Positions 1 to 64,000 of a stretch of DNA of 64,000 nucleotides are shown here, piece after piece. Position 1 is the stretch's first letter. Every line of letters begins with the position of its first letter. A program made the translations under genes and the position numbers. Origin of the DNA: Coniochaeta sp. PMI_546 (lineage: Eukaryota; Ascomycota; Sordariomycetes; Coniochaetales; Coniochaetaceae); the NCBI GenBank assembly GCA_021432605.1, contig MU271143.1, forward strand, positions 4,101,277-4,165,276. Direction: 5' to 3'. The notes beneath the pieces are model-generated. The model was given only the letters and a program-made list of their open reading frames with translations, did no database searches and had not been told where the DNA came from.

Positions 1-1
1 G

Positions 2-250
2 CGCAACCAGGAAACAATAGAAAACAGGGCAGCACAAGAGCAAGAAGCATTGAAATGCGCTGGGTACATCGGCCCGGAATACGAAGACTTCCGGCAGGTG
101 ATCCGGGTTCACTTGAGCGGGAGGGACTGGGACCCTTCGGTATTTGATGATGCGGACAGCGAAGAATGGGAGATGTGCTCGTCAGGCACGGACACGAATG
201 CTTCGGAGGCTACGGACGAGGACGAGCGGGCTCATGGCAATGCGCGCTGA
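2..250 (+). CDS. 3' end of a gene of unknown function (5' truncated by the window)
   Basis: The frame is open from the first bases of the window to a TGA at 248-250, so this is the C-terminal 82 residues or so of a gene that starts upstream. The tail is acidic and polar, with a Trp-Asp-Pro-Ser segment followed by an Asp/Glu/Ser/Thr-rich end. No catalytic motif or membrane segment is visible. It converges on the HET gene at 447, with under 200 bp between the two stop codons. I do not recognise the family. The coding call rests on the frame being open back to the window edge and on a non-repetitive, acidic composition. The upstream structure cannot be seen. Confidence 0.5.
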   Translation, partial: RNQETIENRAAQEQEALKCAGYIGPEYEDFRQVIRVHLSGRDWDPSVFDDADSEEWEMCSSGTDTNASEATDEDERAHGNAR

Positions 251-446
251 TGGGTTCGAGGTACACCTTGGCCAAGAATAGCTCAGGTAGCGTGAGACAT
301 AGGAATATTCTACTAGAAAGGTGAACTCCGGCACCAAATACGTCGCACAGCCTCGCCCGAAATAGCATCTCTCGACAAAGATATAATACAAAGTACATTG
401 GTAGAGAGACATCCAGCCCCACCCACAGTCTCTCCGGATCTCGTCC

Positions 447-2939
447 TCAGACAAGCACAACATCCTGCACCTGGCCCTCACCAAACAGCCCCTCCAGCCC
501 GGCAGCGAGCCAGAAGACACCAATCCTCTCAAACTCGCCCGTCTTGCCGTCGCCCGCCCTCCGCAGCGCGAGACCGACATCGACAGCGGAGGAGGAGTCA
601 CCGCGGTAATCGCCGAAGCGAGACCGCTCCACCCGGCCGAGCAGCAGGAAATAGGCCCACGTGAACTCCATGCGCCCGAGGAGGGCCGACTTCCTCCTCC
701 CGCCGTCGAACTCGTCGCAGTCCAGCATCACGTCTCCGGCCGGGAAGGGCGGCGGCTTGCCGGTCGTCGTCGTCGGCGGCGGCGGCGGGGGCAGATCCGT
801 CAAGACTCGGGACGACTTTCGCCCCGAGGTTGACTCTTGGGAGGCCGGTGGCAGCGGAGGGGGGAAGTACTCGGCGTTGGCTGCGATGAACTTGTATATC
901 CCCGTCGAAGGGTAGAGTCTGCTGTGCCGCCGCGCCGCGATCTTGCCCGTGATGAGCCTGCCGGAGACCCGCAGCTTCCAGCCGCGGGCGTGCAACCCCC
1001 GCGCATCCGGCTGGTCGGGCGCGACCCCGAGGGGCTTCGTGTTGTCGATGCCGTGGGCGTGGAAGTCGGGGTCGCGGCCGAACCTGCCGCCGTAGGAGTC
1101 GAACATGTTGCGGGCCGAGCCCACGTGGTAGGAGTGCTTCGTCACGATCGAGGCCCAGGACCAGCTGGGCACATGCGCGCCGCGGTCCACCCGCTTTCGG
1201 CCCAGCTCGTCTGTCTCGAGGCCCGATGTCCTCGCGGCTCCTACGTACCACATGAGCTGACTCGCCAGATCGTCGCTGGTGTTGACGAACAGACCGGCGG
1301 CGAACCTCTTGTTGAGCAGCGGCTGGAGGCAGCTTGCGAGACCGACGAGGGAGCTGAGCCTGTCCGCCTGAGACTGGCCGTTCCTCTCGACGCTCCTCTG
1401 GATGTATGTTCTTCGGATCTCGTCCCACAATTGGGCTGGGGTGAAGTAAGATGGATCCGGGGGTCTTCTCGCCAGGGCCAGCTTGAGCATTGCAACGGTC
1501 GAGATGCTGTTCTCGTCTATAGCGGTTTTGGACGGACGACATTCGCATCCCGTCTCGACCCGGCATTCCCACGCCAGCTCGGTCGTGTCTACGTGCAAGG
1601 TCCGAGGGGCGATGATCTGCTCCTGTAGGAAGTCCGCGCTGTCGAGCAGTGGACAGGATGGAATGTTCTTCTCGTCGCGCTGACGGTGGTACGGGAAGAA
1701 GGTGGGTTCATGGTGATCTGTGCGGTGGGTGTCGCGATGGTGTACCGCAGGCCGGGCATATAGTTTGTAAGGCTTTCCTTCCTTGAACACTGGTATCTCT
1801 ACGTCTCGCACTTCGACCCCCTTGTCTCTGTGCAGCCATCTCGTGCCGAGACAGGTCTCGTGGAGATGGGTAGATCTCTCTAGGGCGATGTTTAGGTACG
1901 AATGACCAAATATCCTATGGGCTTGTTCGATATGCAAATTTATGTCTCGGACGTCATCCTGTACAACACATAGTGCATGTATCCAGAGATAGCGAATGTT
2001 TTGCTCTGAAGCAATAACAACGGCATCCTGAAACACTGGAGGGAGGTCCCGCCATCGTATTTTCTCCCCAATCAGCTTGGCGAGGGTATCTCGGTCCAGC
2101 ACAAGATCGGAGCTACCACGCGGTTTCCAGACGTGGCTCACCGTGGCATACGAGCCCGAAGTGCCCGCGGCGTCGATAAGTCGGATCGAACTTCTCGGGT
2201 TATCACCCAGGTCAAGAAGTCGTCTTGGACGCCATTGCTTGATCTGGTCGTCGTCCTCTTGACCAAGGAGAGGCTTGCAGCAGTGGGGATGGTTCTTAAC
2301 ACACTCGTCGATCCAGTCCTTCACCAGTCGACGCCTTCGGGTTGAAGAGAGTCTCGCTGGCACCCGTCGAGCCGGGAGAATGCCGTGAAAAGGTGCGGGA
2401 GCTAGGTGATCACTGAACAGCTCAAAATTGAACTGGAGATCGGTGGCAGCGCCGTTGGCGGAAGCAACTCCATCCCGGCATATCGCCTTGCCAAAGCCAA
2501 ACTTGTCCTCATCAATGCCGAACAGGAGCATGTTGATATTGACGTGCACTTGGACCGGGAGGTCTTTTCTCTCGCGTATGCTGACATAGCTTAAGCGGTG
2601 CCATGGACCGGGCAGGTAGACGAGAAATGGAAACTTGGAGGCCTTTGACGGCGTGGGAGACGGGAATCGCCCGGCGGGAGGCTCAGGCAGTCCGTCGATG
2701 TGCAGCATGACCAGGGTATCGATTGCCTTCAGAATGGCGAAACAGATCTGGCACCCTCTGCTCATACTTTTGACAATATCCCTGAGGGACGGAACACGGT
2801 TTGTGACGCCATCAGGGCCGGACAGCGTCTCTGTGTTGCCGTAGGCATCTCGGGGGAACTTGAGGCTGCGGCAGCTATGGCACTTCTTCTCCTGAGGTGT
2901 TTGCTTTGCGGCCTTACGCGGACCAGCCGTCTCGGGCAT
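447..2939 (-). CDS. HET-domain (heterokaryon incompatibility) protein
   Basis: A single uninterrupted frame of 830 residues from the ATG at 2939; the frame extends nine codons further up but without an ATG. HET proteins are fungal NLR-like or stand-alone effectors that trigger cell death on non-self recognition. An N-terminal Cys-rich region (CHSC, CQICF) is followed at about residue 264 by the HET core: YATVSHVW, then an LPPVFQDAV segment, then YLWIHALCVVQDD near residue 318 and an Ala/Phe-rich helix. The usual motifs are SHCWG and WID(A/S)LC, so two strongly conserved positions differ (Cys-Trp-Gly is Val-Trp-Lys, and Asp is His). The C-terminal 400 residues look variable, as in most HET proteins. 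No NACHT, WD or ankyrin repeats are visible. It is divergent from the Zn2Cys6 gene at 3451. Family call is firm; activity is uncertain. Confidence 0.85.
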   Translation of the reverse strand: MPETAGPRKAAKQTPQEKKCHSCRSLKFPRDAYGNTETLSGPDGVTNRVPSLRDIVKSMSRGCQICFAILKAIDTLVMLHIDGLPEPPAGRFPSPTPSKASKFPFLVYLPGPWHRLSYVSIRERKDLPVQVHVNINMLLFGIDEDKFGFGKAICRDGVASANGAATDLQFNFELFSDHLAPAPFHGILPARRVPARLSSTRRRRLVKDWIDECVKNHPHCCKPLLGQEDDDQIKQWRPRRLLDLGDNPRSSIRLIDAAGTSGSYATVSHVWKPRGSSDLVLDRDTLAKLIGEKIRWRDLPPVFQDAVVIASEQNIRYLWIHALCVVQDDVRDINLHIEQAHRIFGHSYLNIALERSTHLHETCLGTRWLHRDKGVEVRDVEIPVFKEGKPYKLYARPAVHHRDTHRTDHHEPTFFPYHRQRDEKNIPSCPLLDSADFLQEQIIAPRTLHVDTTELAWECRVETGCECRPSKTAIDENSISTVAMLKLALARRPPDPSYFTPAQLWDEIRRTYIQRSVERNGQSQADRLSSLVGLASCLQPLLNKRFAAGLFVNTSDDLASQLMWYVGAARTSGLETDELGRKRVDRGAHVPSWSWASIVTKHSYHVGSARNMFDSYGGRFGRDPDFHAHGIDNTKPLGVAPDQPDARGLHARGWKLRVSGRLITGKIAARRHSRLYPSTGIYKFIAANAEYFPPPLPPASQESTSGRKSSRVLTDLPPPPPPTTTTGKPPPFPAGDVMLDCDEFDGGRRKSALLGRMEFTWAYFLLLGRVERSRFGDYRGDSSSAVDVGLALRRAGDGKTGEFERIGVFWLAAGLEGLFGEGQVQDVVLV

Positions 2940-3450
2940 TGTGATGTGCAACAATGGAGAACTCAAGAAGGGGCAGCATCCACCTCAGCTGATGGCAGCG
3001 AAACTAATTAGCATGAGATACTAGTGGGAGAGTTAAGCACGTTGCAGCGCAGTGACAAGCTCCTCTTGCTAGACATCCTAGCTCTCACAGTAGTTTTTTC
3101 TTCAGAGATGCTACCTCCGGCTAGATATTCTAGAGCGCAGGGTTAAAAGGAGTGCCCTCATCAGAGTCTGGTTGAATGCTGCCAGTTGGGTGCGATGCTG
3201 GTGCTCAGTCGTTTGGCACTCGGGAAGGTCACCGCGACACGCTAAGCCAGAAGAGGTAAACGAGAGTGGGGGTTGACATCCCAGGCAGACACGGCATCTA
3301 TGTCTCCCTCCTTCATTTATCGACAACGACATTGCAACAGGACAGATAAAAAGGACGGTATCTGATCGTATCGTAGACAAATATGTACCGAGCATCTCTC
3401 GTCTTGAATGACTGCCTCCGTTGTCTGATGGATGCTACCTTGCTTCCGAC
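2940..3450. other. Intergenic, divergent promoter region
   Basis: About 510 bp between the start codons of the HET gene and the Zn2Cys6 gene. It should hold both promoters. I see no gene, RNA or repeat in it. Confidence 0.4.
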
Positions 3451-5023
3451 ATGATGGGAAACTTCCACGTCTTCTCGCTCGACGCACCCAACCACTTGAA
3501 GGACCACAAGAAGCGGAAGCCACACAAGAAGACCAAAGGAGGATGTCTGTGCTGCAAGGTCAAGAAGGTGAAGGTATATGCGTCGAATGCGCGTGTTCGG
3601 TCATGGCAGGTTAGACTGACTACGGCAGTGTGACCAAACGAAGCCCATCTGTGTCCGATGTCAGCGTAATGGGCTCCCGTGCTCATATAATGGCACGACG
3701 TCGTCTTCATCGCCGTCGTCGGCCTTGTTGCCAACGTCGTCAACAGGGTCAACAGGCTCGAGCCAGCGCCTGCCCCGGTCCCTTTCCTTCTCTCTGTTCC
3801 CGCCGTCGGATCCGTCATGCGGTACCCCGCCCCAGGCACTCCTCCACCACTTTGAGCTCAACTGGGCCTCAATCTTTGTGCTTCCCAACCTCGGCATACC
3901 CACCGCCCTTCAGACTCCCCTAGTACACCTCGCAGTCGGCCGTCCGCATCTCCTCAGTGCTCTCTTGGCCGTCTCGGCTGCTCACCTCCGCCACCATGCT
4001 CCCAACCCGAACTCCCATCGACTGGCAGAGCACTTCCAGCAAGCCATCGCGCTGCGCTCCTTCAACGAGCTCATATCCAAGCCCATGTCGTCTCTTCCCT
4101 CTGGCGAAATCGGCATCTTGCTCCTGACTGCCATCCTCTTCAACCTCCTCACATTTGCCCTGCCGGCAGACGAGGATCCTGCCCCTGGCGCTGCGGCAGT
4201 GGCACCGGACCAGGCAGATCCAGACCCCGCCCGCTCCTGGGTCTTCAGCACGCGGCCTACCCGTTTAGACTGGCTCGCCGTCCAACTGGGATTACGAGAG
4301 CTCGTCATTGCTTCCTTGCCGTACCGTGACCTTTCGCAAGACTGGGGGGAACACAAACACCGCGACCCCCTGACGGAGGCTGAGGCCAGAGACGCAGCCC
4401 TCCCGCCCGACGGTCCGGAGCTGGATGCTCGCGTCCCAGACGCATGGTTAGAGGTTTTCGGAATCGGCAGGAAGCCGCTCAAGGGGTCACGGAAGCGGTG
4501 TCTCCTCGATCCCCTGGAGAAGAGGAAATTGCGGAAGAAGGAGCTGATGCTGATAGATGAGGACGAGGAGATACGCGATTATCTCTTCCGCGAGCCGCTG
4601 TTCCTCCTGGCCGAGACGAGGGAGTTCGCCCCGACCATGGCCAACGTGTTCCACTACTTTCAGTTCCTGGGCAAGCTGGAGCCCGAGCTCAAGACGCTGC
4701 TCTACGACAGGGATCCGCGGGCGATGTGGGCGTTTGGGTACTGGCTCGGCTTGGTCTGCCGGTTCGACTATATCTGGTGGGTGACGCGGCGGGCTAGGCG
4801 CGACTTCACCGCCATCGTCATCTGGTTGCGGAGCAGTGGTCTGACCGATCGACCTGGGAGGGAGGGGTTGCTGTGGACCGAGATGATCAGGGATCTGGAG
4901 GAGAGCTTGCATTGGACGCCGTCCGGGGAGGCAGTGAAGTCAAAAGTATGGGGGCACCCTGGACGTGCCTTGGACTGGATCCAAGCACCATCACCCTTCC
5001 CGCTTGACAACCAGTGCGTTTGA
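3451..5023 (+). CDS. Zn2Cys6 fungal transcription factor
   Basis: Two exons, 3451-3573 and 3629-5023, with a 55-bp GT-AG intron, giving 505 residues. The intron splits the DNA-binding domain. Joined, the cluster has Cys at 32, 35, 42, 49, 52 and 59, which is exactly C-x2-C-x6-C-x6-C-x2-C-x6-C, preceded by a Lys/His-rich basic stretch (KPHKKTKGG). The rest resembles the fungal-specific regulatory region of sterol-uptake (UPC2)-like factors: HFELNWASIFVLPNLG, then a helical segment LLSALLAVSAAHLRHH and a long alpha-helical C-terminus. There is an extra Cys inside the first loop (C-L-C-C). The start is the first in-frame ATG, followed at once by a second. The protein is expected to be a nuclear DNA-binding regulator; its targets cannot be read from the sequence. 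It could regulate the divergent HET gene, but nothing here shows that. Confidence 0.88.
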
Positions 5024-5422
5024 ATGAGAACATGGAGTTATCACAAATACTTCAGCGCTTGCGACCGTCTTGCATGGCACATGGGGGCACTCGGCCGTGG
5101 GGTTGTGATCTCACATCCTGCGTTGTGCTTCGCGGAAGAAACCTTAATGCGTCTCGGTGGCTCCATGAGCTCACTCTGAAGCCAGATGTTTGTATGTATG
5201 GAACCAGGCCAACATCGCCTAGGTGTTTGCGGAGCATTTATATGGATACCGTGTTACTTATATCAGGTGCCCGCAACAACCGGCCTACTATGTGAGGTCT
5301 TCCTCTTGTGGCTCTCTTAATGCTCGTCACTTTTGGCCACGTCTTCTTCGAACGCAAGGACGACGACTCACAACATTACCAGCACCACCAGTAAGGACAC
5401 CACGCAAGCTCAACCAAGAGCC
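5024..5422. other. Intergenic
   Basis: About 400 bp between the Zn2Cys6 stop and the small gene at 5423. I see no supported feature. Confidence 0.35.
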
Positions 5423-5801
5423 ATGCCCTCGACAAAGTCCTCCCTTGGCGATAAGACGAACCAGACGGTCGACAAGGCAGGCTCGCACATGACCCAAGAC
5501 ACGCACGCCACCGACCCGCGGCCCGAGGACTTGCCCTTTGACGCCTTGCCCGGCACGGACGAGGAGTTCGGCGTCCACGCGGCAACGATGCACGTCGAGC
5601 CCAGGCCCAGGTCGCACTCACAGCCAGAGAAGAGGGCGTCGGAGCGGTTCGGCGATAGTATCGAGGGCGTACTGCTGAGGTTAGTCAATGCTTCCAAGTG
5701 CGCGCGCGCGCACACACTCACATTGTGTCGGTCTGGGAGTGTGGAGGTATATGGAGGTTATGTGTCTCTCTGACTGACTCGCGACTCCTGACAGTGGCTG
5801 A
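5423..5801 (+). CDS. Small acidic protein of unknown function
   Basis: An ATG at 5423 opens a frame with strongly GC-biased third positions running to a splice donor at 5680 (exon 5423-5679). A branch-like CTGACTGAC and an AG at 5793-5794 suggest a second exon of only a few codons ending at TGA 5799-5801, for about 87 residues. A later AG at 5810-5811 would give a slightly different tail (RDMILSLLF). The protein is hydrophilic, rich in Asp, Thr, His and Pro (PEDLPFDALPGTDEEFGV), with no signal peptide or membrane segment. I do not recognise it. The intron contains a short alternating CG/CA tract around 5700-5716. Codon bias is the main reason to believe it is real. Confidence 0.5.
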
Positions 5802-6308
5802 ATCGCGGCAGGGATATGATACTCAGTTTGTTGTTCTGACCTCTCCACTCCGTCTTGGGATTATGAGTTCCACATACCTACCTTGTACAGATGTAGATAG
5901 GATAGCTGAAGCTATTGCTGTGAAACCATACGATGCATATTCTAACCAACATGTTGGTGTCACTCTCGAGTAGGAACTGGTGTCTGTCACTGCTTGTCAC
6001 GGGCCTCGTAGAGTACTTTCCACCTATGCAGCAGAATCCGCGGCCTCCAGGTACGGCTCAACACGCGTGAAAAGGCACGATGTCTATTCCAAATCAGATG
6101 CTTAGGTCTGACCTACCTGGATGCTACCCAGAAACGAATGATTGGCTATCTACCTAGTAGCTGCTCTTCTTCCCCTGTAAAGTAAAAAACAAACAAACCC
6201 AGAACGAATGATGGGATATCATCTACGAAGCCACTCCAACCTCCCCCCTGAAACAAACCCAAAACTCCAGCGATCTTCAAACGAGCGAAAAAGGTGTGTA
6301 ACAATACC
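5802..6308. other. Intergenic
   Basis: About 500 bp of moderately AT-rich sequence between the small gene and the 3' end of the gene at 6309. No feature supported. Confidence 0.35.
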
Positions 6309-8192
6309 CTACACGCCAGCCAAAGCCGTGGCCTGAGCCATACTCATCCCCGACGTCTCGACCATCCGCATCTGAAAGTGGTTCCTCCGCTGCTGCAGCA
6401 GCAGCCCAGAAGGGGCATCCCCCTTCGACGCAGCCTGCTGTCTGTGCGCCCTGCTCTTCGGCAAGCACCGCGTCCTGGGCCACCGGGCACCGCCATCGCC
6501 GCCCGATTCCGCGGCAGCATAGTCCGGCAGCAGCACAGCCTTCCCATCTCCCTCGAGGGGAGAGACTTGCATGAAACAGTCCTCCGCCCCTCGGTAAGAC
6601 GGGAACTCCTCCCCGGCAGCCTCGACAACCCTCACCCCAGGCGAGCTCTCTTCCCCGGGGTCATCCTCCACATCCTCAACCAAGTCGACCCGAGCCTCAA
6701 CCTCGGCTTCCGAGCAGGCCGTCCTCGCAGTGGCACACCCCCGCAACCCCGCCACCACACCATCCCTCCGCCCGCCGGGCCGCACCAGCCCGCCCTGCCA
6801 GCCCGCGTAGCGCAGCAGGATGCGCTCCTGCTCCGCATCATAGGCGCAGTCGACCGACGAGGCCCGCCGCCCGTCGCCCGCTCCGACGCGCCTCAGCCGC
6901 CGCGCCAGCTCCTCGGCGTCGACGGCCGCGAGCCGCGGGTCCTCGGCGTGGAAGTAGCCCCGCTCCGGCGTGTGCGACGGCCCGCCTGAGCTGCCGGATC
7001 GCCCGGCTGTGGTGCCGGGGCCCGGGCGGAGGCTGGTGGTGAACCACCGTCCGTCGGCGCCGAGGTCGCGCTTCCAGAGCAGGCGCGGGAGGTCGAGGGG
7101 CGCGTACTCGAGGTCGTCGATGTTGCTTGGGTCTGTGGGGAGCCATGACCCTGTGTCGTGTGCGGGTGGTGAGTTTGAAGACGAGTGGCGTTGTAGGGCT
7201 GGAGGGGCATGTGATGAAGGGAGGGTGGCTCCGGGACTCGGGCAGGGGGAGTCGGATGTGGCTCCTCCCGGGTAGTTGCGGGCGGCTTGCGTTGCTGGTG
7301 AGTTGTCATGCCATGGAGTCTCGGTCAGTGGCCAAGTCCGAGCGTGGTGCATCTGGGGCGGACGTGTTGCTGCGGGTGTGCACTGGCGTCTGGGTGACTG
7401 CTCGGGCTCGTACTCGTCGTCCGACTCGTAGGCCGTGTCGCACTCCCAGCGACCGGGGTCGCTATCTTCTGAGCCTCCGTAGGTGTTGGATTCGGCGTCG
7501 CTGACGTCGGATGCGCCGTCCTCGGCTTCCGGGTCGGAAAGGGGAGAGCCGAGCGACAGGCGCCGCAAGTGCCAGTATTGCTCGACGAAGGCAGGGGTCG
7601 ACCCGGGAGGTGGGAGGGCGTCCGGATGTGCTTCTAGGTATTGCTGGATGCTATTGACACCGTCCATGCGTTCCATGGTCAAAGTACGGGCTCGATTCCG
7701 GATTAGGGGCTCGCAGTTGATACCCTCCTTCGGCTTGGCGACAAGGGGTGGCTGTTGCGGGTCCGGATAGGGCGACGGAGCACGCTGTCGAACCTTGTTG
7801 CCGGATTTTTGCGAAGTATCCGCGGGTTTGAGCAGCTCGACCATGAAGGCTACCCGTTGAGATGAGCTGCCGGAAGAATACGACTGTGCGCCTGGAGAGG
7901 CCAGCTCTGTGATCTCTACTTGTGGAATGTCCCTTGAAGCCTTTCCACTATCTTTTCTGCTTGCCGAGCTTAGCTGCCTCATCAGGTTCGGGGCTGCCTC
8001 AAACTTGGCGACGGCTTTGGAGCCGAGCACATGATGTTGGGAGAGACCGCTTGTCTTCCTGTTGAGAGTATTCGGCTTCCAGCCGATGGTTTCGGGAACC
8101 GGAGGAGACTTTACTCCGGCCTTGAAGGGGCTGAAGAGGCTCGCGAAGGCACCGGTGAAGGTGTGCGCTCTGCCTCTCGATGGTCTTTCCAT
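6309..8192 (-). CDS. Disordered hypothetical protein, 627 residues
   Basis: A single-exon frame from ATG 8192 to 6309. The N-terminus is basic (MERPSRGRAHTF) and runs into a Ser/Pro-rich, mostly disordered chain. There are acidic Ser-Asp stretches (SDVSDAESNTYGGSEDSD; ESDDEYEPEQ), a short helical-looking block near residues 180-210 (NSIQQYLEAHPDALPPP, FVEQYWHLRRLSLG) and a more structured segment around residues 360-480 rich in Leu, Arg and Asp. No enzyme motif, signal peptide or membrane helix is visible. The LRRLSLGSP site looks like a basophilic kinase target, and the many SP/TP sites suggest phosphoregulation (inference). I do not recognise the family. Long open frames on the other strand here are GC-rich shadows. 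Confidence 0.65.
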   Translation of the reverse strand: MERPSRGRAHTFTGAFASLFSPFKAGVKSPPVPETIGWKPNTLNRKTSGLSQHHVLGSKAVAKFEAAPNLMRQLSSASRKDSGKASRDIPQVEITELASPGAQSYSSGSSSQRVAFMVELLKPADTSQKSGNKVRQRAPSPYPDPQQPPLVAKPKEGINCEPLIRNRARTLTMERMDGVNSIQQYLEAHPDALPPPGSTPAFVEQYWHLRRLSLGSPLSDPEAEDGASDVSDAESNTYGGSEDSDPGRWECDTAYESDDEYEPEQSPRRQCTPAATRPPQMHHARTWPLTETPWHDNSPATQAARNYPGGATSDSPCPSPGATLPSSHAPPALQRHSSSNSPPAHDTGSWLPTDPSNIDDLEYAPLDLPRLLWKRDLGADGRWFTTSLRPGPGTTAGRSGSSGGPSHTPERGYFHAEDPRLAAVDAEELARRLRRVGAGDGRRASSVDCAYDAEQERILLRYAGWQGGLVRPGGRRDGVVAGLRGCATARTACSEAEVEARVDLVEDVEDDPGEESSPGVRVVEAAGEEFPSYRGAEDCFMQVSPLEGDGKAVLLPDYAAAESGGDGGARWPRTRCLPKSRAHRQQAASKGDAPSGLLLQQRRNHFQMRMVETSGMSMAQATALAGV

Positions 8193-10773
8193 GGTTGGCT
8201 CGTTGACGAAGCATCAAACAAATCGTAATCACGAAGTCAGGTCCTAAGGTGGTGAAGTTGAGTGCCGTTGACACGTCAGAAGACTTCAAGGTGTTCTTTG
8301 CTTTCACAGGCTTGAGGCACAGAAATTGACGTAACACCCGTGTAACGCCGTCGCTCAAGATTCGAAAATGAAGGATATCACGACGTGATCTGTTTTGGTC
8401 TACCTGTCGCTGCTTGTGTGAAGAATTTCTAATCGAAAGAGTGAGTTCACTGTCTATGTTGTTGGGTACCGGAGATTTTAACTCAATAAAAAATGGCTTA
8501 AGTACGTACGCAGGCAATTTCTCAAATACAAAGCTTAAACTGTGCCGGTGAAGTCCTGGTCACGTTGATGGGGGACTAAGTGAATTCACTCCCGTGTCGG
8601 AACCCGGGGCGGCGGAAGGTTTGACACGTCCGATCCCTGCGGCGGCGCGGAATCAGGGTTTGTTGAGACCGGTCAGTGACAGTGACAGTGGGTAAGGCGA
8701 ACGGAGATGAGATGATCTCGATGATAAGGCTCAGCCTGCAGTGAATCGGTCTTGAGGGAGTGAAGAGAATCGGATTCAGGCAAATGAATGGGCTCGTTGT
8801 GAGAGAGACCTGGAAAAGGGGCAAGAAAAGAATGGGATGTTCCGGTACCAGACCAGAGAAAATGTCAGTGAAAAGGGAGTGTAATCTCGCAGGCTGGAAT
8901 CTCAAGAATATGAGAAGACCTCAGACGACAGGAGGAGGGACAACGGTATAATATACACCCAAAAAGGAGAGGGCGTGAAGTGGTGGGCCCGGTTGCGGCA
9001 TCCGATGTGTCGGCGACGACTAGAGCATCATCAATCGCCTCGACACTAACACAGTCAAGTGGAAACGACTGAGCCCCTCGTGAGATATCATCGCCGTAGA
9101 TCGCAGTTGGTTGTACAGCCACAATCCTTGTTTGCGAGCACTTCTGGACTCAGATGCTCCCTTGAGGGTCCTCTCCTCGACATGGTAAACCCTGTCCCCC
9201 GCACCCCTTATTAAAGTTTAGGTGACGGGGAAGCCGAAACTTCAACGGTTGCCCGATGTGCGCTTATCCTGATGACAAGCATCTAGCCAGAAGGTTCAGG
9301 CCAGGTGGCTCACATTAGCCCGGAGATGGGCTGCCGCTGTCACTCGTAGTCCGGAAGGAAAAAGCTGTTGAACGTTCTTATGCTGAGCATGATGGTGCAA
9401 AGCGTAGAGAGCTTCGCCCAAGAACATCGCCTCACTAGGCGTGATGCTCTTGTTCGCGGCTCTAAGTCGGCATCAGGATACTTTGTTCAGGGTTTTGTTG
9501 AGCCAACCTTGTTGTCGATCAGTGTGTGGGCATGTCTCGTGAACGTATATCTTGACTCGCCGTCGAGAAATAGGAGAAGTCATGACAACTCACTAGCCGG
9601 CAGTGTCCGTCGTTGACAGCTTCAATAGACGGCATGATCTTGCCTTCTTGCATAGTGAAAAAGCTTGTCGTCCCTTTGCTATGTCGCGGATACTTTCACC
9701 GAAGGTTCGGGTAGATCTCCCCATGTAGTTAAGTTCAGCTGCCTGGCAGCAACTCAATATCAAAGACGACGTTCTGGTCGATCCAGGTAAGAAAGTTCGT
9801 TATATCAAACAATAGAATGGTCCGTCGAAATGTCGGACGAATCCTGCACACCTCCCCCGCGACAGACGAGTCATTGTCCTCACGCTCCCTGTCACGTAGC
9901 TATCGAAAACGACTGAACGTGCGGGTCCGTTTGGTGGCAGATGGAGAACACATGTTTGCTCCATTGTTTCACCATGAACTTGCTCACACCACGACCTCGA
10001 CGCGAGTCGGGTTCCTCCAGTCACTGCCCTGATGTGCAGACAAGGCAACCCTGAGGTAGTCAATGGATGAATGGCGGCCCTTCTGCGTGACTCTCTCAGA
10101 TCTTCACTTGTAGTCCTCATTAGTCACAATGAGGATACTGACAGCGTCCCGATTCGAGACAAGTCTAGTGCTGGACATACACCAGACACGCGATAAGAGC
10201 CGCGCGAAAGATAGTGGTCCTGGATCCATGCCGTAATGACTCGACCGTGGACGCCATCAGACCTCTTCGGCCAGAAGATGATACCAAACATGGTGTCTAA
10301 AGAGCCAGTGAACTTGCAAAGTGTCCGAGACGACCACGAATCTAACAACTTTAGATGCTACATCGTGCCCTCTCGAGGAGGTTTTGGTCATGGTCATCTT
10401 CGTGAAGGCAGAGAGAACCGTACAGCGATACTATAGATACTGATGTTTGATAATTGCTTTAGCTGAACGATATATTGATAACTTCACTGTCGTCATTGCT
10501 TGTTTCACGATCGTCAATTACTTGCACCTGATTGGCTAATGTCTCAGTGCAAACGGTCTCGCGTTCTAGGCCCAAGATGCAAGACCCACATCAGCTCCCC
10601 CGCCATCAAATACGCCGATCACCACTTGCACGTACAAGTTGCCAAAGTGGTGAGGGCATCATGACGTATTGGGTTGTTTATGTGCCATTCCTTCGACGAA
10701 TAACAAGGAGCGTACAGGATGTAACTGTCAACCTCAAGTTCACCTCATCTCTCCCTCGACCGTCCGTCAAAGA
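8193..10773. other. Gene-free stretch of 2.6 kb
   Basis: Only short frames without coding character occur on either strand. The longest, on the minus strand around 8576-8905, has no domain and no splice partners. I see no tRNA, transposon end or long repeat. The right end should contain the promoter of the FAD-Rieske gene. Confidence 0.4.
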
Positions 10774-12681
10774 ATGGCTTCTCGTGCTTCCTGTCGACTC
10801 GCAGCAGCAACAACTTACATTCTCGTCCCTCCGTCCAAGAATCACCTTTCCAAAGCCCACAGCGGAATCAGCGTCATCTGGACTACGCGTTCTAAATTCT
10901 TCAGCACCTCTCGTCAAAGATACAACAACCGCCAACAAACGCGCACAATGGCCACCGAGACCGACCCAAAGCACTTCATGAACGCCACCGGTGCCACCGA
11001 CCCCGTCTGGGTACACAAGGTGCCCTACTCGGCGTATCCTACCTTTTCTGAGCTGAAAGAAGACCTCGAGACAGATGTCTGCATCATCGGAGCCGGCATC
11101 GCCGGCATACAGACGGCCTATGAGCTGATCAACCGCGGCCGAGAGGTGGTCATGATCGAAGCTCGGAACGTTCTGTCCGGCAACACGTCGCGGACTAGCG
11201 GGCACCTGACAAACGATCTCGACGATGGTTTCGTCGAGATTGCAAAGAAGCACGGCGAGGACGGTGCCAAGATTGCAGCCGAGAGCCAGGCTTGGGGCCG
11301 TGACCGGATTGGCGAGATTTCGAAGAAGTTGGGAATTGAGTGCGAGTACCGCAAGCTGCCTGCATACGAACTCTCGCAGTACAAGAAGGACGACCCGAAG
11401 CACGCCGAAGAGATAGAGGAGATCAAGAAGGAAGCCGAGATGCAGAAGAAAATTGGCATAGAGACTCACTACGAGGATGGACTTACTGTCCCTGGCTGGA
11501 CGGGAGCGCTCGACCAGAGAGACGGAGCCATCGTGGGCAACCAGGCGACCTTCCACCCCACACAATACTGCGTCGGGGTTCTCAAGTGGCTCAAACAACA
11601 ACCCAAATTCCGGTGCTTCACTCACACACGTGTCGTTGACATCAAGGAGAAGGGCATCGAGGTCCTCGGCCTGGGCCACAAGACAGTCGAGATCCAGACC
11701 GAGTCGGGCAAGACCATCAAGGCCGAGTATGCTGTGGAAGCAACCTGCGTACCGCTACAAAAGATTAGCATCATCGGTGAGATGTCGTTCACCCGCTCGT
11801 ACTGCATCGCCATTCGCGTGCCCAAGGGTTCCGTCAAGGATGCCCTGATCTACGACCAAGCCGAGGCGTACAAGTACGTCCGGCTGACCGAAGCCGACGA
11901 GAAGGACGACTACATGGTCGTCGGAGGCTGTGATCACGAGGTCGGCCACGAGGAGACAACGGGTCGCTTTGAGGAGCTCGAGCAGTGGACACGCGAGCGA
12001 TTTCCCCAGGCTACCACAGTCGACTACAAGTGGAGCGGCCAGGTGTACGACCCGGTCGACTATATGCAATTCATCGGGAAGAACCCTGGCATGAACAAGG
12101 TCTTCATCGTGACTGGCGACTCTGGAGATGGTCTGACAAATGCCGCCCTGGCCGGTGGACTGATTGCCGACGAGATCGAGGGCAAGGACAACCCTTGGGC
12201 GTCGCTGTACAGCCCCAACCGCATGGCGTCAATCGTCAAGTCGCTGCCGTCGATGATCAGCCATGATGTCGAGATCAACACGCACTACAAGCGGTTCCTC
12301 CAGAGCGACATCCATGACATTGAGGATCTCGCGCCAGGCTGTGGAGGTGTGCTGAACAAGGTGAATATTCATTTGACACCATTTGACAAGCACTGGTGGA
12401 ACATGTAAAAGTAAACGTGAACGGAAGCTGACTCGATGCAGGACCCGACCAACCCGATTGCAGTGTACAAGGACGAGAACGGCAAGGTGCAGAAGATGAG
12501 CGCGCTCTGCCCGCACATGAAGGGAGTGGTCTGCTGGAATCAGACGGAGAAGAGCTGGGACTGTCCGGTGCACGGCAGCAGGTTCTCAAAGGACGGAATC
12601 TGCGTGGATGGCCCTTCAAAGACCAATCTGCGCCCGGCTGATGAAGCCGGGACAGCTGCGCACGAGGCTGCTGCTCGTTGA
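10774..12681 (+). CDS. FAD-dependent oxidoreductase with C-terminal Rieske [2Fe-2S] domain
   Basis: Two exons, 10774-12360 and 12442-12681 (81-bp intron), giving 608 residues. The N-terminal half is a DAO-type flavoprotein: ETDVCIIGAGIAG near residue 103 is the dinucleotide-binding GxGxxG, followed by VVMIEA and the family-typical SGNTSRTSGHLT. The C-terminal exon supplies a Rieske domain, with CPHMKG near residue 552 and CPVHGSRF near residue 569 giving the two Cys and two His ligands of a 2Fe-2S cluster. Without the intron the frame stops before the Rieske part, so the splice is well supported. From ATG 10774 the first 58 residues are Arg/Ser-rich with no acidic residue and contain RSKFFSTSRQ, a likely mitochondrial presequence. 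A second in-frame ATG at 10948 would give a cytosolic form. The substrate is unknown; related proteins oxidise amines or amino acids. Confidence 0.9.
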
Positions 12682-13179
12682 GGATGGTAATGAGCCGTCG
12701 TCGGAGTTGAAGTCGGAGGTGGATCGTGGTGTGAGGTACAATGGTACATACATAGAAAATACTGGAGATCATTGCCAAGTGATTGCCTAGCGGCAGAAGG
12801 TACTTGCTCTGTAGGTATTCGTAAGCACTGCGTTAGTGCGGCGTGGAGACCGCGTGGAGACGGCGTGGAGACGGCGTGGAGACTGGCGCCTGCGATTTCC
12901 TGTTTAGGCAGTTCAGAGCACCATGACATGCGGGCGTTCCTTCCTTCGTTTCGTTCCTTCCACACCACCACGACCTGTCGGCTGGTTTTAGGGAAAGTGC
13001 GAGCCTCATTTGTATTTATAGCAAGAAGTGCCCATGCGTGTTGGCTATTCTGATTTATGGCATCTTGCCCTCGTTATGTGTTGACCTGATTATAATCTTG
13101 CTAGTTTCAGTCGTGATGTAAAACGCATTTGTTGGTTCATTCAATTGATAGATCTACCACAATAATCTCACAGTAACAC
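12682..13179. other. Intergenic with short tandem repeat
   Basis: About 500 bp between the FAD-Rieske gene and the next Zn2Cys6 gene. Apart from the 11-bp tandem repeat listed separately, no feature is seen. Confidence 0.4.
12841..12883. repeat. 11-bp tandem repeat, four copies
   Basis: Four adjacent copies of GCGTGGAGAC plus one variable base (C, G, G), nearly perfect. It lies 160 bp after the FAD-Rieske stop and 300 bp before the regulator's ATG. It may be a simple minisatellite; a role in regulation is not shown. Confidence 0.75.
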
Positions 13180-15385
13180 ATGGACATGTTCTCGGCCATC
13201 CATGGTGCCGACCGGGTGAGGAGAACAAAGACAAACATCGTCAGGACGCGAACAGGGTGTCAAAACTGCAGGAAGAGACGTCGGAAGGTCAGTTGCCAAT
13301 GGACCCTATTGGGTGTAACCAAGACTCTGACCATCAGTGCAGTGCGACGAGGGCCGTCCCGAATGCCAAGGTTGCGTCAAGCGAGGCATCAAGTGCAGCG
13401 GCTACGAGCGGACGATAGCCTTCAAGGACGTCTCCATCCTCGCAGCCGAGTCGTCGCGGAAGTTTGAAGCCGCACGATGGGCTGCTCTGCGGGCCGAGGA
13501 TGAGCAGCAGGGTCGGAGGAGGGTACGAGCGGCCGCCAGTCCCGAGTCACCAAGCCGGGTCGAGACACTGTCCAGCGATGCCGCAAGCGATCACGACGGA
13601 GACCGGTCGTCGTCGTCATCGTCGAGTGGTCCTGTGCCTTTGCCGAGGAACCTACCACCCCGACAATGCCGTCGTGCACCAGCCTTGTTCATGCGCCAGG
13701 CCTCGAGCTCATTCGAGCCGTCCAACAACCAGCTTCCGCCCATAGACCCGGCCCTCTTCCAATCACCACCCCAGATCTACGAGTCACTCGACTTCGACAG
13801 CTCGCCCTCCTTCGACGTGGCCGACGACACACCAGAAGACTCACCACCCACCAACCCAGCCTCTCTCGTGACCTACGACAACAACCACCAACTCGACGGG
13901 CCCCTTCCACCACTCATAATCCAGCACTCGCCCGCCCGCCAAGCAGCCCTGATCCAGCACTTCGAGACCCACGTCCTCTCCAACCTCCCCGTGCCCATGA
14001 CCTTCGGGCAGTCCTACATGGAGAACAACTGCTTCCGCCACGCCATCCTCGCCCTCTCCTCGGTCAACCAATCCTACCTCCAGACGCGCACCCAGGACGG
14101 CCAGTCCACCCCGACGGCCCGCCTCTGCCGCTCCGCCGTCGGCCGCGAGCACTACCTCTGCGCAGTCAGCGAGCTCTACCGCCGCCTCGACCTCTCCGAC
14201 CCGGTGGCGCGCGAGCAGCACGCCGCCGCGGCCCTGATGCTAGCCTACTACGAGATCGAGACGGGCTCCCCCTTCGGCTCCCTCCGGCACGCCCGGGGCC
14301 TCGACGCCCTGCTCTCAAAACTAGACCTCTCCCCCTCCGCCTTCTCCGTCCCCTCCTCCATGCCCAAGATCTTCAAGGCCTGGCGCATCCTCCGCTACGA
14401 CGTGCGGCACATCGCGGCCCCCTACCGCCTGAGCTCGGTCCAGACCGACCCGCACGACGCCTACGCCTCCCTCGACCCCCAGCTGGCCATCCGCGACGTG
14501 TACACCCTGGCCTGGAACCTGGTCGGCAGGGTCAAGCTGGAGGCCTCCTTCACTCCCTCGCCCGAGAAGGGCTCCTCGTCCAAGCAGGCCGCCGTCTGGA
14601 TCCGCGACGTGGCCGGCCGGGTGTGCGACCGCCGCAACGTGGAGAAGGAGGACTACAACCTCGACGAGATGACGGGCGAGGAGGTCCTGCGCAGGTGCGC
14701 CCGCTTCACCGCCGCACTCGACGCGTGGCACGCCTCGCTCTGCGCCGAGGAGAGGCCCGTCATAAAAGCCGGGAGCGGGAGTCCGTTCATCACGGGCGGC
14801 ACGGCGTTTGAGCCCATCGCGGTGCTGGGATTTGGCGGCGGGGACAAGAAGGCGTTCGAGTACATGATGTACGTCACTGCGCGGCTTATCGTGTCGTACC
14901 TGCTGTCTGTCTACGGCGGGGGGCAGCAGCAGCAGCAATCAGCCGGCGGACAGCAGCAGCAGCAGCAGACGTCCAGCCCGCCCGAGACGGCGGCCTGGGC
15001 CAACATGCTCATGGGCGTGGTGTGCGGGATGCAGCACAAGCAGATGATGTTCAGCTACGTGTGCCCCGTCAGCAACGTGGCGCAGGCGGCCATGCTGTGC
15101 GAGGGCGTGGGGATGATCAACGCCGTGCTCGAGGGCGTCATCCCCCACGTGCTCGGGCAGGGCATCCCGATGGCGGAGCTGGCGGACTGGCTGTACCTCA
15201 AGAAGGGGCTGGAGATTGTGCGCCGCGAGAGGATCAGGGGCAAGACCATCAGGGCCATCATGTTGACTCTGGACGAGGATTATGAGAAGGGGCATTTTGA
15301 TACCAGGTGTGCGTTTTTGGCGTTTGGGGATTACAATGGCAGGGCACATTTTAGAGACGTGTACTCTATTGACGGGCAGTTCTAG
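13180..15385 (+). CDS. Zn2Cys6 fungal transcription factor with polyglutamine tracts
   Basis: Two exons, 13180-13287 and 13343-15385, with a 55-bp intron inside the zinc cluster, giving 716 residues. Joined, the cluster has Cys at 27, 30, 37, 44, 47 and 54 (RTGCQNCRKRRRKC, then CQGCVKRGIKCSGY). The start is the ATG at 13180. The middle and C-terminus match the fungal-specific factor domain (DUF3468 type): ALIQHFETHVLSNLPVPM, then YCR-type helices and a C-terminal LADWLYLKKGLEIVRRERIRG. A Gln-rich insertion near residue 570 (QQQQQS, then QQQQQQ) may differ in length between strains. It lies 500 bp downstream of the FAD-Rieske gene and converges on the carboxypeptidase with 68 bp between stops. 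A pathway-specific role is plausible but not shown. Confidence 0.9.
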
Positions 15386-15453
15386 GTGTCAGTTACTACT
15401 TATTGGTGTGCAAAGCTAAGGTACGTAAGTGTATTGAGGACTTAGTTTTTGTT

Positions 15454-17130
15454 TCAAACCCTCCCCAGCCACGATCCGAGCAACTGCAGCGTCGCTTCCG
15501 GCTGGTCGTGCGGGCTCATGTGCCCCGCCTCGTCGACCGTCACCACCGTCAGGTTGCCGTAGCTCTTGACCTGTCCGCCCGAGACGGAACCGTCGATGCC
15601 GAGGTGGCGCCACGGTCGATATGGGAGCCTCCTGAACACCGCGTGGCCGTGCCAGGGCAGCTCGTCGAGGGCCATGACCACACCTTCGGTGCTGATGATG
15701 CCGTCGTTGTTGCCGTTGATCACCAGCACCCTGGTGTGCTTATCGTCCAGCAGGGCGGTAAGCTCTCGGGTCGACGGCACGACGATGTCGGGAAGCGTGT
15801 TCCACACCTCGTTGAACCTCCAGCTGATGGACTCATACTTGAAGTCCTCTGGAAGCCCCAGAGCCTGCTTCACGTGAGGCAGATTGAAGTACTTGTTGGT
15901 TCGATCCTGGCCTGCAGAACCTGTCAGCACGAAGCCCCCTGTCTCTCGGCTGGTAGCAAGACCTACCTAGATCATTACACAGCGGCGGCTCCCGGCAGAC
16001 CCGTCGATCGTCGTACGGATCTCGTCCGCCCGGTCGCACCTCATCGCCAAACCAGCTCATCACCCCCTCGCAGCCGTCGTGCGCGAGCCAGCAGATGTCG
16101 GCATCGTAGCTCGATACGCAAGCCCGCCGCAACTTGTCACATTTAGAGTAGGCTGCTTCCATGGCCGCACATGCAGTCTCATTCATATATCGCGGCGGAG
16201 AGCCCTCTTTCGTCCCCGTCCCGCGCGACTCTCGGGTTTCCGGACAGTAGTGCAGATACAGCGAGAGCTCGTGGAGGACCGGGTCGATGGCCGGGTCGAC
16301 GAGGATGATGGACTCGAACTTCCGTCGGGTCATGGCCGTGTACACGGGCACGTACTTGCCGCCGAAGGACTCGCCTGCGAAGTGGATGGGGCGGTCGCTC
16401 AGCTCCGGGAAGAGGTCGGCGAGGAAGACGTCTAGGAACTTGTCTAGGTCGATGCCGCCTTCGAGGAGGGAGTTGGCGAAGAGGGATTCCGGTGTGCCGG
16501 AGAGGCCTACTCCTATTGGCTGACTGAAGAGCATCAGCTTGAAATCTAAGGGCAGGGGAAGGTAGGACTTACTCGATGAACAACATGTTTGCATGGCCGG
16601 TCCAGCTAAATGGATTCCTGGACGTTGTGTTTCCGTGCTCGGAGATGATACAGGGGCCGATCTCGAAGAAAGCCCCCAGCATGGACGATCCTCCTGGTCC
16701 GCTGCAGTGCATCAGTACAACATGCCGTGACTCGGAGGGTGTTCGCAAGGGAGCAGAATTAACCCATTGGTCCAGATGACTAGAGGAGCTATCTCCGGCC
16801 TGACGAGGCTCTCAAAATACCCTTCACATGAGAACAAGAAAGAAACGTCAGTATGTTCATGACATACAAGTCAGTTAGAGACTCACAATAGAACATGTTC
16901 CGCCCCTTTCCGAGGGGCACATGCCCCGTCCACTGTCTCGATCCGGCATCGCAGATGCTCTCGTTCTGTTGGATCTTCAATTGTCTGCTGCTGCTGAAGA
17001 AGTCTCGTGGGTAACTGCCGGCTTCATCGACCAGTAATTTCTGGTCACTGCGACTTTGTAAGAGCAAAGCGCCGTAACAGCTGCCGAGTAAACAAGCACC
17101 AATGCCGAGCCAGCGCGACAGGGTGGCCAT
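15454..17130 (-). CDS. Serine carboxypeptidase, peptidase family S10
   Basis: Five exons read from the minus strand: 16887-17130, 16764-16821, 16573-16701, 15967-16523 and 15454-15911, giving 481 residues, the usual S10 size. The N-terminus (MATLSRWLGIGACLLG) is a signal peptide, so secretion or vacuolar delivery is expected. Joins are fixed by family motifs: NMFYWYFES across intron 1, the oxyanion-hole TNGGPGGSSM across intron 2, and LFIDQPIGVGLS across intron 3. The catalytic Ser is in GESFGGKY near residue 193, the Asp in INGNNDG near 392 and the His in DEAGHMSP near 455. The acceptor of the last intron is ambiguous by nine bases (three residues). The enzyme removes C-terminal amino acids from peptides at acidic pH. 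An in-frame upstream extension lacks an ATG, so 17130 is the start. Confidence 0.9.
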
Positions 17131-18211
17131 GGCGGATGGAAGTCTCAGAGCCCCCAATGACGCCTTGAGGACCGGTATGGGTGTGTTTTAGTCTCATGTG
17201 TCTGTCGACTATGACCACAGCCGTCTTTTTATCTGGTATTGCTTCTTCGCGCTCTGGTATCCTGAACCTGGATACCTCTTACACAACATTGGTTCCAGAG
17301 GATCAACTAGCATGAAAGGTGTAATCACTTCCTAATCAGGCAGGCCAATGCGCCGCAGGGGTCCGAGCAAACTATCACGTCCAACGTCCCGCCATATGAC
17401 GAATCACCAATGCGCGTTACAATCCTTCCGAAGTGCAAATATGCGAGCACGCCAGGAGACGTCACAACCTAGCTGAGTACAGTATGGGCAAGCATGGTCG
17501 AGTTCTTTCACAGGTCGATTAAGCAGGTACGTGCTGCCAGTCGCTATATACAAAGCATGCCCGAAGGCAAAAGACTAGACCCCCAGCTGGGTAAAGTCGA
17601 CGCCATATCCAAATGCAAACATGCTTCAGCAGAGTCGCTGGAGACACCCCAAGGTAAGGTGAAACCTGGGAGAGGACCAGGGGGGAAAAAAAATGCATGT
17701 CATCATCATGAAATCGCGGGTGATGCCCGGTCAACGCCGGAAGAGAGGCAAAAAGCACAACGCCAGTGTTTGCAAAAAAATCAATATAAAAACGCTCGAC
17801 AAACTGTTCGCCTTCAGGTGTTGCAGTGCTGCATATCGTGTCTCTGCAGGGTGGTATCAGTCTTGTCGTGAAGCGAAGGGTATCAGCGGGTCCGGTCGCA
17901 GCGCAACCCAGTATATAGAAATGACCGTGCCTATGCGGTGGCCAGAATAAGACGTATTATCATGTTCCCGCTGGTTCATGTTCCCGCTGGTGCGATGCTT
18001 TCTCCGCAAGGAAAGCAGATGGGAAGCATGCTGCAAGCTTCAGGGCCCAAGCTAGGCCACCTCGACGGCTCGCAACTTGAGCATAGCCGAGGTCGAGATG
18101 TCGAATGCCTGGTTGGTATGATCATGTTGGACGTCGCGGCCCGAAAGCGGACTCGCAGGAGCATCCTTGGTAAGGTGGGTGTAACCAGCAACCCGGGCAG
18201 GTTGCGCCGTT
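17131..18211. other. Intergenic, 1.1 kb
   Basis: Upstream of the carboxypeptidase and downstream of the Whi5-like gene. It contains a 16-bp direct duplication (CATGTTCCCGCTGGT plus one base) at 17961-17992. No gene is supported: the short plus-strand frames around 17500-17950 carry poly-A runs and no domain. Confidence 0.4.
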
Positions 18212-20069
18212 CTATTGCGCAACTGCAGGCACCGGCTCCCTCCGTTGTGGCCGGACGGGTATTACGATCTCGCCATCGGAATCAGAGCTATCGTCGGCAG
18301 CCACGCTGTCCAACATGCGGTCAATGTCCTCGTCGGCGAGCCTGGGCCGCGGCCTCGACGGCCCAGCCAGCCCAGAAGACAGGGGGAGCTGTTTTAGGCG
18401 GGCTGGTGTTGCGTTCCTGACGTCGCTTGCGCCGTTGATCTTCCTCCTGGGCGTGCCTCTCGAATATGGTGATGCGGGATCGTCCAGGTCCATCACACCA
18501 GAGTTCTCAAAGCCCACCCGCTTGGGTTGGGACGATGCGTAAGGATGCGGGACTGGGTTTTGGGTTGGCCGACCCGAAGGTAGGCTCTTTCTTGGTTGCG
18601 AGCCGGGAAGGGCTGTCCTGTTGCGATTCAACGGCTGGGAAGATGAGGGGAAAGTGTGCTTTAAGTTCGCAGAGTTGCCCGGACTGCTCATGAAGAGCAG
18701 TGCCTCCATCGCGTCCTGCTCCCTGACGTTTTGCTGCGGAGTCTGATGAGGCGAAAACAGCATAGGGTCTACCACAGGCGTCCTCTGGTGTTCGGATCCG
18801 GGATATGGGCTGGGTTGGCCGGGAGTGTGAGGTGCCGTACTGGTGCTCGGAGAACCAAGATTGGAATGGAGAGCCAAGGAAGGCGTATGACGAGGATTGG
18901 TGTTCCGCCGAGGATTGCCTAAATGCTGCGAGGGTTCTATTGAAATGGGGGGTGCCAGAGATAGTGGTTGTTTCGAAGGCGCAGATGAAGACGCGTTGCT
19001 GAGCGCATGGGAGCGAGAGTCCCTCCAAGCAGAGTTGGTAGGATCGCTGAGTCGCGACGTAAATTGGTGCTGCAGGCCGGTGGCAGGAGTCGCATTGTTG
19101 CTGCCGCGGTGCGACGAGGAAGACAGCTGGGGACTTGCAGACGCCCCTTGACGGAAGTGGATGGTTGAGTTGCTGGAAGTCGGAGAGCCTGCGCGGGAAG
19201 CAAGGGTCTCCACCTGGTCGATAGTGTGCGACTGCCAGCCATTATTGACCTTTACCATCGCATATGACAGGCGAGTCCTTAATTCAGCTGACAGCTAGAG
19301 GCGCGAACAAGTCAGCGAATGGTCACGGATACGACGACGACCGCTGTGAACATACCTCTCCAATACGACTTCCAGTAGTTGACGCAACACTAACAGTGCT
19401 GGTATTTCTCGAGTGTCCACCCCTCGGTACAGGAGACGCCGTCGAGCCTTCCGATGCGCTCTTGACCATGCCATCAGCCATTCGTTTCCTTGATTGGCCG
19501 GCGTGTTGGTCACTGCTGCCCTCGCTCCCCTCGCTAGAGGCCAGCATCTTCTCCCGAGTTGCTGCAATCTGCGACAGGTGCAGTAGCTGAGACTCTTGAC
19601 TGCTCGAGTCCTGGCCATTGCTCTGACTGTTTGTCCGGCTGAGGCCACCCGCACTGGCCGCGGGTGAGAATATGTCGTCGGCGGTGTCATTCGTCGTGCT
19701 CGTATCTTGCGAGTTGCTATTTGATGAGGATATTTGTAGCTGCTGCCTCCGACTCTGGTCCTTGCGAGGACTTCCTAGTTCTTTTCCTGCGGCCACGTGA
19801 ATTTCTTCTTCCTGTGCGCCGCTGTACCCCTGACTCGTCATATTGTCGCGTCCGACGGGCGCGTTGACCGGCCGACTGTGGCGGAATGAAGTCGCGTCTT
19901 CGGTGCCTCGGGACCTCGATTGGACAACGTCGGCGCCCCGTAACATTTTGCCGGCCAGAAAGCTGGAGCGACTAGCAGCCGAGAGCTCGATCGCGGTCGC
20001 GGCGTCGTTATTGGCAATGACACGGCCTGGTAGTCGTGGTGGGAGCGAGGTTGAGTCTACGTCCATCAT
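18212..20069 (-). CDS. Whi5/Nrm1-like G1/S transcriptional repressor
   Basis: Two exons, 19356-20069 and 18212-19294, separated by a 61-bp intron, giving 598 residues. The splice joins RIGE to LSAELRTRLSYAMVKVNNGW and restores the short conserved Whi5/Nrm1 motif (the GTB segment that contacts SBF/MBF). That segment is followed by the typical helix QSHTIDQVE. Everything else is Ser/Pro/Asn-rich and disordered, with many SP/TP sites as expected for a cyclin-dependent-kinase target, and an acidic C-terminal stretch (ADEDIDRMLDSVAADDSSDSDGE). The yeast protein is about half this length, but filamentous-fungal members are longer. The start is the first ATG of the frame (a double ATG). The role by family is restraint of G1/S transcription until phosphorylated. 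The match rests on one 35-residue motif, so confidence is good rather than complete. Confidence 0.8.
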
Positions 20070-21568
20070 GGCAAGATGGCGAGACAGGAAGGAAAGCGAG
20101 GAGAAAGCAATGCGCGCGTGGTGTTGAAGGAGCCTGGGGAGGTATGGCGACGCGCGGTTTGCGAGACGGTGCAGGCGCGGTTATGCGGCTTGTGCGTTGG
20201 TGGGGAGGCTGGAATCGAGCGAGGGTTGAGGACTGGTTGAGGAAGAGCGACGGCAGGGGACCGAGCGGGTTGCCATTCGGGTAACGAGAGAATTGGCGGG
20301 ATTTGGCGGCGAGGCGGATTTGCTGGGGGTTTGGCCTGGTTTACGCGGTTCGCGACGAGACCCGCAATTGACGACTTTTAACGGCCAGCCAGTCCAGCCA
20401 GCGCTCGTCAACGGTGGTGCTTCGACCGGGGGTCAATTTTTTTAGTGGTTGGACAGTACAGTCGGACAGCACAGCAAAAACGCTAATAAGAAATTCTGCA
20501 GCGGATTCGCACTGCTGTACTGCCAGAACTACAACGTAATGTACCTTATGCAGGATCCGGCGATCGCCAAAGGAAGGTCCAGATCTCGGAGTAAATTCAC
20601 GACGGAAACAGAGGGCCAAGATGCAATGGGCATTTCAGAGCAGGATTCGTTTGCTAGGTAGAGCTATAATGCAGCAACTCGTCTACACTGTATGAACGCG
20701 GAAACTTGGAAGCCTACACGTTTGATTAGGTATTACTCAGTGAGGTACGACGAGGTTAGTTAGCACGCAGCATAAGGCCTGAAAAGTAGAGGATTCCGGT
20801 CCATCATAAGCCAAATCAGCCTGGCCACGTATTCAGCAGTGGCGCAGAGAACTACTGGGTGACACCCGACGCCGAGTCAGCTAAATCGAACCCCAAGAAA
20901 CAAAGAAAGTTATTGTTGAGCAACCATGTACACGTGTAGATGGTCCGAATGCAGAAAACAATGCGATTGTCAAGATTTTGCAACGATAAATGATCCTCAG
21001 TGCGTGTCCCGTGGCTCAACTCCCGGATCTGCAGGGAACAAGGACCAACGCGGTTTGAGATGGCTGAGTCATCAGACACGCAGACGCACAACACGAAGTC
21101 ACGTGTCTCGGCCAAAGAGGTTCGCCCCTTCCTGCTGACTCGCCGTTACCAGGCAGTCACTACGTACCTTACATTTCGAGTTATGGTAGATCCTACCTAA
21201 AGTCTCATTTCCCAGTCTTCATTCAAAGTGCGTCAAGTGTGTAAGGTAGTTGTTGTCAGTGGCAGCTGTGGATAAGTTATCTTATGCATTGATGCTCCTG
21301 TCGACTCCATGTGTCTATCTATCCTTGTAGGTACGAAGTGAAAACTTGAGTTGGGTATCAAAGATGCCAGCTAGATACCTGTACGCAACACCTCCATAAA
21401 AAATACCTTGGTCCACTGCACCGGCACGTGGTATAGTACCGTCCTAGATCTGCTTATGTTGCACAACCGAAATCCATAACTTAACCATGATGATAAACCT
21501 CCCAGTAGACGCCAGTAACCCAGAATCAAAATCATTGCTCATAGAATTCCTCCCGAAGACTTCGCCAG
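20070..21568. other. Intergenic, 1.5 kb
   Basis: Upstream of the Whi5-like gene and downstream of the glycine-zipper gene. No gene, RNA or repeat is supported; frames on both strands are short and interrupted. Confidence 0.4.
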
Positions 21569-22357
21569 CTACCACCCATGATGCTCATCATGATGGCCCC
21601 CACGATGTCCATGGCCGTGCCGTCCGTGGTGTCCATGGTGTCCGTGATGTCCATGGTGCCCATGATGCTCCGGCGGCCCATAAAAAGGGCCTCCAACCGG
21701 CGGACCATAGTACTGCGGCTGCGCGTATCCTGGCTGGTGGTGCTGCTGGCCACCATGATGGCTGCTCCCACCACCTAGCAAGCCGCCGAGTAGCCCTCCG
21801 CCGGAGCTACCGTGGTGGCTGCCATGGCCGTGATTGTGCTTGTTCTTCAACTTGGACTCGATCGCGTTGGCTGCCACGGCGCCGGCAACACCACCCAGGA
21901 TCTTGCTCAGCTTGCCGTGGCCCAGCTTGCCGCCCACGAAGGCCCCGCCCGCGCCGCCGATGGCCGAGGCGAGGAGGCCGCGGTCTTGTTGCGCGCCTTC
22001 CGGACCGGCGGTACCGGTTTGCCGCTCGTGCTGGGCATGGCTATCTTTGCGGTCTGTGTATGTCGGCTGCTGTGGGCCGTAGTCGGACTGTGCAGATGTC
22101 GGTCGTGGCGGTAGAGCTGGCGACGACGGTCGGTATGCTACGGCTGTGCCGTAGTCTGAGTGTGCTGATGTGGGGCGAGGGGGGTATGCCGGTGGTGCCA
22201 GATGCTGCTGGGACGAGTACTGCGGCTGCTGATATGGGGGTGGTGGTGGATGACTTGGGTATGAGGAGTATTGTTGTTGTTGTGGTGGTGGATATGGGTT
22301 CTGCGACGGAGGGTAAGGCTGGGGGCCAGACGTGCCGTAGTATTCTGCTGCCGACAT
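21569..22357 (-). CDS. Glycine-zipper, Pro/Tyr- and His-rich protein
   Basis: 262 residues from the ATG at 22357. The frame continues upstream but without an ATG and with Phe/Leu-rich noise, so the start is set at MSAAEYYGTSG. The N-terminal half is low-complexity Pro/Gln/Tyr with two near copies of PPRPTSA(H/Q)SDYG. The centre holds a glycine-zipper region (GLLASAIGGAGGAFVGGKLG and ILGGVAGAVAANAIESKL), a hydrophobic GxxxG-type pattern found in membrane-inserting or oligomerising proteins. The C-terminus is a run of His-Gly repeats ending in DEHHGW. Such fungal proteins are often stress-induced; the His-rich tail could bind metal (inference). No enzymatic function is evident. The reversed frames on the plus strand are shadows. 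Confidence 0.78.
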   Translation of the reverse strand: MSAAEYYGTSGPQPYPPSQNPYPPPQQQQYSSYPSHPPPPPYQQPQYSSQQHLAPPAYPPRPTSAHSDYGTAVAYRPSSPALPPRPTSAQSDYGPQQPTYTDRKDSHAQHERQTGTAGPEGAQQDRGLLASAIGGAGGAFVGGKLGHGKLSKILGGVAGAVAANAIESKLKNKHNHGHGSHHGSSGGGLLGGLLGGGSSHHGGQQHHQPGYAQPQYYGPPVGGPFYGPPEHHGHHGHHGHHGHHGRHGHGHRGGHHDEHHGW

Positions 22358-23218
22358 CTTGTGAAGTTTGATATACTCGCTCGCTTGAATGCTCCGTGTT
22401 GTGGTTGCCCAAAAATCAAGTATCAAGCTTTTGATATTGACTTGAACAGAAAAGACGAGGAGAGAGACGGGAGTATTAGAGCAGAAGTAGAAGAAAGATA
22501 TAGAAAACGGACAAACCTTACGCCTCAACACTTACCGGTGAAGCTTACGCGGTCACAGCCCAGCTGCGGAGCCGGCTTGCATTGGTGAAAGAAGGCGATG
22601 GTTTGGATGGCAAGGATCACCGTGGAAGCTTGAAGTCTGCTGCGCCACGGGGAGTCGGTACCTCACGGGTCCGCCGCACCGGACACTGCCCCCACACTCT
22701 GCGGACATGAAGTCTGATTGGCCTACTCCTCTGGCCTGTCTAACAACTCCGCCTCTGTCGTTTCCTCTTCTGCCTCCAGTCCTTCGAGATGGTGAACGTG
22801 CCGTAGCTCCCGATCTTGCACCTATCGCAGCGAATTGCGGCCTCCCCGGAGTCTGGCACGAAGCGAAGCTAACTTGTATCTGATCTGCGATGTGAGATTC
22901 CAGATGGGCACCCCGCACAAGTCCGTGGGGTAGCGACACGAGACACCGAGTGCCATCCATGGATGTTCTGCATGTCAAAGAATCAAATCAGCATGGTCAT
23001 CCAACGTTGAACTGCCGTCTCGGGCCTCTCATCCTCGCTATTAATTCGTCACTGGAAACTACTGAACTGCGACAGTATTAAAAGATTAACATCCTATCGA
23101 ATCGCCGACACTGACCTTGACAACAAAGCCACCGTCATGCAGCGTCATGCAGCATCTACACATTCACTTGGTTTCTGATCATCTCCATCTTGCCCATGAC
23201 AGCCTGATAACCACCAAC
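22358..23218. other. Intergenic, 860 bp
   Basis: Lies upstream of the glycine-zipper gene and downstream of the hydrolase. No supported feature. Confidence 0.35.
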
Positions 23219-24115
23219 TCAGCTCCCCAAAAACGCATCAACCTCCTTGAAAAAAGCTTCCCTCTTCTCAATCCAAGGAAAATGCCCACACCCATCAAAC
23301 ACCACCAGCCTAGCCCCAGAAATCGCCTCGGCCACCGCCTTCCCAGCAACAAGACTGCACATGGCATCCTCAGCGCCCCAGACAACAAGCGTCCTGGCCT
23401 TCACCAGCCCGCCGTCCGCGACGTGCGGACACCTGTTCTCGAGCCTGCGGTCCAGCGGGCCCTGGCGCAGGAAGGCCCACACCCGCGGCGGCGTGAGGTC
23501 GGGCGTGATGTGTCTCCGCAGCGTGTCGACGTGGCTCAGGTCGGAGAAGTACCACGGCAGGATGGTGTCCATCATCTGGGCAAAGGCCTCGTCCGTCTGC
23601 GGCGGAGACTGGAAGGCGCTCGTCAGCCCCGCCACGGCGGGGCCGTAGTAAGGGTCGTCTTTGCGCCTCGCCGCCCAGCTCTGGAAGTTGTCGTTTGGCG
23701 GAGCGTCTTGGATCTCGGCGTCGATGAGGATCAGGTTGCGGACCCGGTCAGGGTATTGCTCCGCGTAGCGGAGCACGATGCACGCCCCGTTGGAGTGGCC
23801 CAGCAGCGCCGGGATCGAGTCCAGGCCGAGGTGCTTGCGGAGGTGCTCGATGTCGGCGGCCATCACCCTGCTCGTCATGGCGTTCTCGTCTGCGGGCTTG
23901 CTGCTCTGGCCGTTCCCGCGCGGCTCGAAGTAGACGACCGTGTGGGACTTCTCGAGATGCGGACCCATGCCGTTCCACAGGTAGGAGCCCGGCATGCCCC
24001 AGCCGACGGAGTGGGCGACGAATATCGGGCCCGAGGTCCCGCCCACGCGGTAGTGGAAGGTGATGCCCTCCGCCTCGAAGAAGTGGTCCCCTTCTGTTAA
24101 GGTTGGTTGTGTCAT
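23219..24115 (-). CDS. Alpha/beta hydrolase (prolyl-iminopeptidase-like)
   Basis: A single exon of 298 residues from ATG 24115. The fold's signature elements appear in order: FVAHSVGWG after the first strands (oxyanion region), YFEPRGNGQSSKP, the nucleophile elbow GHSNGAC with Ser near residue 104, an acid in WGAEDAM near 250 and the His in GCGHFPWIEK near 276. A mostly helical cap lies between about 140 and 225. There is no signal peptide, so it is probably cytosolic. The YFEPRGNGQS motif resembles proline iminopeptidases and related S33 hydrolases, but cap sequences decide the substrate and I cannot assign one. All three catalytic residues are present. Confidence 0.88.
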   Translation of the reverse strand: MTQPTLTEGDHFFEAEGITFHYRVGGTSGPIFVAHSVGWGMPGSYLWNGMGPHLEKSHTVVYFEPRGNGQSSKPADENAMTSRVMAADIEHLRKHLGLDSIPALLGHSNGACIVLRYAEQYPDRVRNLILIDAEIQDAPPNDNFQSWAARRKDDPYYGPAVAGLTSAFQSPPQTDEAFAQMMDTILPWYFSDLSHVDTLRRHITPDLTPPRVWAFLRQGPLDRRLENRCPHVADGGLVKARTLVVWGAEDAMCSLVAGKAVAEAISGARLVVFDGCGHFPWIEKREAFFKEVDAFLGS

Positions 24116-25732
24116 TTTCCCGGAGTGCGATTGTCTCCTGGCCGTGCCAAGAGCCCTGAGATTCAGCGCTCACGCATGGCTTCATACCCTGTTTTATATC
24201 TCGGAGTGTTCACGACCTTCCCGCCCGTAAATCCTTTTCCGGTGTCTTTTTGGAATCACCACATGCGCTGACGTGGGTTTGCAAATGCCAAGGACGGCCG
24301 TAGACCACTAAAGGGCATGATTATACGAGCCTTTTACTACTTGTAGTGGTTTAGTTCTCAGACGCGAAGCTCAGTGCACACTAACAAGTTCAGCTGATGC
24401 GAGGTAAGGCTGCTGATAGGTAAATCGGGTATAAGGGACATCTGACATAGGAGACTTGCTTATGGAAGTGGCACAGTTGCGCATTCGTATACTATTAAGT
24501 TAGTATATATCAGTTGAACAGCCCTATTTCTATATCCGGAGGCCATTTCTCAGTGTGTTAGATCCGAAACTCCGGTAAATTATGCCGCGAGTGGCCGCAA
24601 ATTCGCATGCGATGTAGGAGAGACAGACAACGTCCGAGTTGCGGTATGTTGCGGGGTCAATGACCGCACGAAGGCGGAGGGTCCGGCCATCACTCTACCG
24701 GGTCCGACTCGGGGACTGTGGGGCTGTGTATGTTGAAGCACTTGGGGCACTCCTTGATATGAAAGGACGATGAGAAGAGAATTACAGCAAAGCCGAGAAG
24801 TGATCCCGCACTCGGTGTGTGTCTGCCACCGGCGGTTCGAACCGGCAACTCGGCCGCTGAGCCTGTCAATACGAACGGCGACCTTCTAGCGTCTCGGCCA
24901 TACTCGAGCCCAGAGAGTTGGACAAGCAGGCAAAGTCAGATAGTGTTCGACCGTCGGGAAGAAAGAGGGACTTGGACGGCAGAGTACCGGGGAACTTACT
25001 GTGCACTATGTACGTGTATGTCGTGTGCAGGGGTTCATATCGCGTGCTAATGCTAATTGGGTGATTAGTGTGGGACCAAGTATGAATCATAATGGCTCAC
25101 CCCATGTCATTTTCGTCAATCCCCGGACGAGTTGCGCTACTGCAGACCCCCTGACCTGCACGAATGCGTATCTTCCGTCTTGCTCGCAACGTGGCGGACA
25201 TGACGGGAGTGAGTGTTGATACTCCCCGAGTCGCAATGTATCTGCTGCTCCGAATGAAGTGCTTTGAGTATATATGATCGAGAATGATTCATGATAGCTC
25301 ATATCTCCCGACTCCAGCATATGAGGGGGACTCAAGGTTGTGATCGGTTGAGGGTATCTGTTGGTGAGAATATAAATGTCGAGATAGAAGCTTTAGTTGA
25401 GAAAATAGATGACCAGCATCGACGAGACCATGCGGTGCACCTTCCAGAGTGATCAATCCAGTTGAATAGAGATTGTTTCAATGTGTCGAGTGTGAGTTCT
25501 TGAATTCGATCGCCTGGCCTCAGCGGGCATGAAAATCGAGTATGACGAAGCAATACGTTCCCTAGTCCGAAGACCGTCATGTCAATGTCGACTACAACAC
25601 ATTCGAAGAGCTGACATCATCTGACTCTGTTCTCGACACATTTTTCACACTTGAATCACTGAATATCACGGTTCTGGTACTTCGCTAATCATTCTGCATT
25701 GTCGAAAAACTAGTTCAACGATCCAAAGTACA
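24116..25732. other. Intergenic, 1.6 kb
   Basis: No gene supported. A tRNA-like GGTTCGAACC box around 24834-24843 was tested and rejected because the flanks do not pair. Confidence 0.4.
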
Positions 25733-26464
25733 CTACGACCCCTTCGCACGCAATATCTCCTTCAGCGCGGCCGTCTCAGCCTCCTGCCGTGCCAGCTTGA
25801 TCCGCAGTTCGTCCCGCTCCGACTTCAACTTGTCCACCGTGTCCTCGAGCTCCGCGATACGATCGATCCGCTTCTGGCGGTACTTGCGAGCCGCGAGAGT
25901 GTTGCGTTGCCGCTTGAGGGCGACGGTAGGGTCGTCTTTGGACTTGGGTGAGTACTCACTGTACTCCATAGAGGGGGGCGGAAGAGGCGACACTTGGACA
26001 GAGCTGCCGCCGCTGTTTGAGACTGGTGGGATGAATGGTATTTGAGTGTCAAGTGGTAGAGTGAATGGAGACGTCGACGTCGACTCCTGGACAAAGAGAT
26101 CTGATTGTAGATATGTTTGGAGGGAAGTGTCTGAGGTGTGGTCAGTCACAGATGAGTCAAATGAGTCAAACGAGATATGCGGCGCAATCTCACCATCAAA
26201 TTCGGGGAAGGGAGGCGTATTAAAGCTTGTGACTGGATAACCATCGACCTGATCCTGCACACCAACAACGCCGTAGCTCAAGGCATCGTCACCGAAGCCT
26301 TGAGACCACGGGTCCCCGCAAGCCGAGAGGGCATTATAAGTCGCATCCCCGGCCCAAAGGCCGGGCTGCCCTCCCAGCCAGATGTCGCTAGTGAGTGAGG
26401 GTGTTGAAGACGCGCAGGCACGGTCGACAGAAGTCGACGAAGGCCTGACGGCATGCTCCGGCAC
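25733..26464 (-). CDS. bZIP transcription factor (5' end unresolved)
   Basis: The C-terminal 60 residues are a clear bZIP: basic region LKRQRNTLAARKYRQKRIDRI with the Asn-x7-Arg core, then leucine-zipper heptads (AELEDTVDKLKSERDELRIKL). The region before it is acidic and Ser/Thr/Asp-rich, as expected for an activation domain, with short direct repeats (FDSFDSS). The open frame from about 26464 lacks an ATG. The only nearby ATG, at about 26489, is in another frame, so an upstream exon or an indel is likely. The coordinates given are the supported coding part only. It is divergent from the SDR gene about 1 kb away and may regulate the sugar-acid cluster (inference only). The basic region resembles GCN4/CPC1 relatives, but subgroup assignment is unsafe. 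Confidence 0.8.
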   Translation of the reverse strand: MPEHAVRPSSTSVDRACASSTPSLTSDIWLGGQPGLWAGDATYNALSACGDPWSQGFGDDALSYGVVGVQDQVDGYPVTSFNTPPFPEFDGEIAPHISFDSFDSSVTDHTSDTSLQTYLQSDLFVQESTSTSPFTLPLDTQIPFIPPVSNSGGSSVQVSPLPPPSMEYSEYSPKSKDDPTVALKRQRNTLAARKYRQKRIDRIAELEDTVDKLKSERDELRIKLARQEAETAALKEILRAKGS

Positions 26465-27513
26465 TTGATCCTGTGGCGGTCGGCATCTTTGCAGAGTCTT
26501 GCGGCCTCTTTGCGCGAGGCCGGGAGGACTATTAGGGTGTCGTCGTTGACAAAATGGCTTCTACGGCCAGAATTTTGTTTAAAGAAACAGAATCAAGTTT
26601 GCCACGATTGGGCACAATGAGACGACTTTAAATACCCCGCAGGAGCGCGGCCAGAACGAGTTCGGGTGAGGCGCACTGCGCGAATGCCGATGGGCGTCCC
26701 TTCCATTCCTTCGATATGCAAATGCACGGTTTTGCACAAGAAGCTTCTTCGTAAGGTACGTACCGGTCACCCCACCCATTTCTCCAATGCACCCTGCCCT
26801 CCCGTCCTTCTCGAATATTTCAATGCCTTGCAGCAACTGGTACACTAGGTCTGTTGCACTGCCCTGTCCCTTCGTACGAAATGGTACACAGCATAACAAG
26901 GCTGATGAAAACTTGGCCGAGGAGCTGCCAAGCCACAGCCCGCCGGGTGAAGCAGTAGGTGTCCTGCTTAGTTCATCTCGTATGCTGCGGTACGATAATG
27001 CTCATGGTACACTGTGTATTCTTCCAATATTGTTAAAACGCTCCTCCAACCTGTCTCACCATCTACATCCATGATGCTGCGATCGATAAATCCGGGCTTC
27101 GACATCTAGGACCCCGGATTTGAGTCCGGACTTGAGTCCGGATTTGGGACTGGAAGTTCGAGACTATGCCGTCAAGCCCGGGTTTGCGCGGAGCTATGGC
27201 AATCTCGCTGATCAATTCATTCACGCATCGCTCTAAGAGTTGTGCTGCGTGATGCCGGAGACCCGTCCATATGGCGACTGGCGCAAGTTTTGCTCTGTAA
27301 GCAGTGTAGGAACTTGACGGTTCGCAGACACCTCTATGCCCCTCTAGTCTTCTTTGGCGAAGAGGAGATGAGGTGTTATATGAACTCGGCAAGATGGCTG
27401 GCGGTATAAAGACCGTCGTAGAGAACAACATGTTTGATCTTGTAAACTGCAGAATCACGACAACGATTTTACATCTACAATACACAGAACAACCGATTAC
27501 CTAACAGCTAAAA
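26465..27513. other. Intergenic, divergent promoter region (bZIP/SDR)
   Basis: About 1 kb between the bZIP coding region and the SDR start. It probably includes the missing first exon of the bZIP gene and the SDR promoter. The phased CCGGA/TCCGG half-sites at 27115-27142 are listed separately. Confidence 0.4.
27115..27142. promoter_or_regulatory. Phased CCGGA-N6-TCCGG inverted repeats
   Basis: Two overlapping inverted repeats share a half-site: CCGGA-TTTGAG-TCCGG at 27115-27130 and CCGGA-CTTGAG-TCCGG at 27127-27142. The core repeats every 12 bp. CGG/CCG pairs with fixed spacing are the usual binding sites of Zn2Cys6 regulators. It lies about 370 bp before the SDR start codon. Confidence 0.35.
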
Positions 27514-28417
27514 ATGGCAGCAGACACCCTCTCACTCGCCGGCAAGGTGGCCATAGTGACGGGCTCCGGCCGCGAGAACGGCATCGGCGCGGCCATAGCC
27601 CTTGCCCTCGGCCGCAACGGCGCCAGTGTAGCAATCAACTATGTCTCAGACAGCTCTGCCTTTCGAGCAGCGAAGGTTGCCGAGAATGTCCAGGCTGCTG
27701 GCGGTCGGGCTACCGTTGTCCAAGCCAATGTCGAGACGCCAGAGGGTGCGAAGAAGCTCGTCTCCGAGACACTGGCGGCGTTTGGGTCGGAGAAGATCGA
27801 CATCTTGGGTGAGTACTTTTGTTCTTAGAAGGACCAGTCACTTCAGGTGCTGACTGCAATAGTCAATAATGCCGGCAACGGAGTCGGCCAAGGCAAGGAC
27901 CTGGTAGACCTGACGCCGGAAGAGGTGTACAAGGCGTTCGCAGCCAATACCTTCACTACCATCTTCGTATCCCAAGCAGCGATCCCGCACATGTCGAACG
28001 GAGGAAGGATTGTGAACGTCGGGACTGTGGTGTCCCGGATGGCACTCCCTGCCTGCTCGGTGTACGGTGCCAGTAAGGCGGCTCAGGAGTACCTCACTAC
28101 AGCACTTGCAATAGAGGTTGGCCATTCTTGATTCTTGTACAACCCTGACCATCACTGACGGTCTATAGCTCGGCAAAAGCAAGGGCATCACGGTCAACAC
28201 AGTTGCACCCGGACCGACCAGGACTGATGCCGTGACGTGGTTCCCGGAGGTCCCTGTGAGAAACATCGTGGCCAAGAAACTCCTCGATGGTGTACTGCTG
28301 GAGGAAAGACCGGGCGAGCCAGAGGAAGTCGCTGATGCCGTGTTGCTCGTCGTGTCAGACCAGGCTCGCTGGATTACGGGGCAGTACGTGGCAGCCAGCG
28401 GAGGTGTGACTGCCTAA
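27514..28417 (+). CDS. Short-chain dehydrogenase/reductase (classical SDR)
   Basis: Three exons, 27514-27808, 27863-28116 and 28169-28417 (introns of 54 and 52 bp), giving 265 residues, normal for classical SDRs. The Rossmann motif is VTGSGRENGIG (residues 15-25), a fungal variant of TGxxxGIG. NNAG spans the first splice junction near residue 100, and YGASK near 168 supplies the catalytic Tyr and Lys with a Ser upstream in GTVVSRM. NAPG-like TVAPGPTRTD follows. It should be a cytosolic NAD(P)-dependent oxidoreductase. The start is the only suitable ATG. It converges on the aldolase gene, with 99 bp between stops, and sits beside a sugar-acid dehydratase, so oxidation of a sugar or reduction of a keto sugar is a reasonable guess (inference). 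Substrate cannot be read from sequence alone. Confidence 0.92.
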
Positions 28418-28516
28418 CTGCATATCGTCGTCGATAATCAGCATGTAACACTAGTCGCGAGAAGCTTTGATAGGGACCAATTTGCACAATCATTATTTTG
28501 TTTTCCACTCATAACA

Positions 28517-29565
28517 TCACAATGAAGCCTCCGACTTCTCAATATCAGTCAGATACGCCTTCTTCAACCCCGCCCACTCCCCATCCGCCAGCCGCCCCTT
28601 GAGCGGCAGCCTCCCGCCCTCGTTGAAGCCCAGCCCGGTGACGCGGTACACCGCGTCCTTGATACCCACCACGCCCGTCTTGCCGATGAACTCCTCCGCC
28701 TTGCTGACGATGTACTGCAGCCGCCGCGCCTCGGCCAGGGCGGACGCGTCGCCCGAGCTCGCCTTGGTCACGGCGTTGAACAGCGCCACGACGGTCTTGG
28801 GGTAGATGGCCGCCAGGCCGTCGATGACGCCCGCGGCGCCGAAGACCACGATGGGGCCGAGCTGCTGCCCGAAGCCGCTGTAGACGCGGAACTTGTCGTG
28901 GTCGATGTTCGGGTCGAGGGATACTTGAACGTGGTGGCTTACGTTGCCGTGCGACATCTTGCAGCCGACGATATTGGGGTGGGCGGCCAGGGTGGTGTAG
29001 GTTTCGGGTGTGACGAGGACGTTGTTTGTCACACCAGGATAGTTGTAGCTGCGCACGCGCGTGAGTATTATAACCCGTGTTAAACGAATGAAGGGGGAAA
29101 AACGAACATGAGGATAGGTATCGGGCTGTTATCGGCGATAATGGTGTACCACTCCTTGATATTGTCTTGGTTCGCACTAACACCGAAATATCCCGGCACG
29201 AGCACCAACCCCCACTGTGCGCCCGCCTTCTGATAGTCTTGGAGCCACTCCAGCGTCTCGTCGATGCCGTTCGTCAAGACACCGGCCATGATGGGGTAGT
29301 CTGGGAATCCCGCATCGTCGAGGCCCTTGCGCACGCCGGAGACCAGCGCCAGACGCTCCGCCCGGTTCAGGTGGATTGCCTCGCCGGTCGAGCCGAGCAG
29401 GATCAGGCCCTTGATGCCGGCCTTGGCGAGAAAGACGCTGTGGCTTACTTGTGCCTCGACGTCTACTTTAGCTTGTAGCTGGCCGGCGGATTTTGCTTCT
29501 GCCGAGGGGCGGTAGAATGTCGGTACCGGGACGTAGACGCCTGGTGGGGGTGCTGTGACGGACAT
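28517..29565 (-). CDS. Dihydrodipicolinate-synthase/KDG-aldolase family lyase
   Basis: Two exons, 29108-29565 and 28517-29048 (59-bp intron), giving 329 residues. The splice joins PIPIL to IYNYPG, restoring the family motif with the active-site Tyr. The Schiff-base Lys is in VGCKMSHGN near residue 180, and GSTGEAIHL near residue 60 is the GxxGE substrate-carboxylate loop. Members are class I pyruvate aldolases of TIM-barrel fold. Fungal representatives cleave 2-keto-3-deoxy sugar acids or hydroxyoxoglutarate rather than making lysine, since fungi use the aminoadipate route. It shares a 560-bp divergent promoter with the galactonate-dehydratase gene, which supports a 2-keto-3-deoxy-acid aldolase role (inference). 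No targeting signal is seen; the start is the first ATG of the frame. Confidence 0.9.
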
Positions 29566-30127
29566 GGTTGGGGTGGTGTTGTGTTTGTGGTCGGTCGAGA
29601 AAAGGGGTATCACGATTCGAATTACTTGCCGCTGAGAGAACTGCCTTCTTCCCTTGTCTCTTGAGTGCGAATCTCTACCACTTTAATGTGTTGAGACGAT
29701 GACGATATCCCGATGTCGCATATGTAAGTGGTGTAAGTACCCCACAGTTCGGCAGTCAATACCACGAGCTCAGGCCGGCCGCCCCTCGGCACCTGAGCGA
29801 TCGGCGTTCTGGTTCATTGGTTACGGCGTCCGGATCTACGACCGATATAGGGCCAATTTTGCAAATCTGGGCCGTCGGTTTTGTTCTTAAGAAGAACAGG
29901 TGCAGCCTGTTCCAGTGGTGATAATTGTGTGTATTTGCATTGCATCGGTTTAACCCTTCAAGCCCCGGACGACGACCGACGTTCGAACCCGGTCCAAGCT
30001 CTCGGCTTATCTGCTCCCGAACCAATTCGGCTGCCGAACCCGCATCGCCTTTCACACCGAACACTGCCGCTGTCGCCGGCCGATTTGATAGCCCGGAGTA
30101 GGGAGATTGCCGGTATAGACAGCCAAG
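29566..30127. promoter_or_regulatory. Divergent promoter of the aldolase and dehydratase genes
   Basis: 562 bp between two start codons pointing apart. It contains three CCAAT-type boxes (ATTGG near 29816, CCAAT near 29853 and 30022), which are typical targets of the fungal HAP/CBC complex. It also has CCGGA cores near 29830 and 29965 and the nested palindromes at 29883-29912. Motif function is inferred. Confidence 0.45.
29883..29912. promoter_or_regulatory. Nested palindromes, candidate operator
   Basis: GTTCTT-AAG-AAGAAC (29883-29897) overlaps GAACAGG-TGCAG-CCTGTTC (29894-29912). Both arms are perfect. It lies near the middle of the divergent promoter, where one regulator could control both genes. 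Confidence 0.35.
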
Positions 30128-31452
30128 ATGGGTAAGATAGCCACCATGGAATACTTCCGCGTGCCGCCGCGCTGGCTGTTTGTCAAGATCACGGACGAAG
30201 ATGGCAGTGTCGGATGGGGAGAGGCGTCCCTAGAAGGCCATACACAGGCCGTTGAGGGGTGTTTGGATGGCTGGTTTGATCGGTACAAGGGGATGGACGC
30301 CGAGTAAGTTCATGTAGCCGCAGGCTGTGAGCAGAGATGCTGAACATGATATATCGAAAAAGTCAAATCGAGCATATCTGGCAGATGTCATGGCGCACAA
30401 GCTTCTACCGTGGGGGCCCCGTATTCATGAGTGCATTGGCCGGTATTGACATCGCCCTTTGGGACCTGAAAGGTAGGTCGCACGGAATCAGATCGTGACC
30501 CAATAGTGTATGGTGCTGATGATATCACCGCAGCGAGAAAGCTTGGTGTGCCCATATACCAGCTCCTCGGAGGCAAGTTACGGGATAAGATCAAAGTATA
30601 TGCTTGGATAGGAGGCGATCGGCCAGGAGACGTGGAAATTCAAGCGTATGTCCCTCTTCCATTCCTTGCTTTGGCTGCCGACATGCAAGCTTACGGCCCA
30701 GCAGTCTGGCTCGCAAGTCTCAAGGTTTTACCGCAGTCAAGATGAATGCGACGGAAGACCTTGGCTGGCTCGACTCCCCGTCCGCACTAACTGGCTGTGT
30801 AGAGCGCGTGAAGGCGGTCAAGGCGCTCGGTATGGACGCGGGCGTCGACTTTCACGGGCGTGTGCATAAGCCAATGGCGAAGCAGCTAGCTCGAGCACTC
30901 GAACCGCACAGTCCGTTGTTTATCGAGGAACCGCTGCTGTCCGAGCACCTGGGAGGCATCGAGGCGCTAGCTGCGCAGACGAGCTGCCCGATCGCCTTGG
31001 GTGAGCGCCTGCACAGCCGGTGGGAAGTACGACCATTCTTGGAGCGTGGTTGTGTGGATATCCTGCAACCTGATATCGCACATATTGGCGGTATCTCCGA
31101 GATGCGTCGTATCGCTGCTATGGCTGAGACGTACGACGTTGCTATTGCGCCGCACTGTCCGCTTGGTCCGATCGCCTTGGCCGCGAACTTCCAGGTCGAT
31201 GTGTGCACGCCCAACTTCGTTATCCAGGAGATGAGCTTGGGCATTCATTATAACAACACTGGGCAGGATATCACGAGTTACATCAAGAACCCGGAAGTGT
31301 GGAATGTCGAGGATGGCTATGTGGCGATGCTGTCCGGCCCGGGGTTGGGGATCGAGATCGATGAGGAGCAGATCAGGGCATTGTCAACGGACGCGAAGCC
31401 GTGGATCAGTCCAGGATTTATCGGTCCGCATGGAGAGATCCGAGAGTGGTGA
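30128..31452 (+). CDS. D-galactonate dehydratase-like enzyme (enolase superfamily)
   Basis: Four exons, 30128-30303, 30363-30472, 30534-30645 and 30705-31452, with introns of 59-61 bp, giving 381 residues, almost exactly the length of bacterial DgoD. The N-terminal capping domain has [32 protein letters not shown] and IDIALWDLK. The barrel carries the metal ligands Asp in VDFHGR near 181, Glu in FIEEP near 207 and Glu in LGERLHSR near 233, and the general base in APHCPLGP near 281. These follow the galactonate/mandelate-racemase-family pattern closely, including the HGR and HCPLGP motifs. The expected reaction is dehydration of an aldonate (D-galactonate by family) to 2-keto-3-deoxy-galactonate. 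It is divergent from the aldolase, its logical next step. In fungi the better-known dehydratases of this superfamily act on L-galactonate or L-rhamnonate, so the exact sugar acid needs testing. Confidence 0.9.
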
Positions 31453-31880
31453 TGTGATAATAACTGAAGTCCTGGCCCTGTGGACAGATTAGTGAGCATC
31501 GGGGGCATTGGTGACTCGAGCTGCATTATGAACGCCAGAGACCCTTGTGATTGCAAGAAAAAAGGATCATAACGAACGAGGTACCAGTGTCCATGTTGTA
31601 AGGGGCATTACAGCTCTGGAGACACTTGGGCATGATGTCCGTAAATAAAATCCCATGAATTGCCCTTGGGCGAACGTCGCCGCGTTCCCCGTCATCTATA
31701 GACGACTCACATAAATACGAGCCGAAAAGACATGTACATGAAGTAAACATTAACAATAGTCGTATCAAGTGTAATGATAGCCATGATCCCAACCACAGAT
31801 GCAACGCCGAATGTGTCGGCCCCAGAATAGGTAGAGCCGTTTCTCTATATCGCCTTGTCATCATAGCCGCTACCCTTTGA
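31453..31880. other. Convergent intergenic region
   Basis: 428 bp between the stops of the dehydratase and the GH128 gene, presumably both 3' UTRs. No further feature seen. Confidence 0.4.
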
Positions 31881-32976
31881 CTAGAAGAGCAGCGCAGTGA
31901 TGGCAAAGGCACTTGCGCCTGTCAGAGCGAAAACGTTCCAGCCACGCGGCGATAACAATGCAGCACCCGACTTGGTGTCTGTTGGCTTGACGCCTGTGGC
32001 TGACCGGCCCAGATACCAGGCGCCGATATCAGTTAGCTGGCCGCCGGCGCTGAGCATGGCGCCATTGGGCCCGACGTTGGAGACGTCGCTGCGGAAGGCG
32101 CCGAAGAACGAGTAGCGCTCTACGTAGGTAAGGCGGTCCAGATACTCGGCCGACATGTTGAAGAAGTCCTGAGTGGTCGACAGATCCTGGTTGTCATAGT
32201 TGTACTCGGTCACCCAGATCTTTGGGTTGGTGCCCCCAGTGGCATTATAACTGGAGGTCGTGTCAGTAATACAGGCTTGGGATTACCATTGTAGCAAGAA
32301 ACATGACGCATGGAAATACTCACGTTCCTACGTATTCGCCAATATGGGAGGCCAGGCCGCCAAAGTTGCCGTACCAATGCAGCGGAATGAAGTCGTAGGT
32401 GCAGTTCTTCGTCTTGCCTCCCGTGCTCTCACTGATCAGCTTGGAGCAGTTACCCAGGAATTGGTTTGTCCAGGGGATGCCACCCCATCCTCCGGTACAA
32501 GCCGGCAGTCCAACCTTTATACCCATCTCCTGCAGAGGTACGATGTTGGTGAGCCAGACCTTGGCAGCCATGGTTGGGTCGACGTTGCTACCGCCCCATG
32601 CAGACGGACCGTCGGGCTCGTTGAAGGTCATGACACGCGTGATATTGCGGCCGCCGGTGATTAGGCCCTTGACCGTGGTTAAAAAGGTTGTATCGGAGGC
32701 ATCAGATGGCGCTCCCCATAGCATGGGGACGAACTCGAAGGCATCCTGGCTGAGATTGTAAAATACGGACGAGGGACTTGCGCCGTAGTTGTAATACCAC
32801 GTTAGGTCTGATGGCTTTTGCGCCCAGATGTAATTATCTTGTGGATGGGTCGCGTTCGGTGTGAAAACGAGGCCGCGCTTCGAAGAGACTGTCGCTGATG
32901 CAGGAGAGACGCTGGCGCATATCGCAAGGAAGGAGACAAGCGACGAAAGCCAAGGGTGGCTCGTTGGAGGGGCCAT
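31881..32976 (-). CDS. GH128 (Asl1-type) endo-beta-1,3-glucanase, GPI-anchored
   Basis: Two exons, 32324-32976 and 31881-32250 (73-bp intron), giving 340 residues. The N-terminus is a signal peptide (VSFLAICASVSPASA). The catalytic barrel shows KRGLVFTP, WYYNYG, FVPMLWG, the acid/base Glu in TFNEPDG near residue 121 and the nucleophile Glu in WVTEYNY near 231, the arrangement seen in GH128/Asl1 proteins. Several N-glycosylation sequons are present (NLS, NIT, NCS, NCT). The C-terminus ends in a small-residue site plus a hydrophobic tail (FALTGASAFAITALLF) and stop, a typical GPI-anchor signal. The product is therefore an outer plasma-membrane or cell-wall glucanase, acting on fungal wall glucan or on plant callose. 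It converges with the dehydratase gene, so any link with sugar catabolism is by position only. Confidence 0.9.
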
Positions 32977-35063
32977 TGTCAACGAATGCACTATATACGC
33001 TATAAGAGATGCGGTATGTAAATCCGGTCTAGAAATGTCTCGTAGGGGAAGACGTAGAATGCGATGATATGCGGCTAGATGTGTCGGAATGTGCGCGAAC
33101 GAATGTGGATTGGTCAAGGAGCGTAAGAATAGGACGAGGCTCGGATCACGACCATCGAGCGGACAGTCAATCTCGAAGTCGACGTGCGGGCTGGAAGAAG
33201 GGAAGAAGGGAAGCGTAGAATAACGAGTGTATTGAATAGAGGTAAATCAGAATCAGCAATCTGCCATAATGCCTTCGTCAGATGCGCAAAGGAAGAGAAG
33301 TGGTGATGTCGAAATTCTGATCATGGCGCCAACGCACTCGACGACTCAGCCCCGAGTCGACCGGAACCCCCCCTGTCTCCTTGACTCTCTTCCCGGATTC
33401 AGATTGAAGATCCAGATTCGTGCCGCTTGGCAGATCCAGAATGCGTGTTAGCGGCTCAACCGGCACCGTTAGCCTTCGATAGAGCGCATGCTTAGCGCGA
33501 CGTTAAACCGGTTGCGCCCAGCTGAAATACGCGAAATGCGGCCCCCCTCAGACACACGAGACGCCACCAATTAAGGCTGGCCCACTACGCCGTGACGCTA
33601 AGGGACCTATTTATCGCAAGGAAGAAAGAGCCGCTCGCTCGTGTTCAAAAAAGTCTACCAGCGTTTTACCCGTCAGCAGCTCTACCATCAGTTAGGTAGT
33701 TCTAGCAAGCCAACACTTGTTAACAGGCAGTGTAGATCGACTGTGAGATGATAAAAGTATGAATGAACATCTGTTTGAACGATGTGAGACTGAGAACCTG
33801 ACGGTGCACCGGTAGTAGAGAATGTGTCCTGGGAAGGTGGAGTCGCTGACGTAGGGAAGGTACACGTACCTTAGATAAGGAAATCGCCGTCCTCTTCAGG
33901 GTGAGGGTTGGACCCTTGAGAGTCTTGCTAGCAGGTGCGACTCAAGGCCCTCGTTTTTTCCAACCGCGAAGAGAGGAAGGGGGAAGAATGACTGTATTGT
34001 AGGTACCTTCTCCCGTTATTCTCGTGTTGTTGAGGTGATCTCAACTGTACGCGTATCCTGATGCTAGCATGGCCAGAAATCGGTTTTCTCCGGGCAGAGG
34101 ATTGCAAAGCCAACAGGTATTACCATGGTTTCTCCTTTGGCCCTTCGTTCTATAACATATGATTCAGTAAATTGGCCTATTTCCATGAAACTGGTATGCT
34201 TTCGAATCGACTGAACTCATGGAGATCGGAGAGTCACAATCCTCGACCACGTTTATACATGAACCAATGATGATCATTGGTGGATGAAAGACGAACTTCC
34301 TCAAGCGTTTCGGGAGCGTGCGTCCGTGGGCGCCATCCCAACAAACAAACAAGCAACAATCCCAAAGCTAAGTCCCTACACGTGTAATGTACACGTATTG
34401 GATGCCCATCTCCTCTATCGTCTGTCCCAAAAGGCGATCTGACTGCCGTGCGGGTAGGTCCCGCTTGATCGATCGATCAGTCTGCTGCGGGGCCAGGAAG
34501 ACAAGGTCGAGATCAATTCAGGGGTCACGGGGATGGTACGGTCGTTTCACAGCTACCATACCGAAAACATGAGCTTTCCCGACCGGAGCGTAGCCGACTT
34601 CATGCCTACTCCGGCAGCCATCTCCGGGCAAATGCGTTTCCATCAACCACACTCAAGGAGTTCCTGGTCTTGGTACCCCACGGAAAGGATCTTTTGCGCC
34701 AAAAAGTCGTCGAACGTGCAGATGGATCAAGCTATCGTTGCTCTGCTCACAGGCGTGGAACTAGTATTGGTGGATTCATCTTTGCACGACAGACCAAATG
34801 CTCTCCGGCGTGGTGTCGACACCGCCTGGACCTCGGGAGACTGGGATCGCGCCAGCGAATGTGAAACACGTGGAGCGAGTCTAGCGGGTTCGCAGCATGG
34901 ACAAACCGGAGATTGAAGGAAGACTTCAAGTATAAATGAAGAAACCGTCAGCAGTACGGCTCGAAGGAACGATGGCGGTCTGGGACAGAACGCAGGAGTT
35001 CTACATTACGCGAGAGGGTAGACCTCGGGACTTGAAATTGTGTTCGCATCTCGCCTCTTCATC
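32977..35063. other. Gene-free stretch of 2.1 kb before the pectin lyase
   Basis: No supported gene or RNA. It separates the GH128 and pectin lyase promoters. A TATAAA box at 34931-34936, about 130 bp before the lyase ATG, is listed separately. Confidence 0.4.
34931..34936 (+). promoter_or_regulatory. TATA box of the pectin lyase gene
   Basis: A TATAAA hexamer 128 bp before the ATG at 35064, a usual distance for inducible fungal genes with short 5' UTRs. Inferred from position only. Confidence 0.4.
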
Positions 35064-36274
35064 ATGCAGCCAACGACCCTCTTTTGCCTCGCGTTGGCCT
35101 TTCTGCGTGAAGCACATGCAGTCGGCGTCTCTGGAAGTGCTGCCGGATTTGCGAAGGGCGTCACTGGCGGGGGAAGTGCGACGCCAGTCTACCCTTCGAC
35201 AACGGCAGAGCTAGTCTCGTACCTGGGAGACAGTTCCGCCAGAGTCATTGTCCTAACAAAGACATTCGACTTCACCGGTACCGAAGGCACTGCTACCGGA
35301 ACAGGGTGCGCCCCTTGGGGAACGGCGTCTGCGTGCCAGGTTGCTATCGACAAGGACAGCTGGTGTGAGAACTACGAACCCAGTGCGCCCAAGGTGTCGG
35401 TGTCCTACGATACGGCCGGTGTACTGGGCATCACAGTCAAGTCCAACAAGTCGCTTATTGGTTCCGGGAGCAGCGGAATTATCAAGGGCAAGGGCCTGCG
35501 TATCGTCAGCGGCGCGAGCAATATCATCATCCAGAATATTCACATAACCAATATCAACCCGAAGTATGTGTGGGGCGGCGATGCTATCACACTGAATGGG
35601 GCGGACATGGTGTGGATAGACCACGTTAAGGCAAGTTGCACCGTCCTGTGTCCTTTCATTAGATGTGCTCTGAGCTCCTTCAGCTCACATTTTCTCAGAC
35701 GTCTCTCATCGGCCGTCAACACATTGTTCTGGGCACATCGGCATCGAACAGGGTGACCATCTCGAACTCCGAAATTGACGGGACGACTTCATGGTCAGCA
35801 ACTTGTGACGGACACCACTACTGGGGTCTCTACTTCACTGGCTCCAGTGATCTCGTAACTCTCCAGAACAACTACATTCACCACACCTCTGGCCGCTCCC
35901 CGAAAGTCGGCGGCAACACGCTGCTGCACGCGGTCAACAACTACTGGTACGCAAACTCAGGGCACGCATTCGAAGTTGATAGCGGTGCCATGATCGTCGC
36001 CGAGGGCAATGTCTTCCAGAACGTGGTCAACATGGTCGACACCAGCAGCGTGGCCGGCAAGATCTTCACTAGTCCAGACACCAGCACGAACACGGCTTGC
36101 AAGACTTATCTAGGCCATAATTGCGAGGTGAATGCGTTTGGGAGCTCGACCAGCTACAAGGGTACGGACACCAGTTTCCTCTCTAATTTCAGCGGGAAGA
36201 ATGTTGCCAGTGCCAATACTGCGTCGTGGACGCAGTCGAATGTGCCTAACTCTGCGGGGATCGGCAAGGTGTGA
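35064..36274 (+). CDS. Secreted pectin lyase, polysaccharide lyase family 1
   Basis: Two exons, 35064-35630 and 35699-36274, giving 380 residues. Residues 1-18 are a signal peptide ending in EAHA. The parallel beta-helix has [10 protein letters not shown] near residue 169, VWIDHVK at the exon end, [14 protein letters not shown] after the splice, [19 protein letters not shown] with the catalytic Arg near 254 and HAVNNYW. These match pectin lyases (methyl-ester pectin, beta-elimination, no calcium ligands) rather than pectate lyases. The 68-bp intron begins with GC (GCAAGT) instead of GT, and the join is fixed by the [15 protein letters not shown] reading. It acts outside the cell on homogalacturonan. 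Together with the sugar-acid genes upstream it suggests a plant-wall lifestyle. Start is the ATG next to the hydrophobic core. Confidence 0.93.
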
Positions 36275-36768
36275 TCCTGTCGTTGATCTCCTACAAACAT
36301 GTTGGCTGTCTCATGCTACTTTTGAGTTTATATACAGAGTTTGCAACAGAGAGCAGCGCGAAGACGATGTGCTGCCCTTGTCTCTGACTGTTCTCTGTCT
36401 ACCCAAGTTGCCCCATATGGGCAGAGGGACATTATATCTACACAATGAAGCAAGGCCACTGTCGGCGCTTGATACTCCCACCGTCCATGGCGTAGAACAC
36501 TGCTTGTTTCGTCCGGCATGGAATTGAAATGGTAGGCTCTGTCTTGCCCTTTCCTAGCCCTTGCCTTTCCTCGATGCAGCAGCCTCAAGGCGACACGCTC
36601 GACCATCGGGAGCATCATCGTAACTCGAAGATTTAGCCAGGAGTCACGAGAGCGCAGCCCTATTGACGGTAGAGGTGAATCGAGCTCCATGTTGGGGTCA
36701 GAGGGTGACCGAGACTGAAGCCGATGCGTCATGTTGGCCTTATCAATGGGTTCGATTAAACCTCATGA
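36275..36768. other. Convergent intergenic region
   Basis: About 490 bp between the pectin lyase stop and the 3' end of the GT69 gene. No supported feature. Confidence 0.4.
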
Positions 36769-38103
36769 TCAAGTCAAGGTCTCATTCCAAGCCTGCCAGA
36801 ACTGGTTCTCCCAATTCGGCATACACTTGACACGCTCAGGTGGCGCGAGCTGCCAGTCAATGGCCTCGTCGACATGACCAGGTCCACTGACCCATTGGGA
36901 GGTATACCCTTTCGCTTCCTTGATCTTCTTCGCTTGCTCATCCGTGTACTCGAGGTTGACGGCCGGTACCGTAGCGATCTTGCCGTAGCCGTGGAACCAC
37001 ATATCCTTGCAGAAGAGTTGGGGTTCGCCCTGACCACACTCCCCAAGCTCCTTATTCGGAGCCCGGAATCTGATCGTCTTCTCCACTATCGGCTTTGCTG
37101 TGAAGGCCACGGCTCCGTTCCAGCAAGAGAAGACCTGGAACGGTTGGTGTGCTGAGAATCGCGACTGCGCTTCGGCATTGTTCCAGAAAAGATTCCAAGC
37201 CGAGTTCCAGTTCCCGTCGGGCGGTATCTCGAAGAACGAATCGCCGTTCATGCCGCGCGCTATCCACACGTCGTAGAAGGTCGGATCCCTGCCGACATAG
37301 GTCCAGTCCATCGCGCAAGTCATGTCGGCGCCCAGGAACTGCCGTTGGTGAACCAGCTCCAGTATGTCCTCGTGGCATATGGCCACGTCGTTGAGGAAAA
37401 CAACCGTCGTGTTGCTGCTATAGCGCTTCTCCTCCTCTAACAACGGTTGGAGGGCCATGTTCCGCAGCTCGGCCAGTCTCGCTATCCTGTCGCCTTCGCT
37501 TGAGGTGAAGTTGCTGGATTTGAAGTAGTATGTCGTCGTCAGTGCGTCAAGTCCTGGGCGCAGGGCAGCCAGGACCTCACCGGTCCCGTCCTCCGAAGGG
37601 CCCTCTATGATGGAGAGAGCACATTGTTCAGGGCCAAGAAATTTTATGACTTCCACTACACTACCAATGAGTCGAGGAAGGAGGCCGAGACATTGCCGTA
37701 GGTCTAGCGCGAAGAAGTATTGTATAGTTGGAGACTGTGAAGGCACAGTCCTGAGGTAGTCATACCTCGCAGCGTCCAACTGTGGACAGACCAATCGAGG
37801 CAAATGTGTTGCTTGAGCATCGAGGATCGCGTCCAGATAAGCTGTTATATTTGCAGGCGACAGAACACCAATTACTACACCTTGTCAGCTAACCCTACCA
37901 ACTATAGAGGGCGGGCTTATGGACATACTTTGCGCAGTGTCATTTTTGGCTACTTCGTTAGGTTCACCATGTGCGGACCCGGGGAGGAAAGAAGGGACTT
38001 GAAGACGCGTCAGCTTGTCGCGACCAAGATAAAGACTAAACGATATAAGAACAAGACATGTTATCTGCCCGGCGATGAGTATTTTCGCCCGCATCGACGG
38101 CAT
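36769..38103 (-). CDS. CAP59/CMT1-type alpha-1,3-mannosyltransferase (GT69)
   Basis: Two exons. Exon 1 is 37929-38103; exon 2 ends at 36769. It starts at 37880 (48-bp intron, 428 residues) or at 37841 (87-bp intron, 415 residues): both keep the frame, and the branch-like GCTGAC favours the longer intron. The N-terminus has a short cytosolic part and one membrane anchor (ILIAGQITCLVLISFSLYLG), so this is a type II Golgi protein. The catalytic region carries family motifs: RYDYLRTV, IQYFFALDLRQC, LLPRLIGSVVEVIKFLGPE, SIIEGPSEDGT, FLNDVAICHEDILEL, MDWTY and VFSCWNGAVAF. CMT1 relatives add alpha-1,3-mannose to surface glycans. It is divergent from the mucin-like protein gene at 38653. Function by family only. 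Confidence 0.85.
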
Positions 38104-38652
38104 CGTCGCGCGCGGCTCTGTCGAGCAGAGCAGAAACAGCAAAGACAACAACGCAAAATATTTATGAGGAAGAATGGAAATGAACAACAATTATCGAGGT
38201 CGAGGTCAGAGCGATGATCTCTTGAAGCGTCTGAAGTGGGCGCTAAGCGGCAATGCTGGCGATCCAATTCGTCGATGTTCAGCCCCTGAACTCGATGATA
38301 CCTCGCTTCCAAACTGTCGGGACGGCCCGGCCAGCCTGGCAAACATTCTAACAATACTCTTTGGACTTGCAATTTGTATCACCACGGCGCTTCCTTGCAT
38401 AGGAAGCCAGCAGGCCAAGTTATAAGACCGTTTCCTGATTACCACGTACCAACTTACAACAGTAAGGCGCTTACAGAGCTATTATATTATTTACCATGCC
38501 CACGTTAATGGGCTTGGCGAGCTTAAAGAACCGATGTCTCGGCGATTTTCCATCTTTAGGCGTATTTGGCGTCATCGCTGGTTTCTCTTGTTACTCAAGA
38601 TAGTCTTGACTCGAATCCATCGACAGTCGCGTCATCTCATCGTCTGACCGCC
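38104..38652. other. Intergenic, divergent promoter region
   Basis: About 550 bp between the GT69 and mucin-like gene starts. No further feature seen. Confidence 0.35.
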
Positions 38653-39712
38653 ATGAAGCCCTTGAGGCTTGCTATTTTGCTCACCTCGACGACCTCAACG
38701 CATGCCCATGGTTTATTCGGGCGAACAGCGAAGGTCACTGCGAGTCCAGTGCTCAAGCATGCCAACTCAACGCTGGTTGTCGAGAAGCGAATAGTGACAG
38801 AGATGTCGACATGTGGTTATCTCAACGGCGATCCATCGCTTCCTAGAACCGCCAACACTGGCTTCAACTGCCGAGTAGACACATCGCACGGCCTCTGGGG
38901 CTTCTGTCCCACAACTGTGATATCAGCGGTAGACTGTGGGCTGGGAGGTGCTTGCATCGACAGCTATGCTTGTTCCAAAGGTTGCGGGTACACCAACAAT
39001 CCGTCCATGACCACATGGACCTGGTATGTCATTCCTCGTGACCCTGCGAGAGACTTGCTTCTAACTACTTGACAGCTCCGAGAGCACAGAAGCTTTCTGT
39101 TCAACAGCACTTCTAACATTCGGCATTGACCAGACATACTCGTACATCGGCTGTGGAGGGGCCGCTAAGACCGACCATTATTTTGTCTCCCCAACAGCTG
39201 CAGCAACCTCAAGCACAAGTTCTGCTCCGTCAGTACGATCATCGCAGACCCCTGCGCCTACGCCATCCTCCACATCGACAACGTCGCCGTCATCGTCAGC
39301 ATCCTCGCCTCCAATCGGGAGTACATCGATGTCGCCATCCTCCAGCAGCACAAACGCGACAGTCGCGCCGGCGGAAACGACGGGCGTTCCCGGTGCCAAC
39401 TCCAGCAGCGCCAACACCAATACAGACAACAACAGTACTAACAGCACCGGACCTATCATTGGCGGAGTCATAGGGGGCTTAGTTGTGGTCTGCGCGACGG
39501 TGGTATTGACCATTTATCTGGTTAAGCGTGATCGGTCAAGGAGAAGGGTCAGCGATCTAGGCAGGAGGCATGCTGCTGTCTTGCCGCCGGAATACTCACC
39601 CAAGGAGCCAAAGACTTCGCGATATAGCGGCTGGGGACCGCGTGAGTTACCGGCTTGTCATCCTGTTGAGCAAGTTAGGAGTCCGGTGGAATTACCAGGT
39701 TATGCGTTGTAG
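38653..39712 (+). CDS. Mucin-like single-pass membrane protein with Cys-rich ectodomain
   Basis: Two exons, 38653-39023 and 39076-39712 (52-bp intron), giving 335 residues. Residues 1-18 are a signal peptide (LRLAILLTSTTSTHAHG). The ectodomain, residues 50-155, has about ten Cys, including TCGYLNGDP, FNCRVD, GFCPTT and IGCGGAAKT. It continues into a long Ser/Thr/Pro stalk likely to be O-glycosylated, then one transmembrane helix (IIGGVIGGLVVVCATVVLTIYL) near 252-275 and a basic cytosolic tail (KRDRSRRR) with a PPEYSP motif. This layout is that of fungal wall sensors or surface receptors, but the Cys pattern is not WSC. I recognise the architecture, not a named protein. The splice falls inside the Cys-rich domain and restores Trp-Thr-Cys. 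Confidence 0.82.
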
Positions 39713-40679
39713 TGATGTTGCATTAGGGGTTGTTGGAGATATGCCAAGATTATAGGGCTTGCAACGATCTGTTCACATCAATGCTGCTCGTCTCCGGGTT
39801 CCCAACATGTGACGCACAAATCTTGACTGGAATACGATGCAGGCAACAGCTAGCAAAAGGTCTCTCGACTGCGAGAAGAAGAATGCCAGGTGAGTGATGC
39901 CTTGCCCAAATCTCATTAGATATTATATATTCAAACATCAAATTGCTCAGCATTACGCTGCCCAACAACTCGGGTGGGCCCGTCCTGCGACAGCATCGGC
40001 GCTTACTACCATAGCTTCAGACGCTGAAGCCGTACCGCCTCGCCAGCAACATACCATATGATCCAAAGTACACAGGCCCTTGGCAGCTGGTTCTTCCGGA
40101 CTAAATCGCACAATTTGTCGCCCAGAGGCACCAAGTGCCCAAGCTGGCCCGTTCGACACTGTCTGCCAACCCCTGACCATCCAGTGTCAGACACCACATG
40201 AAGCGCACCTAAGGGCCTTCCACCTCTGCTCTCGCCTGCTGCCACCACCACCGCTCGTACTGCCAATACAAACAACATGAATGGCCATCTTCAGCTAAGC
40301 AATTGATACATGTCGAAGTCGTAGTGCATAGCGAGCACGAACCCGAGAGCGACGTGAACAGAGACTCGAACTGTTAACGTCCCAGAAGAAACATTGGCAA
40401 AACAAGCTTCCGCAGGAGGTACAGGAAAAAGTAAAGCGCCGCATCCAAAACCAGGCGCGACAGAGAAAAACAAGACAAACAAGAACAGTTGTGTTTCGAC
40501 GAAATGCTGTGTGATTGATTGTGGTCGGGTGTGAGATCTAGAGTGTTATTCGAGGAAATCCTTCCGGGTATCAAACTTCGATGTGGGTTTACCAGCCTTA
40601 GGTGGGACTGTGTCAGTGCTCAGCGCCGACTGACGAGGCAGCATGTAGTAACCAAAACCCTCTTGCCTTCATAGTGATA
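39713..40679. other. Convergent intergenic region, about 970 bp
   Basis: Between the mucin-like gene and the P450. Frames on both strands are short and without domains. No tRNA or repeat seen. Confidence 0.4.
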
Positions 40680-42463
40680 TCAAGCACTCTTGCTGGTCCT
40701 CCTCGAAATCCTGACGTCGAGCCCCTTCTGCCTGGGGAACCAGCTGTTAACGACCTTCCACTCCTTCTTCGGCTCAGCAAGCTCGATATCGTACAACGTC
40801 GCGATCGTCGCGACTACCTTGTACACCTGGACGAGCCCCAAGTTCTTGCCGATACAGACGCGGCTCCCACCGCCAAAAGACAGGTCTGCGTCGTTCATCG
40901 TCTGCAACCGACGTCTAAACGCGCCTTCCGTCTCGCCACCAGCTTCGTCGCGCAGCCATCGCTCCGGGCGGAACATGTCCGCGTCTGCGCCCCACACCGA
41001 CTGGTTTCGCGCGATGATATACGGGTTTATACCGACAGTTGCTCCTTCGGGGATGAAGCGTCCGTCCGCAAGTTGGAAGCCACCAGGCGGGACGTAGCGC
41101 TCTAGTGGCAGCGATACGCCTGGCAGCATGCGTAGGGCCTCGCGGACGACAGCTTCGAGATAGGGGATGTGTCTGCAGGTTCTGTATGGGACTGGACAGC
41201 TGGCTTTGGTTATGCCAGCGGCAGCAAGCTCGCTCCGAAGTCGCTCCCAGATGCTCGGATGTTTGAGGCAGAAGTATAGAGCCGAGCGGATGGTGATGGC
41301 CGTGGTATCGGCCCCAGCGATCAGGTTAATCATGAGCCAGGCCACAATCTGATCGTTGCTGACCGTGTCGAGACTGGTCTTCTTGGCCTCGATGAACATG
41401 TCCAGAAAGTCCGGATGGCTCGGGTTATGGACGGCATAATCAGTGCCTTGGAACCGGGCCGTCATGCGTTGCATGCAGATGTTGGGGATGTTGTCGAAAC
41501 CTGGGAGAGTGACCTTGATGTACGGGTTCTTGGCGAGAAACTTGTCCAGAATCGGCACGCAGCCGATAGCGGAGAAGTAGTCCATGGCCTTTTCGGACGC
41601 TCGGAGGGTGCCGTCGAAGTCTTTGCCTTTTTCGAGATAGCCGAGTGGTTGTGTGAAGGTCACAGCACCGACGACGTCCCAGGTGTCTGCGAGATGTCAG
41701 TGAGAGGAACGGGTTCACCTGGAGACAACAGAAGACGACGTACAGTACAAGATCCAGTCGCCGAGATCGCATGTTCTGTCGCTGTGGTTGCCATCGACGA
41801 ACTGGGTCTCGAGCTGGTGGCATAGGTGATTGAGGACCTTGTCCATGTGCGGCTCCAGAGTGAGGACGCTGTTGACCGAATAGTACCTCGCTATAGGCCT
41901 TCTCTCCTGCGCATGCTTCTTTGGGTCTGTCTGGCTGAAGAGGTTATAAACGTTCTTGCCGTCCACCATGACGCTGCTCGGATGGTAGTAGTCGGTCTAG
42001 CAAGCAGCACGGTGAGCCCCTTGGCACATGATACAAGTTTGTGTATGAGGCTCTCGTATTCGTACCTTTTTCCAGTCCCCCTTTGTGTTGAATACCGTCT
42101 TTATGACCCCAGGTGCATCGAGGTCCAGGACGTTCGGGCCGATCCGCACCACAGGACCATACTGCCGGTGCAGTCTCTCAAGGACAATGTGAAAGTCCCC
42201 TCGGGAGATATGGTACAGTCTCCAGAAATTTGTCCATTCTGCGACGAGAGGAAGGCGTTAGCTGAGCAACGTCGGACAAGATGTTGTGTAACACTGTCGG
42301 CAAAGTTCTTACTGGCCAGAAATGGACCCGGATATGTTTTTAATGGAGAGCTCAAGTATGACCAGAGCGCCCAAAGAAGCAGCAGACAGACAATCGAAAG
42401 CCCAATGTGAAGAGCGAGTCTGCATTGTGCCGCCAGATTGAACGCGCCGTCCATCGATGCCAT
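40680..42463 (-). CDS. Cytochrome P450 monooxygenase
   Basis: Four exons, 42313-42463, 42066-42238, 41744-41996 and 40680-41686 (introns of 74, 69 and 57 bp), giving 527 residues. An N-terminal anchor (LHIGLSIVCLLLLWALWSYL) and a proline hinge (TYPGPFLA) place it on the ER. Intron 1 sits right after this hinge and restores KWTNFWRLY. Also visible are the I-helix AGADTT near residue 312, the ExxR in REALRM near 374, the RPERW motif and the heme loop FGGGSRVCIGK near 468 with the Cys ligand. The N-terminal half, with KWTNFWRLYHISRGDFH, resembles pisatin-demethylase-like fungal P450s, so a detoxification or secondary-metabolite role is possible (inference). No other biosynthetic genes adjoin. 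All P450 hallmarks are intact. Confidence 0.92.
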
Positions 42464-43538
42464 GTTGATTGCCAAGATGCGATCCTCGTGGCCTGCTTTG
42501 GTGTAACAGGCGTGATTCTACCGTGAACTCTTCACGAAAGAAAATGTGATACTACAGGAGACAGTGGATAAGGCGCAAAGATGCCATTATCGACCCAAGC
42601 AAGAACAGCGAGCCGCAACGAGACCATTATTGTACGCTTTCGTCTTCACGATGAAGTGCCGTGACTCGTGGCCTGGTGCTGACCAGACGCGATCCTCGAC
42701 CGCATTGATTACAGTTGCATCAACCCCATGTCCCTGCCGTGGCTTGATTGAAGAGATCCTAGCGCTGGGCACGGGCTTTCCAAGGGGCCGCCTGAAGTTT
42801 AATTGGTAGCCGGAAGCAGCAATTTAGATAAGCTTCGGAGGTCAGCATGTTGATAGACTTTTTCCAAAACTGCCCGTTTGCGTCATGTCCAAATTGAAGA
42901 GGCTGGGAAATCTTATGATGTTATCACGGCTGTAAGGCTGCGATGAAACTGATAGTCTAATTGCCGGATCCGGGTAGCATCAGTACTGCATTATAAGGCA
43001 CCGATGTGAAGAGTTGAAGAATATGCGGGCACGACCGTTAGGCGATTGATGACTCAGCAACCCCACCCGCGGTTCCGGTTATAGCGGGCGCACCACCAAC
43101 GGCGCCGCCAAAGTATCGCGCCATGTTTCCAGTGCTGAGGATCGCCAGGCCTCTTAACATCCAGGCCGCAATACCATAATAGACTTCGTTACTTTGGTGA
43201 AATTGGCTTGGCATGATCGGGGACTCCAGCAATTTGCGTGTCCGTAGAGCGATACGTCATACAGCATCACACGAATCTTCCCTGTAAACCTCTGGATTCT
43301 AGAGCTCAAGCATTCATGTCCCCTAACCTGCCGTAACGACAGTTTGGGCGAGAAATCCATCGGGCAATCGCTCCGAGCGTGACTTGTATGCAGCCGTACT
43401 GTGCGTGCCAGATCGATCGTCATGACCTTGAGGCCGTCGTGTCCGCCGCGTGCGCCGCAGCTAAGGAGTATATCCTTCAGCTCAGTCTGTGGTGGTGTCG
43501 TCGCCGCCGCCAAGAGTATACACAGCATCCGTGTACTA

Positions 43539-43847
43539 TCACAATTTGCGTCGTAACCGTTCGTAGTCGTCTGTTTCCCGGATGAACCAAGAATCGCATG
43601 ACCAAGTGCTCTCATCGTTGGGGTATGAGCAGCCCACCTCCTCATCATTGTACTCGTTGTCACCACAGTCCCTTCCTCGCTCCAGTGCCAGCTCTGCAAA
43701 GGCGAAGTTGAACCTGGGCAGCAGTTGCGGACAGGACCATGCAACGATGAACATTGTTTGACTAGTGCAAGATCTATAACAAAATAGTAAGTATTCCCTA
43801 GCACAAATGCGATGGGGAAGTGTTGAGACTTGCTTCTCCATAGCCAT
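43539..43847 (-). pseudogene. Possible small or decayed gene
   Basis: A minus-strand frame of 102 residues from an ATG at 43847. The last 55 residues look protein-like (FAFAELALERGRDCGDNEYN, then DEEVGCSYPNDESTWSC and ETDDYERLRRKL) and have mildly GC-biased third positions (about 59% by my count). The N-terminal half looks like intron or noise. A second minus-strand piece, 43038-43232, has a Gly/Ala-rich tail (MLRGLAILSTGNMARYFGGA) in another frame. They may be remnants of one gene or nothing. I cannot identify a family. Confidence 0.2.
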
Positions 43848-44841
43848 GTCGATGAGTGGTAGTGGTTGACCCAGTGCCGTTAGGAACGACTATACCTTTG
43901 CGATGGTCCAATATCCAGTGTGTTTTCCCGCTTAGCCAGGCTTCTGTGCGTCAATGTGACTTTAGATGCGCAGGCTCTCTTTTGCTGCTATCCTGCCTCG
44001 GTCGTACGACCTAAGGCAATGACGGTGTGAAGGAACTGAACAGGAGTGACTGGTAGCATTGTGCCTTAGAGAAATGGTCAATCTCGTGGATTCGACTCTT
44101 TGCCCGAAATGTATTCCTGGATCCCTCCTAACAAAGTCCACTGTCATATCTTAACCCTCAAGCCTCTTAGGAATGCCTGATACTGAATGCGTTCTTCGAC
44201 CTGGGACACTTGGGCTCTCGGATTATGTATAAGCATACTGGCAAATGAGTGCATTACTGGAAGACATGGCAATGTTTATAAAGACACTGACGTATTTGTA
44301 TGATGCCTACCTAGTGACGATGTACCTAGTTCCACATAGAGACTTGGGGCCGCTTTTATCTCGTACTAAACGCCCTAAATGGTAAACGGATGCGATGAGC
44401 GCACATGTTGCAGAATAGCAAGGTCTCTGTCTGTGAATTTGGACACTCTCGAACAACCTGAAAAAGCATCTCAACCTGATCTGCAGCTCAGGATGTCGAG
44501 GTAACCTCTTCACTCTCCGGTCCAAGAGCATTACGGTCTGTACTTGTCAAGTACGCCCCGCGCTGCGTTCGTGATCGGAAACATTCTTGGATCGTAAATC
44601 ACACTGGGAGTCGATAGCTAACTAGATATATATACGTGTCTGAGTACGTCATCATAGCCGCAACCACTCACAAGCGTTACAATAGTAAACACCGAGACAG
44701 TATGCGAATGCTCCCATTGCCATCTTAGCCCTAGCGTTCCCACACTCGGGGTCAACTGAGAAAAGTGACTTGTCTCTACGGCCACTGTATTGTAATCTGT
44801 TAAGTATCCTATATCGCCCGGGTAGTTCCAGTAGCAAATGC

Positions 44842-44850
44842 AAAAAAAAA
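44842..44850 (-). terminator. Pol III terminator of tRNA-Arg
   Basis: Nine consecutive T residues on the minus strand, six bases after the tRNA 3' end. Confidence 0.85.
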
Positions 44851-44856
44851 TGTTCA

Positions 44857-44940
44857 CGACCGCACCATGATTCGAACATGGAATCTCCAGAGTCTGACTT
44901 GAGCCGAAATCTGGCGCCTTAGCCATTAGGCCACGCGGCC
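44857..44940 (-). tRNA. tRNA-Arg (anticodon TCG) with an 11-nt intron
   Basis: The minus strand folds into a full cloverleaf. The acceptor stem GGCCGCG/TGCGGTC has seven pairs, two of them G-U, with G as discriminator. The D stem is GCCT/AGGC, the anticodon stem CCAGA/TCTGG, the variable loop AGATT and the T arm CCATG-TTCGAAT-CATGG. The anticodon loop reads TT-TCG-G, then an 11-nt insertion (CTCAAGTCAGA) directly after position 37, the canonical place for a nuclear tRNA intron, then C. The gene ends in a run of nine T (44842-44850) acting as the RNA polymerase III terminator. It decodes CGA. Confidence 0.95.
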
Positions 44941-45203
44941 CACAGAACAGTAGTCGCAAGGTTTATTCCAACTTATGATGATGCGCTCTAGCGCAACGCC
45001 CAGGCCATTAGATATGTGTGGAGCCCAGTATCCCCTCCAAAACAAACTCATGTCTTCGGTATCATTTTGATAACAGCTTCCATTACTATTACAACCACCT
45101 ACTTGGACTGATAGAGCTGGTAAGTGAATTGACATAGCCGATTGATTTCCGTCCTCAAAGCTAAAACGGCCGTACCACTACCTTTGACGAGTGTTTGCGT
45201 ACA

Positions 45204-47105
45204 TCAAGGCTTCCTCCCCTCCTTCTCCCCTTCCGAAACCATCTCCAACTCCTCCGGACTACTCATCCCATCATTCGACTTCGCCTTACCCTCTGAAACA
45301 CCCTCATTTTCACCCTCCGCATCTGCATCGGACTCGCCCCCAGCCTTTTCTTTCGTCACCGTCGCATCATCCTTCGTCTTCATTGCCATGACAAATTGCG
45401 ACTTGATCTTCTCGGCCTGCTCATCGCGGTCACTGCCACTCAGCGTCTGTGCCACGCTCTTCATCAGCCTCTTCTCCCTCCTTCGCGCCTTCCTCCGCTC
45501 AGCCCACCGCTTGGCGCGCTGCGCCGCCTCGTCGAGCGTCGCCTTCTCGCGCTTGACCCAGGCGGCAATGTCTGCCACCGCCTTGGCGGGCGCGTTGCGG
45601 TACGCGAGGAGGAAGCCCTGCAGCTGAGCCGGTGTGAAGGTGTCGTCCGGTATACTACCCGCGAAACCCAGCGCAAGCTTCTGCAGATGATCTGCGTCGC
45701 AGTCTGAAGGGTGTTTCTCCCCCGCTATGGCTGGGGTGTCGCTCTCGGATTCGGGCGCGTACATGCGCAGGAACATCAGCTCGGCGCTGCGGGGCGAGAT
45801 GTTGCCCAGGAAGATCATCTTGTCGATGCGGCCGGGCCGCACCAGGGCGCGGTCCAGCTTCTCGGCGAAGTTGGACGTCATCAGCACGATTCGTCCTTCC
45901 TGGGAGGCTACACCGTCCAGGACGTTGAGGAGACCCGACAGCGTCAGCTTCTGCCGTCCACGATACCGGTGGTTGTCTTCCTCTTCCTCTTCGTCATCGT
46001 CATCTTCGCCGTCGGGGGATCTAGCGCCGCGGCGCCTGATGCCGACGGCGTCGATGTCCTCCAGGAGAACGATGCACCGCGGCGGGAGCGCCGTGAAGAG
46101 GCGCTCGAGGTGGCCATCGTCTTCGATGCTGGGCATGTGTAGCAGATAGAGCTCCAGGCCGAAGATACCCGCCAAGGCAAGAGACAGCGACGTCTTGCCC
46201 GTTCCGGGAGGGCCGTGGAGGAGATAGCCCCGGCGATACGGGATGCCGCGAGCCGTGTAGAAGCGGCGGGTGTTTTTGTCGAGGTAGTTGGTGATGTCGG
46301 CCACGAGCTCGGTCTTGGTCGCCTCGTCGAAGTGCACCGTCGACAGCGGGCGGATGGGTCGCAGGATCGTCATATCCCAGCGTGCTTCTGCCGGGTATTC
46401 AGACTTGGAGGTGCGGACTGTGACGAAGGCCTCGCGCTGCTTCTCGGCGAAGTCCCGGCACTGGTCTAGGAAGCGCTTGATCGGGATCACGGAGCGGCCG
46501 AGGCACATGACTACCAGCGGCTCGCTGCCGGTCGGCGCGGCTGCGTACTCGTCCGGCACGTAGAAGCTTGATGACATGATGCTGCTGCTTGTGGGGACGC
46601 GTTTCACGAGGAAGATGTTGCCCTCGTTGAGAAACCAGGTGATGCCAAAGGTCGGGAGGTACTTGATCGGCATGCGCTTTTCGTGATGGTAGTCGTTTCG
46701 TTCCACCGTGAATCGCCGGTAGTGCCAGGCGTCTGTCTCCACCGCTTCGGTGCCAGCAGTCAGGATTCGGGTGCCCTGGCGCTCGAGGACCTTGGCGCCC
46801 ACCCAGTTGAGGATCTCGCGGTTGAGCCTGTCATTTGCGGGGATGGAGATGGAAGCCGTAAAGAACCTTGTGATCCACCAGTAGACCTTGAGTGCGATAT
46901 CGCCAACGGTCCGGAAGGTGGATGAGATGGTACCCGTGATGGTCAAGACGGCGGCCAGCGTGGCAAGATCTAGTCTCAGCCATGACTGCAGAAGGGTCTG
47001 GACGGAGCCTAGGCCTGGAGTCGCGTCTAAGAAGTCTTGCATGGAACTGCTGTTCGACGATGCACCCAGAACGGAAGTGCGGGCGAACTGGAGAAAGCCA
47101 CTCAT
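45204..47105 (-). CDS. BCS1-like AAA ATPase
   Basis: A single exon of 633 residues from ATG 47105. A transmembrane segment near residues 46-64 (LATLAAVLTITGTISSTF) precedes the BCS1-specific region (AWHYRRFTVERNDYHHEKR, LVVMCLGRSVIPIKRFL). The AAA domain has Walker A GPPGTGKTSL near 297, Walker B CIVLLEDIDAV near 347 and sensor/arginine region MTSNFAEKLDRALVRPGRID. A block of about 25 acidic residues (DGEDDDDEEEEEDN) is inserted after Walker B. The last 110 residues form a basic helix (RAKRWAERRKARRREKRLMK) followed by an acidic Glu/Ser tail. True Bcs1 (about 450 residues) inserts the Rieske protein into complex III. Filamentous fungi carry many BCS1-like paralogues of unknown role, and this insert and tail suggest one of those. 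No clear presequence. Confidence 0.88.
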   Translation of the reverse strand: MSGFLQFARTSVLGASSNSSSMQDFLDATPGLGSVQTLLQSWLRLDLATLAAVLTITGTISSTFRTVGDIALKVYWWITRFFTASISIPANDRLNREILNWVGAKVLERQGTRILTAGTEAVETDAWHYRRFTVERNDYHHEKRMPIKYLPTFGITWFLNEGNIFLVKRVPTSSSIMSSSFYVPDEYAAAPTGSEPLVVMCLGRSVIPIKRFLDQCRDFAEKQREAFVTVRTSKSEYPAEARWDMTILRPIRPLSTVHFDEATKTELVADITNYLDKNTRRFYTARGIPYRRGYLLHGPPGTGKTSLSLALAGIFGLELYLLHMPSIEDDGHLERLFTALPPRCIVLLEDIDAVGIRRRGARSPDGEDDDDEEEEEDNHRYRGRQKLTLSGLLNVLDGVASQEGRIVLMTSNFAEKLDRALVRPGRIDKMIFLGNISPRSAELMFLRMYAPESESDTPAIAGEKHPSDCDADHLQKLALGFAGSIPDDTFTPAQLQGFLLAYRNAPAKAVADIAAWVKREKATLDEAAQRAKRWAERRKARRREKRLMKSVAQTLSGSDRDEQAEKIKSQFVMAMKTKDDATVTKEKAGGESDADAEGENEGVSEGKAKSNDGMSSPEELEMVSEGEKEGRKP

Positions 47106-49353
47106 TGCTCACTTGGGAGCTTAGGTGAGCTGGCTGTGATCTTGAACGAATGTTAACAAGTCACAGGCGCTAGGCTCCTAGTACCCTGGAGAAAGCGGAC
47201 GTATTTGCTGCTATTGCCTGTTGGAGGCCACAACATACACAAACGACAAGTTACGGTAGGTGAGCAATGACCTGCTTTGCGGATGTCTTTACATCCGAAG
47301 AGCTTCCCGGCGGGAGCGACCCTATATACTTTTGGACATGTCATGCTTCACGGTATAGCTCTGCCTGTTCGATTTTTCCTTCTTGGCCTCAAGTGACGCA
47401 CAGCCCTAGGCCCAAACAGGAGGACGTGAGAGGCTGGGCGCTTATTTCGTATGCACTGCAATGCAAGCGCACAGAATTGCTGCCTTTGAGTGCGGGATTT
47501 GAGCCTATCAGCGCGGTCGCCAGGCAGCTATCAGCCTGGAACCTAATGCAGCTGGGGGCCTCTCTTTCAGCAAGAGTCTTTCACGAATACAGTAATTTGC
47601 AGGCGGTCAGTCTGCCAGATGCCTTGTTTCCCGTCATGAACACTCCCATCATTTGATGATTGCAGCGGCAGCCTGCACGCCTAGCACCAACTGCCGTTCG
47701 ACCCAATTCTGATTGGCGCAGCGGCCCGTGATCGGAGTTCGGGGCTGCAGCTGCTGGGACTTAGCTTCTAGCAGATCATCCAGCACCGCCGTCTTACTTA
47801 GGCCGGCCTATTGCAGGGGCCGGAGCTGCGTCATGAGGACTGCTCGGTTCGCAAGCCACGGCCGCTCCATTTGGTCGGCGGACCTGTATCATGTGAAATC
47901 CCCTCCCGGTGGTGCGGTTCTACAGGCTGTTATACTAAGAGGGACTGGACGCTGCCGGTTGTGCGCTGTGGAATCCTCGATGCGAAATGTTTTGTGGTAT
48001 CAAACATGTCCGAAGTCGTGTAAGTCGCTTACCGACAGCGACCACAAGGTTAGACAGCTGTCTTACAATGACATCTCAACATATGATAATCATGCACACA
48101 CTGCCAGGTGGAGCAACAATGAGTGTATGGCTTAATAGTGTATTGACCTATTGATCAGTCTCAGCACCAGTTCCGTTGTCAAATTGAATGTCTTAAGGGA
48201 TGAGATATTCGCCAGTCTTTCCCAAGGATATTCTTCTACCTCTCTCTGTAATTGTTTACGAGGTGTAGGGTGGCCGATATATCATGGATTTCATCCATCC
48301 CACTGCATGTCTTATCGAAGCGAAAACATCTTGTGAGATCTGATATGCTTGCATGTCGGGCATCATGCTGTATCATGTTACACTTCCGGCACAACACTGA
48401 CTACCCTTCCAGCTGACCTGTTTGGCACTCTACTCGACCTTCCTGTTTGAAGAGCACGAATGATGTTCTGTCTCTTCGACGATTACTAGGTTGTTCTTCG
48501 TATTCGTGGAACCGCCGCGCCGGGTCTGTAATCGGTTCAAGGTCACGGAAGATATCTTACGATGCCCGTTTCGTCCGCTTAGGATGATCTCTCGGTACGG
48601 ATGTTCCGAAGCCCTGTGAGAAGCTGTGAGATCTGAAGGCAGTATCTTATAGATGGCGTGATCATGATTGGTTCTTACATGGACGACCAACTTTTCTTGA
48701 ATTTGTATACTCATACTACGGCCTTCAGCAGAGCACAACCGCTCTTCTAGAAGTCTGCATAGAGAAGGTGGTTCTCGCAGAAGGATATGCAAGTGTATCC
48801 GTCCAGCGTTTGTCACAGACGAACCAGCACCAACATGACAGCCATAATCCAATCAAGTGGTGAATATGTATTCTTTGTACACTGCACAGACGGATATGAA
48901 CATACAAATACTGGGTGTGTCTCATAATAATGCCACTGCATTGCAATGTCTCCTGGGCTGTATAGGAGAGCTCCTTCAGGTGTAAGGAGTGCGAGATATG
49001 GATACGGGATCTGATAATGCACTATGCGAGGCAACACGACGGAGTTGAGCTATCTAGCGACTTCAGACGTGATATGTCCATGTGGACGTGACCTGTCGTT
49101 AAGATCACATTCCACATACCTCTGAGAGCACTACTGAGCACCACAAGATGGAGTGACTGGATTCCACCTTCCACACTAATTACCTTTCTCTCTGAGGAAG
49201 AGCTTAATTGAGTATCAAACACCAAAAAAGGCAAGAAATGAAGGGAATGAAAACGGCGCTATCTAGACTGTCGTTATATGTTCTAGTCCATGTCACTGTT
49301 GGTATCTAGCCCGGAACTAACCAGCTGACCCTGGCTAGTTACTTGAGGCCCTT
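47106..49353. other. Gene-free stretch of 2.2 kb
   Basis: Upstream of the ATPase and downstream of the amidotransferase. Frames are short and lack motifs; no tRNA or mobile element was recognised. Confidence 0.4.
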
Positions 49354-50272
49354 TCACTCTATACCCTCATCCTCCCCGTAAAAGAAACGCAATATCGCCC
49401 TCGCAACAACCTCACCATCATGCTCAAAGCTGGCCGTCTCCTCTGCCTGGTTGACATGGTCCTTATCCTGAATAGCACCATTCTTGACCCTCATATCAAT
49501 TTCATGCTTAACCATATCAGCATCGAAACCCACATGGGCCTGACTGGTAAACAGTCTGTTTCTGATGTACAGCCCTTGTATCGCCGTATGACCGCTGCTG
49601 CCCCAAACATGCACCTTGGTACCGGGCGCGAGGAGACCCTTGCTACCCTCCACCGTCGGCGTCGTGGCGACGTGGTCCTGGTGCATCTGGTGCAGGGTCA
49701 GGTGGTCCTTGTCCGTCCGGAAGAGACGCTGGCCGACTTCGGCCAGGTCGATCCTGCTGTGCGCCAGCTCCCACTTCTCGGTGGGGTTGGGGCCTACTTC
49801 CGCGCCTAGGAGACGGGAGAGGAGCTGGTGGCCGAAGCAGATGCCGCTGAATTTCATGTCGGGACGGCGGACCCAGAGTTCTGGGTTGTACAGGCGTTAG
49901 ATTCGGGGGACTTGTGTGACGGTAATTTGTTGGTCATGACCAAGACGAACCTCTTATGAGATCCACTAGGTCGAGAATCCACTGATTGTCGCCGTGGGCG
50001 TCGTACATGCTCCCGGTGATAAGCACGGCATGAAAGTCGTCAAAGTCCTCAAATGGTGGTATCTTCCCTCCTTTCTCTGTCACGACGAATCTGCTGTCGG
50101 TCTCGATACCTAGTGGCGGATCATGGTGTCTGCCTGCCTTCTCGAAGTGTTGGTGCAGGATGTCGCTATAGCTTCCTTTCTTATCTTGGGTTTCCAGGTG
50201 TGGTTGGTCGGTCTCCAGGACCATCATCCGGACGACTGGCCTGTCATCCACGATCCGCAGTGTTCTGGCCAT
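49354..50272 (-). CDS. Class I glutamine amidotransferase-like protein
   Basis: Two exons, 49951-50272 and 49354-49880 (70-bp intron), giving 282 residues. The fold's landmarks are HAVLITGSMYDAHGDNQWI, then across the splice RPDMKFSGICFGHQLL with the nucleophile Cys near residue 121, and the catalytic His in SQAHVGFD near 219. The usual motif is QxHPEF, so the Glu of the Cys-His-Glu triad seems to be Gly here and Pro is Val. Stand-alone members (YLR126C-like, 'GMP-synthase-like') have poorly known substrates. The family fit is good; hydrolytic activity is uncertain because of the changed third residue. No signal peptide. The in-frame codons above the ATG include no further ATG. Confidence 0.85.
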
Positions 50273-51889
50273 TATTGATTGTATATGCAATGTAGGATGT
50301 GCGATGTAGTACGTCTAGAGTACTCAGGATTAAGTCAAACTCTACAAGTCAAGCTCTACCTCTAGATCGCGGAGGCAGTGGTCAATGGTTTTGAAGACAA
50401 ATATGCTGCGCAAATGGCCTTTTAGTTGACGTCAACGGCGCTTTAGGGTACATTTTGTCGATGGTCGATGGTCGATGGTCGTGGAGCCGCTTGATTCACG
50501 ATGTCTTGGCTATGACGATTGGAAGGGCTTGTGCATTCTTGGAGATTTGCTGATTTGATGTCGTAAACATGACTACCAACATGTAGGCTAGACCCGCAAT
50601 CCAGCACCTTCAACCACAGCACCGGTACGGTAGATCTGTTCCTGAATATCACGAGTTCTGGACCTCCTCTTCCTAAATCACAGAGTTCAAAGGGTCCCGT
50701 TGTCCTCGAGATGCCGCACGACAGAGACGAACTCGTCAACTGGTGAAACACGTTTTCAGTTCACGATCGACAGACTGGGGGATCATGCAATCAGAAGTTG
50801 GGGCGCAACATACAATCCATCTCCCGACTGGTGTCGACACCACACTTTGAGCACGCACTCTCGATTGTGCTGGTGTCTACCGACCTGCCGGACAGCTTCT
50901 CGAGCGCCGTGCTCGCTTCCGACACACTAAGGGTGTCGTCGCCGTCGTCATCACCCCCCTTAAATGCTTTCTTGATGTCGTCTTCAGAAGCCTGGCAAGT
51001 AGCAGCTCAAAATGTGGTCAGTAGATATGCCGCAAAGTATAACAGAATCCTTGGACGATTGGTACTGGCTGGCCAGTCGAGAGAAGAGGTCCAGAGACAA
51101 GCCAAAAGACGTCGATGCTTACCATGGTGTACACTGATATTATCGGTTGTATCCCTTGAGATAACGGAGCTTTGCTATTTGCTATGTGGTGTCGATGATG
51201 GATTTGAGCTATAAAATCGAGGGCAGAGTGATGATGAAAGTCTGATGATGCCATCATCGTCAGTCTTTGGAGGGGTTCGGAATGTGGCTTGCAGATCCCA
51301 CACATGCGCTTGCGGCGCTTCCCACACTTTCCCGAAGCTTCATCTTAGTGTCTTCTGTTAAGCTTCATGATCTACGGCTGCAATGTTAACTGGCATGCCA
51401 AAAAGGTGGGCTTGCATACGGGGGATGCTGCATAAAGGTTGCCGAGCAAAATACAGTCCGCGACGTCTAAGACTAAGCCACCCAGAGAGAGTTATATGGT
51501 TGTCTGAGCATGTGCCGTAGCGTCCCGATGTTGTCAAACTTTAACATGACTGGTCGCATGAAGGAGCCAGCATAAGGAAATCGTCAATTGGTATGATACA
51601 CACACTGTATGCCTGACTGGGCGCGTCTCGGCAAACCTTGCAATTTGGCAGGCTCGTCGGCGCACATCAGCCCCAGCACCTATGATTGTCCCATGAAATG
51701 CTTTTTTAACCCAAGAATCGGCTGAATGGATCCTACAAGTGTTCTAGTGTTCGCGGTATGCTGTTGAAAGACTCGCTTCACCCCGTACAGAACTGCAACC
51801 TCGCCTTGAATCCCTCCTGAAAGCTGAGTGGACATTAAACTTCGTTACGACACGACCGTCTAAGCAGTCGCGGCTAGACCCAACAGCCC
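50273..51889. other. Gene-free stretch of 1.6 kb
   Basis: Includes a small tandem repeat (three copies of GATGGTC, about 50461-50481). Short frames such as 50798-51214 have no ATG start or domain. No supported gene. Confidence 0.35.
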
Positions 51890-53475
51890 TTATCTACGGA
51901 CCGGTAGTGCGTTGTCTAGACATGCCAGAACCTGCAAGTCGTTAGCATACTGCGACATGACGCGACCAAGTATAATAGCTTACCGTTTCTTTGAGAACGC
52001 CCTGGTTGCTAAGATACCGCCCCATACCTCTTATGAGCTCAATCTGCTCCTCTGGGGTCAGGCCGTTGATGGCCGACTCCATGAGGTCACCCACCGAGAC
52101 GTGATACGTGGCGATGAAGGTGTGGTAGTAGATGTACGTGAAGAAACCCATGATGAACTGGCAATCCATACGGTCCGTCATGCCTCCGTGCCCCGGAATG
52201 GAGTCGCCGAAGTCCTTGATCTTGAACGTCCGCTTCAGGCCAGAGGCAAAGAATCCACCGAAGGGAGCGACGAGGGACGCAAAAGTCGCGAAGATGAATG
52301 TGTGCAGCTGTATCGGCGCCATAGTAAAGCTGAGCGGTGTCCTAGTTGGAAGGAAGAGGTAGTGTGGGAGTGTGTATGTTTGAGGAGTGAAGACGGGATT
52401 CGGGTCGCATTCGAGACCGGTGAAGATATTGGCTCCGAGATTGTTGACGGGGCAGATGAAGTACTTGGAGCGGACCAGAACATCAGCGAAGAAGATGCCA
52501 AAGATGACTGTCATGATCCATGCCCCGACAAATCCTTCAACTGTCTTCTTAGGCGACAGCTTGATGAGCTGTGTGCGGCCGAACGTGATTCCGCAGATGT
52601 AGGCGAAGATATCGTTAGTTATGACGAGCGATGCCGGAAGGAAGAACCAGATCATGCCCTCGAACACATTGTTCATGATGAAATGCGCTTGGACGACAAT
52701 GACAAATAGAGCCATATGGGTCCAGCCAAACTGGCTGAACTGGAACCTCAGATGGCCAGCCTTCAAAGTACCGACGAAGAAGAGGAATCCTAAACAGAAA
52801 GAGATTAGTCTCTACTGGGAGGTAAAGGAACGAATCTCACAGTTCGACTTACCAAAGACATAGAGAATGAAGCTGATAAAGCGGTGGTGGGTTGCCAGCG
52901 GCAGCAGCACCTTATCCACCAAGACAATATGCTTGAAGTAGTAGATGACGCTCTCGCCATAGAGGAAGTACATTGTGGTGGCTAGCCAATACCAGTTCAG
53001 GCTCTTGGTGGAACGTAGGTCTCGCGCACGGCTCGGCACGCTTGCAATGGCGATGACCTCCTTGAAGGAGATGATCTGGATGGCGGTGATGATGAGGATA
53101 ATGTAGACGTGGCCCATGAACAGAGCAGCGAAGAAGCCGCCAATCATGACGAACGTCCAGAATGTCCGTGTTATGAAGTTGGCCTTTTTCTTCTCGTACT
53201 CGGCAGTTTGTTGTTCTTTTTGCTCTTGCGGAGTCTGGGGCTTCTGTAATCGGCCATGACATTAGCATTCTACCAAAGAAAGCCAGAGAAAGGCGCGTGG
53301 ATGAGAACAGTACCTCTGAGATGTTCTCCAAGCTTGAGCTGCCCCTCGTCTTGGTTGGGGAGCCCTCCTCGCTGACATCGCTGAAGCTTGAACGGCGGTC
53401 TTTGGCGATTTGGTGTCCATTTGACCCCGTGTGTTTGTGGTCAAACTTGACCCCTCTTCGAGATCTCCCAGTCAT
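51890..53475 (-). CDS. CDS1: Phosphatidate cytidylyltransferase (CDP-diacylglycerol synthase)
   Basis: Four exons, 53314-53475, 52853-53243, 51984-52789 and 51890-51931, giving 466 residues (yeast Cds1 is 457). It makes CDP-diacylglycerol from phosphatidic acid and CTP in the ER membrane, the entry to phosphatidylinositol and phosphatidylserine synthesis. The N-terminus is a polar cytosolic segment. About eight hydrophobic spans follow, including FWTFVMIGGFFAALFMGHVYI and the stretch around GFLFFVGTLKAG. The signature SGLKRTFKIKDFGDSIPG and its continuation HGGMTDRMD are complete. The final exon encodes only 13 residues (VLACLDNALPVRR), reached by a 52-bp intron after LKET. Without it the frame reads through a different tail, so that join is likely but less certain than the others. 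Confidence 0.95.
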
Positions 53476-54396
53476 CGTGAATTGCAAACACTGCCTGAAA
53501 TAGGATCGAAGATTATGAGGTGTGCTGCAGGTGAGACCAGGCTGGTTTGCGTTCAGTCGGTAGCTGTCGGGCGGGAACTTGGCAGCAGCAGCTTGTCGCA
53601 GGGAAGTTGGAGGATGCGGAGAAGTTGGGACGACGGGACCTGACTACCTGCTCATACTCGTTGCACAGTGTCGGACTCGAGCGGTTGATGAGAGATTGCG
53701 TCTCTTCCGGGGGTGGCCGTGCTGGAGTAAAGATCACAAAGGAGCACCGAGGGTCGTTGTCGCAACGGACGAGCCTAGAATGAGAACTTGTCTGTTAGGT
53801 TGTGATGTGGAGCGGAGTGGGAAAGGATTCCATATTACGACGGAGGTCCACAAGGCGGAATTCGACATACGTCAAGTGTGGCTTACGGATGATCCGGGGT
53901 TTTCTGAGAATGAGTTGTGGCTTGGAGGACAAGGGTGCCAAGACGGACGCCACGCCATCACATGCAACTCAGACAAACAGATATTATAGTCAAGTCTAAC
54001 CCTAACCCTTGATGTGCTACTTGTTTGCCTTGCTCGCTCGGCCCTCCCCAGATGGTATCTCAACTTCTTACCTCCTTATTCACAGCAGAGTTCACATGAT
54101 GCCATTCCTTCAGCTGTCCGTACAGTGGCGCAGTCATTGCTTGACCAGAAGGACCAGAATAGACAGCCATGATGCCCTCTAGAGGCAGGTGACGATCCTT
54201 AGACTGCTAATTATACCTTAACCCCGAACAGATATATGTTTCGTCTCCATCTAGGGTCTGAAGTGACGGCTCCATGTATATGTATATAAGGCACAAGAAT
54301 CTCACAGAAGTTTACTTTAAATGTTTCTGTAAACTACAGCATTGTCACTTTCTTCTTCAATAGCCTCTCGCATCTTTGCCCAGCACGTAAAGAATC
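53476..54396. other. Intergenic, 920 bp
   Basis: Upstream of CDS1 and of the Hsp70-like gene (divergent). It has two telomere-like CCCTAA units near 53997-54009, too few to mean anything. No gene supported. Confidence 0.4.
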
Positions 54397-55254
54397 ATGT
54401 CGCAGACCCACGGTTCACCGGAAGGTCCTGAGCCTCTTGAGGAAGCTAGCATGGCCAAAGCAACTGAAGAGTTGCAGTCGATGATCTCTACATCAGCCCT
54501 CCCGCCTCGCAAGCCCGGTGCTCCAAAGCCAACTCCAGCCAAGCCAACTCCAGCCAAGCCAACTCCAGCCAAGCCAACTCCAGCCAAGCCAACTCCAGCC
54601 AAGCCNNNNNNNNNNAAGCCAACTCCAGCCAAGCCAACTCCAGCCAAGCCAACTCCAGCCAAGCCAACTCCAGCCAAGCCAACTCCAGCCAAGCCGACTC
54701 CAGTCAAGCCGGCTCCTGCCAAACCCAGCCCTCACGGTGTTGGATCGTCGTCCGGTGGTCCAAGTGTGTCGAAAACCACGCCTGCAGCGCCGCAGCTTTC
54801 TACAAGCAAAGAGCTCATTCCCGGCCCTAACTATCGGCGTCCCTCAACACCACCAGCCCCGGCTCCGCGGCCCCCTCGTCCCGATATCCTTCTTCTCGAC
54901 ATCACCCCGATCAGCCTCGGCATCGAGGTTGCCGGCGGGCTCATGAGTAAGATTATCCCACGCAACACAACAGTTCCCACACGAAAGTCCGAGACTTACT
55001 CCACGTACGCGAACAACCAAACCAGTGTCATCATCCAGGTGTATGAAGGTGAGCACCAGATGTGCCGGGACAACAATCTGCTGGGAAAGTTCGAGCTGAG
55101 CGGCATTTCGCCAGCGCCGAGGGGAGTTCCGCAGATCGTGGTTCAGTTCGACGTCGACGCAAATGGCATCCTGACCGTTAATGCCACGGAAAGAACGGCA
55201 CGGCAGACCAATCCCCTCAGGATCTCGAAGGACCAGTGGTTACATATGGGTTGA
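54397..55254 (+). CDS. Orphan Hsp70 substrate-binding domain with KPTPA repeat
   Basis: A single exon of about 285 residues (an assembly gap at 54606-54615 makes the true length uncertain). Residues 1-45 are an unremarkable helix. Residues 46-110 are a run of Lys-Pro-Thr-Pro-Ala repeats. From about residue 164 the sequence is the beta-sandwich half of the Hsp70 substrate-binding domain: [17 protein letters not shown], then [20 protein letters not shown], then [40 protein letters not shown]. It stops at DQWLHMG, before the helical lid, and there is no nucleotide-binding domain anywhere upstream. The protein therefore cannot be an ATP-driven chaperone by itself. It could bind peptides passively or act as a decoy (inference). 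No signal peptide. Confidence 0.85.
54529..54703 (+). repeat. 15-bp coding tandem repeat (Lys-Pro-Thr-Pro-Ala)
   Basis: About eleven near-identical copies of AAGCCAACTCCAGCC, in frame with the Hsp70-domain gene. Copies differ only at the ends, so expansion is recent. Ten N residues at 54606-54615 fall inside it. Confidence 0.9.
54606..54615. other. Assembly gap (10 N)
   Basis: Ten undetermined bases in the 15-bp repeat. Ten bases are just what would complete one repeat unit, so frame is kept, but gaps of fixed size are also conventional and the real copy number is unknown. Confidence 0.95.
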
Positions 55255-55809
55255 GGATGTCATTAAATTGCGTTCGGCTCACTTGAGGAGGGCATCGGAT
55301 ATAACGCCGTCATTGATGCTGGGGATAGGCACTAGAAGGGGATTTATCGTTTCTGTATCTTTTTGCTTTTCTTTTATTTGATTTGGTCTCTATCATTTTA
55401 GTTTAGTCGAGTTCCCGGCGCTCTGCTTGCAAGGTTCATTCTGTTGTATTAGTCCATACATGGTCAGCTCTTAGAATATATGCGGGTAACTCATAGCCTC
55501 TCGAACAGAAGGTCAAGCATGTATGTATAGCATCGACTGTGACGAAGTCATGCGTTCCTGGTGATATCGAGAGCGCTGCACCATAAACGCATATTCCGTC
55601 GTCAGGTCTGCGGCTGGGTGGAGTCGCCAGTACCTTATGTCAGGTATTAAACCTTATGTAATGATTGTGAACACTTAACGCGTCCAGTTTATTAGTCGCG
55701 TCGTCTACGGTAACAGCCAAATTTATGCGGGGCAATTGGAGACAAGCTTCCATTCTCAAGCTTCCATTCCCCAGCACAACCCAACCATGTATGTCATCAT
55801 CCGCCAGAA
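55255..55809. other. Intergenic, 555 bp
   Basis: Between the Hsp70-like gene and the ATRIP-like gene (same strand). No supported feature. Confidence 0.4.
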
Positions 55810-58560
55810 ATGGATGACTTCTCGGACGATGGCTTTGACGATTTGAACGACACTGTTCTCCAGGAACTCGAGAACAATGCTATCCAGTTCACACAAGCCC
55901 AGCAAGTCGGTCAGTCACAGGCAGCTCCTCCAGCTCGTCATGCTCGACCACCACCGCCCGGTCTAGCTCCGCCCCGGCTCGCCTCCACAGCCTACGACTT
56001 TTCAGGTTTCGAAGCCGATGACCTCGACGACACGGTCGTTATTGATGAGTTAGCAAAGGAACCTGCCGCCGTAGCGCCAACAGCCGTCGTCGACCGTCCT
56101 CTGCCTCCTCAGCAGCCGAGAGTCGTCCCTGGCGTTGGCCAGCCACGCCCAACATGGCAGCAACAGGCAGGACCCTCCAACTTCAATACTTCAGCCGGCT
56201 TGACGTCGCAACGTCTACCCTCTCGACCTGTTCCGCAGCCTTACTCCTCACAACGGCACTCGCAATGGCCGGCTGCTCCTCAGTCTCGTCCCGTGCCAGC
56301 GCAATCACAGGTCAATAGGCGTCCGCCCCCTCCACCACCTCAACTAGGTCGGCAGATCCCGCCTCCTCATGCACAGCAGTCGCAAGTTGCTCGAGCTCCC
56401 GGCGGGGCCGGCGACCAGACTGAGATAATCGCAGCTTTGCAAGCTCAGCTATCGACGCTACAAGCCGAGCTGAGGTCGGCAAAGGGCGAGGCAGCCATCA
56501 TACGGTCGAAATACGAAGATTTCCAGACTAGCCATGAAACCGAGATTGCACGGCTCAAGAGGCTCAATGCCGAGCAGCTAGCCAAGCAAGAGCGCGCGGT
56601 GGAGGCAGCCTTGATGGCGGAGAAGAATGCCACAACGGAGCTACACTTTGCACGCCAGGACCTGAAGGAGGAGCTTGGCAGGGCAAAAGTAGTCAAGCGG
56701 AAGGATGACTTGACGTCGACACCGAAGAAAAAGAACAAGACTTGGGCGGTCGCCGACGGGTTCGACGAGGTCGAGATTTTACCAAGCCCTGGTAAGGGTC
56801 AAGGAAAACGGCGAGGAGATCCTGGCCCTGTGGCCGTCCCTCTAGCCGAGCGGACGCCGACCAAAGGCAAGAGGAAACGGCCGGCTGTCGACAGCCCAGT
56901 TACGGCTCTGGAGGTCCATTCGGAGGACGTGCTGATGCCAGACGCTCCAGAGGCAACCAAGGGCAAGCCCGACTATCTTAACAGGACAATAGGGAAGGCC
57001 AAGCACGGCGCTGATGCTCTTCCTTTTGACTTCCTCAAGCTGATCCTAGACCACAGTCCTGCCCATGGACAGCCCTTGACCTTTGATTTATTTTCGCGCT
57101 ATGCTTTTCCGTCGGATCCAGGCCAGTCTCTCGCCGCCATTATGCTGGACAAGCTGCCGGACCTTGGAAAGTCTCTGGACGGCTCCCCCGATGACCCGCT
57201 TCGGCTGCTTGTCGATTTCTCTGAGCTGCTGCTTGTCTTGTGGACCCAGTGCAACGAGGAGAAGTACTATACACCCATCTACGACATTGTGTCACTGCTC
57301 TCATATACCCTGCAGTTGAATACTATAGGTACTGTCCCGCATTTGATATCTCACCTCCTGCCGCTCATACAGACCACTTGTCTCCTCATCACCATACCCC
57401 GGACCGAAAGTGCAAATGGTGATTTATCTACGCATCCAAATCGGGCACTCCGCCAGATGGCTCTCGAGATCAATGTCACCCAGCTATTGTCTCTGCTTTA
57501 CCTCGCGGCACTCGGCTGTATGGGTCCGCCACCAACCGGTGAGACTGCTGACCAGACTGAAGATGAATTGAATGCACCACTTCGTTTCCAGACCCAGTTC
57601 TGGAGGCATGTGCAGCTAGAGTTTCTTCTCATGCTGTTCGACAAGAACCATCCGGAGGAAGACTTTCTCGGCGTACTCTCCTTGCTCTGTACTTCAGTCC
57701 TGCCGGACAGCATTGGGCCCATCTATAACGCCTCCCTGTCACTACTTCCACCCGACTTCGATCGGCCCAACGACCAGACCCCCGAGTTTGTCGCTCGGTC
57801 GCTGATCGACCGTGTCTCCCATCAACTCTCGGAACCGCCCGCGTGGGCACCACGTCGGTCTGTGAAGGAGTGTCGAGTCAGGCTTGCTGTGCTAAGAACG
57901 CTCCTTGCGTTCGCCAGGAGTCCATTCGGTGCACTTCAGCTCGCCGCTAGCACCTCTCTCATCCCTCGTCTAGTCCTCGTGCTTTGTTGGGCTATCGACA
58001 ACCTCTACGATATGGATGTGCCGCAGACCATCCTCAACTGGAAGCCAACTCATTGCAAAAAGAGTCAGCCGGACGGTGACAGGTCAATGACAGAAAGAGG
58101 AGACGATAGCGGGCCACAAAACGGCGATCCTGACGCTACACAAGACATGCACGACGCGGATGACCCTGGCAGCACCCGGGAACCGCAGCCTCAAGGACCC
58201 GTCGATGTCCATTACCCAGACAAGAGCGCAGTAGATGCAGAAGTGCTGGCCTTACAGACTCGGAGCACAGATAAGACGCTGCTGCTAAACCAGCTGATAG
58301 CCCAGATCACCGCGCTGCTGCACTTCCTCATCACGGACCCGCGCACTTCGAACGTGGCCAACATGCCGGCAAAGCTTGCCGCATCACACGGCGGGAGCCA
58401 TCGATATCTGATCACGTTGGCACGGCTCGCTTTTGCTGAGGAGGATCTCGTTCTGGAGGCTGGGATAAGCGCCAGGACGGTCGAGCTTGCTCACGACTTG
58501 CTGGAGCTGGCCGTCACGCCGGATGAGGGTGAAAGCGTGGGTGAGGTTTTTGGGGCATGA
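55810..58560 (+). CDS. ATRIP/Rad26-like DNA damage checkpoint protein (UvsD family)
   Basis: A single exon of 916 residues from ATG 55810. ATRIP homologues recruit the ATR/Mec1 kinase to RPA-coated single-stranded DNA. The N-terminus MDDFSDDGFDDLNDTVLQEL is the acidic amphipathic motif that binds RPA; a second acidic block follows (FSGFEADDLDDTVVIDELAK). After a Pro/Gln-rich linker comes a coiled coil at about residues 203-300 (TEIIAALQAQLSTLQAELRS, RLKRLNAEQLAKQERAVEAA), then a basic patch (KVVKRKDD, TPKKKNK) that may be a nuclear signal. The C-terminal 500 residues are Leu-rich helical repeats with a disordered acidic insert near 760-800. I know the family by its layout rather than by a catalytic motif. 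It is convergent with the sirtuin gene. Confidence 0.8.
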   Translation: MDDFSDDGFDDLNDTVLQELENNAIQFTQAQQVGQSQAAPPARHARPPPPGLAPPRLASTAYDFSGFEADDLDDTVVIDELAKEPAAVAPTAVVDRPLPPQQPRVVPGVGQPRPTWQQQAGPSNFNTSAGLTSQRLPSRPVPQPYSSQRHSQWPAAPQSRPVPAQSQVNRRPPPPPPQLGRQIPPPHAQQSQVARAPGGAGDQTEIIAALQAQLSTLQAELRSAKGEAAIIRSKYEDFQTSHETEIARLKRLNAEQLAKQERAVEAALMAEKNATTELHFARQDLKEELGRAKVVKRKDDLTSTPKKKNKTWAVADGFDEVEILPSPGKGQGKRRGDPGPVAVPLAERTPTKGKRKRPAVDSPVTALEVHSEDVLMPDAPEATKGKPDYLNRTIGKAKHGADALPFDFLKLILDHSPAHGQPLTFDLFSRYAFPSDPGQSLAAIMLDKLPDLGKSLDGSPDDPLRLLVDFSELLLVLWTQCNEEKYYTPIYDIVSLLSYTLQLNTIGTVPHLISHLLPLIQTTCLLITIPRTESANGDLSTHPNRALRQMALEINVTQLLSLLYLAALGCMGPPPTGETADQTEDELNAPLRFQTQFWRHVQLEFLLMLFDKNHPEEDFLGVLSLLCTSVLPDSIGPIYNASLSLLPPDFDRPNDQTPEFVARSLIDRVSHQLSEPPAWAPRRSVKECRVRLAVLRTLLAFARSPFGALQLAASTSLIPRLVLVLCWAIDNLYDMDVPQTILNWKPTHCKKSQPDGDRSMTERGDDSGPQNGDPDATQDMHDADDPGSTREPQPQGPVDVHYPDKSAVDAEVLALQTRSTDKTLLLNQLIAQITALLHFLITDPRTSNVANMPAKLAASHGGSHRYLITLARLAFAEEDLVLEAGISARTVELAHDLLELAVTPDEGESVGEVFGA

Positions 58561-59375
58561 TTCTCTAACGGGACATTGAAGGGCATCGCATGGCTTAGGT
58601 TGGATGCATGTTTTACTGGCTTGGGAAGGGGTATAGATCACTGGACCTGGGCAGGGGTACGGGGGTGTCACGGTGTTGTTGTCTTTTGTCATCTTAGCTT
58701 GAACTTTGATCTTGACCTCCGTCTGATCATCAGCGACGTCGATTGTGCTTTCACGATCTGTCACCTTTGGGGAAGAAATGAATCACTGCGGATCTGAACC
58801 AGTAGCCAATTAGATGAAGATGATGCAACCGGTTGGCTGCGGAAAGAACAGCTGCATTGATGACCTCCTCGCCAAACTGAATCTGTACACTGACCTCGGG
58901 ATCCATAGCAACATTATCTTCGTGCCACCACTATTCTCCCCTTTGTACATGTCATCTTGTGGGGTGGTCGAAGAATCGTGCGGTATAGCAGTCGTGTAGG
59001 AGGTCACTGCAAGTCAGTCAGGTAGTCAGTCATTGCACGTTACTTGCGGGAGTATCACAGGAGAGCAGGACAAGGATAAATAGCAATTGGGAGACCTTCG
59101 TCTCTTGAATTCCGAAATCATCGCATAGGCACGAGGGCCCGAGAGAAAAGCTCTCTATCAAGACCAGTAGCAAAAGCTCAACCGTGGAGCTGCCACAAAA
59201 AAAAAGAAAAAACCTTGTAAACGCCATCATTGTCATCTCATACGACAGCATGCCTCCTCTCCTTCCCCTATGCCGCGAATGTCATTGATGTTGCTGAAAA
59301 AGAACGCGAGAATTATGCCGACGCATGCCACCCCTGTCCCCCCTCGTGATAGCCGTGCGGAACATAACCAGCTTG
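58561..59375. other. Convergent intergenic region, 815 bp
   Basis: Between the ATRIP-like and sirtuin stop codons; no gene seen on either strand. Confidence 0.4.
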
Positions 59376-62300
59376 CTAGTCCGGCTTGTACCGCGCATCT
59401 ACCGCCCTGTTGCCATATCTGGGACGCCCATACTGAAGTTGTCGCCGGTCCTCCAGGTACTCTGCTGCCACGGCTGGCGAGACTCCGTGTCGGAACATGG
59501 CGAGCATCAGCGCCGCCTCCACTTCCGATGTGCGCTGCTCCGACCTGAGTTGCTGTGAAGGATCTGGGCTGCCCGCGCGAGAAGAGACGATGCTAGCTGG
59601 CCTGGACTGGTACGGAAGCGTGTTCAGGGGATTGTGTAAGAAGAAGGGGTTGTTGGGCGGGGCGCATTCGGAAGGGGACAACACCACTCGCTCTACCTGC
59701 AAGGGGCCGGGACCGACGAAAAAATCCGCCAGTTTGTGGCGCCATTTGCTCACGGGTAGAGGCCCGACGGTAGGCTCGGGTTCCATGGCCTCAAGGCTGC
59801 TGGCTCCGCTAACCTCCGGGGGGCTACCGTTGTGCATCTTGGGCAGCTCGAGCGTGCCGTGTTCCAGGCCATGCAAGCCTTCTTGCACCCGCTGCAGTTC
59901 CATTGTGACCAAAGACCGGGGAGTTACCGGTGTGAGTGAAGGACGTGGAATGGGGAGGATGATGTGAGGAGTCCGCGGAGTATGCGGAGCCTGAAGAAGC
60001 GGTGTCTGAGGTTGAGGACTGGGAAGAGGCACATTCGGACGTGGGACACGTGTCCTGGCTGCGAGACGACGACCCTCATTTGGCAGCATAACCTCGATAC
60101 CATCGATGGTCTTTCGCTTTCTCTTGCGCGGGTTAGTCTTAATAGCCGCGCCAATAGAGCTTGGCGAGACAACCGGGATGGTTGATGTCGAGGTAAATGG
60201 CGGTGGTTGCTGTGGCAGTTCCGTCTGGACATCTGGTTGTCTTGGGATTGTGACCTTCTTCGGTCTGGGTTTGGCTGTCTTTCCCCGCTTCGCCTTTGGC
60301 TCGTCGGTGGACAGTTGTAGAGAGTTTGTCAAACTATCTTCCTGTCCTTCCGCTGTCCTGTTGGAGCTTGAAGGCATCAATGGTAGAGAAAAGGGAACCG
60401 TACTTCCCGCTAAGGGCAAAGACATCGCAGTTGAATGTTGAGTGGTTACTCCCGTAGCTCGATGCATGGATGTAACTGGTGATGGGTTGGAGATCGGACC
60501 AAAAAAAGGCAACTGTGTCTCTTCGGTATGCTGAGGCGGCAGCGGTATTTGTGACCAGGGCGCCTCTTCCAACGGCAGAGGACCTGAGGTAAGCTTGGAC
60601 TCTAAGGTCAAAACTGCTGGCGCTGACTTCCGTGGTTTCTTCTCACGAGCAATCTTGGCTGGGGGTGGAGGTGGTGTAGAAAACATGAATGAGGGCTTCG
60701 GCTGGCCGGTGAGCCGTTTGAGGTCCTCGAGAATCTTCCACGAGAGGTGAGCTCCGTTCTGCACCTCATCACGGATGGCTTGGGGTCGCTTTGCATTTGG
60801 GTTGAGTTTGACCTCCCTGTATGGTGCTGGCCTGAACCCTGACCCAGTGGGCAGAGACTTCCTGTTCCTCTTTGCCGTCACCTTCGGCTCGTTCGTCTCA
60901 TCAATGTTTTTCTCAACAAGTGCAGTCTCGGGAGGCGAAGGGACACTGCCCTGCTTGCTCGCTTCCATGGACTCGAAGACTCGTCGAACATGAACTGAAT
61001 GTGGAGGTCGCCGGCCACGAGACCCAGCTGAGTGTTTGACAGCGATGCTTTGTTCAGCTGGCGGGCCATCGGATATATATGAAACACTAGGAGAAGCATC
61101 AATGCTGGCGTTGTTTGATGCAGAGGCTCCCGACACGTTGATGCTCTCTTGAACAGTTGAGAGGCTGCTGTCCTGGCGCTGGAGCTTTGTCGAGTCTCCG
61201 TTGCTCTTTCGCTTGGCTTTGCCATTCTTGGCTGATTCCTTGTCAGAACTGACGGACAGTCCGCTGCTTCCTCGTCGAATACTGGTCGAGCCGCCGTTGC
61301 TCGCACGTTTGCTCCTGGACGGCTTCGTCTCCTCGTCCTCGAGAGCTGTCCCTGGCGGCAGCCACAATGCTGGTTTCCGGGTCTTGATATCAAGCACCCA
61401 AGCATCGCAGTCCGACTGGACCCAAAAATCAATGATGTCGGACCACACACTGTCCGGCGGTTTGGTGAAATTGACGAAAACGACTTTCCCTCCTTTGCTG
61501 TGAACTGCCTTTGCGAACTCCCTAACGACCGTCTTTAAGCCATGCACGCGCAAACTGGTGCCCAGAATCAAAAGCATGTCTGGGCCGAGCGATAAGTCAT
61601 GTTGTACAATGGTGCCGATCAGATCGGACCGCGGGTGCTCCTCTCCGTAGAGGACAATGTCTGGTCGTAGCTTCCCAACTCCAAGTGCGCGCTTCCCCCT
61701 CTCTTCTCTCGCCGCCGTAGCCCCTGCGCAGTGGGGACAGGTCGGCTGTCGGCCCGCCAGAGTCTCAAGCTCCCTCTCGTTGTCATCCCAGGAACTGGTC
61801 AGACCGCAAAGAAAGCACCTGAGGGACTCTAGCGAGCCATGGAGGAAGACACACTCTACGCCCCGGTTGGGGGCGGAGAGTGTGGGGGTTTGGGCCGGCG
61901 GGAGTGGTGCGCCAGCGTCGGGTTCAGGCCCTGGGAAGTCTCCTTCTCGCTCTCGTGGGAGCTGGCGTCGTCCGGATTCTCCTCCTGGTTCTGGCTCATC
62001 AGGCCCTTGCCCTTGCGGGTTGCTGGGTTGCCCGCAGTTGTTTCGTGTCGGGGTGGCGGAATTAGATCCGGATCCGGGTCGACGTAGTGATGCTGGTAGT
62101 GAGGTTGGGGTCTGCTGCTGGACCCGGGCGACCGCTGCTCGGAAGCTCGCGCTCTCGCTGCATCCTGGAGGAACGCCATGTCCTTGTAGAACTTGGATCT
62201 CATTCTCTTGTTCTCCGCCTCCCGCTCCTCCTCGCGAGTCATCCGCTTGGGTCTGGCGGGCCGAAGCAGCGGCTCGGGCTTCGGGACCTGCTTCTCCTTC

Positions 62301-63835
62301 CCCTTCGTCTCCGGCTGGAACACTCCCATCATCTTTTGGGCTAGGTCCTTTGCCTTCGATGCCAGTCGTTCCTGAATTCCGCCATGCTTTTGCTGAGAAT
62401 CGGGCACGGCTGCCTGTCCCGAGCTCGAGACTGGTGCTGAGGCCAATCCTGTCTTCGAGCCGGTCGATGTTCTGGGTGTAGCATCGTACGAGTTTCCGCT
62501 GGTCCCGAAGGACGCTGAGGAAGAGGTGGGAGCTGGTTGGCGAGACATCGCGTGCTTTTTGTCTGAGCGTGGTGGCGAAGGTGTAGAAAACCGAGGTTTT
62601 GATGGGGTCTGCCCAGATTGACGCGTCAAAAAGATCGCGTCCCTTGAGGTTGGGAAGAGCAGTTTTCGATTGGGAGGAATTGAATGATGACTGAGAGGCG
62701 AAGTACGGGGTGGATGATCCGGAATCGCCGTCGGTCTGGTCAGTTTCTTCACTATCTGTAGACGATGAAACGCTGGCAGCCGAGTTGGACTCGCTCTGGC
62801 TATATGCGCGTTCCAGCGACGAACTCTCGTAAGGATCTGAAAGTATTGGAGGTGGAGATGATAGTGGTGATGAACTGAAGTGGTAAGAAGTGGGTTGGTC
62901 GGATTCAGAGGAAAGGTGTGAAATCCTGGGTGTGGAAGTTGGCGGAGAAGAGGAAAGGTTGGTGGGTAGTGTGGAATTTGGAGGAGGCCCAAGGTCAGGT
63001 TGGCCAGTGGTACTCAGGTCGTCCTCAGGTTGTCGAGGAAGCAAGCCTGGGGTCCCATTGGGTGTGTGGGTTGTGCCTGCGCTCATCGCCGAGAGTACAA
63101 TTCCGTCCCCTGGAGCAGACAGAGACTCCGTCGTCTGTGCCCCTCCGAAAGTGCTAAAAGATAACCCGGGCCCAGACCCCGAGCCAGCCCCGCTAAGTGG
63201 CCTTCTCATGGCAGCACCATCACCAAGGACAACAATTGACTCCTTTACACCCGATGTGCCTTGCGAGGCTACCCTGATAGTTGTGCCATCATCGCCAGCT
63301 ACAGTGATGCTGGGGCCCTCGTCACTCGTCATCGGCTGGTCTCCATATTCGGTGGATGATGGTGCTTCTCTTTGAGTCAGCTGGTCTTGGTACAGACTTG
63401 CTTCTTCCAGGCTTGCTGCGTCCCTTGTTTGGGGGCTTTGTTGTGGATGCCTAGGCTCACTCTTCACAGATATCTCATCCTGAATCGAGAGTTTTTGACG
63501 CTTTGACGGTCTCTCTGGGACAGCTTCTGCCACTGGAGGCGACGACCGAACATCTCGCTCCTCTGCTCTCCTGTCTAGTTCCTTAGAGGCAGAATCAAAC
63601 TGAGCCTGAATCAGAGAATAAAGACCGTTCTCCGAGCGAAAGTCCTAGGATCATGTTAGCAAGTGCTACCTAAAAGGTCAACATTGGTCCAGCGACGCGT
63701 CCGACTGACTGGTATGCCTGAATTTGTGCTGATGCCGGCACCTGTCACCACCACCACCTTCTTGGCTTTGTACAAGGAGTTCGCGATATCCTGCAACAGC
63801 AGGTCCGACCCCGGGGTAACATGGATGGTCGGCAT
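59376..63835 (-). CDS. Hst3/Hst4-type sirtuin (NAD-dependent histone deacetylase) with a probable frame disturbance
   Basis: Exon 1 is 63710-63835 (42 codons) and exon 2 is 59376-63644, giving about 1464 residues, far above the usual 400-600. The 65-bp intron joins GAGISTNSGIP to DFRSENGLYSL, the NAD-binding sirtuin motif. Later come LFDASIW, CYTQNIDRLED near residue 433, FLHGSLESLRC near 642 with the catalytic His, zinc Cys pairs (CFLC and CPHC), RPDIVLYGEEHP, GTSLRVHG and VVFVNF. Residues 80-330 and the last 600 are Ser/Pro-rich and disordered. Between NIDRLED and FLHGSL, about 190 residues are read in a frame with poor codon bias while the +1 frame looks coding (see findings). Family members deacetylate H3K56. 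Upstream the frame lacks an ATG before a stop at 63902-63904, so 63835 is the likely start. Confidence 0.88.
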
Positions 63836-64000
63836 GTTGATTATATTGTCGTCATTCAGGCTGATGGCTGAGAGAGCTATGGAGCGGGTATTGGCTCCTC
63901 CTTAGAACCAAAGAGACTCAACATCGACTTGCCAGGGCTCACATCATGGCGGCAATTGGCATCGACTCAAATGGCTGTAGATTGCCTTGTCGTCCTCCGC
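63836..64000. other. Right edge of the window
   Basis: Upstream of the sirtuin start. No separate gene is supported in these 165 bp. Confidence 0.3.

Follow-up and report, generated by a model that had tools for sequence, protein, structure and literature searches.

A predicted D-galactonate dehydratase gene paired divergently with a candidate aldolase gene in Coniochaeta sp. PMI_546

We found that two divergently transcribed genes in a 64,000-nucleotide stretch of Coniochaeta sp. PMI_546 DNA (contig MU271143.1, positions 4,101,277 to 4,165,276; hereafter the window) probably encode enzymes that act one after the other in a non-phosphorylating D-galactonate pathway. The first product, a predicted DgoD-type D-galactonate dehydratase, would remove water from D-galactonate to yield 2-keto-3-deoxy-D-galactonate, and the second, a DHDPS-family aldolase, would cleave this acid through a Schiff base on its lysine to pyruvate and D-glyceraldehyde. 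A DAK-type kinase encoded elsewhere could then feed glyceraldehyde into glycolysis, and the DAK family is present in the genome (338 bits). The substrate of the aldolase, the co-regulation of the pair and the supply of D-galactonate are the parts of this scheme that we infer, and what is new in it is the gene proposed for the fungal aldolase step.

An earlier note on this DNA had described a trio of SDR, aldolase and dehydratase genes, and all three were present and intact, with their Pfam domains, the aldolase Tyr and Lys and the dehydratase motifs in place. The genes are not co-directional, the order being SDR (+), aldolase (-) and dehydratase (+), an arrangement of strands missing from that note, and all of their introns are GT-AG and 52-61 nt long. 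The features of the locus are as follows:

23219-24115, minus strand: alpha/beta-hydrolase gene, 298 aa
27114-27154, no strand: CCGGATTTGAGTCCGGA repeats 5' of the SDR gene, three copies, 12-bp-spaced, a possible regulator site
27514-28417, plus strand: SDR gene, 3 exons, 265 aa, introns 27809-27862 and 28117-28168
28517-29565, minus strand: aldolase gene, DHDPS-family (PF00701) class I, 2 exons (29565-29108, 29048-28517), intron 29049-29107, 329 aa
29566-30127, no strand: divergent intergenic region of the aldolase and dehydratase genes, 562 bp, candidate shared promoter
30128-31452, plus strand: predicted DgoD-type D-galactonate dehydratase gene, 4 exons, 382 or 381 aa
30128-30303, 30363-30472, 30534-30645 and 30702 or 30705-31452, plus strand: dehydratase exons
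30304-30362, 30473-30533 and 30646-30701 or -30704, plus strand: dehydratase introns

The last acceptor of the dehydratase gene is a CAG-CAG pair, with the first CAG giving a protein of 382 aa and the second one of 381 aa. Since the extra residue of the 382-aa model faces a gap in 75/75 bacterial rows, the second acceptor appears the likelier of the two from the alignment.

By family score, motifs and tree placement, the dehydratase is of the DgoD type, as had been claimed for it. The whole protein scored 513.2 bits against NCBIfam NF010624, 'galactonate dehydratase' (curated cut-off 311), and the next family reached 232 bits against a cut-off of 750. PF13378/PF02746 were matched above cut-off, and the closest PDB chain among the matches listed was 3rr1, 'Putative D-galactonate dehydratase' (391 bits). 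The protein carries the motifs DFHGR (182-186), LGERL (232-236) and APHCPLGP (282-289; 382-aa numbering) and keeps 86 of the 89 columns in which at least 97% of 75 bacterial rows agree, including D182, H184, E208, E234, D257 and H284. Five of these residues (D182, H184, E208, E234 and H284) are identical to all 75 rows, and we take the Asp and the two Glu among them to be metal ligands and the His to be catalytic. In a tree of 79 rows, the dehydratase was nested inside DgoD of Caulobacteraceae, Sphingomonas and Lysobacter, to which it is up to 67% identical, with support of 97/96 (30 rows) and 99/100 (43 rows). It sits on a long end branch (0.72), and the fork closest to it has weak support (86/63).

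Neither tree nor scores grouped the dehydratase with rhamnonate or L-galactonate dehydratases, the placement that the earlier note had said would count against its reading. Identity as an L-rhamnonate dehydratase was rejected at 108 bits against NF011968 (cut-off 393) and is contradicted by the tree and by a separate gene in the genome. The L-fuconate/L-galactonate type (FucD/LGD1) was ruled out by scores, the tree and a separate gene on contig C15, and no chain named L-fuconate dehydratase was among the best 60 of 165 PDB rows. The C15 gene matched L-fuconate dehydratase structures at 423-426 bits and human ENOSF1 at 457 bits, and as a relative of L-fuconate dehydratases it is likely of the LGD1/GaaB type.

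We estimated how often such a pair would arise by chance from three sugar-acid-type dehydratases and five DHDPS-family genes in 33.48 Mb, counting midpoints within 2.5 kb of each other. The expected number of dehydratase/aldolase pairs was ~0.002, for a pair that was chosen after being seen. The 562-bp region between the two genes is a candidate shared promoter by analogy with A. niger gluD/gluE, a divergent sugar-acid gene pair separated by 455 bp, and with gaaA/gaaC, which are clustered similarly, as given in passages of PMC5306355.

Fungal routes of this kind have been described before, and the premise that fungi usually use galactose by the Leloir and oxidoreductive routes was incomplete: a 2022 sugar model credits A. 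niger and five more fungi with a non-phosphorylated De Ley-Doudoroff route, assigns genes to its dehydratase step and describes the aldolase-step enzymes as 'still elusive' (PMC9781776). Fungal non-phosphorylating D-galactonate/galactose breakdown is dated to 1991 for A. terreus in a passage of PMC11219438 and to 2001 for A. niger in passages of PMC8113861 and PMC12028159. A 2021 paper worked with an A. niger 'KDG aldolase' gene and with an A. niger D-galactonate dehydratase, citing Motter 2014 for the latter (PMC8113861); this enzyme, like the window dehydratase as we predict it, is a fungal D-galactonate dehydratase. The A. terreus/A. niger route, as outlined in PMC11219438 and PMC9781776, likewise runs kinase-free from D-galactonate dehydratase to aldolase, but the window has an aldolase candidate divergent to the dehydratase. 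Among the matches listed, literature titles, abstract openings and passages mentioned no fungal dehydratase/aldolase pair of this kind; the neighbourhood of a Bipolaris cookei 'galactonate dehydratase' is different, with an aldehyde dehydrogenase, a dioxygenase and a peptidase in the passage describing it (PMC5722872). The divergent pair offers a named, easily tested candidate for a step to which the 2022 model assigned no gene (PMC9781776), and the aldolase candidate would help fungal annotation to distinguish aldolases for D-form keto-deoxy acids from those for the L-form.

The earlier note had gone further and proposed an oxidative DeLey-Doudoroff-like route, in which the DgoD-type dehydratase and a plausible aldolase found support, while the SDR role and the link to pectin lyase and GH128 did not. 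Under this fuller scheme the SDR would be a D-galactose 1-dehydrogenase, the lactone would open spontaneously or by a distant lactonase, and the dehydratase and aldolase would follow; we regard it as doubtful. It gains from bacteria, in which an SDR lies directly downstream of dgoD in 26/42 alpha/gamma-type loci (39/42 have 1 kb of room), but not in the other 38 of the 80 dgoD loci. The genome itself pairs an Lra1-like SDR (339 bits to L-rhamnose dehydrogenase Lra1, its best score; cut-off 400) with an L-rhamnonate-type dehydratase on contig C19 (385 bits on a fragment, cut-off 393), as in the LRA cluster described in sections of PMC12028159, and SGL-type lactonase relatives lie at three places in the genome. 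The fungal LRA cluster resembles the window in having an SDR adjoining an enolase-superfamily dehydratase but differs in the subfamilies of both; its aldolase gene lies elsewhere in A. niger and in the majority of other fungi, according to a passage of PMC12028159.

Against this scheme, the window SDR, although above cut-off for PF00106/PF13561, reached no NCBIfam family above cut-off among the matches listed, the best being a generic 'glucose 1-dehydrogenase' subfamily (168 bits, cut-off 215), and its best PDB match was a carbonyl reductase (150 bits). It scored only 52-89 bits against the bacterial dgoD-side SDRs and has Thr153 in place of the tetrad Ser, a substitution missing from the earlier note; Ser is present in the 9 listed of the 26 bacterial examples, and YGASK is retained. 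An SDR within 3 kb is a ~3% event by chance, given 165 first-look SDR candidates in the genome (18 scored). The SDR also has its own upstream region, and this kilobase had no excess of words in common with the aldolase/dehydratase region: 13 shared 8-mers versus 17.0 in shuffles, one common 9-mer versus 4.5, and no 10-12-mers. The claimed galactose-dehydrogenase role therefore found no backing in family scores, active site or shared promoter words. Membership of the SDR in the pathway is uncertain, and that it makes galactonolactone is the weakest part of the pathway and rather unlikely. The CCGGATTTGAGTCCGGA copies upstream of the SDR gene (100, 94 and 82% identity) contain CGG-N8-CCG, which occurs three times there and once in the shared aldolase/dehydratase region (29831), at a spacing picked after looking; as a regulator site it is a possible lead only.

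The aldolase is a candidate 2-keto-3-deoxy-D-galactonate aldolase (EC 4.1.2.51) by family and position. It scored 107 bits against PF00701 (gathering cut-off 22.1) and carries the Tyr (IYNYPG) and Schiff-base Lys (GCKMS). No NCBIfam model was reached above cut-off. Some DHDPS-family aldolases act on phosphorylated acids, and the window aldolase fell far below the cut-off of a model of this kind. GaaC/LGA1-type aldolases share the DHDPS-family fold. The lack of a specific family assignment, and the preference of LGA1, reported in a passage of PMC12370193 as much more active on L-KDF, would suit an aldolase that serves another pathway (L-KDGal/L-KDF of the galacturonate/fucose routes, or 4-hydroxy-2-oxoglutarate) and lies beside the dehydratase by chance. 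We consider this unlikely, given the low chance expectation for the pairing and the position of the window aldolase as an outlier: compared with the three other intact members of the five DHDPS-family genes, it is 33-36% identical to each, whereas these are 41-47% alike, and it lacks their KLTCGN/KFTCGN and SADF/MCDF motifs. An ordinary GaaC is therefore likelier to be among the three paralogues, any of which could perform the same aldolase step. The GaaA-GaaB-GaaC and LGD1-LGA1 routes also use a dehydratase and an aldolase to give pyruvate and glyceraldehyde, but from L-series substrates, and the likely LGD1/GaaB type is separate in this genome.

Enolase-superfamily enzymes often take several substrates, but that the dehydratase is promiscuous or of another sugar-acid type (D-gluconate, D-fuconate, L-rhamnonate or L-fuconate) is very improbable in view of its NF010624 score, its tree placement and the genome's own L-fuconate-type (C15) and L-rhamnonate-type (C19) genes.

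The dehydratase and an SDR near dgoD are what the window has in common with bacterial DgoD loci, and it differs from them in the aldolase and in a kinase. A relative of the window aldolase was found in 0/80 bacterial dgoD loci (tblastn, E 1e-5; 51 loci of at least 20 kb, 8 of <10 kb), and the pairing therefore gains no independent backing from bacteria; relatives at 28-31% identity occur in 4/5 bacterial genomes, and none was confirmed in viral contigs. Among seven proteins picked from two loci (L018 and L045), one in L018 is a sugar porter and one in L045 a galactose-1-epimerase, both above cut-off; L045 also encodes a kinase that comes closest to KDG/KDGal kinase models but stays below their cut-offs. 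In the Coniochaeta genome, DgoK (PF05035) and KDPG-type aldolase (PF01081) had no matches in searches that were positive in 2/14 and 8/14 control genomes; the aldolase is a plausible partner for the dehydratase, as the earlier note had it. A phosphorylating arm was rejected on this ground. Unassigned PfkB-type kinases are present (6 matched stretches), none near the KDG/KDGal kinase cut-off (one weak stretch, 25.7 bits, cut-off 440), and phosphorylation by such a kinase is a slight possibility. It is a reasonable possibility, short of a probable one, that the pathway is composite: the dehydratase would have come from an alphaproteobacterium-like donor, with the bacterial kinase and phospho-aldolase not taken, and a resident DHDPS-family aldolase, diverged towards the D-form keto-deoxy acid and placed under a common promoter, would be the fungal EC 4.1.2.51. 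A bacterial origin of the dehydratase, if true, would be a gene transfer feeding a mixed pathway.

The reported absence of a lactonase held within the window, and SGL-type genes lie at three other places in the genome. In one SGL relative, the match runs across a TGA that may belong to an intron. The alpha/beta-hydrolase 3.4 kb upstream of the SDR gene is above the Pfam general fold cut-offs and far below the NCBIfam cut-offs among the matches listed; its best PDB match was an esterase (53 bits), with 3-oxoadipate enol-lactonase at 34 bits, and these scores do not support a lactonase role. The proposed clustering with secreted pectin lyase and GH128 comes down to adjacency, with nothing tying either to the pathway. 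Finally, a galactokinase-type gene is present in the genome, and the oxidative route is therefore probably not needed for galactose use.

The three adjacent genes that the earlier note had read as an oxidative DeLey-Doudoroff-like route were confirmed, each intact after splicing. The genome spans 33.48 Mb in 24 contigs; the window has short GT-AG introns and includes Zn2Cys6, bZIP, PF11790 and pectin lyase gene kinds, features suggesting a filamentous ascomycete.

27114-27154, upstream of the SDR gene: threefold 12-bp-spaced repeat of CCGGATTTGAGTCCGGA
27514-28417, + strand: SDR gene, spliced, intact
28517-29565, - strand: DHDPS-family aldolase gene, spliced, intact
30128-31452, + strand: enolase-superfamily dehydratase gene, spliced, intact

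Since the aldolase and dehydratase genes point away from each other with 562 bp between their starts, while the SDR and aldolase genes are joined only by their ends (99 bp apart), the natural unit is the divergent aldolase/dehydratase pair, and the SDR gene is a neighbour with its own upstream region. With three dehydratases and five aldolases in the genome, the chance expectation of a dehydratase-aldolase pair this close is ~0.002. No direct repeats were found in the region shared by the pair. A. niger has divergent pairs of sugar-acid genes, gluD/gluE (455 bp) and gaaA/gaaC (PMC5306355).

The dehydratase is very probably of the galactonate dehydratase type, a call we regard as strong. Against NCBIfam's model for galactonate dehydratase, whose cut-off is 311 bits, it scored 513; the ten other families listed for it all fell far under their own cut-offs in NCBIfam profile scores, and its best-matching solved structure was 3rr1, a "Putative D-galactonate dehydratase" (391 bits). 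Aligned with 75 bacterial rows, the window dehydratase shares with 75/75 of them the motif residues taken to be metal ligands and the catalytic His, and it retains 86 of the 89 columns that are strongly conserved. The alignment further points to the second of the two CAG sites as the end of the last intron, for a protein of 381 aa. Grouping with rhamnonate or L-galactonate dehydratases, which the earlier note had named as counting against its proposal, was not observed when two paralogues, on contigs C15 and C19 of the same genome, served as controls. These were the two others of this kind among four genome matches, the remaining two being the window gene and a glycolytic enolase recognised by eye (locus L017). 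The C15 gene matched L-fuconate dehydratases at 423-426 bits and human ENOSF1 at 457, its top score, 491, going to a chain with an unspecific name; these matches fit the LGD1/GaaB type. A. niger GaaB reportedly acts better on L-fuconate than on L-galactonate (PMC12370193). The C19 gene scored 385 bits as a fragment against the L-rhamnonate dehydratase model (cut-off 393), and the adjoining SDR best matched L-rhamnose dehydrogenase Lra1 (339 bits, cut-off 400), an arrangement resembling the known LRA cluster. A Zn2Cys6-like reading frame was seen by eye near these two genes (locus L012, C19 69000-78900).

The closest bacterial relatives of the dehydratase (42 of 80 loci, 59-67% identical) came from Caulobacteraceae, Sphingomonas, Lysobacter and their kin, the bacterial dgoD loci having been retrieved with short peptides of the window dehydratase itself. 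In the phylum-wide draw, 27 of 299 genomes exceeded the galactonate dehydratase cut-off; two matches were omitted from comparison, L133, which comes from the genome that carries L018, and the partial L135, and of the other 25 matches, 24 were 47-53% identical to the window dehydratase and one 35%. A tree was built from 79 rows, with the window dehydratase as the only fungal sequence among bacterial ones; 27 of 106 rows had been removed beforehand, namely L134 and 26 of the weaker matches, chiefly from Chloroflexota. This tree placed the window dehydratase within the Caulobacteraceae/Sphingomonas/Lysobacter group, with supports of 97/96 for a 30-row set and 99/100 for 43 rows. Its terminal branch is long (0.72), and the fork closest to it is weakly supported (86/63). 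This position would fit transfer from bacteria. The introns of the gene and its place on a 4.3-Mb contig speak against contamination.

The aldolase matched PF00701 with 107 bits, and no NCBIfam model named it above cut-off. Six genome matches resolved into five DHDPS-family genes, two matches being exons of the window aldolase. Three intact paralogues are 41-47% alike mutually, whereas the window aldolase is 33-36% like each, carries KMSHGN rather than KLTCGN/KFTCGN at the Lys motif and departs from them at the SADF/MCDF motif, and because of these differences it is, judged by sequence, a separate branch. The fifth relative (contig C3; L016, ~4300-5540) reads in pieces, has no Schiff-base Lys where one is expected and may be a pseudogene or non-aldolase. 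From its gene position, the window aldolase is a candidate for acting on the D-form keto-deoxy acid, 2-keto-3-deoxy-D-galactonate.

We favour, with moderate confidence, reading the dehydratase and aldolase as a two-step pair of a non-phosphorylating route. Searches for DgoK and the KDPG-type aldolase family gave 0 matches in the genome; among 14 control genomes, the former was positive in 2 and the latter in 8. The genome holds six PfkB-family matched stretches and a glyceraldehyde/dihydroxyacetone-type kinase family; a KDG/KDGal-type kinase is unlikely, since the sole match to its model was one weak stretch (25.7 bits, cut-off 440). The Leloir route is probably also open to galactose because a galactokinase-type gene exists.

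A 2022 model gives the non-phosphorylated De Ley-Doudoroff route for A. niger and five other fungi, with several copies of the dehydratase genes and enzymes of the penultimate (aldolase) step called "still elusive" (PMC9781776); a 2024 review describes the pathway's activities in A. terreus (PMC11219438). In a 2021 study, an A. niger dehydratase and "KDG aldolase" gene were introduced into another fungus, a strain with this aldolase and without kinase lost growth on galactose, and added kinase accompanied faster galactose use (PMC8113861). This "KDG aldolase", GaaC or another protein, stands against a simple claim that the gene is unknown. The interest of the pair is that it names a candidate gene for the missing aldolase step of an already known kind of pathway.

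The wider proposal, that all three genes form a galactose cluster together with secreted pectin enzymes, was not substantiated. An SDR beside the dehydratase would suit the chemistry, since an SDR directly follows dgoD in 26 of 42 alpha/gamma-type bacterial loci (L018-L056, L060, L066, L068; 0 of the 38 remaining loci), possibly representing a distinct type of galactose dehydrogenase. However, the window SDR, with its own upstream region, is not close to these (52-89 bits), and SDRs are common in the genome (165 first-look candidates). It exceeded the cut-off of no family among the best 25 of 220 SDR families and is otherwise an ordinary SDR with Thr153 for the tetrad Ser, Tyr and Lys being retained; that it is an aldose dehydrogenase seems doubtful. 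The pectin lyase is genuine (302 bits to pectin lyase A across the first exon), and the gene between belongs to PF11790, consistent with its earlier GH128 label; nothing was found linking either to the galactonate pathway.

A bZIP regulator gene (25733-26464), a possible regulator, lies ~1 kb upstream of the SDR gene in the opposite direction. Elsewhere in the window are a CAP59-type mannosyltransferase gene (36769-37803; PF11735, 250 bits) and a reading frame rich in KPTPA repeats (54397-55254), broken by ten N (54606-54615) that possibly mark an unresolved assembly repeat or withheld sequence.
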